Shown here in pieces: positions 1 to 64,000 of a DNA stretch of 64,000 bases. The notes beneath the pieces are model-generated. The model was not told the DNA's origin. It made no database searches and saw nothing but the letters and a program-made list of their open reading frames with translations. This DNA comes from Dysidea avara. Its lineage: Eukaryota; Porifera; Demospongiae; Dictyoceratida; Dysideidae. The stretch lies in the NCBI RefSeq assembly GCF_963678975.1, contig NC_089274.1, positions 17,067,633 through 17,131,632 on the forward strand, read 5' to 3'. Each line of letters starts with the position of its first letter. The first letter of the stretch is position 1. A program made the position numbers and the translations under genes.

Positions 1-3000
1 CCTTGTCCAGTTTTAGCCGATGTCTCAAAATAGCCTGTAAAACCATGGTCTTTACTAAACTGCTCCCCATCAAGTTTTCCACGGTCCACCTATAAAGACT
101 TTCAATGGCAATTTATTTGGCTTGACCCATATTACTTTGTTGGCTATCAACACCACTGGTATTGGGTCATCATTCTCCAGTCGTACAACATCGTCAACTT
201 CATCCTTCCACTGCAAGCTATGCTCTAAAGATTTTTCATCAGTGACATCATAAACTACGAATGCCCCCACAGCACCTCTGTAGTAGGCCTAATGATAATA
301 TATATACATATATATATATATATATGTATATGTATACAAGTACACAGAAAAATTTTGAGTTTCATCTAGAGTAGGCCCGGACCATAGCACATCAATAAAA
401 AGTACTGAAACAAAAGTTGGAGTAGTGCACGATATTAAATCACAGTAAAACAATAAGAAGTGTTATATCCCTACTGTGCATTTCCATTATGGTATCTTGA
501 GCACAGTAGGGATATAACACTTCTTATTATATTACTGTGATTTACAATATTGTGCACTATTCCAACTTATTTCAGTACTTTTTATCAATGTGCTATGGTC
601 TGGGCCTACTCTAGTTGAAATTCCAAAATTTTTTGTGTACTTGTTTGTTAACTTTTTAATAAATAATTATTATGACTGGTGAACCCACGCATACTGAATT
701 TGAAAGGGTAGCACTAATTTCACAACGCTTGATGCCTTTTGTGACTTTAACTTAAACCCTAACCCTAACTTTGGACTACTGATCATGAGAAATCATTCTT
801 TAGATAGTAGAGGGAATTTTAGCGCCTCTATACTATCTTGAAACCTCGTGAAACCAATTGTGGTATAACATATTAATATAGACGCGTGGGGGCACCCACG
901 GGCATGAAGTGTTGTGAAATTAGTGTAAACCCTGCAACCCACACATACCGAAAGGGTTGGTTTCACGCGCCCCAGTTATATAAATTATTGTCTGAAAAGT
1001 GAAATATCCATTACTTGTTGGCTATGTTCAACCCGTTACACAGCAGTATGAATCAAAAACTGTTTTAAAAACACCTCTGCAATCGAAATAGCCACTATGA
1101 AAAATACGGACAATTTTTGTTACGAAGGGAAGCCATCATGTGCTACCACCAAATCGACACTTTTCGCTATCAGCAAAGATGAATGGGACACAAAAGAGGA
1201 CACTGGTAAGTCCATGAAGAATGCATTGTACGTACTGCGGTATGCCAAAAGGCACCTCTCGGGCTGAAGAGACATCGAACAGTGAAAAAATCAAGCTTGT
1301 AGCCTTAGCTGTTATCAAGTTATGCTTGTCTGAAGGCATCAGGCAGTCAGTCAGGCAGTCAGTAGAAATTCCATTGAATAAAAATTTTTTAAATTCCGTA
1401 GCAACTTTTTGAAAGCGTTTCGGGTCGATCTGAAAGTTTGTTTGGGCTTAGTTTTACATAACCAATATTGCCTCATCATCGTCTGGGAAAATTGAGGCTA
1501 TTTTTTGGGTGATGTTATTTCGTGGGCCACACCTACTCCTTTGTGGTCCCTACTATACACTACTATTGTAGTGTATGATAAATTATTTTAAAATTCCGTA
1601 GCAACTTGTTGAAAGCGTTTTGGGTCAATCTAAAAGCTTGTTTGGGCTTAGTTTTACCTAACCAATACTGCCTCATTGTTGTCGGGGAAAAATTGAGGGT
1701 GAAGTTATTTCATGGAACATGCCTACTCCTTTTTGGTCCCTACTATACAGTACTATCGTACTGTATTATATATATATATATATTTATACAAACCTTCTCA
1801 TTACCTTGGTTAACGCCTTGAACCTTTCTTGACCTATGTATGCGTACACATATAAGGTTATGTGGCTGCACATGATGCATTCCAGTGAATATATATACCT
1901 GCTGTGTCCCACAGGTGCAATTTATAGTTTGTTTTGCGACACTCTAATTCTGCTGTATGGAAGTCAAGTAGTGTCTGTGTAGTTTATGACAAATATGAAT
2001 GTGTACAACTTTATACAGCTATGTATAACTTACTGTTGGTTCATACGCAATGGAAAATTTTTTAGTAGTATATTGATAAAGAAGTGAAGTCTTGCCTGTG
2101 CTGGAGTCCCCAACAAATACAAACTTGAGTGTTAGAGAGTTGCACTCTATTTCATTAACACTGCAAATTGAGCCAAGCTATATAAAAATAATACACATTA
2201 TGTAGCTCAAATATTTCCATGCATAAAACATTATATAGCTTACTTTATCACCTTCTGGTCGAGTGTTGAAAGAGATGTGTGATGATCGTTGGCGAAAGGC
2301 ACTGTTATAACTTGCAGGCATGTGAACTTGAATGTTTATCTCAATAGTAGATTGCTGCTGCTGCTGTTGTTGTTCTGGGACATAAATGGGAATAGCGCTG
2401 GCATCACCATTGTCACCAGCATCATAAACACCATTGTCAAAAGTACATCTCTCTCTTGCAGTAGTGGGGCCATCTCTACACACCCCATCCTTATTTGCAT
2501 CTAGACTCAGTTCTGTTGAAGTACTCAAAAGGCAGTCACTGCTACAAGTAGCAGCAGCCACAGCAACAGAATCATCATGAGAAGTTTTCTGGTGTGGTTG
2601 GTCATACCCTAATTCAGGGTCATGTAGTCTAGTATTCAGTGTATCCATAGCATTTTTGTAAGCCTTATCAAGTACGCTCAAGATTGTGTGTTGCTCAGTC
2701 TCCTTCAAAGCTCTTCTCAACATTTGCATGCCATTGAAGTGACCTTTACCAGGGATGATATCAGTTAATAGTAAAGTTTTTCTTTCAAGTTCAACAATAT
2801 AGTTGTTTTGTAATTTCTGAAGCTCTAACTGAGTTAGTCCATCGTCGTTGTACAATCGAATTACGGTTTCAAATAAATTCAACTGTACTAATGTATCCAT
2901 AGAGGAGATTTCTTTGAGCGCTTTATCAGCAGCTTCATTGGATTCGAACGTTGGTTTGACTGCGCTTGGATTTGCACTACTGTCTCCCGTGGCCATGTTG

Positions 3001-3029
3001 GCGAAAACTGTGTATATCTTTTTATTCAA
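1..3029 (-). CDS. CARD-Rab32/38-like GTPase fusion, 3' end off window
   Basis: Exons read on the minus strand: 3029-2244, 2144-2034, 1974-1899, 1833-1805, 288-136 and 89-1 (continues off the left edge). Exon 1 (start at 3029, or the internal Met at 2996) has a CARD-like six-helix pattern at about residues 45-122, with DDGLTQLELQKLQ and an LRRALKETEQH block, then a low-complexity part with a poly-Gln run. A donor after EGDK joins in phase to a GTPase. P-loop GDSSTGKTS, switch I region ending EPT, WDTAGQERF, a GAFVVYDVT strand, NKVD and ETSAK are all present, so nucleotide binding looks intact. The ETSAK and GAFVVYD context resembles Rab32/38/29. By family knowledge CARDs form homotypic signalling contacts and Rab32-type GTPases act on endolysosomal membranes; that one protein does both is inference. 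The 1.5-kb intron 1804-289 carries two repeats. No prenylation tail is visible because the 3' end is missing. Confidence 0.8.
337..643. repeat. Near-perfect foldback element (about 140-bp arms)
   Basis: The arm from 337 (CAAGTACAC, then GAGTAGGCCCGGACCATAGC) is repeated in inverse orientation up to 643 (GTGTACTTG), with a loop of about 20 bases near 481-500. It lies in an intron of the CARD-GTPase gene. No clear target duplication is visible. The arm length suggests a foldback or MITE element, or a recent inverted duplication. Confidence 0.85.
675..1775 (+). repeat. Dispersed repeat family A, copy 1
   Basis: It starts with ACTGGTGAACCCACGCATAC and includes a segment translating to CTYCGMPKGTS followed by a short GTCA run (AGGCAGTCAGTCAGGCAGTC). 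It ends near CCCTACTATACAGTACTAT; the 3' module is duplicated (about 1390-1580 and 1585-1775). Further copies lie at 27130-27765, 34770-35180, 58040-58598 and 58735-59140. It sits inside the long intron of the CARD-GTPase gene. Its transposition mechanism is unknown. Confidence 0.75.
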
Positions 3030-3194
3030 TGGGGAGGCTTCAACTATTACATAAACTACTATTCCGTGACGTCAAACTTACACACGGCGGGGCGTGGCTG
3101 AATTCGAAACTGCATGAACGCATCTCACGAATATCTCATCTGGAAATGAGATATGTATTTCGCAACAGACCTTCAGATATTCATCAGGTCTGTT

Positions 3195-3507
3195 GCTGTC
3201 AGACCTTCAGTGCTGGTCACTGCGTAAAGTGCTAATAATAACTGCTTTACTTAGGTTTAAGGAAGAAAATCCATCCCTCCTGGAGGAAGACTGAGTGTGG
3301 CCCTGACTATAGACATTGGGTGACCTGCAGTTCGAATCCTGGGGTTGGAGGGATTTTTTTTTCTTACTTTGGCCCCTTTTCTGTTACACCTTGTAAGTCA
3401 AGTCATTAGGTCTAAGTCCCTGAAATTAGGTTAGGTAATCCTAAGGCTAGGCTGCAGCACATGTTACTTCAGTGCTGGTCACTGTAAAGTGCTAATAATA
3501 ATAATTA
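3195..3507 (+). repeat. tRNA-derived SINE (fragment plus fuller copy)
   Basis: A fuller copy spans about 3258-3507. It has a B-box-like GTTCGAATCC near 3331, a body starting TTGGCCCCTTTTCTGTTACA, and a 3' core CTTCAGTGCTGGTCACTGTA ending in TAA repeats. A tail-only fragment (GACCTTCAGTGCTGGTCACT) lies just upstream at about 3200-3240. The same family occurs at 37085-37172, 56213-56400 (reverse) and, diverged, at 21285-21490. Confidence 0.75.
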
Positions 3508-3517
3508 GACGCGCGCC

Positions 3518-3844
3518 ATGGCGCCCTGTTGTTCCTGTAATGGTAAAAACGCTGTTTGTAAGAGATGTGTCTGTGTTCGGGCTGGCAGGCCTTGTACCTC
3601 ATGTTTGCCAATGAAGATTCATCGTTGTGGGAACACATTGGCCAGTCGTTCAGTGAATTCGGTGGTCTCTAGCGAGGTGGGCTCTATTAGGAATTCTGCG
3701 TTAGGGGATCATGGACTTGATATGACTGCAAAGAGCCCTTCTACTGATACTGTACTGCAGCATTCGGACACTACTAGGTTTGACTCTGTTGTGAATGATG
3801 TACATGTAGCTAGCAAAATGGTTATTAACAGGAACGCAGCATAA
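3518..3844 (+). CDS. Small ORF with a CXC/tesmin-like Cys-rich N-terminus
   Basis: The 108-codon ORF begins MAPCCSCNGKNAVCKRC, followed by CVCVRAGRPCTSC. The spacing CxCx6CxxCxCx6CxxC resembles CXC (tesmin/TSO1-type) zinc-binding modules. The rest is Ser/Thr-rich without a recognised domain. It may be the first exon of a longer gene, since a coding-looking exon follows at 4482-4572, or a fragment of a transposon-encoded protein. It is flanked by a SINE just upstream and a TIR element downstream. The function is unknown. Confidence 0.45.
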   Translation: MAPCCSCNGKNAVCKRCVCVRAGRPCTSCLPMKIHRCGNTLASRSVNSVVSSEVGSIRNSALGDHGLDMTAKSPSTDTVLQHSDTTRFDSVVNDVHVASKMVINRNAA

Positions 3845-4031
3845 GGAATGCAGCCTTATAGGAATGCAGCTTTGCCAACTACGGCTTCCTAACCTCAAAT
3901 TGGATTATACTGACTATGAATTTTGCTCCTTGAGCAGGTCACAAAACAGTCAGTGTTACATCTGGTGAACAGAAGTTAAACAGTAAGTTAACAAACGTTG
4001 AGTGCCGGCATGTTTATGGGTATACTCTGAC

Positions 4032-4343
4032 CAAGAGTACATAATAATAAAAATAAGAGAGAGTGTCCTATTGGAATATATAGACTCCCAAAGGCACTGA
4101 GTCAAGTGATGATGGAACAAGCTGTATTCACCCAATGTGCTAAATGCTTTGATCTACAACAACTCAAGAGATAATTCAGCAGAAGTCAATGATGTGCAGT
4201 CCCATTGATCAACAAGCCTTTCACTTGACTGCAAAGTGTTAAAATAAAACAAGAATATCTCAAAGTTTACTGATAACTTGACTCAGTGCATTTGTAAGTA
4301 CCTCATAGAGAGTTGGACACTCTCTTATTTTTATGTACTCTTG
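4032..4343. mobile_element. CAAGAG-type MITE with 7-bp target duplication
   Basis: The termini CAAGAGTAC and GTACTCTTG begin inverted repeats of roughly 27 bp that include AATAAGAGAGAGTGTCC. The element is flanked on both sides by CTCTGAC (4025-4031 and 4344-4350), a perfect 7-bp duplication. Two other elements in the window share CAAGAG termini and a 7-bp duplication (30947-30987 and 53576-53997). Confidence 0.85.
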
Positions 4344-4481
4344 CTCTGACTCCTGGAGGTTCTGGCAGAGTAGCTATTTTCAACCCAAGAATAATCATTT
4401 TAATGAATCATTTTTATGTTACGTAGCTATGCAGTAAAAGAGAAAATAATTAGCTAATTATAGTACTGAATTAAATTGCAG

Positions 4482-4572
4482 GCGGAGAAAGCCGGATTTC
4501 AGTAGTGAGCTAGCAGAGGCACTAGCAGATTTGGAGCAGTGTGACATCTATATTCAACTCATGATTCTGTGA
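4482..4572 (+). other. Exon-like segment, unassigned
   Basis: An acceptor (TTGCAG) precedes an open frame reading RRKPDFSSELAEALADLEQC and a few more residues up to a TGA at 4570-4572. The composition looks coding (amphipathic, acidic). It could be the last exon of the Cys-rich ORF at 3518 or of a decayed gene. No family was recognised. Confidence 0.3.
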
Positions 4573-5021
4573 CTTACATTCACATGTTGCAATTTAATAC
4601 CTAAGTACTAAAAACATTTGCAGTAGCTATGTTATGTTTCAAATAATAATTTTAAAAAAATGCATGCAGTCTGCATTATACATATTAAGTTTTAAGGTCA
4701 TGCATGCTTCACACAGTGACCTCTCATGTTAGCTACTTATGGATCTGTGTATGCTGTGAAAACATAGCTATATGCATGCCCTTAATGATGACTTGGACAA
4801 CCACTAATAACAGTGTGAACATTTATACAAAGACAATAAGCAGCTGTTGTTACCTATGGTATGAAAGGGTGTGTGTAATCAATAGTCTATTGCCACTATC
4901 CATTAGGATGTTGCAGCAAGGCTTCATCATGATCTCTCACTGAGGTCACCTGCTTGGTATAAAAGCAATTTACAGTTGTTTGCTACAGTTTCATACCTGT
5001 TTACAGTTGCTTGTTTCTACA

Positions 5022-8000
5022 ATGAATAAGTCTGCTGATCGTATTGGATTGTTTGGATTACCTAATCTTGGTAACACTTGCTTCTGCAATGCAACTTTAC
5101 AGTCTATGTGGTGAATCAAAGCATTGCACAAGATTTTATTGGAGCACTGTGATGGTCAAGAGTGTAAAATAGGTAAGGAGTTATAGATACCAAATAAAAT
5201 CCATGAATGCATATGTCTTTAACAGAAAACTGTATTCTTTGTTGCACTAAACAAGTGATGCTACAAAATACAGGAAGTTATGATGCATTGTGTGATTTGA
5301 AGCATAGATTGAAAGGTAGCTATGCAGCACACATACTTTGTTAACCAGCAAAGTTCACTTTAATATAATCAGAGTAGCTATACCATATTGGAACTGAACA
5401 CTGTCATTACAATTGCATAAATATCTATACAATTAAGTAGCTAGATAATTGTATCTACAGCAAAACAATACAAGTCCGGAAAGAGGAGTGTTACTGTATC
5501 ACTATGTCTTGTGAGCCTAACAAGAAACTTATCAACAGAAATTTATCATAAGCTAGGCCACACATATTGTCAACCTCTTCATCTATGTTTATGTACAATA
5601 TTCTGTGAAAAGGGGTCGTATAGCCTTTCCAATTGCATGTGTGGCCTGGAAAATCCATAACTTGACTTGTGAGTATGGTACCAGCCTGAAATTTGGTCAC
5701 TTCACACTCCTAACATACACATGTAGCACTATTCCTGAATATACTTTTAAAACAATAGGTTAAACACATGATGAGTTATGACTCGTCATGATCGGAAACT
5801 TGGAAAGGCTATAAGACCTCTTTTCGCAGATCCGATAACAGTTATACATTTCTTACTGGAGTTGCATATGTTTTTCTGTTTTCAAATGTGACAAGATTTT
5901 ACAAAACTGATCCAAATTACACATCAGACAAAGTCAATCTAACAATAGCTATGCAGCAAAATCAATCGTACTGAAAATGAATTCTGTCATATCAGGTCAC
6001 CTTTTGACCAAAATTTACTGACCTTAGTAAGGAGGTGGTTACATTTAACAGATCATTTTGTACACAAGTGAGGCAGACATACATTAGTCTTATTATACAG
6101 TGATCTAATAAGACTTGTTTCACTGTATATAGTTGAATAGTAAAAGTATTGTGCAATCATACAGTAAAACACCTACAGTCGCTACATTAACATTATTGTT
6201 ATTATTATTTAGAAGGCCTGTACACCAACTCATTATACAAAATAATTATACTGTCTGTCCAATGTGTATCCAGCGGTTTGAGGCAAGGCCTTGAAGTTGT
6301 AATGGAAGGAATCAAATGAAAGTTGGTGTATGACTTTATCTTGTGATGTAGTCATACAGTGTCAATTTGTGTCAAGTTTGAAGAAATTTTAAAAGAGTGG
6401 GTTAAATTTTGATTTCTCTGATAATTCAACATGAATTTGTCGAGTTAATATCCCAATATATCCAGAAGTTCAGCAGGTGATTTTGAGTAGTTCATTATAA
6501 ATAATTCCATGTACTGTTATGTCAAATGTAGTGTACCACATTGAAAAGTTGCAAAAAGAGCCTGGTCACCTGGTCAATTTTGTAGGACCAGCAACATATA
6601 GTTAGTTTTGCACTGCCTAAGGTTTAGCTAAAAGAGTCTTATTCTGCTGGGTTAACAATTATTTGAATCATTTATATGTGCAGCACTAAATAAAATATAG
6701 TACTAATCATCCAAGTTATCTGTAGTGTTAATGTTAGTACAACATCTTATCTTACACCTGGAAGCAAGAGTGCATAATAATTATACTCTTACTGGAAGCC
6801 ATTGTGGAATTTCTAAGTATTTGTGTAATTACACTAATAGTCTTGCACTTAGAATGTTATAAGGAGGTTAAGTTCTGCAATGTTCTTGAAGACAAACAAT
6901 AGCAATTGTTGCTATGTAAAAAATTGAAATAAAGCTATTGAAAAGCTTTGCTATGCATGGTGTCAAAAAATAATATTTCACACCTAGTAACAGTTACTTA
7001 ACAATGGTTACCAGGTAAAGATTATGTTACTAAGTAACATTGATCTGTTACTGTGATAACACTGGTTGACAAGATGGACATGCAAAACCAAAAATAAATT
7101 AGCCAATCAATGTTTATGACAAAACAAATAGGATTCTGTTGGCTAGTTTGCTGGAGTGTATCAAAAACATCATGGAGCTACTATATGAGAATTTGTACAG
7201 GAAATTATGACACTGTTGCTTTGTTATAAATTATACCAGGCATTTAAATAACTCCAGCATAATCTGCACCTCCAAATAGCCATGGAATCAGGTAATATGA
7301 TTATGTATGCATTTCACTACTACACCAGTCTATGATGAATTTACTGCTGATTCAAGAGATATAGTGTGCTAGTATTATGTACTTGTAGTGACTGATCTCA
7401 TGAGCATTGCTTGCATAATATTGTCTGTTAAGGTGTCATTATGAACAGAGTAGACGGAATGCAGGAGGATGCTCATGAATTTTTAGTTGGTATGTTAGAA
7501 CTGATAGAATCATCACAATCCTCAAGGTACTGCACCTTCAAACATAGTATCTTATGCATTATTTTACTTATAGGCAGCAGAAGAAGTTTATTGCGGAGAC
7601 CTTGCATGTCACTACAGCAAAAACAGGTATACTAGCTGTATATAAGCTGAATGTATGGAGCACATGACTGGCTGTATGCATGTACTGTATAGAATTTGGT
7701 ATACATATTTTATAGTTACTTACTGGTCAACTATATACGTACTGATCCATAGCCTTTTACTAAAATGTTTCATATATGGTGTACATAGCTTCAACTTATA
7801 TAATTATGAGCTATATGCGTCGATCAACTGTGATTCCAAATTTCCAACATTTGATTTCTGATATATGTACTACACAGATTAATTCATTGAACTTTCAGCT
7901 TACTCCTATTACTCCTATTTACCTCTAACAAGCACACATATGTTATTGATTAGCCTATCTTTTCAAGTAACTTGGTTATTTCATGGTATAAATTGCTATT

Positions 8001-9513
8001 TTATGCTATCGCTATAGTCTTTTTTACTGGCCATATGCAAATAGGATCACAATAATGATAGTGATTATTGTGCTCTTGTAGTGTTGCTACAACTTGGTTG
8101 TTTGTTGTGGCATGTACCCTACATGATTTAATAATCATGACTATTTAACTATGTACAACAATTGGCAGTAGCTCATGACTGTTTAAAGTGAGCTATTGCA
8201 TCATATGTGTAGTTGACTAGTATCAAATGCTCCATGTGAATCCCACTGTGTTTTATTGAAATGGTGCATTCAGCTGCTGTTCTCTTGCACCATGCAGAGC
8301 CTGTATTATATTATACATTACTAATTTTAAAAGCAAGTTATACCTTGTGAAATTATTGCAGATGCAGTATGACTTTATCAATAATTCATATATATGGATA
8401 TTGTAGTGACCTGTCTGAAGTGTTCATCATGTCACACACAGTATGAAACTCAGAATCACCTTCAGCTAGTTGCAAAGGTACTAATTGTTTAATCAGCTGC
8501 TAACTAAAATACATATATATTACATATTACGTTTGATGCAATTCATGGTAATAGAAATATAATGTTCCTGATGTTATGTTGTATAAGGTGAACCTATAAA
8601 CCTAGCTTGAATCAACACATTGAAATCATTGCAAAACTTTGCAATAAACAGTATACACACAATTCATAATATAGGGGAGAAACAAATGCAAAACAACGGT
8701 AATACAAACTGCAAAGCACAAATAAGACCTACTATATATGATACGTATATGCATACATTCATTCTGATCAACATTATGGGGCAGACGTAGATCTAGAATT
8801 TCATGACATGAATAATCAAGAACTTTCCACTGTAGGCTAAAGATGTAGAAGATGCCATCAGACTCACAATGCAGGATGAAGTGACAACAAAGGACAATAT
8901 GCTACATTGCAATAAGTTGGTGTTGATTTATTTATAACTTAATAATTGCGGTGTTATCATTGGACAGATGCAACACTCGCAGCCCCTGTAAGCTTCAATA
9001 CAACTTTTCCACATTACCACAAGTATTGATTCTTAATCTTAAAAGGTATATATTGTATATACTGGTTGTACATTTGGGTTCTATGCATGTGTATATACTG
9101 TTCTTCCAGGTTTACAATAAGTGGCCATCAGCCAAAAAAGGAGCAACAGATCACTCCAGTCAAACTTAACCTAACTCTACTAGAAAAGGTTTGAATAAGA
9201 ACATGTATGACAGAATTGTATAAAATTAATATGATGTAGCTAAAAGTCACTGTTAAACATATAGGATGGATGCAAACATTATCAGCTACGAGCAATCATT
9301 ACCCACACAGGGAGTACAATGCAGAGTGGTCATTATATGGCAATTGTTAGGTACAATAGTGACTGGTTTAGAATTGATGACAATCAGGTAACAAGAGTTG
9401 GTACAATCACCAACATGCATGACTATAATAAGTAGGTACTTAAAGTCAGTGAGCATACTACAAAGACATCTCAAGCATATCTTCTATTTTATCAGGCAAC
9501 TGGTATCACAGAG
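5022..9513 (+). CDS. Module 1: ubiquitin-specific protease (C19) domain
   Basis: Exons 1-10 give the USP signature blocks in order. The Cys box GLPNLGNTCFCNATLQ lies at residues 12-27, with Cys20 the predicted nucleophile. QEDAHEFLVGMLELIE follows in exon 3. Two CxxC pairs, TCLKCSSC and CNKCNTRSPC, look like the USP zinc ribbon. LPQVLILNLKRFTISG precedes the His box SGHYMAIVRYNSDWFRIDDN in exon 9, which supplies His and Asp/Asn. The domain is compact compared with host USPs. Four codons after the Cys box, at codon 31, an in-frame TGA interrupts the frame although coding continues cleanly on both sides. Known USPs remove ubiquitin from proteins; activity here is untested and needs the TGA to be an error or suppressed. 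Confidence 0.85.
5605..5830. repeat. Inverted-repeat element in intron 2 of the giant gene
   Basis: GGGTCGTATAGCCTTTCCA (about 5613) recurs inverted as TGGAAAGGCTATAAGACCTC (about 5801). The pair flanks about 150 bases with no ORF. It is MITE-like; target duplications were not resolved. The rest of the 2.1-kb intron (5316-7432) shows no other feature I can support. Confidence 0.55.
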
Positions 9514-9532
9514 GTAAAATAATTAACATATA

Positions 9533-10328
9533 ATGGATGAATTTCATAATAACAAAAGTTACCCCTAGCAACCATGAATTGCATGTTTGTAGGGGTGAAT
9601 ATCTATAAAGTAATGTCTTCACATTTTAACAGGATAATAGTGTAGATTATGAAGTGTAATTGTCCATGAGAGGGGACAACAACAGTTTCCCCTTTTGGGG
9701 CAATCATATATGTGAGGGGGTATAGGAAAAGGGAAGTCAGTAATTATTGTTAGGTAAGTATAGTAATTGGGAAATCACACTTGTGTTTAAAGTCTTTATA
9801 ACTATGTGAAACAATTGAGTATTGAGTTGAAATTTGAAATATGAATAGGTGGTGAGTCAGTTGCAAAATTTTTATATAGGGGTGAATGTCTAAGGTAAAG
9901 CATCCAGGTTATAGCTATAAGTATTGCGTGTATATATAGGTCATGAGATATGACATTTTAAAATTTGTAATTTTCCCATATTAAATTGTTTATGAGAAGG
10001 GGCATCAGTTGCCCGTTCTGGGCAATCACATTGGTAATGTATGAGTAAACCACAAATTTAAAATGTCACATATCATGATCTACCTCTGTCATAATAAAAC
10101 TTAGAGAGATTAGTTTTGACATTCAATAATTGAAGCGATGTGACGTTGTTTTTTATTGATGAGATGTTTTAAACTTTTTTATATATATGTGAGGGGGCAT
10201 AGGAAAAGGGACCTATAGTGGTTAAACATGGAATTTGAGCTATGCTAATCAAAAAATTCTACAAAATTCAGGTTGTTAGGGGCAACAGTTAAAAATTCCT
10301 TATTATCAAAAATTCATCTATTCTTTTA
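9533..10328. repeat. Long inverted-repeat element in intron 10 of the giant gene
   Basis: The left arm (GGATGAATTTCATAATAAC, then GTTACCCCTAGCAACC) is mirrored by the right arm near 10265-10325 (GGTTGTTAGGGGCAACAG, then AAAAATTCATCTATTC). Interior GGGGCAATCA words repeat in both orientations. This suggests a roughly 0.8-kb non-autonomous DNA element inserted in the intron. It leaves the flanking exons 9496-9513 and 10355-10568 intact. Confidence 0.5.
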
Positions 10329-10354
10329 GTATAGCACATGCATGTTATATGTAG

Positions 10355-12417
10355 GTCAGTCCAATTGATTTGACAATCAAAGATGACAGCATCTCTGACA
10401 ACCAAAATCATCAAACATCAACACTGCATTTAATTTTAAAGGGGCAGACAGACGTGGCTAGCAAACTGGTACAGCAAGCAGAAGTGTACCATTACAGCAC
10501 AAGAAAAAGCACTGATGCGGATGCAATTTACCCAGAATGGCGGTCTTTTGAAACATTATCAACTGAAGGTTAATTGTAGTTTAGCATTATTGTGATGGAA
10601 CTTTTGTGATTAATGCAGAATTAATAAAAACTGCCATTGGTTGTGATTCTACAACAGTCAAAGCTATATACAAAGATGCTAAAACTGACCTTACCACTGA
10701 TGACTTGGGAAGATTGTCATATCCATTTGAAACAGAGAAAACCCTTTTGTATTTGAATGACAAGGTATTGGGGAATGCTTGCACAACTATTATCACTAAC
10801 TTTCATGTATTTTTGCATTGAGCAGGTGATAAATGCTTACACATACTTATTGGCAGCTACTGCTAACAAGAAGGTACAGAAGTCAAAAATTTAATTCACC
10901 TTACGTATCATTTTAATAGGGTATTACTATCATGCCAATGACGTCTTTCTTCTTCACCCTACTTAAACAGAAAGGAGTAAAATATGCTTTGGACAAATGG
11001 AAAACAAAGGTATAGCAACATACACATATTACACTATCTATATACATTGGCAAAAGTGTAACAAAAGATGAATAACTTATTTAAGCTGAAAGCATTGAAG
11101 TCAAAGAATTTGTACAGCTATCACATACTGATTAAAAATTACCTTAACAATTAATTGCAGCAAATGCATAGTGCAAGCTATGGCACAAATGCTTTAGCGA
11201 TATATGTATATGGACATGTCCGTATTTAACAGCTTTAAGGCATGCTGTAGCTGTTTGACATATTACTGTATCCTTTGATAAATTAATAATTTTATAGGTA
11301 GGTTAGCATTGAAATGCAAACTAGGTGTACACTACCTATGAAGTCATACATGCATAAGTCATTTTGCATTGGTAGATCAACTTATTCTCACAGTATCAAT
11401 ATTGGATTGTTCCAGTACATCAAGGAATACACTGGTCAATGATGGTAATGTAATGTAAACATTTAAGTGTGACATGCATTATCATATTAAAGGTGATAGA
11501 CTTCAAATCACAGATTATACATTACTCTGATTCATTGAGTAATTTGACAGCTATCGAATACACAAGTCTGATCACGTAAGTTTCACTGTGAAAATTGTAG
11601 CTACACTTACTATATAATAAATTATGTATAATTTATAAATAGGCAGTATATGACATTACGTTTTCGAAACGAAACTGGTCAAAACATGATGTGGGATGGA
11701 TGGTGTTTAAAGATTCATTGGGTAAATCTCCATTAACATATTTTGTGAATGAATATTACACTGCACAGGATATATCTAAACAAACAAATGGATATGACTG
11801 TGGCTTATATGCATTAAAGGTAACTATATGGATATGTGTGCAGATATGATAATTAATAATTATAAGAAAACATCAAACCTCATTTGCAATCGGTACTATG
11901 AAAAACACTGTTTCAGAACATAGCACGTATCTGTGCCATAAAATCTAACTAACAAATCAAGGATGTCATATACATTTTTGCGGTTTTGTCTTTGCTCTCG
12001 TATAGAATTAATGAAGGTAACATTGATTTGTGCTATTGTAATGCTTTTAAATGCTTCCTATATGTACCATGGTATTCATGGAACACTGCATGTTGAATGT
12101 GTTACTTATAATAATTATGTCATTGATGCTATAGGTTCTTTAAATAGTTGCTATATGCAATATCTGCTGTTGCACATCTCCACATTATGAGACCAAAACC
12201 TCAGTTTAGAAAGTAGTCAATTAATACAGTATGTATAAACAGCACCTTTTTACAGATGGCTGAGTATACCCTCAATAGATGGAAATGTGATTATACACAG
12301 GTTGCCAATTATGCTGCATATAATGCATATTATTATGTATAATGATTTGTACATACAAAAGGATATCACCGTGTTTAGGAGACAAGTTCTAAAGAAGTTG
12401 TTAGACTTTGTTATAGT
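10355..12417 (+). CDS. Module 2: linker plus Ulp1-like (C48) protease domain
   Basis: Exons 11-20. After a linker of about 120 residues, a segment with FFFTLLKQKGVKYALDKWK leads into IVPVHQGIHWSMMVIDF, then HYSDSLSN, then KQTNGYDCGLYALK. Compared with Ulp1/SENP proteases, the His of IHW, the Asp 17 residues later (SDS), the Gln six residues before Cys and the Cys of DCG are all present with the family spacing. The sequence therefore predicts an intact SUMO- or NEDD8-type isopeptidase fold. Ulp1-like proteases are known in some plant MULEs and other large DNA transposons, which favours a mobile origin. A TAA at 12419-12421 would end the protein if the GTAAGC donor at 12418 is skipped. Confidence 0.85.
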
Positions 12418-12830
12418 GTAAGCTAAGGGGCAGTACTTAATATAGTCACAGTATCAGTGTGGTATTGTGTTCTATTGCTAATTATATAAATTTCAACCTT
12501 TATCAAATTTGAAATGATTTCGAATCATTGAATTAAACTACAGTATGACATATGGTTTGGATCATTTTGGTGAAACATAAACATGTATGCATAATCTTTT
12601 AGAGCAGAAACATATATCTGTATTATCAGAATATTAGGGTAATAATTTACTATATATCTGGATTTTCTCAGGATATTTGGCTCAGGCTATCTGGATAGTA
12701 AAATCGCTATCTAGAACGTAATATATGTACTCAAAGCAAACTTGTATTCTTGCATATGTGAATAAATGTGTTTGCTAACATACACTTATCTTGGTGTCAC
12801 ATAGAAAATTAATTGTTTATATTCCCCCAG

Positions 12831-13432
12831 GGATTGCCCAGTCAAAGAAGCAAAAGAGAGAGTACATATTGGCTGTAAAGATCAGAAAAATCTACATACG
12901 GCAAATGAAACACAACATATGGCAAACAATGATGGCAGCTTTCAATTCGCTGATGGAAATTCCACTGCTTCAAAATATGCAATAAATGTAGATAACACGA
13001 ATGAATCTCCTCAATCACATGTAGTTATAGATTGTCCACATGACCTGTCAATGGAAACTAACAGTGATGCACATACTGAAACAGATGAATACCATGTCAG
13101 TACCCTCTGCAGTGATGACGCAGACGATAATATTCAAACACCAGCTCATGCAACATCGAATGATGCTGAGCACATGATTAAACATACAAGTAAGCATAAT
13201 ATTCGCAACAATTTGGTTTGCACAATTTGTAATAGGCAATACAAACACAGACAGAGTTTGCATAGACATATCACACGTGACCATCCTGAAACACAACCTT
13301 CTGGCCAAATTAAATGCCAGGAAGAGTCATGTAGCTTTATGTGCAGATATTTACATCAACTACGTGAACATTTAACAACCATACATAATATTCAATTTGA
13401 AAAAGAAACGAAGGTGTTTAATTCTTACTCAG
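12831..13432 (+). CDS. Module 3: acidic linker and two C2H2-like zinc fingers
   Basis: One exon starting after CCCCCAG. The open frame DCPVKEAKERVHIGCKDQ continues through an acidic, Ser/Thr/Asp-rich stretch. A classic finger CTICNRQYKHRQSLHRHI (Cys-x2-Cys, His-x4-His) follows, and then a second, looser finger CQEESCSFMCRYLHQLREHL (Cys-x4-Cys, His-x4-His). The in-frame Met at 12919 could be a start if this half is a separate gene. The exon ends at CTCAG/GTTAGT in phase 1 and continues at 13725. The likely role is DNA binding at element ends; that is inference. Confidence 0.7.
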
Positions 13433-13724
13433 GTTAGTTTGTGTTACCTAAACCGTGAAATTGTATGCGTATTGTAGTAACAATTAATTGGTCTCAAGTA
13501 ATATTATATAATTTTAACTTGAATTATTCAACATGGTAAAAAGATGATAGCTATTCTATTTATTGTTTCATTTTTTAAAATTCTCATTTCAGTTTCAGTT
13601 CCACTAAAGTAAATATAATATGCTATCCTGTGATAAATTACAAATCCTAATTTGATTGTTTCACGTGTTGTATCTGTAAACTATTAAGCATGAAACATCT
13701 GAATTACGTTTTATGTGCATATAG

Positions 13725-15797
13725 ACTTTTGCAGATGGAAAGATGAATTTGAAGAATGCAGTGGGATAAACTATATAAAATCAACTGGCAGTAAAGCGAT
13801 AAACAATGAAAGTGTTGAGTACTATTATTGTAACAGAACCGGATTCTTTAATACAGTTAGTAGTGGAAAGAGGTCATTAAAATCTCAAGGCTCTTGTAAA
13901 CTGAATTCCCACTGCACAGCTAGCTTAACTGTGAGGAAAACAGTTGAAGGAACCGTTGAGGTGGAAATCTGTAGTACACACTATAAGCACACAGTATCCC
14001 TTGGACATCTGCGTATTCCTAAATCAAAACGCATTGAAATAGCTAAAAAAACTATCAGACGGGGTTACAATTGATCGAATATTGGATGATGTGAGAGACA
14101 ATGTTTGTGTTGATGAAAAACGGTCCCACATCATGACAAAAAGGGATATCCTCAATATTGAAAGGGCTTTTTCTTTAAGATCTGTTGAAAGACATTCGGA
14201 TGATGCTACAAGTGTAGCAATGCTGGTGGAAGAAATGAAACAGAGTGACAAAGAGTCTCCTGTGTTGTTTTACAAGCAACAGGGAGTAGTTCTAACAGCT
14301 TATAATTATCTAAACAAAAACGACTTTGTGATGGTATTACAAACACCATACCAAGCACACATAATGAAGGAGTGTGGCAATAACATAGTGTGCATTGATT
14401 CCACCTTCAAAACAACAGGATATGATTTTACATTAATCACTGTCATGGTAATTGATGAATTTGGTGAAGGCTATCCAACTGGATGGTGCTTGACCACTAG
14501 GGAAGATCACCACGTGGTACATCTATTCTTTGAAACTCTCAAACAGAGGATTGGAATGATTAATACACGTTGGATAATGACAGATGACGCAGACCAGATC
14601 TATAATGCATGGAAATCCACATTTTCAGATAGTCCACACAAGTTACTGTGTACTTGGCATGTAGACAGAGCATGGAGGGGGGCTATTGCTAGCAAAATTG
14701 CTAATGCAGAGAGCTACAATGTCAGGTATATCATTCATTGCACACATTAGCACAGGAAACAGACATAAACACATTCAACACAATGTTGTTAAACTTTGAA
14801 CAGCAACTACAAGAGCATCCAGACACGGGTATATTTGCGGAATACTTTATAACCTATTACAGTGCAAAGAAGGAGCAGTGGGCCTTGTGCTATAGAAGAA
14901 AAGCAGGCATAAATACAAACATGCATGTTGAAAGTTTTCATCGATTGCTCAAGTATGTATATATGAAGGGAAGAATTAAGAGTGGACAAATGCATCCATT
15001 TGTTACTTAAGATAGCTAGGGATAAAGGATTTGAACGCCTCATCAAGCTTGAAAAGGGAAAAGTATCTCATAGGATCAGTTGCATTCGCCAGAGACATAA
15101 ATCCAGTGTGGAATTATCAACAGATTTAATACAGGACAATGGACTTGATTTGTGGAGAGTTGTCTCATCCAAAAACCCATTACTGTACTATGATGTTCAT
15201 AAGGAAGACGCAAGATGCTCACCAAATTGCCCTTTACGGTGTACTGAATGTGATATATGTATCCACCAATATAGCTGTACATGTCCTGATTCATTGGTAC
15301 GTTTAACAATATGCAAGCACATTCACTTGCTAATAAGAAAACTTTATCAGAATAATATGTATAATGTACACAATACCTCTCATACTATCACAAGTGATGC
15401 ACAACTAAAGCAGAATGAAACCACAAAAATATTACAAGAAATGACTTCTCTGTCACATCAGACTTCATCATCAGCATCACATGTTCATAAGAATATTGCC
15501 ACTTTACAGTCACTTGCATCACATTGCAATGATACTTACAAGACCGTTAATAACTTTGTTTGCAGAGCTATTAATATTATTCATATGAAATCTCCAACTA
15601 TTATGCATTACACCAATAATACTCCAGTAACAGCAAAAATTATCCCACAAAATCCATTTCATTCACAACGCAAACGTCCCAGGAAGTCTACTGTTAAACT
15701 AGCTAAACCCAGTTCAATTAAGAAAATGTTAATACAACAGTCTTTATTTGTCAATAGTGAGATGACATCAGAAGAAAAATGCAAGCAGGATGAGAAT
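13725..15797 (+). pseudogene. Module 4: FLYWCH/FAR1-like, MULE transposase and SWIM finger
   Basis: The order is: an N-terminal Cys/His module (WKDEFEECSGINYI, then HCTASLTV and STHYKHT) typical of FLYWCH/FAR1-type DNA-binding domains; a MULE transposase core with Asp in VCIDSTFKTT (codon 14397), Asp in MTDDADQI (14583), CTWHVDRAW, and Glu in HVESFHRLLK (14930), a plausible DDE triad; and a SWIM finger YSCTCPDSLVRLTICKHIH. Three breaks interrupt it: one extra A in a seven-A run at about 14043-14049, two extra bases in AGAG near 14712, and a shift near 14980. Similarity resumes at once in the new frame each time. The remaining C-terminus is low-complexity and ends at a donor after 15797. Confidence 0.8.
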
Positions 15798-15837
15798 GTA
15801 ATATAATTTTTTGTAAATAGCATTATTTATATTTCAG

Positions 15838-16731
15838 AAGGGGTCAGTATCACATATCAATGACGTTATTGATATCAATGATGTGACATGCGATTATACA
15901 AATGATATCTATGATCAACGAAGCCTGTTAATTCCTTCTAAACCATGCAATATTATAGTATATGCATGGATGCAACCAGTACTGACAACTCAGCAAACTC
16001 ACTGTTGTATACATATGTAACCATGATTATTTGATAATTTGCCTCCTATATTATAGTTAGCCCACTTGTGAACTGTTACTTGTACTCTTCAGTGAAGACA
16101 AACTACTATAGATGCATGTATGTACATAACACAACCCATGTGTGTATGTATACATAGTGTTCAATAATATGCATACAATAATGGTGGTTGTATAGCTTTG
16201 TGGATTTGTATACACATAAATGTAAGGGTGGGTATAATATGTATACAACACAAATAGTCAACCGTGTGTGTCTTACAGATGTCCTAGAGTTGATCTTAAA
16301 TAAAAAGCCAACTAAAGATATCAATGAAATTCAGCTTCAAGATCTGAAGACTGATATACCAGACTATATCATTGACCATTGTGCTGGATTAGTATTGTTG
16401 AAACCTTTGTGTTCAGTCGAAGCTTGGCAACATCTGGAAATGATAGGTAACTATCAGCCTGCTTATCACTTCTTGTGTTGACTGTTATATGCACTCATGT
16501 AGTTCATAGGAAAAGGATAGAGTGGTTTTGTAATGCTTGCACTTTTGTCTGTGCAAATGTTGACATGATTTGCTGTGAAAAATGTAATCTGTGGTATCAC
16601 TGGTAAGGATAATATGAATTTATTTGTAATATCATATACATTCAAATTACATTAGGAATTGTATTGGGATTACCACTGCACCTGATGATGAATGGTATTG
16701 CAGTACCTGCTCAAATGACAGTACAATATAG
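15838..16731 (+). CDS. Module 5: C-terminal exons with a PHD finger
   Basis: Four exons: 15838-16006, 16279-16446, 16503-16602 and 16656-16731. The first two carry DVIDINDVTCDY and VLELILNKKPTKDINEIQ. The last two encode a PHD finger: WFCNACTFVCANVD, MICCEKCNLWYHWNC and DDEWYCSTC, then TAG at 16729-16731. The Cys4-His-Cys3 ligands are all visible. PHD fingers read histone H3 tails in host proteins; in a transposase such a tail could bias target choice, which is inference. Phases 1, 1 and 2 close cleanly if the acceptors at 16278 and 16502 are used. An alternative is a separate small PHD gene. Confidence 0.7.
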
Positions 16732-18888
16732 GGTCACTAACTGTGTACTAAAATTGTACATTATACTTTGTATAATTATTCCCTTTCAATTAGCTGATCG
16801 CACCCAATATCAGATGTGTACATACAGTGGCTGTTGTGCGTAATTTGGTAAAAAATTCACAATTTAATACCAGTTCCCCTGTTAAACAAATGAATGTTAT
16901 AATGTTCATTGTATCACTCTAGCTGTACACTGAAAATAATCCAAGGTTTTATAATCGAGACTAGTTAATTTCGCTAATTTAGTGTGCAAACCAAAGACTC
17001 CTATGTACCGTCATATTGCTTTGTATGTGTAAAAGCCAAGGCAATCAATGACCTGAAATATGCACTACAATTATGATTCAGTGAAGGGAATGATTAAAGG
17101 GATTTCAGGGGAGTGTGGAAGCATAGTTACCTAGTTGAAACATAATTGTGGCAGGATAAAATCTGGAAGCAATTTGAGATAAGTGACTGAGACCTGAAAC
17201 TAGGAAATAGCAAACAAATTTACAGTGACGTATACAAGCCAATTCTTTAGGTCAAACTACTGTTTTATAAGATTTTAAGGCAATGATTTTATATCAGTAG
17301 TGGACTGGGAAAATTAATGACCATAACTATAACTTGCAATTTATTGGACCACAAGTGGAAAGTTTTGAAAATGGCAATCTCAAGACTGGATCTTGAGGTA
17401 CTTTTAGTCAAATCCCTGTAGCTAAAAATACACAGCACATGTATGTAATTTTTGACTTTAACACAGCTTGTTATTTTAGTCTGACTTTTACAACTAGCCA
17501 AATCACTATTTACAACTAGCCAAAAGTCATTTACAACTAGCTTTTTAGCCACAACTATAGCCTCTTTTTTAGCCCCTGAAATAGCTTGAATAGTGCCATG
17601 CTTTCTCAGTAACAATTTCTTTAGCAATAGTCTTTCAGCCTTTTACAATTTTCTCCCCACAAGCTATGAGTCCATGATTGACTGACCACTGCTATGAAAT
17701 AATTTAACTTTTAAAAACTGCCGAATGTATACCATAATTATGACAGTTCTTGCATTTAGAATGAACTGTGTACATGTCTACTACTACAATGCCTTAAAGC
17801 ATGGCACAGCTTAGTAAGCATTTATGAGCTCATTTCAGTGTGTAACCTGCAAGTGAACCTGTCAATTAAATGCCTCAATATTTTCATGCTTCCACCATAT
17901 TTAGCCATTTCCACAACAGCCAGCCTATATATGACTACCTTTAGGGCTTAGACACTTGCTTTTTCTTTGTGAGGTTGATCACAAGTTAACATACATAAGG
18001 GGAAATTTTCAACTATCATACTTGATTGCTTTATCAGATTTAGAGAAAAATAATTTAAAATATTGAGTAGACTTATTAGGCCATTATTAATTTTTGTGAT
18101 ATTCTGTTGTTTTTTTTTTCATCAGAAAATCAGCATGCGGGTCAATATGGCTATATATAACTATAGGCTTATTTTCATACCTCAACTTTCTGTATCACTA
18201 GTAGTTAGCTATTTAGATACAGAACTGATCTATATCACTGGTAGTTATCTGTTTAGATACATACAGAATTGATCTTATAGCAGCCTATGCGTAGGTACAT
18301 CTGAAGTAGATCATCAGATGTAGCTACATTATATAGTTGTCCTTTGTGATTGCAGAATTTTACTAACATATAAATATTAGAAGGTTCAATGCACAATCTT
18401 TAAGGAGTTTGTGACTACAGTGAACAAGGTAGCTGGTATATAAGGGCAGTAATCTTAAGAACTGAACTGCACATGCTCAATCTTTTTGATATCACTGGTT
18501 AGCTACATCTTTAATAATGGGGTATATGTGGCAAAGAAAATACAAGTGGATGCTGATGAGAACAGAAAATCACTAAGGCCTTACAAAATAGTTGAGTATT
18601 TGAATGCAAAATATCCACTACAGTAAATTAGAGTACAGCTCTATAGTGACAAAGAAATTACAGATATTTAAGTGAAGCTATAGATCTGACCTTTATACCT
18701 GGTAGATTTATAAATCCTACTCTTTATTCACACCAGGTATTGCTATTGAATAGTCTTGATCATCTAAGAGAGAATCATTCCTTGTCCATTATACCCTAAT
18801 GGCAAAACATTTGTCTCTGTACCTGCACATTTTATTCTATAATATAATTATATGCATGTCACTACTTTGTTCATTGTGCCTTAATGTG
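16732..18888. other. Gene-free stretch with one repeat
   Basis: No supported coding exon. A repeat at about 17330-17640 (reverse orientation), rich in CTAGTTGTAAA words and including GGGATTTGACTAAA, matches 52540-52760. The remainder is AT-rich single-copy-looking sequence with TAGCTA-type words. No terminal inverted repeat of the giant gene's presumed transposon was recognised here. Confidence 0.5.
17330..17640 (-). repeat. Dispersed repeat family B, copy 1
   Basis: Read on the minus strand it contains GACTTTTGGCTAGTTGTAAA, GTCAAAAATTACATACATGT and CTCAAGATCCAGTCTT. The same blocks occur in the same order at 52540-52760 on the plus strand. The 112-codon ORF inside it is not open in the other copy. 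Confidence 0.7.
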
Positions 18889-18896
18889 GTGCACTG

Positions 18897-20617
<1,721 letters not shown>

Positions 20618-20628
20618 GTGCACTGACC

Positions 20629-21019
20629 ATAGACCGTATTCCAAATGACGTCATGAAATAAAATGGCTGTGGCTATTTGGGGTATTCTAACAACTTCGAG
20701 TGAGAGTTCCAATATGGCTTAATAAGATTTAAAACACTATTCAATCCTGGAAGAAGATATTGACAACAGGTATAGTTATAAGGGTATAAAACCTATTCTC
20801 TAATGCCGGGTTAGAATTTTCAGCTGGTTTTCAAAGTTTAGAAGAAATACTATTATTTATTTGCTGTATTAACCAAACCTGCAAGTTTCGTATCAATATC
20901 TTGTCTGTTAACCTTTATATCAAGCTTAGAAATCTCAATCACCATTGGTGATAATACTCGAAACTATAAGAGTCCCCCAAATAGAAAATTCGTGTGATGT
21001 CATTTGGAATACGATCTAT
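20629..21019. mobile_element. TIR element (ATAGACCGTATTCC type)
   Basis: ATAGACCGTATTCCAAATGA at the left is mirrored by TCATTTGGAATACGATCTAT at the right, with one mismatch near the tip. No ORF. It lies four bases beyond the target duplication of the preceding hAT-like element. A target duplication of its own was not resolved. Confidence 0.75.
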
Positions 21020-21284
21020 TAGTATTGCATCATTTGCAGCTTTTCTGTGTATATACATTTGCAGTGTCAAAGCACACATTTATACTTAAAATGTGGTTTC
21101 AACAAATTTCACTGTCTTCTTCCAGAAACATATGCATTTTTTTGAAGTATGTGAAACTAGCAATATTTCAATGAAATCACAAAAATGGCTGTACCTCATT
21201 TTTTTTAAAATGGGCTACTGACTATGAATTGTTGGGAGTTTTCGTCTGCCACAAAACTCAAAAGTTATTTATTTTTAATTTTTT

Positions 21285-21490
21285 TTTAATTATAAGGCTT
21301 TACAGCACAAGTGCTGAAGGTCTGCAGGACACCTGGTTGTACAGCCTGTTTAAAGTTGTTACATAAAGTGTGTTTGAAAAGGTGTAGAAAGGAGAAAAAA
21401 TCCATGACCGGACCTAGGCGGCCTCAAACCTACAGCCATCCAATTAATGCTCAAACACTTACAGGAGTCTGCCAGGTGGTCAGGATGTTT
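21285..21490 (-). repeat. SINE, diverged copy
   Basis: On the minus strand it has a degenerate B box (GGTTTGAGGC), then GTCCGGTCATGGATTTTTTC, and ends with ACCTTCAGCACTTGTGCTGT, similar to the 3' core of the SINE at 3258. The tail is AT-rich (21255-21290 on the plus strand). Confidence 0.5.
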
Positions 21491-21947
21491 TCTCCTTGTC
21501 AATTTCAAGTATATATATATATATATATATATATATCCATAGGAACTCTAAAGAGTGACTTATTATCTCAAAGTAGCTATTATAAAACTAGATATGAAAC
21601 CATAAATTATACAAATCGTAAGATAATAGTGGTTGTTATCATGGCAACCTGTGTACAAATAAGTACAGATAATGGGAATAATCATGTATAACTTGCATCA
21701 GAAAGCCATTAAGTGCTTACTAAGAGCTGAAAATTGCATTGCAATAGCATAATAGTACAAAAAGTTATGAGTGATGAAAGTTAAAAAAAAAAGCAAAAAT
21801 CATGTGCCCACATGCCCTATTCTCACAGGCCCAGTCACATAATCTATTGATGTTTGGATGCTACATACAGCAGTACAGTTTCATTCTGTGCTTTTGTTCC
21901 ACCTGTAGAACATATGTGAACTTATACGTGCAGTGATCTGAGCAACA

Positions 21948-22233
21948 TAGTGTTGTTTTAGTAAAGAGTTTTAGTTTTAGTTATAGCTAATTTCTTTAAT
22001 AATTTTAGTTTTAGTAATCCTTCTTAATTCATTTTAGTTATAGATTTAGTTATGGTTATATTGTCTTTGCTGTTTTGGTTTTAGTTATAGTTTTAGTTAT
22101 CTTCCTTGATTCTTTTTTAGTTTTAGATTTAGCTTTAGTAAACTATTCTGCTGTTTTTTAGTTATTGTTTTAGTTTTAGTTAACTAGTACATATTTCCCT
22201 TACTAAAAGTACTTTTAGTTATAGTTAACTAGA
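21948..22233. mobile_element. TAGTGTTGTTTTAGT element, TTTTAGTTATAG-rich
   Basis: The left end TAGTGTTGTTTTAGT resembles the tip of the hAT-like element at 18897. The body is degenerate TTTTAGTTATAG words. The right end AGTTAACTAGAACAACA looks like an eroded inverse of the left tip. A left-end fragment of the same family occurs at 27764-27830. Confidence 0.55.
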
Positions 22234-22239
22234 ACAACA

Positions 22240-22850
22240 ATGATTAGCTGATATTAAAATTCACATAATGGCCGATACTGATAACTGTTTATGTTCACCA
22301 CTTTATTTTTTGTCTTAATTTTATGAAAACAGTATCACCATCGGCAAATTTATCTGCTAATACTTACCGATACCGATATTGGCTGATAAACTAGTTTCTG
22401 ATTATTTTCTGATTAATAGGTCTGCATCAAATATGCCAGCATAATAAAAGCATAATAATAGGCTGGAGTGTCATTCCAGCAATTAGGTGGGTATTTCAAA
22501 TTAATCCATGAATATAGATCAATACTCCCTAATAGAGCAGTCAGTGGAAACTACAATTGAGCACTCAAATGATAATCGATACTCTCTAATAGAACAGTCA
22601 CTTTGTAGTGAAGTACTCTAATAGAGCAGTCACTTTGTAGTGAAGTACTCTAATAGAACAGTCATTTTGTAGTGAAGTACTCTAATTGAGCATTCACCGA
22701 TTGAAATTCTTCCAAGAAAATTGTAAAGAAATATTGACTTTGGAGCATAATGGGAACACTGAAGAGCATAACAGGTGAAAATTTTGGGAAATTTCTGAAA
22801 GCATTATTTTGGGCATATTTGACTGATAAATTGGTACATCTCTAATCGTG
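22240..22850. repeat. hAT-like remnant with a tandem ACTCTAATAGAGCAGTCA cluster
   Basis: GGCCGATACTGATAAC and TACCGATACCGATATTGG on the left, and GATAAATTGGTACATCTCTA on the right, resemble the self-similar ends of hAT MITEs. Between them (about 22515-22690) a unit of roughly 35 bases, TTTGTAGTGAAGTACTC plus TAATAGAGCAGTCA, repeats about four times with drift. The boundaries are approximate. Confidence 0.45.
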
Positions 22851-24059
22851 AGACTGGTTTTTTTTTTTATTGAAACTGGTTTCTAGTCAATATTTTTTTT
22901 TGTTACCAAGTGCGAACTTCCATAACCCTAATATACAGTGCTACTGTACTGTATGATACTCATATGTATTTAAATCTCACTCATTTTTACTTTAGGCGTC
23001 ACTCCAAGTGCACTTTATAGGTGAGGTCTCTCAAGTCCTGTACCTTAGGGCACTACCAGTTAAAATCTAGGATAAAGGTGTGTACATTGCCCGTGCAATA
23101 GACATCGTTGATGCAACTAAATCAACTGTTTGCTGTTTAAGGATGTACATGTGGTATCCTGCAGCCCATGAGGTCCCCTCTCGTTGAGAGCTTTATATAT
23201 TTTGCTTGTAAAAAATTGCAAAATCTGTAGGCTACTATGGTTAATTGTTCCTCTCCATTTTTAGTTAATAGAGCACTGTTCGGTGCTGATTGGTTTTTAA
23301 TGAGTATAGATCACTGAGAACTTCCAGAAACTGCAATGCATGAGATAGAAACCATGTGTGAGAATACAATCCTATGTGTGCCACAGTGTGTCTCACATGT
23401 GAGGTATCTGGACTAGTTTACCTACTAGATCTTCTATCCATAAAAATTAGAGATAAAGTAAAGCTACCTAAAGATCTACAACTGAAGTAGAAGGGAGTTA
23501 ACACTATTAGAGTGTATGCTCTAAATCAATTATTGGTACACATATTTTAAAAATTCACATGGATTAGTATCATCATGTTTACTGTTCTTATTAGTAAATG
23601 ATAACTACATCTGCTATTATCTGTGCATACACACATGAACATCCAATGTCACCTTTGTAAAGTAGATTATTACTATATCACAAAACAGTGGTGAGTTAGA
23701 CACTGTGGAATACACAAAACCTATAGACTTGATGATGAAGACTTCATTAAATTCACAAACAAGCTTGTTAATGGAGCCCCTGTATCCCAGATACTAAGCT
23801 AATCATAAGTGTTCTTATTAAAAGATAAATGTATGCAAATATGCATGGACATACCAGTGACCATAATGGGAAACACTAGCAAAATTACAACTTGATCCTC
23901 ACGGATGCTTGCAGTTCATGAAACACCTTATGCATACAATCCACCTTAGTACTGCTATAATGTACACAAGGGTCCATAATACTGAGATTAGTATGGAATC
24001 TTGGTACTTTCTGCATAAATTAACATGTTATCAACTTATGTAATATATGAATGATGATG
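22851..24059. other. Gene-free stretch downstream of SMNDC1
   Basis: No coding exon recognised. A palindromic CAGTGCTACTGTACTGTATG at about 22935 resembles the tail of repeat family A. Nothing else can be supported. Confidence 0.45.
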
Positions 24060-26410
24060 CTATGAATTTGATTTAGTGTAGCCCTTCGGCTGTACATAAC
24101 CAGTCATTCCTTTACCGCCAACATTACAAGTACCTACACCAACCTGAATGGGAGGGAACATAACATGTGACAGTAGTACAATATACATACACCGCGTACC
24201 TTTCCGTGTATTGAGTCTGGAACTGCAAAGATGCTTCGCTTTTGTTTGCCTCCAATTGGAGCTCCTTTCTTGCCTGATCGGTGAGCAAATTCCTTCCATC
24301 TTAATTTCTCCTTCTCTCTGGCATCCTCAATCTCTTGTAGTCGGGTCACCTTCTTCTGCACTTTCTTCTTCCGTAGTTCTTGAAGCTCCTTCTTGTGTTG
24401 TCTAGAAGGTACAAGTACATCATACACATACACACAATTTACAGTAAACTCACTTGGTTGTTTTGGCTCTAGCAATATCATTAGGATTCTTCTTCCGATC
24501 ATGCCCAGCAGAAGTATAAATGTCACCCACTCCAGCTGGCTTAACATCAATGTACTACACCACACACAACAAAGAACAATGTAAAGTGCCCATACCACCA
24601 CACAAATAGTTGCAATGCTACACATATAGTATGTTCACGTTGAGCTGAATCCTGAAAAACAGCTAAAAATTAAAAGTGGATTTTTTCTCAACAGAGTTAA
24701 CATTTCAGCTAACCAGATGATTATTGGTAACAGCAAAGGTGTCAACAACAGACACGTACGGTTTGGCTCCATTACAAGTTCGGGAAAGGGCTGTAATGGA
24801 CACTGTACTTATATGGCTTCCCCACAGGAAATGTATTGTGAAAATTTTGATTGGCCATAAATATTATGTCAAAGATTTGAACAAAAAGATTTTGAAATAT
24901 TTTTAGCGGATCAAGCAGTACTACAAATGAGCCAAATTTCAAGATCATGTGTAATTGCATCCATGAGTTATTAGATGTTTTTGAGGATTCAGCTCAACGT
25001 GAACATACTATAGTTTTGGACACAATCAAAGTACTATTGCAGAAAATGGGTCTAAATAATGTCCTTGTACCATGAGTGGACGGGGCCAAGGGATACAACC
25101 ATGTACAACAGTGCCACACAAACAACACCAGCTGAAATGCTTGGATGCCAAAGAGCTATGGAACGAGCCAGTTTTGCTATACTCACCCACTCATATACTA
25201 CTGTTACTAGCATTCACCCTTAGCTTTACTTCACACTTATAGAACAACAAAAGATGACAAAATGATACTTGCAGGGTGATGTACGTAACTCAACAGGAGA
25301 GTTGATTTGTGACTAATACCGGGTCTCATTTATAGTTTTGATAACTTACTCTCACAGTTTCTAAACTATCGTAGCCATCAAAGATGACTTTACATGTGGA
25401 ACGATCATCTGACACTCCAAGAATTCTGGCCGAATAGTACTTGCTGTTCTTCCATAGTGCCTGACATTTGTCACCAACCTTCCAGTTGTACTGAACGTCA
25501 CTTTTAGCAAGACTGTCCTGACTCCTGGCTGATGGCTATACAGTACAAATTGCAATATGAATGAAATATAGTTGAAAGATACATTAATGTTATTTGGTAT
25601 CTGGGGTGTGTTCTATTAGAGTACTTGAATAAAATGGAACCTCCCAAAATATTGTTGAAGTGGGCCTTAAAGGGTGGTTATACTGGCTAACAAATTTTTA
25701 TCCAAGAACACTGCAATAGACAATGAGACTGGATAGAAGGTACATAAAATGGACTTCTTTTAGGGTAATAGAAGCAAAATAGCACTCACAGGTCACTAAT
25801 TCATATTGCTTAATTACTTACAACAAAGGAGGTCTCTCCCATTACACCATATACATTTGTAGAAGAAAACAAATTTGATCTGCTCACATTATCTACCACA
25901 TGCACGTGTAGGGTATCTACTTATGAAATGTCAAATTTATATTGCACACATATACCCACACATGCACACAGTACTGTACATATACATGAACCATACAAAC
26001 CTCGGGGGCTATTTTGACAAGGTCTTCTGTTAGCTTTACAACTTCCTGTGAGGAAAAGTTAACTGCTTATCACAAGTACTAACAAGTATGTGTAGTTAAC
26101 CCACCTCTAAATCTGTTTTCAGTTTCTTCAATTCTTCACTGTCAGGTTCATTGGTCAAGGCAGCCTCCACCTATAACAGAATTGCTTAGTATTAACGACA
26201 ATAATGGTTTATAATACAGGAACCATTGCTCAAACGAAAATGGAGAATCGTGCGTATAAAAGCTGATCACATATTCTAAATAGTGCCCACCACAACACAT
26301 AGATGAATTTTGTGTTATCCAACAAGAGCTGCCCACCGCATTCCTACCTGTTGTAGTTGTACTTGGTAAGTGGCCAAACTTTCTCTCAGTTGTGCTGCGT
26401 CTTCGCTCAT
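24060..26410 (-). CDS. SMNDC1: SMNDC1/SPF30, Tudor-domain splicing factor
   Basis: Seven exons on the minus strand: 26410-26348, 26170-26105, 26045-26001, 25535-25350, 24554-24454, 24401-24200 and 24143-24060, giving 248 residues (human is 238). The N-terminus MSEDAAQLRESLATYQVQLQ and VEAALTNEPDSEELKKLK match the family. Exon 4 encodes the Tudor domain (YNWKVGDKCQALWKNSKYY, ARILGVSDD, VIFDGYDSLETV), which in the family binds symmetric dimethylarginine on Sm proteins. The rest is a Lys/Arg/Glu-rich helix (KKEMI-like region replaced by ELRKKKVQKKVTRLQEI), the conserved KRSIFAVPDSIHGK and VGVGTCNVGGKGMTGY. SPF30 acts in tri-snRNP joining during spliceosome assembly. The intron between exons 5 and 4 holds a TA-flanked DNA element. 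The frame is intact. Confidence 0.95.
24627..25010 (+). mobile_element. 384-bp TIR element flanked by TA, copy 1
   Basis: Inverted termini TAGTATGTTCACGTTGAGCT and AGCTCAACGTGAACATACTA are perfect for at least 26 bp and flanked by TA on both sides, as in Tc1/mariner-type MITEs. The plus strand has an open frame (24724-24906) with REKCIVK-like HRKCIVKILIGHKYYVK. A second copy at 60664-61046 (opposite strand) keeps the same frame, with conservative changes. It lies in an SMNDC1 intron, antisense to that gene. Confidence 0.88.
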
Positions 26411-26538
26411 ACTAACAAATTAATTGTTATTTAAAAATCTAATTATAAATACGTATATTTTTCAAATTCCGTGGAGCGGTATGAACTAATGTACGGTTGG
26501 TACGGGAAGATACATTGATGGTAGCGAAATAGAGGAGA
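26411..26538. promoter_or_regulatory. Shared SMNDC1/RNGTT bidirectional promoter region
   Basis: Only 128 bp separate the two divergent start codons, so both promoters and both 5' UTRs must lie here or overlap the genes. I see no clear TATA box in a convincing position; ACTAACAAATTAATTG and an AT-rich core are present. The arrangement is typical of housekeeping bidirectional promoters. Whether the pair is conserved in other species cannot be told from here. Confidence 0.65.
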
Positions 26539-36892
<10,354 letters not shown>

Positions 36893-37974
36893 AACCTTCA
36901 TCATTAGTGTAGCTATACTTATGTGAGGTTTTTATAATATAGATTTTGTATGGCATTAAAAAAAATACTTCTGATATATTTTTAATACCGTAAATCAGGA
37001 TATTTGCCATCAATCATCGGCTACATCGATCAGTCAATCTAAAAACAACATATTACTATTAACAAATGATGTTCTAGTAATCATTGTTTAAGTCTTGAGT
37101 CCTTGTAACTAGATTAGGTAACCTATGGGTCCGACCTTCAGTGCTGGTCACTGTAAAGCATTAATAATAATCAATAAGAAGGAATACAATGGAATTATAT
37201 GTCCATAACAAATTTGGACAGGTAATTCCATTGTACTCATTCTGGGAGTTTTTGTTTCACCTTGGCTAACAAGGTGTCACTTTTAAGGTGAGCTCTACCA
37301 GCCATTCTTTTTTGTGAGTAGTTTAACGTAGGATTGTTTCGCTTCTGCTACACCATTTGTCAAAACTTGGGATTTTCAATAAGACAAACAATTTTCAACA
37401 TTGACATTCTCCTAATTTACAATAGTTGTACAATGACTTATTGCCACTGTGGCACCTGTTAATACAGGAATTTTCAGCTGGAGAAGGATACCAGACTGTT
37501 TAATTGATATGATGTCTATATCAAGTCACCACTAGGTTTAGGATTTTTTCTGCATTAATGTTGAGATACTAACTCCCTACACTGTAGCCTTCTCTAGGAT
37601 CCCTAAATAGTGGTTCACAATTCCTGGAAGCCAATTAATGACCACATCTGAATTAGAGAAGTTAATTATTATTATATTGAAACTGTACCTCAGCTGCTGG
37701 TTATTATTTCTGATAGCTAAATAATTATGCATCTATTGTCTGCTTGCTTGTAATATCATTTTCCAGGGTAAAGAACTAAGGTTACAAGACAACTGTTAAT
37801 CCTGCTGGGAGAAGGCAGGTGATTTTATGTCTGCTTGGTATTAATGTTTTAAGATTAAAAGATTAATATTATTTATAAAGTATATTTGAATTGTTATAGT
37901 TATTGTCATCAAATTCTTGATACTTTCATGTATCTCTGGAGCCTACTACCATGATCACTGCACATGTTTCACTT
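36893..37974. other. Intergenic gap between convergent RNGTT and Rab-like gene 2
   Basis: It contains a 3' SINE fragment at about 37085-37172 ending in ACCTTCAGTGCTGGTCACTG and TAA-type repeats. Otherwise AT-rich without recognised features. Confidence 0.55.
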
Positions 37975-39520
37975 TCATTTTGCTTTAAGATGATCAGGTG
38001 TTTCACACACTTTTGGGAGGTTAGGGTAACTTTCTTTGAGTACCTGAATGACATCACATAACTATATTTGGAATAATATCTTTATACTGACCTCCCTGAC
38101 CACTTGCTCCACAGCATAGCTAATACCCTCTCCTGTCTTGGCAGATGTTATAAAGTAATCCCTAAACCCATGTCTTCTAGCAGTAGTAGAGCCATCATAG
38201 CGACACCCCTCCATATCACACTGTAACAAGCGTACACATATCATGAGTCATTCTACTAGGGCTAGAACTTTTTGAATGTGTTTACCTTGTTTCCTAGCAG
38301 ATACACAGGGATGGGATCACCAGATGTCAGGCACACAGAATTGTTAATTCTTTTCTTCAACTCTACAGCAGCTGATAAACTTTTCTCATCCAATAGGCTG
38401 AATACTACAAAAGCAGCCATTGCTCCACCATAGAATTCTCTCTGCAAGAACAGAAAGTACAATAACAAGTTTATATTTCTTAGCTACACACTCACATAAT
38501 GCTCTTCCTTTGCTAATACAGCGTCTAAAAAAGGTGTACACAGATCACAATAATATGGTTGAATATTCATTGCTAACCTGATAGATCCCAAAAGTTGAGT
38601 GTGTATAAACGTTCCTTGTAACGAACAATTTTGCAGCGACAATTTACAGTAGACTATATACAAAGATGTTAAGGAAATGTTAGCTACGTACAATATGCAG
38701 ACCATCCTGAGCATGCAAGCACACTAATCTGTACTATACATAAGTGCTACATTCAGGATACGCTAACATTATATCGGCAATCAAAACTCTTCTCCACTGC
38801 ATGCTGCATCATCTGCGTCTTCCCTGTACACTTCTCACCAACCACAAGTATTTTGATCTCTTGGCTATCTATGGAGTGGTAGCTGGGTTCTTTGGTGACT
38901 GGAATGTCCTGCAACAGAAATTTCAAATGTAAATCTATTCAAGAGTTATATTACAGCACTGAATTTCACACCCACTAGGGACATAGTCACAACTCTTTGA
39001 GTAGACTATCAAAAATCCAACCAAGCACTGACAATTTTGAAGACACCTGGCTAAAACATCAATGGATCAAGACATTATAGCCAAAACAAGGTGAACAAAT
39101 TGTCATTCAAGCTTTTCGGTACTTAAATCCAGTGCTACCACATGTAGGCATCATGACAGTGATTACTCATTGCACCCACCATGACGTACACTGTAAACTA
39201 ACCAGTCTCTTTTGAGGGATGTCCGCTTTGGAAAGTCGTAGTAGTTCTTGACTGCTAAGTAGTGATGCATAACTGTCTGTTGAACTAGTTAAACTATCGG
39301 TAACTTGAACAGCATAAGGGAGCTCATTGTCAGCCTTAACAACTCCTCGTGGACTTGGAGCATAGAATGTACTATTGCCACTGGTGTATGGCAACGGACA
39401 ATTCGGCTGCATGACTCTACCAGGGACGAGTTCAGCAAATCGATTGATTAAGCGATGCATGATTGATGATGATTCTACCCAGATCGCTTGCTGAATGATA
39501 CTATATAAAGTAGATAGCAA
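37975..39520 (-). CDS. Divergent Rab-like GTPase with Ser-rich extension (paralogue 2)
   Basis: Seven exons: 39520-39203, 38908-38768, 38653-38578, 38524-38496, 38441-38286, 38220-38093/38092 and 38043-37975. The first Met is at 39520; a Met 20 codons later is an alternative. About 105 residues without a known domain (TSSTDSYASLLSSQELLRLS) precede the GTPase fold. P-loop GEKCTGKTQ is intact; switch II reads FWDLSDAVLAKEEHY, so the invariant DxxGQ glycine and glutamine are missing. AFVVFSLLDEKSL, GNKCD and TSAKTGEG are kept. The last exon reads VLKESYPNLPKVCETPDHLK and ends without a C-terminal prenylation Cys motif. GTP binding is likely, hydrolysis doubtful. Intron positions match the CARD-linked paralogue. 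Confidence 0.82.
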
Positions 39521-40497
39521 TAGTTCAGTGTACGAAGGTCTGTACTTTGGTGCTTTTCCTTTTATACCATTTCCTCGACATTTTTCAAGAAACGTGCACA
39601 GTCACATGTTCCTATCACAAGACTGCTGAAGTGATCACTCCGACCTCGTACCCTTTCGTACGCCACCGTGAATGATGTAGTTGAGTGGACAAGAACAATA
39701 TTCCCCTTAATATGACGTCATGGAATAATATAAGCCAATTAATGCACACCATAACGTTTTCAGAAGGGTGTGGTAATCTACAAAAACAATCACAAAATCA
39801 ATTTCTTATCTGTATTAGCTAATTGTTCTAATGGAGAGGTTATATAAAATCTCTGGAGGCATTCCTCAAACACTTGATAGCTAGTTGTTGTACAGTTGAG
39901 TACACTTATGTACAAGCATCATGAAGTTAGTGTTATATGCTTTGGATCAAAGGGAAAAAAAGCAGTGAAACAAGAGACGTTGTCTATACCTACTGATACA
40001 CTAATGGAAATTTAATCCACCTAATTCATTTACTTGTTTCCTAGTATATAACAAGTAAATGAAAAAACAAGAAACAACACTGAATTCAAAGTACATGTGA
40101 TGGAAGCACCTGACCCTCATATTGCAAGGTCAAGTGCTCTGATAGTCACTGGGCTGTTCCAATGAGACCTGGCTCCACGCAAGCAGGTTATAGCTGACCT
40201 CAGTAAAGACTGAAAAACTGGTGGAACATCTAATCCAGGACACTACACTGCTATAACTCTGGTCTCTCTTAGCAGCAAGCAGAGATGCCAACCTCTTGCA
40301 TGCAGTAGTGGCCACACCACCCATTGACCCATTCCCCCAAAAGTAGAGAATACCAAAGGGGTGAAAGAGCCAATTTCAACATCCCTTACATGCTTACACT
40401 GTTTGTCGCACTCAAACGGCTAGCCATGCTAACTCCTGCATGTGATACTAACCAGCTGTTGATGGCAGCTCACAAACTTGTTCATTGTGCAGTCTTA

Positions 40498-40715
40498 AGA
40501 TGATCGGGTGTATGATTTTGCACATTTGAGGTAAGTACATCTTCTGAACACCTTGTAACAAATGTAAAATGGAATAGCTAGTTTGTGTGCACTGACCACT
40601 TGTTCCAGGCATCATTAATGCCCTTGCTGACTATTTTAGCAGATGCTATGAAGTAGTCACTAAACCCATGTGTTGTAGTGATGCTGGAATCATTACAATG
40701 ACATCCCTTCATGTA
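40498..40715 (-). pseudogene. Rab-like gene fragment (last two exons only)
   Basis: At 40583-40712 the minus strand reads THGFSDYFIASAK, the SAK-box exon of the neighbouring Rab-like genes. At 40498-40560 it has an eroded version of their last exon, ending at CCCGATCATCTTAAG like the CCTGATCATCTTAAAG of paralogue 2. No P-loop exon was found upstream, so this is a decayed or partial duplicate. Confidence 0.65.
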
Positions 40716-42256
40716 TAATAGGAATGATCATTACAACTTAAATCAAATATGCATGGTCTACAATACAAGTATAGCTGTTACTTTCAACATTGGAAGACAG
40801 TGCCTCTGGCAGTACATAAGAGTTTTGTAACTCGTTCGCTGGCAAATCAGACACATGCGACGATACAGCTAGTACATGGTTGCATGCCTTTTTTACTTGA
40901 ACAGATCATGGTCGCTATGCAATAATATTTGTCAGAGGAGGTTGATCACAACTGCCTATGATATGAGATTCCACAGCCAATCATTGCTCAGTTGAGATGC
41001 TAAGGCTTGTTTAACAGCTAGGAAATCAGTATGTTGCACTGAGAAGGCTTGGTAGGGTCCTTGAACAGACTGGTGCAAATCCATATACTTTATAATTAGA
41101 ATATTAGTACACATCATAGTTTTGAGATAGATGACATGTGGCCAACCTCCTCTGATGGTGTGCATTATACAGCACTGTGTGGTGGATTAACAATAACAGT
41201 ATAAGTTATGGATGAAAATTCATTAGAGCCAGAAACAAATGAGTCATGCATGTTTTGCATAATAATGTTGCATTTATACATGGAAATTCACTGTTAGTAT
41301 ACTTGACCAATGTCTCCAGTGGTATAAAACGGAGTTTAAATCAGCAGGCTATATGGTAATTCTGCTTGACGCATTGTACCTAAAGTCCATACAGTTAATC
41401 CCAGCTGTACTGTGACTGTAGAAGACCGGACCTTCGAGTAACAGCCTGGTCTGTCTAACAGCCCACATAGCCACATTCCAGTTAAAACAATAATATTCCA
41501 TAGCACTAACTAGTTGTTGTCAACATGCAAAATATGTCCTGAGACTTGATGTACATAGTAATACCTTTGCCAGGGTTCCAGACAAGGTTGGGGAATGAAT
41601 TGAACTATTAAAATTACAGTGGAGATTCATTACTTTCAGAGCCAACCCTGCTTAACAATATTTTCTGATAGCCTCTTCACTTAAATGCCTAAAAGTTATA
41701 AGGTGCTGTGTATGGTTCTTGTTGGTGTTGTGGTGTTGCAATTACTTTAGTACAGAATATGTGACCCTTCACTATGTTAATCATGCAATCAATCACTGAA
41801 ATGAAGTGGTCTTACACTGGACTATGTTTCAAGATATTGATACATTATTATCAAGAGTTTATAAACTCTTAACTACATTCAGTATGTTAAATTTATAGCT
41901 ATACAGGTAGCTACACAACAAAATGGTGCTTATAACTCTACATACATTATCTGGCAAGTTTTCTGTTCTTTGGCTATATACTAACAATCTGATTAACAGA
42001 TGACAATTTTTAAATACATACATCCACGTGGTAGCTAAGCTAGTTCCGGGGGTTAAGGTATATTATTTGTAACTATACAATATGATGCTGTGATTTTTGA
42101 CTCTGTATCCTTAGGAATTCCATCGAGTCCAAAGAATCTACACCTGAGACTAGTGGAAAGGTTCTAAGCATCTCAATGTACTAGCTTCTGTGTGGCAGGA
42201 ATAGTATTCATGACACATTGTAGGCTTTGTAGCCCAATGGGACAGCCCTACACATA
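40716..42256. other. Gap between Rab-like copies
   Basis: No supported exon. The earlier exons expected for the 40.5-kb fragment are not recognisable here. There are no clear TIRs. Confidence 0.4.
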
Positions 42257-45114
42257 TCACTTTGACTTGAGATGAGGAGGGGTTTCGCACACTGGTGGAA
42301 GGTTGGGATAGCTTTCTTTAAGTACCTAAACAACAGGATATCCACATATATACATGAAGTTTCCTGACTAACCTTTTCGACTGCATTTCTTACAGCGACA
42401 TCAATGCCAGCACCCGTCTTAGCAGATGTTTTGAGGTAGTCAGTGAACTTATGTTTTTCACCAGTACTGGCTCCATCATAATGCTGTCCTCGTGCATCAC
42501 ACTATGAAAATATCAACCATGATCAAACATTATGTCAGGGTTTATGCAGATTCAATAATCTTAGGATACAAACACTCTAGCTAATTGAACACTTGATAAA
42601 GCACAGCAAACTGTTACATGTCTTGTTTCCTGTACAGACAGTTAGGATGCAATATATGCTATTGTAGTATGAAAGAAGCAAGTAATTTGACACACATCCT
42701 TATTTGATGAAAGTTTCTATTGCCAGCTTCAGCAACATTTAAGTATGGAATTCAAAACAAGAAAACCTTCAGGACACGTTAACCAACTGTATTCTTAAAT
42801 GGTATTGGTTAGGCCTTTGGCTTTTACTATATATGCATACAAAACAGTTGGCTGTCACAATGCAATAGTGGTATTGTGAAATCCAGTAAAACTATAACCA
42901 TTGGCTGGTAAAACAAGGGAAACATATAGGAAGGATAAAAAATGCTTTTCAATACATATGTTTATCCCCATGTGTATATATGGCTTCATCCAGCCACATA
43001 TGAAACTCCTCTGCGACACAATTAACAAATCATAGAACAAATCAATGTGATAGATACATCAATTGTAGAGGTCACAGTTGCATTATTATTTCACCTGTAT
43101 AGTAGGCTAAATGGCATAACGTTACTGGTCCAAACTGCATGTATGTTACAAAGACTCCCATAAGTATAGTTACCTTGTTTCCCAGCAGGTAAACAGGGAT
43201 GGGATCACCAGACAACATACACACAGAGTTGTTGATCCTCTTCTTCCATTCTACAGTAGCTGATAAACTTTCTTTGTTTGACATGTCATAAACAACAAAT
43301 GCAGCCATCACTCCACTAAAGAAGTCCTTCTAAGGAAATAGTTACTTTCCACTTTTCATTTCAAATTATTCAAACTCACCACACCACGTTCTTCTTTGGT
43401 CAGGGCATCCTCTAAAGAATATCACCAAATAAGTATTGTTACACAGTACACAGTTATATGCTAACCTGGCAACTCTAACAAAATTACTGTGTAAGTATGC
43501 TGGCCATACCCCACAGCCTTGCTATGTGCTTTTATGATAGACTAACAGTAATGTTAAGAAAATTTAGTTTACAGTTGTATGTACATGTAATGTTTGAGTA
43601 CTACCAGTTGGTACTAAAGGATACATCAGGATTATACTGGCAACTAAACTTCTTTCCCAGTGCTCGACGAATTAGTTGTGTCTTTCCAGTAAATTTGCTG
43701 CCAACCACAACTATTCTGATCTCCTGGCTCTCTATAGGGTAGTAGCTTGACTGCTAAACAAAAACAAGTAAACCACATTTTATTATATGGCTACAAATTA
43801 GCGAGATATACAACCTTAGCTTCCCATTATACTGTGTCAGCACATATAGTACAAAGGAAAACATTATCAGTATCATCACAATATGCATGACACAAAAAAC
43901 TTTGAAGTTCTGATCAGCAGAGAAATTAATGTAGGATGTAGTCCCCTCTACTCTGGGATTACCCGAGATGTTATTTGATAGAGTAAGGGTTGCATTACAA
44001 GTAGAATAGTTGAGTGACACCAAACTAAAGCTTCCTCTTGCACATGGCTATATATAGAAAATTCATGCAAACCTCTATAGCAAGAATGTATTTTAAAGGT
44101 ATACAAAGGATTCAAAATTTATGCACTAAGCCTGGCTGTTGGCTATAAAAAAAAATCTGGCCAAGTAGCTACCAAGCTAAAGTTTGCCACCACAAAACCA
44201 TCAAAAATTATGCAGACTATGTTGACGAATGGTCAACCAATGTTTTGATCCATTTTTCCATATTTAACATAAACAATGATGGATATGTAGGAAGCAACTC
44301 ATTTCTCAGAGCTGTCACAAGATACCCCTTCATGACAGATATCCTTATATGACAGTGCTGTAGTTTCTAACTCCAAAAATGGTTAACAATTGCAATTTAT
44401 GCATAGCTCAGTGGTATGGTTGCATGTCTCAACACACAATCATTGATGTTGCTGGGAACTTGCAATACACAGTAAACAAACTGAAGTGGTATAGCTATAG
44501 TGGCACACCGAGGTGATGTCTCAGTGCGAGGTGAATACGTTGTAATCTAAATATTTGTGTCAAGTAGCCTGCTTTATACATTTCTTACCGTTTTCCTTTG
44601 TAAGCTGCCTACATCCTGGCTGGTAACTGAAGCATAGCTGTCCCTTAAACCAGGTTGGGCCTCGGCTAGGACAAACTGTTGATCGTTTGTATGATCTTGG
44701 CTAGCACTGCTTCTGATACTACTCGCAACTTTCATCGGGCCATAGTAAAGAACTTTTTCGCTAGAGCTGACTGATTCTTGCAGTGACTGAAAAGAAGGTT
44801 CATTGTCTATTTTGACCTTTCGCGGATTCGAATCCGAGTTCGAATCATTGTCATAGAAGACACTCTTGCCGACAGGATTCCCGATTCCAGTAACAAGCTC
44901 CCCTGCACTATCTCTGGTATCCCGATTACCTCGTCGATTACCACTATTCATGTCCCACGACACGGTAGAGCCATAGATACCGGCTAAAAATATTAATGGT
45001 ACGTATCAGACTAAATGAGTAGCTACCACACCAAGCGATCGAGTATTTTAAGTAGCTTGGTGACCTTGGCATTGATACACCTACACTAGCTAATATGGCT
45101 CTCTCGACTTCCAT
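42257..45114 (-). CDS. Divergent Rab-like GTPase (paralogue 3)
   Basis: Eight exons: 45114-45027, 44983-44589, 43750-43625, 43541-43466, 43411-43380, 43329-43174, 42501-42373 and 42325-42257. It starts MEVERAILASVGVSMPRSPS. A polar extension of about 160 residues (GNRRGNRDTRDSAGEL, SLQESVSSSEK) leads to SSYYPIESQEIRIVVVG and P-loop GSKFTGKTQ. The switch II exon ends VILLELP, joined to EDALTKEERGV, so WDTAGQ is entirely replaced. MAAFVVYDMSNKESL, LLGNKCDARG and KTSAKTGAG are conserved. The last exon reads VLKESYPNLPPVCETPPHLK, then stop. Nucleotide binding is plausible but the conventional switch II is absent. Its long third intron (44588-43751) has no recognised feature. Confidence 0.82.
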
Positions 45115-45239
45115 TTTTGTAAATACTTGTTTGACAACATTACAGTATGTGAAATCCCCATTTCCAGCGGGCATCCACCGCAAAAACGCTATGCTTATCT
45201 AATTAGCAGCAAGAATTAAGACCAAAATGCGCAAAGGTT

Positions 45240-45309
45240 AGTCTCGTGCCCAGCCGGGCTCGCGCTAATGCGCAAACACATTAGCGCGAGCCCTGCTGGG
45301 CACGAGACT
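45240..45309. repeat. GC-rich hairpin 1 (AGTCTCG...CGAGACT)
   Basis: AGTCTCGTGCCCAGCCGGGC then TCGCGCTAATG pairs with CATTAGCGCGAGCCCTGCTG and GGCACGAGACT around an eight-base loop, with one mismatch. The GC content is far above the surroundings. Confidence 0.95.
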
Positions 45310-45316
45310 ACGAAGA

Positions 45317-45399
45317 AGTCTCGTCCCCAGCCGCCCACGCGCTTGATCACGGAAGGGACCTTCGCGTGATCGAGCGCGTGGGCGGCTGGAGACGAGACT
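45317..45399. repeat. GC-rich hairpin 2, same ends as hairpin 1
   Basis: AGTCTCGTCCCCAGCCGCCC then ACGCGCTTGATCACG pairs with CGCGTGATCGAGCGCGTGGG and CGGCTGGAGACGAGACT. It begins eight bases after hairpin 1 and shares the AGTCTCGT tips and the CCCAGCC word, with different interior arms. Confidence 0.95.
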
Positions 45400-45555
45400 A
45401 AATGCGCAGTGGAACCATGGATATATTATCTATGGTGGAACTCACTGACGTTCATTCAACAGCAGTCCAACAGATGCATCAAAAAAGTCAACTCATCTTG
45501 ATACACTCAATTGGTACTACTGACAAGCAGGAGTCTACCGAAAGGCCTTGACTGC

Positions 45556-45625
45556 AGTCTGGCGCCGCCCGCTCCTTCAGTCGCAAACTGAATACTTTTT
45601 GTGAAGGGGCGGGCGGCGCCAGACT
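45556..45625. repeat. GC-rich hairpin 3 (AGTCTGG...CCAGACT)
   Basis: AGTCTGGCGCCGCCCGCTCC pairs with GGGGCGGGCGGCGCCAGACT. The tips are AGTCT/AGACT as in hairpins 1 and 2. All three lie within 400 bases, upstream of the Rab-like paralogue 3 start. Confidence 0.93.
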
Positions 45626-46629
45626 ACCTTAACTGCTCGACTCAGAAAACAAACGTAACACTCCAGTTGTAGAAAGTAGAGAAGATACAAATTTAAAAAA
45701 AACTTTCATTTCATTTTATTAATTAGCAAAGCCCCTAAAGGGGTAAAACGCTAATACTTTGTGAAGTGCATGCTGCACTGATGACAGTGACGATGAACAA
45801 ACAACAGTATAAAATAGCTACATCTGTAGGTTCTTGTCTGATGCGCACATCCACAGTCAACGACTGTAGCAAGATTTGTTAAGGCAAGCTGTCACCATTT
45901 GGACTGATCAACCCTGACCTACTATAAGTATTGTTGGTGATGCTAATACAGGCAAGGGCTGTTTTCTTCACAAATACACCCATGACTGTTTTGATTACTA
46001 TAGACATAGTCACAGCCAACAGTTAGTTATGGCGTATTATGTGTGGTAGACTTGTCATAATGTTCCTTCTTTGGCATGTGTATGGGTGTAGTTTGCCTAT
46101 GTCCAGTATGCTATCCAATCTACTAGGAATGTATAACTAGAATATTTATAAAGTAATATATTATCTTTTTACATTTGGTTAGCTATTTGGAAAACTTGGA
46201 TGCATAGAAAAGGTATTGGCAGTGTCAGAATATAGAGATATTTTGGGTCATGGTGTTAGATTAAAGAGGCTTCGTTGTAATTTTAATTTATTATCAGTTG
46301 ATGCATCTTGTATCTACAATAATACAAAATCATATGACTGCTAGAAACTTCCTCCCACGTGTGATTATGATTTTTGGAGGTATTATATTCTTGAAGTTTA
46401 CAATGTTTGTTAAGCACAAGGAGTTTCTACTAGGAGAGTATTATTCCTGTTTACCATATTTTCAAGCATTTCAGATGCCAGTCTTCAGTCAGATAGTTTG
46501 CTTCAGTCGAAGAAATGGAAATCCTGAGAAGTCAAGTGCAACTGCCGTTATTAGTCCACAGCACTCCAAAATAAGAATGTAGTTTCCCGGCAACCTCCGT
46601 GACGTCATGCCTGAGTATCCACATTGAAG

Positions 46630-46733
46630 TAGTCTTGTGTGACCAGACTGCTTTCCCTCTTTTTGAGTGATGAATGGCCATCCACCAACCATTCTTCAAA
46701 AATGGGGATAAGTGGTCTGGCCATGCAAAACTA
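46630..46733. mobile_element. Imperfect hairpin MITE (TAGTCTTG...CAAAACTA)
   Basis: TAGTCTTGTGTGACCAGACT pairs with GGTCTGGCCATGCAAAACTA, and the arms continue inward (CTCTTTTTGAGTGATGAATGG against ACCATTCTTCAAAAATGGGG). About 104 bases, almost all stem. The AGTCT tips recall the GC-rich hairpins upstream. Confidence 0.65.
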
Positions 46734-48523
46734 GACAATATTGTCCTTGTTTCTTAAAATTTATAAGCCTGTGCTGCAATAATCAATATTTTTTGTGAAG
46801 CTTTGCACTTGTAGCACTCTAAATTGGCTACAATATAACTTTAAATGTATGGTTCTGGTGGTTGTTGCTAACAATTGGTTCACTATACATGCCCTGATAT
46901 CAAAATAATCTAATAGAACAGTCACATTTATATATATATACACTAGTATATACTTCAGTGAGTTGGTTTTTGTGACAATAAGGCCAAGATGCCTTGTTTC
47001 CCATTAATCAATACTTGAGCTAAAATTTCATATTTTGGTGAATCTTCAAAATGACAATACACTGTCCACTAGCTAGCAACTACTTTCAAACAACAGACTA
47101 TAATTATAATATTATAGTTTATACAATGGATGTTCCAAAGGTTTGTAAGCATTTCATAAGCATATTAAACAGATGACAACAAAGCACTTTCCAAGAAATT
47201 TTAGTAACAAAGTAGATAAAGGAGTTTAATTCTATTAAAATGCCTCCCAGTGATTATGATTGCTGTAGTAGAATAACTGAGTGTTATATTCTCAGAGTAG
47301 CTGACTGCTTTATTGGAGTCCCAATCTCTAACACAGAAATATTTCATATCTTACTTACTATCCAATGTAATAGACGAAGCGGTATGAGGGAATTAATAAA
47401 TGTTGCTCCCACCCGCAGTGAACTTTGAATATAGCTATCAGGACAGGACTGAAGTACATTCTCAGTGTATTATTTTATGGTCTTTTTGCTGCCGTTCTAT
47501 GCAGCATGAACTTGCCATATGCACAAGTAGAATTATAGGAAAACGAGATCAGAATGTGGGACTGGAAACTGTCAACAGAAAACACCTGATAATGGTCATG
47601 ATGTCAATATATGCTTGGATTTTAGTATCATTTTACAGCACAAGTTATAGTTGTGTGAGGTTTGTATCTGATTTGTAAACATACGGCCCGAGGGTGGAGT
47701 TATTTACAAATCCGAATGGGTGTGTTATAACTGATTTGTGGTATGGGGCATGCACAGACCAAAGGTGCTCATTTGTAACACAGAAGGAACAAGAAAGCAA
47801 GGCTACTGCTGAGCACTGTTTACAACAAACAATTTTACTCACTAATAACATCTTGATGGTTAGTTAATTCATTGTTAGCTAGTTTATTCGTTGGTAGCAT
47901 GTTTCCCATACACAAGGGTGAGGTGTATATCAATGCCAATCACTCCAGCCATTGTACTGCTTCACATTGGGTGTCTGATATTCATTGTTAAGTGGTGCAG
48001 CACTGTAATAATCTTGGCTGGCTTAATTTATTGGCACTGCTTCCCATTCATTCAGATGAGTGCAGTGCTGTGTGTTTATTCATTCCAGAGCAATGTAACT
48101 CCTTGATGTATTATATTATAGCCAAATTCATTGCCTTGTATTGTGCCTTCCTGTGTTGGTCTGGTCTTTGAACTAATTAGTGGTCAGATTGTGTGGCCAA
48201 AATGAGGTATTAGCCATGTTACAATTGTTTTAAACTGATTTGTAACACTATCGGCAGCCTTTGATCTGCCCATGCACCATACTAGCATTGTGTTGGATCC
48301 TTCCACTAAAATAATTGAAACACTCTAATAGAGCAGTCTGCATTAAAATACTATAAAAATGTTTTATCACCTGAGACTCGCATTGAACGCCTGTGAATTT
48401 AATGGACTATATAGTTGGCAAACATTAGGTATAACCTAAAGACTAACTAAGTTGTGAACACTTGAAAGCTAGCAAATCCATAAATAGTTGGGTTTACAAG
48501 CATTCTAGTTAACATGACTGCCT

Positions 48524-48724
48524 GTGTGGGAAATATTTGCAGCCTCAGGATAAAAGTCACATGCTGTATGTGGCAGCTTAGGACTTGTAAACCTGGAGCT
48601 CCAGTGAGGAAGCTAAGGACACTATGAACTCTTCATGGACCCCACTCTAACCTGACAAGCTATAGCATACACCGCATACCATTATGTGACTTTTATCCTG
48701 AAGCTGCCAATACAGCTTCCCACA
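48524..48724. mobile_element. TIR element (TGTGGGAA type)
   Basis: TGTGGGAAATATTTGCAGCC and TCAGGATAAAAGTCACAT are mirrored by ATGTGACTTTTATCCTGA and GCCAATACAGCTTCCCACA, with a short insertion difference. No ORF. Confidence 0.75.
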
Positions 48725-48878
48725 TGCACGCACACACATGCACACACACACATGCACACACACACACATATATATACACAGACTAGGCACTGTCAGTTAA
48801 CTAGAATATTTTGTAAAATGTTTATGGTTTCAAAGTAGTATGTAGTTAGCATTCACCACTGACAACTTAGCTAGTCTG

Positions 48879-48919
<41 letters not shown>

Positions 48920-49276
48920 CTTTGCCAACGTTCTTGACTGTTCTATTATAGGGTATATATTACTCTATTAGAGTGCTTTGATAAAGGGTCCAACGATGCT
49001 GCAGAGTAGTGAAATCCAGGAATTTCCCATTGTTCACTCCCATTCCTGCCTTCCATTCTCCATGTATGCCTATCTAATAACTGGAGTCCACGATAAGGGT
49101 GTGCTGTTTCATATAGTGATGTGAAAGCATTTGATAATTACTGATTAGGACTGTCATGTGGCTAGACAAATATAGAGTACGTAGGTATTACCACTATTAA
49201 TATTTGGGAGTTTGCTTTGTCAAATCTCATGATCCACAAAGCAAATTTAATTGCCATATTTCTTTTATATTTGTAG

Positions 49277-49429
49277 ACCAGGGGGTCCCAAGGAGCCATC
49301 ATTGTCAATGTCTACAACATTACCCAACTACAAGTCACTTAATAACATGTACATCTGGAAGAGTGAAGTTGTGAAAGCAACATCCATTATCTCCTTCACT
49401 GATATCCTAACTGTTCTGGTGGAAACAAG
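49277..49429 (+). other. Exon-like segment, unassigned
   Basis: Acceptor TTTGTAG and donor AACAAG/GTACCT bound a frame including MSTTLPNYKSLNNMYIWK, EVVKATSIISFTDILTVL and VETR. The hydrophobic/polar periodicity looks protein-like, but no family is recognised and no partner exons were found. It may be a leftover exon of a mobile element. Confidence 0.25.
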
Positions 49430-50079
49430 GTACCTCAACAAAAAGGTTTTGATTAGTGAATCAGAAAAGTATGTTTCAAAACCTGGGAAGTATTTATACG
49501 ATCCGGCCTATTTTAGTTTTACCAAATTCGGTTGCGTGTTGAATCCTAAACATTACCAAAACTGACAACATATTGTCTCCATAGAATATATAACAGTAAA
49601 TGAACTTGGCAAGTGGTGGAAGCTATGGAGCTTCACAACCAGCTGCTGTCATTTAGCACATTGAATAATGTGAATTCTCTTGCTAGCATCTTGCAGTTCC
49701 GGATTGATGTACTACTGATATTGATTGGGATTCCATTTTAGTGAAAATACTGAGACATGACTGGTTTAATTAGTGCCTGCACAATCATGTAAGTTTGGTT
49801 ATTTAATCTTAGCAGGGTATTGATGTAATATTTGCCAATAATGGCAACAGCACTCATTTCTAGTTAGTGATTCATCAAAATTTTATGGACAAACTAGATT
49901 ATTTCTAGTTCACAATCACCTGGATATGCTCATGTATGCAGTTTAGTGTTTAGTGATAGCATCAATTCTATAAACTGTTTTTCAGCAGTGCCCAACAATT
50001 CAATTAGCTAGCTAGCGATATAGCTACAACAACAAAACAACAGAAGTACCAACAACAAAAAGCAAACAAGAAGTACAAG

Positions 50080-50430
50080 CAGGGCCGCCCACAGAAATTA
50101 AGGGGCCCAGGGCAAAGAGTTAAAGTGGGGGCCCTTGACCCAAGTTGTAAGGTGAAGACCAAAAAAAAAAAAGAAAAAAAGGTCACAACCTGCTGGCAAT
50201 GACAATAACTACCCATCACCAACTATATCTCCTTATCTATAAGCTTGCTACACTGCTCCTCTGAAGAATACTGTGACTGCTCTATTAGAGTATTTAGATC
50301 TGACTGCTCTATTAGAGTATATCGATCTTTTAAACAGGTATTCGGGGGCCCTTCATGGGGCCTCCTGGGCCCCTTTCAGGCTGGGGCCCAGGGCAAAATG
50401 CCCCAGTTGCCCCCTCTGTGGGCGGCCCTG
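50080..50430. mobile_element. hAT MITE (CAGGGCCGCCCACAG) with perfect 8-bp duplication
   Basis: The termini CAGGGCCGCCCACAG and CTGTGGGCGGCCCTG are inverted. AGTACAAG flanks both sides (50072-50079 and 50431-50438). The interior contains two ACTGCTCTATTAGAGTAT motifs. A related truncated copy lies at about 61500-61690. The ends match a hAT MITE type common in invertebrates. Confidence 0.95.
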
Positions 50431-53400
50431 AGTACAAGGACAAAAAAAAATTAACAATACAACTGCTGAAAAGCAGATTTAAAAAGTGATAAAAGATCAT
50501 GTTAAACATTTGAAGCCTATTACAGTAAGGTATTTTGCAGTACTAATGAGTAAAAACTTTTCATAGTATGCATTTAAGTGAATAGAGACTGAGTACAAAC
50601 ATATTGGAGAGAGAACACTTAGCTACATTTTTGATGACTGCGTTATTATATGCTGTAAGACCATAAATTTAGCAGATTATGATTATTTTGTGCATAATCA
50701 TAGGCATAGCAACAGGGGGTGGGGGGAGGGGAGGGCTATGAGGTTCAGAAGGGGCTTGGTCCCTTCACTTTTAAAGACCAATATACTCTAATAGAGCAGT
50801 CAAATACTCAAATAGCATTAATAGAGCAGTCGTGTACTCAAAACAATCAGATGGTAAAGTTTAATCAAAATTTAATCTTAGAAGGCTGGTTTTTTGTGGA
50901 GAGACATGCCCCTTCCCTATAGAAAGTGCATGTCCCACATGCTTTATAAATTGTATCAACCATTCATCACCCTTCGTAGCCCCTCACTTTACTTTTAATT
51001 ATGTTGCTATGATCTTGTGTGTGTTCAATGGTTTCACACACACCATGGCACTGTATGCAGTGTACTCAATGTGAGTAAGGCTTAAAGTATAAAGCAATGC
51101 ATATAGAACTGTTTTAAAGGATGCAGTGTATGTTCTGTTAATAAAAATGGACAACCAAGTAACTGCAGAAGCATACTTGCTTTGTAAATTAAGTTGCTTT
51201 CAATATCACTGGTCCATCCTCTTGCCCCTGCTTGTATTTTTTAATCTGATAAGTGGGGACATTCTAATGTGAAGTTCAGGGGCACATTGGGGGAGGGGCT
51301 TCAGAACCTTTCATATAGTGTTGCTCATTGAACATATAGCTAACTAGCTGTCTCTAGCAAATTTGCCATGCACCCATATAGCTAGGCAAAGCATAAGGAG
51401 AACACAGGAAATTAGGTATAGGTTAGAGCCCTCTACATTTAGAGATTGAGATACTCTAATAGAACAGTCATATACTCTTAGACCTTATAATAATTCTGTT
51501 TTCTAGTTCAATATAGTATTTGAACTTACAATTACAATTGATTTTTAGCTTATAGACTTATACTATTTGTTTCAGCTCAGTAGCATACCATTGAATTTCA
51601 TAAAACTTTTAGTCAAGTTCAATCTCAGAATGTTAAATTTTAGAAGAAAGCTCATGCTTTTGCATTTTGCAGAGTGTGCGAAGCACATGCACTGTGCAGT
51701 CACTTCTACCAGTGTGTCCCTCTTACTATAATCCTAGATCTTCCCCTGAAATTAGATACCATGAACTATAGCCATACTGCAGTATGTTATAGTATCTAAT
51801 GATAAGTGACTATATCACCCTGGTGAATTCACTACATGTAATTGTGCATGTGCTTTTGGTGACTTACATTTCAATAACTTACAAGTTTGTCAAAATTATG
51901 TCACCATGCATTTCTTAATTGATATAGTCACTATGAAGTTAGTAGCTGTTTGCATGCTTTATTAAAAATTGACGCTTCAACTTTAATTGCCCCTATGTAT
52001 TTATTTTTCATATAGCTGTATTCCTGACTGCTTTTATTATTTGAGTGGCTTAAAATTCTATTAGAATTGTTCACTCATGATGGGACCATGAAAAGATATA
52101 ATTAACCTAGCTACTTGTAGCATGGAAGACCCTCCTTATAACTCCAGGAGGCCCCAAGCAAGCAAATATGGCAGTCAATGTCTATCTTTCTTTAATGATA
52201 AAAGAGAGCAAAATCACTACAACCACAACTGTGACATAACAGAGACTCAATCAAACATTAGAATACACAATTCTTATATTCTAGTTACAACATTGACCTA
52301 ATTTCACATTGTGTAACGTTTATTGTTTGTCACATTAATCAAATCTCTTGTTACAAGCTACTGACATCATCACAGTAGAAGAAAACTGTTGCCAGTGGCA
52401 TATAACTATGCCAATGTGGCAGCCAAGGCAGCTTCTCCGTAACTTGACATAATAAGAGGTTGTAGTGCAAATGATTGAGATACTCTAATAGAGAGCAGTC
52501 AGAGATTCCAAAGTCACACTACCCTTAAATCATAAAGCAGCAGGGGCTAAAAAAGGGGGCTAGTTGTATATGACTTTTGGCTAGTTGTAAAAGTCAGACT
52601 GCTAAATAGTAAGCTGCACCACAGAAAAGAATAAAGTCAAAAATTACATACATGTGCTGTGCATGTTTACAGGGATTTGACTGAAATTACCTCAAGATCC
52701 AGTCTTTAGATTGCCATTTTCGACCCCACTTGTGGTCCATTAAAATTGCAACTTATACAACTGTATGTGTTTATTTCATCCTGGCGGCATGCATGTTCCA
52801 CCATTTTCACAAGGCATTGATGCAACCAATCTGCTTACTTCAACTGTTGGAGGTGTGATACCCAAAGTACACTGAAATGTTGTTCTTTAACACATAAATA
52901 CATCAACGCACTAATACTGGTACAGCGACAACAATAACTACAATTGCAAAATGAATTAAAAGTGTTAGTATTTAGAATACTAAATTGAAAATCATGAATT
53001 GAAGATGTGGTCCTGGGGTGTTCTGCATACTTCGGGGAGTCTTGGATAGTCCTTTAACACCTATACAAGACATATACAAAATATAAACAAGGAGAAATTT
53101 TGATTTTCTACATTACTACATGCTATAAAGCCACCATTATTATATTGCTTGTTTCCCATCACCCAATGGAACAAAAACTGATGCAGGCGGGAGGTGATTA
53201 TTAATTATACACTTGACTCTTGTTATTTCAGTTGCTGACTGCTCTATTAGAGTATCTTGATCTTGAAGGCTGTACACCTATCCACCCAAGATTGGAGGCA
53301 CTTCCACCCTTCTGCTATGTTCTATGCACAGCTAATTCATTTACCTTAAAACTTGGTCACTCTGTGCCTCCTTCTATCATGAAATAGTGCATACATGTGG

Positions 53401-53575
53401 TCTATAATCAAATAATTAAAATTTGGTGCGGCTACCTAAAAATTGATGCGGGCGGTGACGGGAAACAAGGAATTTAATAATGATGGCCTAACTAATGCTG
53501 AGATGGTGTAGCTACAACTCAGATCAGTAAACAAATATAAGTGCAAAAACTAATGTTTGTTTGTATGAGTTGGAG
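50431..53575. other. Gene-poor stretch
   Basis: No supported exon. Only scattered ACTCTAATAGAGCAGTCA motifs (50784, 50820, 51453, 52480, 53238), a G-rich run at 50716-50735 and the repeat copy at 52540-52760 were found. Confidence 0.4.
52540..52760 (+). repeat. Dispersed repeat family B, copy 2
   Basis: Matches 17330-17640 in reverse orientation: GACTTTTGGCTAGTTGTAAA, GTCAAAAATTACATACATGT and CTCAAGATCCAGTCTT in the same order. Confidence 0.7.
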
Positions 53576-53997
53576 CAAGAGTTCATAATAATATACTGAG
53601 GAGAGTATCCTACTCTCATATACCCCTGTAGAAGGGCATATCATGAAGTTCTGATGTAGATGTTGTGGTTTGTGACGTAGAAGCACCCATAAAAGTACAA
53701 GAATCTTTAATGCTATGTTACACTTGCAGTGCTCAGAAATGCTGTATTTGCGAATGGCCTGGCAAGAAATGTCTACACAGTTGTCTAAACCCATGAATAC
53801 ACGCTTGTAGTTCGGTGAGAAATGCTGAGAACTTGAGTTAGTCCGGTTGCTAGCAACATTGTTAGGCACGCATTCGATTGATATTATGTTCAATTAATGA
53901 CATCATTAATCATACAAAGAGAAATGGGAGAACTTGGAAGCATCACGTCATAATTTCACGATACGCCCTTCTACAGTATATATATTATGAACTCTTG
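53576..53997. mobile_element. CAAGAG MITE with perfect 7-bp duplication
   Basis: The ends CAAGAGTTCATAATA and TATTATGAACTCTTG are inverted. GTTGGAG flanks both sides (53569-53575 and 53998-54004). The minus strand has a 124-codon open frame with no recognised domain; I treat it as chance until another copy shows it conserved. Confidence 0.88.
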
Positions 53998-54156
53998 GTT
54001 GGAGATTATTGGAATATCAACAGGGGTTCCTTATTTTCACCATGCTGTCATTATAAATACAGCTAGACCAATCAAGGAGTGTGGTCATCATGTTTGAGTA
54101 AATAGATTGTTAAGAGGTGTGGTAATATGTATGTGCTTCAAAAAGCACCTGGTAAA

Positions 54157-54720
54157 TCAGGCCCGTACCCAGGGCGGGTTTGGTTGAACCCCCTATTATA
54201 AGCTGGAAATTTTATTTTTACTGTAAAACGATCTTTTCAACTGTAATCTGTGTTCTAGCGTTCATTACATGCCTTCTACCAGCTGAACTGCATGTGGCTT
54301 CCAGGTATTAACCAGTGTATATCTGTGTATTTAAAATGAAACCACTTTAATGATGCATGAATACAGACAGTTGTTTCTCTCTTTTGTTAAGGCTTCTATT
54401 ATGGTTATCATCCATGTTTAGACAATTTTGAAATGTAAGGTTTAGCTTATAGCTCAAATAGATGACCCTGAGCAGTCATAGAAATGATGGATACTATCTC
54501 TTCTGGTAAATGCTATCTGCAGTAAACAGCACACACAGTGGTCCCTACTATACAGTACTATCATACTGTATGATACAGTACTATGATAAGGTAGAAATTA
54601 AGTGAGGTGAACAACTGACAGCAGTGGCAGAGTGATAAAGGGCTTGGATATATAGGTGTGGAGGTCCCTAGTTCGAAACCTGGAGAAATTTCTCTAGCAT
54701 TTTTTGTACACGTTTTTTAC
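54157..54720. repeat. hAT-like left end and tRNA-derived SINE head
   Basis: CAGGCCCGTACCCAGGGCGG at 54157 resembles a common hAT MITE terminus; no matching right end was found. At about 54610-54710, CAGTGGCAGAGTGATAAAGG and GGTCCCTAGTTCGAAACC give recognisable A and B boxes of a tRNA-Leu/Ser-like SINE head, between them a palindromic ACAGTACTATCATACTGT. Confidence 0.45.
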
Positions 54721-54759
54721 TTATCAGTGACTGTTCTATTAGAGTATCTTGATCACACT

Positions 54760-56212
54760 TTTTTCACATGTTTGATTTTGCTTTAGATCTCCTTAGCTAA
54801 TACTCTTGGTACTCTCAAACCACAAAAAGTTTGCACTACAATAGTAACTTCATGTACAGACTGATTTTCAAGTTATTCCGTCAAGCAGATTACCCTGTAG
54901 GTGTGACAACAAATCTCTTTTGTAATTTTCAAAATTGCACATAATTCCATTGTTCTTGGTTCGATCTGTACGAAAATTAGGCTGTAGATGTGCTGCATTA
55001 TGCTCTTACTGCCCTCCAATTTTGAAGTCAATCAACTAAAGCACACATGAGTTATTGCAATTTTTCTAAAGTGTGTGAAAAGAAAATTTATATAAGTAGA
55101 TTAAGAAGAAAAACACAAAGAAAATAAGACGAATTTTGAAGGCGCATATCTCAGTGATGGCTGGGTGGATTCAGCTCAAATTTGGAATAGGAGGTGCCCC
55201 CCATGAGGGAGTTCCCGCAGCAAAACTAGTTAATTTTCATTCAGGCACTATTAAGATACGAATGCATGAAAACAGTGTTTTCTTGGTTCCTGTAAAATAC
55301 ACACTTGTCTGCAGTGCATCCGTACTAGCTGTACTTGGCCACACAACACACTATCAAGTGTCCTGATATCCTTTACTAGATAAGATTATTCAACATGAAT
55401 TAAATTAACATTGCATAAAGCTAACTGCATATAGCTAACTAATATGAACTCTTGCTAATACACAATTATGCAAGCCTTTAGGTGATTGTTTTTGTAAAAA
55501 AGTGTGTGTCTGTGTGTGTGTGTGTATGTGTGTGTGTGTGTGCGTGTGTGTGTGTGTGTGTACCTATCTATCTACAGTGGTTCTAATAGACCTTGAGTGA
55601 CAACAGAACAAGTAAAATCATGTGCACAAGATTTCAATCAATCAAATAAATTCATTTTTAAACTTTAAATTATAATTACCGCACGTCACATCTTGTTATG
55701 CAAGATCTAATGTATCTACCTTTGTCTGTACATACCCATGTGAGCAAATCCTTTTAGTGGTGAAAGAAATCAGCCTATGAGAACTAAACACTATTAATGA
55801 AGCGTGTATTAAACTACAGCATAGGAAAACTTTGCATAATATGGTTTTTTTTTTGCTGGTTTAAAATAAGGGTGTAATGACTCCCCAAACTTCATTAACT
55901 ACCCTCCCATTGGGCTATTCAGGTATTTAACTACTGAAAAACACCATAGCAGGCCTCTTTGGCTACTAGGAAGATCTTATCTCTTCGACTTGAAAGAGCA
56001 ATTAAGGACAGCCTTGAGAGAATTTGTGGAAAAAACACAATAGACAAACTATAAAACAGTTGAGGAGATACTTCTGTGCAAAATAATAATATTATGGCAG
56101 TTTATTAGAATCAGCACTTCCTTAGCTATGCATAGCAAAGTAATTAAATAATGACAAACCAATTACAAAATACGAAATAACAATAACTATTAATTTGACA
56201 ATTCTGTAATTA
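54760..56212. other. Gene-free stretch with a GT-rich tract
   Basis: An imperfect GT microsatellite lies at about 55502-55560. The 76-codon ORF at 55136-55366 (HISVMAGWIQLKFGIGGAPH) resembles the kind of frame carried by dispersed repeats, but only one copy is in the window. No exon is supported. Confidence 0.4.
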
Positions 56213-56400
56213 ATATTTTTTATTATTATTAATGCTTTACAGTGACCGGCACTGAAGGTCTGACAGCAACTTGTGCTATAGCCTTAATATTACCTAACCT
56301 AGTTACAAGGACTCAGACTTAAACAATGACTAATAGCAAATAAGGTGTAACAGAAAGGGGCCAAAGTAAGGAAAAATATTCCTCCAACCCCAGGATTCAA
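56213..56400 (-). repeat. SINE, reverse copy
   Basis: On the minus strand it runs from the degenerate B box (GTTTGAATCCTGGGGTTGGA), through TTGGCCCCTTTCTGTTACAC, to ACCTTCAGTGCCGGTCACTG and a TAA tail. It matches the copy at 3258-3507. Confidence 0.8.
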
Positions 56401-58039
56401 ACTGTATGCATAATAGCATTATTACAAAACAGAAACTATTAGTTATTAATTCCAGCTATATAAAACTAGCTGCATGGCACCTGGTTTTTAGAAATAGCAC
56501 ATCAACTTGATTTAACCATTGTAAAGTCTGCCATGTTTTCTTATGAAAATTCTCTAGACAAAGCCTGAAGTACACATATAGCAGGGACACGTATAGCAGG
56601 ACACACCCCTTTTAACTCAATGGGATTTGGTGAGATTTAAAAGTTAAAGCACTACTTTGATTTGAGGTTTGCTATGTAGTTCAGTTATCTAGCTCCTCTA
56701 GCTGGAGCCAATTGGGAAAGCCGTCATCAGTGTATTCAGAAACCATATTTTAAACTGGCATAAAGAATCACCTTACCATTGCAGACTGAGGCTGTGCAAT
56801 GCAGGCTACTACACAGCTTTTAGTTCTCACAAACTGGCTTGCTATTTAGCACAAAATGTTTTGTTCACATTGGCAGAGAAAGATAGAAAGTTAGGAACAC
56901 ACACAAAAATAGTTTTGCAAACAATTTCCTGAAATTAGGCAGGCAGGTGAACTAAAATATGGTACTTAATCAATAGTAATATTAGTGCTCTTGTGAAGGT
57001 TATATGTATTAAAACTCCAGTGTTTGATATACTAAATGTGATCAGATCTGCGAGATCACTGCAAGAATCCCATGTTAGTGCAAGCCTAATTTTTACAGAA
57101 GAATGTATAAAGCACAATGTATGAAATAACATTAATTACAAAATCCTTTAAAATATTTGAGCACTTGTTTCAAAACAAAGGAAGGTGCTAATTGCATAAA
57201 CTTTGGTAGCATCGGGTTCCCCAAGGTCCGAAAATTTTGTTTTGTCTCAGTGCTCCCAAGGAGATTGAAAATACATATGAGCATTAGTCTGCCTCATGCT
57301 GGACAATTGATTTACTCTTGTTTTTCTCTCTCAACTTTCTACCTTTTCCCAGGTCATAGGAAGGACCTGGAAGAAATAACCTGCCCAGCAATGGATTTAC
57401 CTGTTCATAGAGAACGTGATGGTACATGTTGCATCTTTGTAAAGGACTGCATTTGTAAGTTATGATCATTTATTATGTGTCTGTAGTTTATTTTCTGTAT
57501 TGTCGCTGAACACATTGATCTTTCTGTTGTTAGCACTGTAGCTTCAAAAGTCCTCAGCTTCTAGGGCTGAAACTTCAGTTAACCGCTATCTAGATGAAGA
57601 AAATGTAGTAAAATGGAATTTTAAAAATGTGGGATCTGGTTATTAAAACATGAAAATTCGCTACACTAAGATTAAATCACAATTTTACTGAAGTACCACA
57701 TGCAGTGTCATAGCCATGCACGTACCACATAGCACATAATTTTTGTCTGATATTTTGAAGATATCCCTTCAATACCCTACGCCTGTTACTAGTGCATCTA
57801 ATAACAACCCACCTGGGTATGATATCTGAACACATAAACACAAGTTAATGTTTAGCATTATATAAATTACGTGTTGTCTACTTGTCCGGTAGTGACTGCG
57901 TTCACCACGAAGCACAAGGCAAGTCACTCATGCCTGCATCACCATACAACTCACCTGGATATGAAACCTGTAACCAAGCCTAAAAGTTTCTTCAGTATGA
58001 CCTGAAACACTTCCAATAGGTTGCTACAGTTTTAATTAT
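56401..58039. other. Gene-poor stretch with one exon-like segment
   Basis: At 57353-57454 an acceptor (TTTTCCCAG) and donor (ATTT/GTAAGT) bound a Cys-containing frame, GHRKDLEEITCPAMDLPVHR then ERDGTCCIFVKDCI. No family is recognised and no partner exons are seen. The rest shows nothing I can support. Confidence 0.3.
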
Positions 58040-59140
58040 TCACTACTGACTGACTCCATGACTGATGTCGTAATTACAACTAAGCCTACAATAGACTCGA
58101 TTTTTTCACTGTTCGATGTTCTTTCAGCCCAACAGCATACCGCAGTACATACAATCAAGAGTCTATGATAAAGAAGAGTGTAAGTAGAAATTGTTCCATG
58201 TTTTAGCCATATTCATTTCAAAGAAGCCTTGTTATGAAGGGGTATCAAAGCGTTTAAAAGGGCTTCTGTCACAAAACTCACTTAAAATGAATATAACTAA
58301 AATGTGGTCACACACTCTCTTCTTTGTCCTATTTATCTTTACATAAGATGTCAATTTGTGGTAGCGCCACGTGATGGATCCTACATTTGTAACAGGAATT
58401 GTTTAAGGTTTTCGTTGTGACTGAATTGATGGCAGAGGTTCTTCCCGAAGTATTCTTTGCTTGAAACACTGTGAAACAGGCTACATGAACATATGAATAG
58501 CTGAAAACAAAGCTTCACTATTTCAGCAATTGATAGTTGGGTGCACATTCAGCCTGGCATCATTCTTTCTTCTAATGCAGTATGCGTGGGTTCACCAGTT
58601 ATAATAATATACCAAAAAGTAAACAAACAAGTACAAGCAAATGTTTGATTAGGGACCAAAGAAATAAAAAGTTGTGGAAATAAATAAATAACAAAACCAG
58701 GGAGATTGCCTACACCTGAAGATATACTAGTGGCAGTATTGGTTAGGTACGTATAATCAAGCCCAAAAGTGCCTTTAGTGTGACATGAAATGCTTTATGA
58801 GATGCTAAGAAATTTTATTTTTCTATTTGCCAGAATTTTCTACTGACTGCCTAAGTACATAACTAATGCCTTCAGATGAGTGTGGCATATTAATGGCTAA
58901 GGCTAGATGCTTTTTTTTTTTTTTTACTGTCAGATGTTGCTTCAGCCTTGACTTCATGGTGCCTTCTGGTATACAGTAGAACCTGTTAATCAGGACACTT
59001 GAAAATGAGGACACCTACATAATACAGACATTTGGAAGTGGTACTAAAATAAACTGACCTGGAAAATCAGGACACCCTCGGTCAGTCCCAAGGTGTTCCT
59101 TAACACACAGGTTTCACTGTACCGCAGTATGTATAATGCG
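58040..59140 (-). repeat. Dispersed repeat family A, two adjacent reverse copies
   Basis: The copy at about 58040-58598 ends with AGTATGCGTGGGTTCACCAG, the inverse of the start of copy 1. A second reverse copy spans about 58735-59140 with the TTTTCTACTGACTGCC and CAGATGAGTGTGGCAT segments. Neither has an expanded GTCA block; an A/T run replaces part of the second. Confidence 0.65.
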
Positions 59141-59603
59141 TGCATCATGAACTCTCCTTTGTAACACAGCAAGGTGTCAATTTGTAGTAGCATATAACCA
59201 TGTTACCTATCACGTAAGAATAAAATAAAACTTGTCCATATACCACACCCCCAACAGCCTTAGTAAGCCAGATTAGATGTATTCTAGTTTCACATATTGC
59301 ACTCTGTGTGCTGTGTGACAGGCAAAACATAGTCAAAATGCGAAACTGTTATATTGCTTATCAAGACTCACGGTAGTGAGTCGCGCGGCCAGTAAAGCAG
59401 AAACGCGCGCCGCAGACAATATTAGTAATTACAAGTGTTTGTTGCTTCATACATCTGGTACTTGGAAGCATTGTTACTAACAATGAATTATGGTACAAAA
59501 CAAATGCTGTAAAGAACAATTCTAGTAGGAATCATCGCCTAAATTTAATTAAATTTGTACCTTAGGCCACATAAACTTAAAATTAAGGCTAGTTTCCATA
59601 TAG

Positions 59604-59967
59604 CTATAAAACGTCTGCACATTGCCTGCAGTTATTGCCGGGGTCTTCATGGGGGGTACTTAAAACAATATAGAAACATATTTTGCCCATATCGCAACAA
59701 CTGTGCTGCAGATACGTAAATCCAAATTTCCCGGCTTCTATGGCATCGCAGGCAGGATGATTTTTTAATGGAAACAAACACCACAGGCAAACGCTGGCGA
59801 TGTTCAACACAAAAAAGCCAAGCATGATGCCTAGGAGTATACCACAGTTGTAGAAAACACCTGTAACGTACCATGACGTAACAAATTAAGGCATACCTTT
59901 GCTTCCAGGGTTGTTTCCAAGGTTCGCTGAGCTTATAAAATGTGGAAAATACAGATGTGTAGCGCAC
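59604..59967 (-). other. Possible small membrane-protein exon
   Basis: The minus strand has overlapping open frames. One reads MLGFFVLNIASVCLWCLFPL, a membrane-like segment, then a Cys-rich tail. The other reads through from 59967 (RYTSVFSTFYKLSEPW). A splice from 59902 to 59862 is possible but its phase favours the second frame. No family is recognised; it may be chance. Confidence 0.2.
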
Positions 59968-60277
59968 TGTTAATCCATCTCAGCTACGGTCGAGGGCCAA
60001 CAGCAGCAAGTTGCAGGCTACTGTAGACACCCTGACTCAGGCAATAACACAGGCAGTTTGCAGCTATATAGAAAATTATTAGTTCCACTCCAAATAGCAA
60101 TGCAGGAGGGTGGATTATTTTCACTGTTAACTGGATAGCTGAATTGGCTATCTAATAGTGATGATCCCCTTGTTTAACCACTTTCTATTGTATATGATCC
60201 CTACTAGCTTCTAATGTCTCCTTACACCTTACACTAGTAACATATTTACTAAACATGCATGTTATAAAGTTGCTTAC

Positions 60278-62931
60278 TGCTCTAACTAGCTTTTCGATAG
60301 CCATGTCAATTCCCACTCTCATTCTAGCAGATGTTCTGAAGTGTCCACTAAATCTATTTATTTCAACAAAGGAGGAAGCATCATGATGACATCCAGGAAG
60401 ACCACACTGTTATACAATAACATGTTTCATAGCCACACAACATGTACAGTAACTGAACCTTATTTCCCAATAGAAAAATGGGAATGGGATCACCAGACTT
60501 GCTACAGACAAAACTGTTGATCCTGTCTCTCCACTTTGTCACGCTGGGCAGGGTATCATTCAGTCTTGTTAAATCATATACTATGAATGCTGCCATAGCT
60601 CCATTATAGAACTCCTCCTAAAAATATTAGTGGTAGATTCCTTTCCAACTAATACCAAAATTATAGTATGTTCACGTTGAGCTGAATCCTCAAAAACATT
60701 TAATAACTCATGGATGCAATTATACAAGATCTTGAAATTTGGCTCTTTTGTAGTACTGCTTGTCCTGCTAAAATATTTCAAAATCTTTTTGTTCAAGTGT
60801 TTGACATAATATTTATGACCAATCAAAACTTTCACGATACATTTCCTATGGGGAAGCCATATAAGCACAGTGTTCATTACAGCCCTTTCCCAAACTTGTA
60901 ATGGAGCCAAACCGTGTGCATCTGTTGTTGACAACTTTGCTGTTACCAATAATCATCTGGTTGGCTGAAATGTTAACTCTGTTGAGAAAAGGTCCACTTT
61001 TAATTTTTAGCTGTTTTTCAGGATTCAGCTCAACGTGAACATACTATAGCATGTAGTCATGGGTGGATGACTACTTTCAAATATATTTACACTGAATATG
61101 GACTTACATTGTCCTTGTTTTGGTCATCTAACAAAGCCATGTCAACTGCATGGAAAAAAAACAAACAAAAAAAAACAGCATTGCAATTTTTATTATGTAA
61201 CTTGCACATACCAGCTCGGTCCCAAAAGTTCAGGGCATAGTAATTGCCTTTATATCTCACCACCTTGCTATTGAACACCAGAGCATGCTTCAGATCATTA
61301 AGAAAAGTCTACATAAATATGTCCAAGTCCAATAATTGGGGGCAATTAAGCCATTTAGCTTATCTAAACCCTTATCCAAACAACTGTAGTGTTCCACCAT
61401 TAGTCACCTGATCAGTGTGTCAACAAGTACACATTCTATTACAGGAAATGTATACCATATGATATTACAAATGTTCAGAGGCAGTGGAGACACCTATATT
61501 TAAGGGGGGCTGGGGGTCTAGCTTGGTGGTGCCATGGCCTAGTTGTATGATGAAGACCCAAAAAAAGGTCATTACCTGCTGGCAATAGTTGCCCTCTACC
61601 AACTAGACTATATCTCCTTATTTTTAACTACATACGTAGCTTGCTACACTGGTCCTGTGACTGTTCTATTAGAGTACCTCGAATGATGCTACTAAGCTAG
61701 CTTCTCCATCACAACTATAGATAATTTTAGGGAGGCTAAGCCCCTACAATTTTTTTTCACAGGGACTGCAGTCCCCTTTGTCCCCCCCCCCCCTTCTCCA
61801 TGACCCCTGCAAATGTTTGAGAAGCTGATATCACAATTGCTTAAACATCTACAAAATTTTCATCCTACGTATTTATTCTATGCTCTATAGCACACAACCT
61901 GTATACAAAATGATTTCTTTGGTATAATCATTAAGCAACTGAATTACACCTTGTTTCTGTACAGTTATGTCTAGAGCTACATGGCCATTAGCTCAGTTAG
62001 ACCAGGAGCACATCAAGTCTGGACTTGATATTGATATGCTTCTGGTTAGATTGCCACAAAAGCAAAAAAACAAAAAACATCATATGATTGAGCACATAGA
62101 CCACACCTCTAAACAATCTATTTACTTGATCACAATGACCACACCCCTTATTATTATTCTAGTTGTATTTATAATGCTAGCACAGTGAAAATATGAAATA
62201 GTGACCACATCACTGAGGCTGACTCAAGATACTCTAATACAGCAGTTACCCTAACAGAACAGTCACATGCGTATAGCTGTATGCTATAACAAAAAAGCTA
62301 AACAAACTAGTATATTAAGAGGACTCATGTAAGTAGTCTCCCTTCCATCCAGACAAAAAACAAAAAACAGTGGGCTTGGCAACATTATATAACCCATGTA
62401 GCATTACAGACCAGTGACAAAAAGGAAATGGTGAATACATAGCTCACACATTCCTATTGTTTTGTGGGCAATATCTGAGATTCATTATCCACCTCATGGT
62501 ATTAAATGATATTCACAGGATACAGTGTGATTATACTGGCAAGAGTATTCGGAATTGATTATCTGTCGTATTAGTGATGTTCTTCCAGTGCATTGATCAC
62601 CACAGAAAAGCACTTTGATCTCCTGGTTCTGTAAGGCATCATAGCTTGGCTGGGGAACAAGTTGATCATGCTGCACACTAGGATCAGTAAGTGCCAGTAA
62701 CTCAGTCTTGTGTGATGCTCCACTACCACTAGCAAACACTGACTCAGAGGTGAGATCAGTCACCTGCACTGGACCAGTCAGGCCTAGGGGCGTCTCTTCA
62801 TTTGGTACTTGGCTGGGAACTTCACTAGGAACAAAAAAATGACTCCGGCCAGCCACGTATATTGGCGCCATAGGTAATTGGCCTGTAACGAAAATTTTGG
62901 TCCGGGGCAAAAATCGGTCCGGCCGGACCAT
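60278..62931 (-). CDS. Degenerate Rab-like GTPase (paralogue 4), 3' exon not found
   Basis: Exons: 62931 (or Met at about 62871)-62524, 61287-61212, 61145-61108, 60617-60459 and 60406-60278. A Ser/Thr-rich N-terminus (VPSEVPSQVPNEETPLG) runs into NQEIKVLFCGDQCTGRTS, in which the P-loop Lys is Arg. Switch II is FWDRAVDMALL, lacking DxxGQ. Then come MAAFIVYDLTRL, LLGNKCG (the NKxD Asp replaced by Gly) and TSARMRVG (SAK to SAR). Every nucleotide-contact motif is altered, so this is probably a pseudo-GTPase or a dying copy, although the frame remains open across five exons. The last exon equivalent to VLKESYP of the paralogues was not found. The first 20 codons of the long ORF fall in a GGTCCG repeat, so the later Met is the likelier start. 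Confidence 0.7.
60664..61046 (-). mobile_element. 383-bp TIR element flanked by TA, copy 2
   Basis: Same termini as 24627-25010 (TAGTATGTTCACGTTGAGCT) with TA at both flanks, but in opposite orientation. The minus strand keeps the open frame with HRKCIVKVLIGHKYYVK, and here the frame stays open further (NKKILKYFSRTSSTTKEP). It lies within an intron of Rab-like paralogue 4. Confidence 0.88.
61500..61690 (+). repeat. Truncated relative of the 50080-50430 hAT MITE
   Basis: Shares the interior AACTAGACTATATCTCCTTA-like block, GCTTGCTACACTG and ACTGTTCTATTAGAGTA with 50150-50300, but lacks the CAGGGCCGCCCACAG ends. Confidence 0.6.
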
Positions 62932-63095
62932 TTTCAGTCGACCAAATTTAGTCCGCCCGGACCATCTTTAGCATCCGAAATTGGTCCGACCTGACCAAAA
63001 TTGGTCCGGTCCAAACCTAGTTGGCCACATGCACTCCTGACCACTCGGACCAATATTGGTCGACCAAAATGGGTCCGGGTGGACCACTAACGCAT
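62880..63095. repeat. GGTCCG/CGGACC word cluster
   Basis: More than ten degenerate GGTCCG, CGGACC and TTGGTC words in both orientations, such as GGTCCGGCCGGACCATTTTC. It resembles the self-similar interior of the hAT MITEs in this window, but no ends or duplication were resolved. It overlaps the 5' end of Rab-like paralogue 4. Confidence 0.6.
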
Positions 63096-64000
63096 GCAGC
63101 CAATGATGCATGCATAGCTATAAGTTGTTTGTGACGGAACACTGTAGCCGACTTAGCTATAGCTATTCTCATTTATCAATCTCGAATAATGAGCATTGTA
63201 GGCATTATCACTGCATGGATTTGTGCTTAAAAGGTTATCCAACAAGGGCACGGATCATTGCATGCACGGGATCAGCTAGCCGCATTGGAGGTGCTTAAGA
63301 TCGAGATACTCTAATAGAGCAGTCACCTATATACCCTTGTGAACATAATAAGGCCGGACAAAGTTGATTAATTGATTCGCATCCCCGCCCACATCCCTTT
63401 TTACCCCATGCACCGCCTCTTATTTCATTATTGCTGTTATCAATCACGTGTACACGCGTATTTTGATGTTAGGAAGGCTGGTTATCATTTTACAGCACGG
63501 CAAATGTCACTTGCACCTCAGAAACGGTGGTAGCTAATAAGTAAGTAATAGTTCTTAAAAGGTTTTATAGTTAACCTTTATAACAGACTTGCCTGATTTG
63601 GAGTATTTTCTTTACTAATGAACAATGAAAAATGACCTCCCGCCTGCATGGAAATCTGAATTTTTGTGGATGAGAAACTAGTAATCAAGTTTCCTGGCCT
63701 AATGTATTTTGTAATCTCAGTATACAGGCTGATCATGAGTTAACACCAGTGGTTAAAACAAATTGTAATACACCTGCTATGTAACACCTGTGCACATACT
63801 GCACATTCCTCTCTGTCATATGTGATATGTAGGAGATGATAGTTTAGGTTTACTCCATTGAATAACTAAATGTGAACTATCATCTCCTACTAATGACATG
63901 CCCCACAGGAAGAAACATCATGCACCTTATAAAGGTTATAGCTAAAATATTCTCAGTATGTTTTTTACTACTTAGCCAACTTAAAATTTTGAGGCATGCA
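63096..64000. other. Right flank with one small hairpin
   Basis: TAGGAGATGATAGTTTAG at 63830 pairs with AACTATCATCTCCTA ending at 63889: a 60-base hairpin with 15 paired bases and an interior loop. An ACTCTAATAGAGCAGTCA motif lies at 63302-63325. No exon is supported. Confidence 0.5.

Follow-up and report, generated by a model that had tools for sequence, protein, structure and literature searches.

Positions 5022-16731 of the window (the whole 64,000-nucleotide stretch analysed here) are probably part of a decayed large Mutator-like DNA transposon of a eukaryote, to judge by its relatives probably an animal. Its transposition gene carries a predicted USP deubiquitinase, an Ulp1 protease of the deSUMOylase type, zinc fingers and a MULE core, and we infer that these are spliced into one protein. 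The modules follow the order USP (C19), Ulp1 (C48), two C2H2 fingers, a FAR1/FLYWCH-like finger, the MULE DDE core, a SWIM motif and a PHD finger, the last of which is present in two of three subfamilies. The mobile unit is at least 17.7 kb long. From its left end at 3815 it reaches rightward to at least 21520-21688.

An ATG at 5022 and a stop at 16731 fit a gene model with 26 coding pieces and a further two that are doubtful (Table 1). We compared the spliced window sequence to Pfam and detected UCH (5.2e-42, profile positions 2-254 of 254), Peptidase_C48 (1.3e-15) and PHD (2.3e-7). The DDE core matched MULE above the cut-off (6.7e-13), and Pfam gave this match, not an integrase core of the Ginger1 type, for the window transposase piece. 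The Cys box, the His box and the zinc-binding Cys pairs of the USP are all present. The C2H2 (0.024) and FAR1 (0.0014) matches fall under the Pfam cut-offs in the window, and the same stretches match diverged copies. The SWIM module is visible as a CxCx(n)CxH motif that is kept in relatives, with Pfam SWIM at just E 1.9. The domain order from USP to PHD that the first-pass annotation had proposed is therefore real, as judged by profile and motif matches and by diverged copies.

Table 1 Features of the element in the window
Feature	Coordinates	Strand	Basis
Mobile unit left end, 33 bases	3815..3847	+	common start with differing flanks (window, C1, C11)
Candidate TATA-like sequence upstream of first ATG	4958..4964	+	read directly
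Exon 1, USP Cys box (GNTCF), in-frame stop in window copy	5022..5172	+	gene model, profile match
Exon 2, USP	5226..5315	+	gene model
Exon 3, USP QEDAHEF box	7433..7526	+	gene model, profile match
Exon 4, USP	7574..7626	+	gene model
Exon 5, USP zinc-binding CxxC	8407..8477	+	gene model
Exon 6, USP	8836..8915	+	gene model; end phase matched in C2, C7
Exon 7, USP second Cys pair and LPxxLxLxLKRF start	8968..9045	+	gene model, copy comparison
Exon 8, USP	9110..9188	+	gene model
Exon 9, USP His box (SGHY)	9265..9387	+	gene model, profile match
Exon 10, USP end (YLLFY)	9436..9513	+	gene model
Exon 11, USP-Ulp1 linker	10355..10568	+	gene model
Exon 12, no phase-fitting acceptor in window copy (8-base difference from C1)	10585..10764	+	gene model, C1 alignment
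Exon 13, Ulp1	10826..10873	+	gene model, copy comparison
Exon 14, Ulp1	10920..11009	+	gene model, copy comparison
Exon 15, Ulp1 His box (HW)	11394..11444	+	gene model, copy comparison
Exon 16, Ulp1 Asp box (SDSL)	11493..11575	+	gene model, copy comparison
Exon 17, Ulp1	11643..11721	+	gene model, copy comparison
Exon 18, Ulp1 Gln/Cys box (KQTNGYDCG)	11769..11819	+	gene model, copy comparison
Short linker exon	12256..12300	+	gene model
Exon preceding critical joint, donor at 12418	12362..12417	+	gene model, copy comparison
Exon following joint, two C2H2 fingers	12831..13432	+	gene model, copy comparison
Long transposase exon: FAR1/FLYWCH-like, MULE DDE core, SWIM motif; three frame-breaking indels in window copy	13725..15797	+	gene model, profile, copies
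Linker exon	15838..15957	+	gene model
Linker exon	16279..16445	+	gene model, copy comparison
PHD finger first half	16510..16602	+	profile match, subfamily comparison
PHD finger second half and stop	16656..16731	+	profile match, subfamily comparison

The protease and transposase halves meet at a phase-2 GT-AG intron (12418..12830), and its splicing removes the stop at 12419-12421. Copies C1 and C15 have the same donor (GTAAG) and acceptor (CAG). The joint had been put forward as having the right phase and skipping a stop, and the consistent phase and the kept splice sites agree with this. Splicing of all modules into a single protein is thus likely.

The model matches the 26-exon frame claimed earlier in its number of pieces (not necessarily the same 26), but the frame is not open. 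An intact frame in the window was rejected: it is interrupted by a stop, a broken junction and three indels that break the frame. The stop lies in frame in the first USP exon. Near 10585, 8 bases differ between the window and C1, the sole copy aligned there, and the change may be in either; no splice acceptor fitting the phase was found near this position in the window gene model. Of the three transposase-exon indels, C1, C11 and C15 lack the one near 14050, where C4 has a different change; C1, C11 and C4 lack the other two, near 14708 and 14978. Judged from these lesions, the window copy is dead, not functional.

Damage was found somewhere in every copy read through the coding part. In C1, the USP catalytic Cys is changed and the USP has a stop, although 632 aa of the C1 transposase can be read in an open frame. 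The transposase parts of C2, C7, C3b and C15b have 1, 3, 4 and 6 frame breaks and 0, 2, 0 and 3 stops, respectively. Between the window and C1, the USP shows 9 nonsynonymous vs 1 synonymous change. The pN/pS values (0.59 for window-C1, 0.43 for C11, 0.41 for C15 and 0.94 for C4) were not counted as support because the test is too weak and the copies are broken.

Long stretches of the unit occur in at least four other places (C1, C11, C4 and C15), with main blocks at 87-99% DNA identity and one 137-base block at 83%. Other copies in which the two halves are linked, which the first-pass annotation had proposed to look for, thus exist: C1 is collinear with the window across 3844-21520, insertions aside; in C11 and C4, internal deletions have joined the USP half directly with the half that holds the zinc fingers and MULE; and the diverged subfamilies B and C keep the order. 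Seven of the eight long matches (window included) begin at base 1 of the left end. Flanks were read in three copies (window, C1 and C11), which share this left end with different flanks in each, as expected of a mobile element. As side observations, a 48-base piece is expanded within the gene in C11 and C4, and the window has a 32-base tandem repeat at 22584-22697.

The right ends differ, near 21070 in C11, 21520 in C1 and 21688 in C4. The right end was not located, and neither terminal inverted repeats (TIRs) nor 8-11 bp target duplications were found. Searching beyond the left ends for the left 17 bases with up to 3 mismatches gave one match in C4 and two in C15, each with 3 mismatches; these were rejected as TIR partners since their positions fit no right end. 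The best inverted partner of the left 33 bases has 12 mismatches and lies near 21029, at a homologous place in the window, C4 and C11. It lies close to the point where C11 stops matching, and we judge it to be probably chance. On contig C2, the 33 bases of the left end recur at eight places (0.8-3.8 Mb). The two that were read (L053 and L054) look like a coding repeat and are therefore no help for the element ends.

Two diverged subfamilies, B (C2 and C3b) and C (C7 and C15b), keep the module order and are 45-51% identical in the transposase. UCH was detected in C2 (5e-34) and C7 (1.6e-29), as was C48 (2.8e-14 and 1.4e-14). In C2 and C7, the USP retains its Cys box and its His box; C2, C7 and C3b retain the Ulp1 H/D/Q/C residues, which are invariant in a three-sequence alignment. 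Spliced alignments of USP or Ulp1 to the other subfamilies scored 185-296, vs 48-107 for shuffles, the reverse strand and unrelated stretches. Several intron phases also match those of the window. The USP domains of the window, C7 and C2 form one group (support 0.88 and 0.74, with long branches), at just 27-29% identity to one another. The PHD finger scored 163 and 165 in subfamily B, vs at most 59 for shuffles, and was not detected in subfamily C.

We assessed the linkage genome-wide. Among the 150 scored MULE matches listed, 12 have a UCH match upstream within 20 kb on the same strand, none has one downstream and one has it on the opposite strand. The circular-shift null for the upstream count, for which the extents of the six main contigs and the small ones were approximated and counts were taken among the MULE, Ulp1 and UCH matches listed, had a mean of 0.23 and a maximum of 3 in 500 shifts. 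Upstream Ulp1 was found for 4 of the 150, which is inside the shift range (maximum 5). A further family (C14, L052) has a ZSWIM3_N/FAR1 finger within a few hundred bases of the USP end, on the far side of a Pro-rich stretch. We read the group as a Mutator-like family with linked predicted deubiquitinase and deSUMOylase because the order is kept in the subfamilies, the copies are dispersed and USP recurs upstream of MULE.

None of 85 protein-search matches (candidates of about 910-2894 aa, with shared words) was a USP-MULE fusion protein. Sea-star genes have a long N-terminal region, the same fingers and the MULE core in one annotated protein. The H, D, Q and Cys-Gly positions of this region line up with the Ulp1 alignment, which is suggestive of an Ulp1, at an hhalign probability of 4%. 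Two of three pieces of the region gave no Pfam match up to E 10, and no relevant solved structure was found.

The same stretch could instead hold two genes of one transposon, a USP-Ulp1 gene ending at 12421 and a zinc-finger/MULE gene from near 12917, acting in trans like plant MULE accessory genes. The unspliced frame does hit the stop at 12419-12421, a Met at about 12917 could start the second gene, and the stretch from the Ulp1 Cys box to the C2H2 exon is poorly conserved. Eight database relatives are MULE proteins of 695-803 aa whose listed Pfam domains include no protease (two are named, both from beetles, and some may be partial predictions), and the plant KIU element, in the available text, has its Ulp1 in one of three genes (PMC13317346). 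We nevertheless consider two genes rather unlikely, given the consistent phase of the intron and its splice sites, which C1 and C15 retain, the USP end close before the ZSWIM3_N/FAR1 finger in the C14/L052 family, and the sea-star protein that joins a long N-terminal region, suggestively Ulp1, to fingers and MULE.

The origin of the proteases was weighed in the same way. That they are host gene fragments taken up Pack-MULE style, with no role in transposition, would suit the resemblance of the USP to host USP36/USP42, its broken state in the window and C1 copies, and the tendency of MULEs to take up host gene fragments that the available part of PMC6446971 describes. This is very improbable because near-complete catalytic domains with active-site residues persist in three subfamilies whose USPs are so divergent, order and strand are fixed, and the USP-MULE association is genome-wide and one-sided. 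It is also hard to credit, and we give it slightly less weight, that adjacent unrelated genes or nested insertions were taken for one gene and copied by segmental duplication. The right ends of C11, C1 and C4 differ, and part of the spread could therefore be segmental, but three copies share a left end amid unrelated flanks, internal-deletion derivatives exist, and diverged subfamilies elsewhere keep the order.

We compared the element to known systems, as far as the available parts of the cited papers describe them. Mutator-like elements of hydra and lancelet already in print (cited in PMC2836005) are, like this one, animal Mutator-type transposons that encode an Ulp1 (C48); compared by description only, USP is not mentioned for them, whereas here USP precedes Ulp1 and PHD follows. 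The plant VANDAL/KIU (Kaonashi) non-TIR MULEs (PMC13317346) share the Ulp1 protease, in one of three separate genes and with no mention of USP, whereas splice phase here favours one gene. A Trichomonas transposase_11 protein (PMC2836005) likewise has a C19 domain within a DNA transposase protein, but with another transposase domain and no mention of Ulp1, fingers or PHD. Helentrons (PMC9741609) also place two cysteine deubiquitinase-type domains (VTD and OTU) in one transposon protein; they are rolling-circle RepHel elements with other protease families. Ginger1 (PMC2836005) resembles our element in joining a DDE transposase to Ulp1, and in one listed family to PHD, but has a Gypsy-integrase-like core and C-terminal proteases rather than a MULE core. 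Rehavkus (PMC6446971) has a PHD finger in a MULE-related transposase, as here; it is described with TIRs and a minisatellite before the 3' TIR, and proteases are not mentioned for it.

We did not find USP and Ulp1 together in one MULE in the literature. The earlier proposal of an undescribed system is weakened: the window copy is non-functional, PHD was not detected in subfamily C, the single polypeptide is no more than likely, and Ulp1 Mutators and a C19 transposase are in print (PMC2836005, available part). We describe the element instead as one of a known kind, with a combination of domains that is new.

USP, Ulp1 and MULE in one unit are an unusual combination, which suggests that these elements bring with them the means to oppose the protein-tagging controls of the cell. 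In the mechanism we propose, the fingers would bind element DNA and the DDE core would cut and join. The two proteases would take ubiquitin and SUMO off the transposase or off chromatin and repair proteins at the site, which would stabilise the transposase and counter silencing, and the PHD may favour particular chromatin. More broadly, and tentatively, some animal Mutator-like transposons may be built around a deubiquitinase: within this genome, several diverged MULE families, among them one that has a ZSWIM3-type finger, would have USP upstream of their transposase; one old lineage would add a deSUMOylase; and a single polypeptide would strip both tags, SUMO and ubiquitin, at the sites of its own insertion or at donor sites. 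If true, such transposons would encode a means of countering SUMO-directed silencing as well as SUMO-targeted ubiquitin ligases. Ubiquitin- and SUMO-cleaving domains recur in unrelated transposons, for reasons that are discussed in the available parts of PMC2836005 and PMC9741609. With both activities linked to one transposase, in fixed order and in three diverged subfamilies, the question of the protease role becomes testable, and the repeated arrangement of USP upstream of MULE offers a simple genome-mining rule for further elements.

The window holds a copy of a real transposon family in which two modifier-removing proteases are linked to a Mutator transposase, an unusual and conserved combination. 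We built a spliced model by eye over the re-read window from 4000 to 27000, listing splice sites and phases for each piece. The coding model runs from an ATG at 5022 to a stop at 16731 in 26 pieces; two further, doubtful pieces lie within 11917-12016. Pfam searches of the spliced window sequence matched UCH (peptidase C19, the USP domain; 5.2e-42, profile positions 2-254 of 254), Peptidase_C48 (Ulp1; 1.3e-15) and PHD (2.3e-7), and the window matched the MULE core at 6.7e-13. C2H2 (0.024), FAR1 (0.0014) and SWIM (1.9) all fell under the Pfam cut-offs in the window, and their assignment rests on motifs and on conservation in relatives. The USP motifs (Cys box, QEDAHEF, Cys pairs, LKRF, SGHY, YLLFY) follow one another in order, and the His, Asp, Gln and Cys boxes of Ulp1 are present.

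The genome searched (G000) comprised 551 Mb in 108 contigs, with the window at C3:17067633-17131632. The transposase piece gave 86 matches, including the window and with several copies counted repeatedly. Four other copies, named by contig (C1, C11, C4 and C15), align with the window DNA over kilobases, their main blocks being 87-99% identical. C1 is collinear with window 3844-21520 apart from insertions. C11 matches 3813-7886, with gaps and insertions, and resumes 8 bases further on at 13776; C4 matches 7151-8959 with gaps and resumes 5 bases further on at 13326. These internal deletions show that the USP half is physically tied to the transposase half, so the linkage proposed in the first-pass annotation recurs elsewhere in the genome.

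The left end at 3815 is common to the window, C1 and C11, the three copies whose flanks were read, and these flanks are unrelated. The first 216 element bases match 20 genomic places; eight matches, the window's included, are long (at least 185 bases), and seven of the eight begin at base 1. On the right, similarity to the window ceases near 21070 in C11, 21520 in C1 and 21688 in C4, and a search for an inverted partner of the left end found none. Immediately left of the element end, at 3509-3844, lies a Cys-rich CXC-like open frame without a Pfam match. The first 33 element bases recur at eight places in G000:C2 between 0.8 and 3.8 Mb (97-100% identity), and the two places read (L053, L054) resemble part of a multi-copy coding repeat. 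An insertion with 25-base inverted ends occupies window 20629-21019 and is apparently missing in C11. Within the transposase gene, a 48-base segment (15352-15399) has been expanded into a tandem array with a spacing of ~55 bases in C11 and C4 (L012, L011).

The first-pass annotation had described one 26-exon frame. Its start, stop and domain order were recovered, but the frame is interrupted. Exon 1 carries an in-frame stop; near 10585 there is an 8-base difference from C1, the sole copy aligned there, and no phase-compatible acceptor in the window. Three frame-breaking indels lie in the transposase exon, near 14050 (absent from C1, C11 and C15; C4 differs there in another manner) and near 14708 and 14978 (both absent from C1, C11 and C4). 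The window copy is a pseudogene and is dead. C1 has an altered USP catalytic Cys and a stop within the USP, although an uninterrupted frame of 632 aa persists in its transposase. Because the window and C1 copies are damaged, the finding applies to the family and not to an intact gene in the window.

The joint between the Ulp1-side exon and the C2H2 exon (12418..12830), said earlier to have the right phase and to skip a stop, held up. It is a phase-2 intron whose splice sites are kept in C1 and in C15, which spans 11817-14464 and thus the joint, and without splicing at 12418 the reading frame terminates immediately. These sequence features favour a single protein formed by the USP-Ulp1 and transposase halves. 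For a second, separate gene downstream speak the weak conservation between the Ulp1 Cys box and the fingers and the presence of a possible start, a Met near 12917. Three sea-star proteins of 1162-1324 aa (P0002-P0004, from Acanthaster, Patiria and Asterias) carry the C2H2-FAR1-MULE-SWIM part of the window family behind a long N-terminal region, and appear to be encoded by genes that arose from a related MULE. The Acanthaster and Asterias proteins are 84% and 64% identical to that of Patiria, and the two sea-star proteins compared are 31-32% identical to the composite sequence over the shared part. The catalytic positions of Ulp1 can be aligned with their N-terminal region, but the hhalign probability is 4% and the two pieces searched against Pfam gave no match; a relationship to Ulp1 is suggestive only. 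The Acanthaster protein has a Ser at the Ulp1 Cys position.

Two diverged subfamilies, B (loci C2 and C3b, closely alike) and C (C7 and C15b, likewise), are 45-51% identical to the window transposase. In the transposase parts of C2, C7, C3b and C15b, frame breaks number 1, 3, 4 and 6, and stops 0, 2, 0 and 3, respectively. Translated matches of the window exons occur in unchanged order at these loci; a genome search for the same domain order was a check that the first-pass annotation had called for. A purpose-written spliced alignment recovered USP in C2 (score 296) and C7 (282), and Ulp1 in C2 (213), C7 (237) and C3b (185); controls (shuffled sequence, the opposite strand, further parts of the window) scored 48-107. 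Pfam searches of the spliced readings gave UCH at 5e-34 in C2 and 1.6e-29 in C7, and C48 at 2.8e-14 and 1.4e-14; frame breaks are present in the C7 readings. The protease active-site residues are conserved in the B and C readings, where several introns also match those of the window in both position and phase. The USPs of C3b and C15b, at or beyond the edge of the DNA examined, are known from UCH matches alone. PHD is present in C2 (163) and C3b (165; shuffles at most 59) and was not detected in C7 (67) or C15b (52), where shuffles reach 66.

We assessed genome-wide association within 20 kb using 150 MULE, 149 Ulp1 and 150 of 152 UCH matches, which makes the counts lower bounds, and a null of 500 circular shifts with some contig extents approximated. 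Among the 150 MULE matches listed, at least 12 had UCH upstream on the same strand, none downstream and one on the opposite strand; the upstream null had a mean of 0.23 and a maximum of 3. Four of the 12 are of the window lineage (window, C3b, C7, C15b). The other eight represent other lineages, missing from the 86 transposase-piece matches, and some may be copies of one family. At one of them, another MULE family (L052, G000 C14:6430701-6432640), a Pro-rich stretch and then a ZSWIM3_N/FAR1 finger (2.3e-21 and 6e-8) come directly after the end of the USP, with no Ulp1 seen between USP and finger in the 1,940 bases read. Separately, a dense one-strand array of USP matches at ~24-26.5 Mb of G000:C6 is probably a tandem host gene cluster.

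Ulp1 lay upstream of at least four of the same 150 MULE matches, downstream of at least nine and opposite one. The upstream count falls within the null range (mean 0.41, maximum 5) and does not stand out clearly by itself; Ulp1 is hard to detect owing to its split exons, and the window Ulp1 is itself missing from the matches listed. Seven of the nine downstream cases apparently have a different arrangement (table).

MULE matches with an Ulp1 match 3.5-4.3 kb downstream
Contig	MULE position	Ulp1 strand relative to MULE
C11	3119013	same
C11	19993516	same
C2	32998751	same
C6	11314190	same
C8	34916020	same
C9	12527463	same
C9	16577210	same

According to the consulted parts of PMC2836005, Mutators of hydra, lancelet and plants carry Ulp1, as the window family does, and a Trichomonas protein has a C19 peptidase like this family, but on transposase_11. 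Excerpts of other reports describe plant KIU as a prior Ulp1-type case (PMC13317346) and VTD/OTU in Helentron (PMC9741609). The main text of a MULE survey (PMC6446971), as far as consulted, lacks the words peptidase, protease and ubiquitin. We found no literature pairing a MULE transposase with a ubiquitin carboxyl-terminal hydrolase and, judging from the titles and abstract openings of those papers looked at, none on a MULE with a USP.

Compared with 5.8 billion proteins, with candidates restricted to about 910-2894 aa and by shared words, the protease half had 85 matches, the best being USP36/USP42 at near 30%. The Pfam domains listed for them are of USP type, in some cases accompanied by others, and include neither MULE nor C48. 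The window, C7 and C2 USPs cluster with supports of 0.88 and 0.74 in a small tree with long branches. USPs and Ulp1/SENPs remove ubiquitin and SUMO, and the element's proteases would likely take these modifiers off the transposase, or off chromatin and repair proteins. In the parts consulted, Ulp1 and OTU were proposed to possibly activate repair factors during transposition (PMC2836005), and the shielding of proteins from degradation, transposition-required ones among them, was discussed (PMC9741609).
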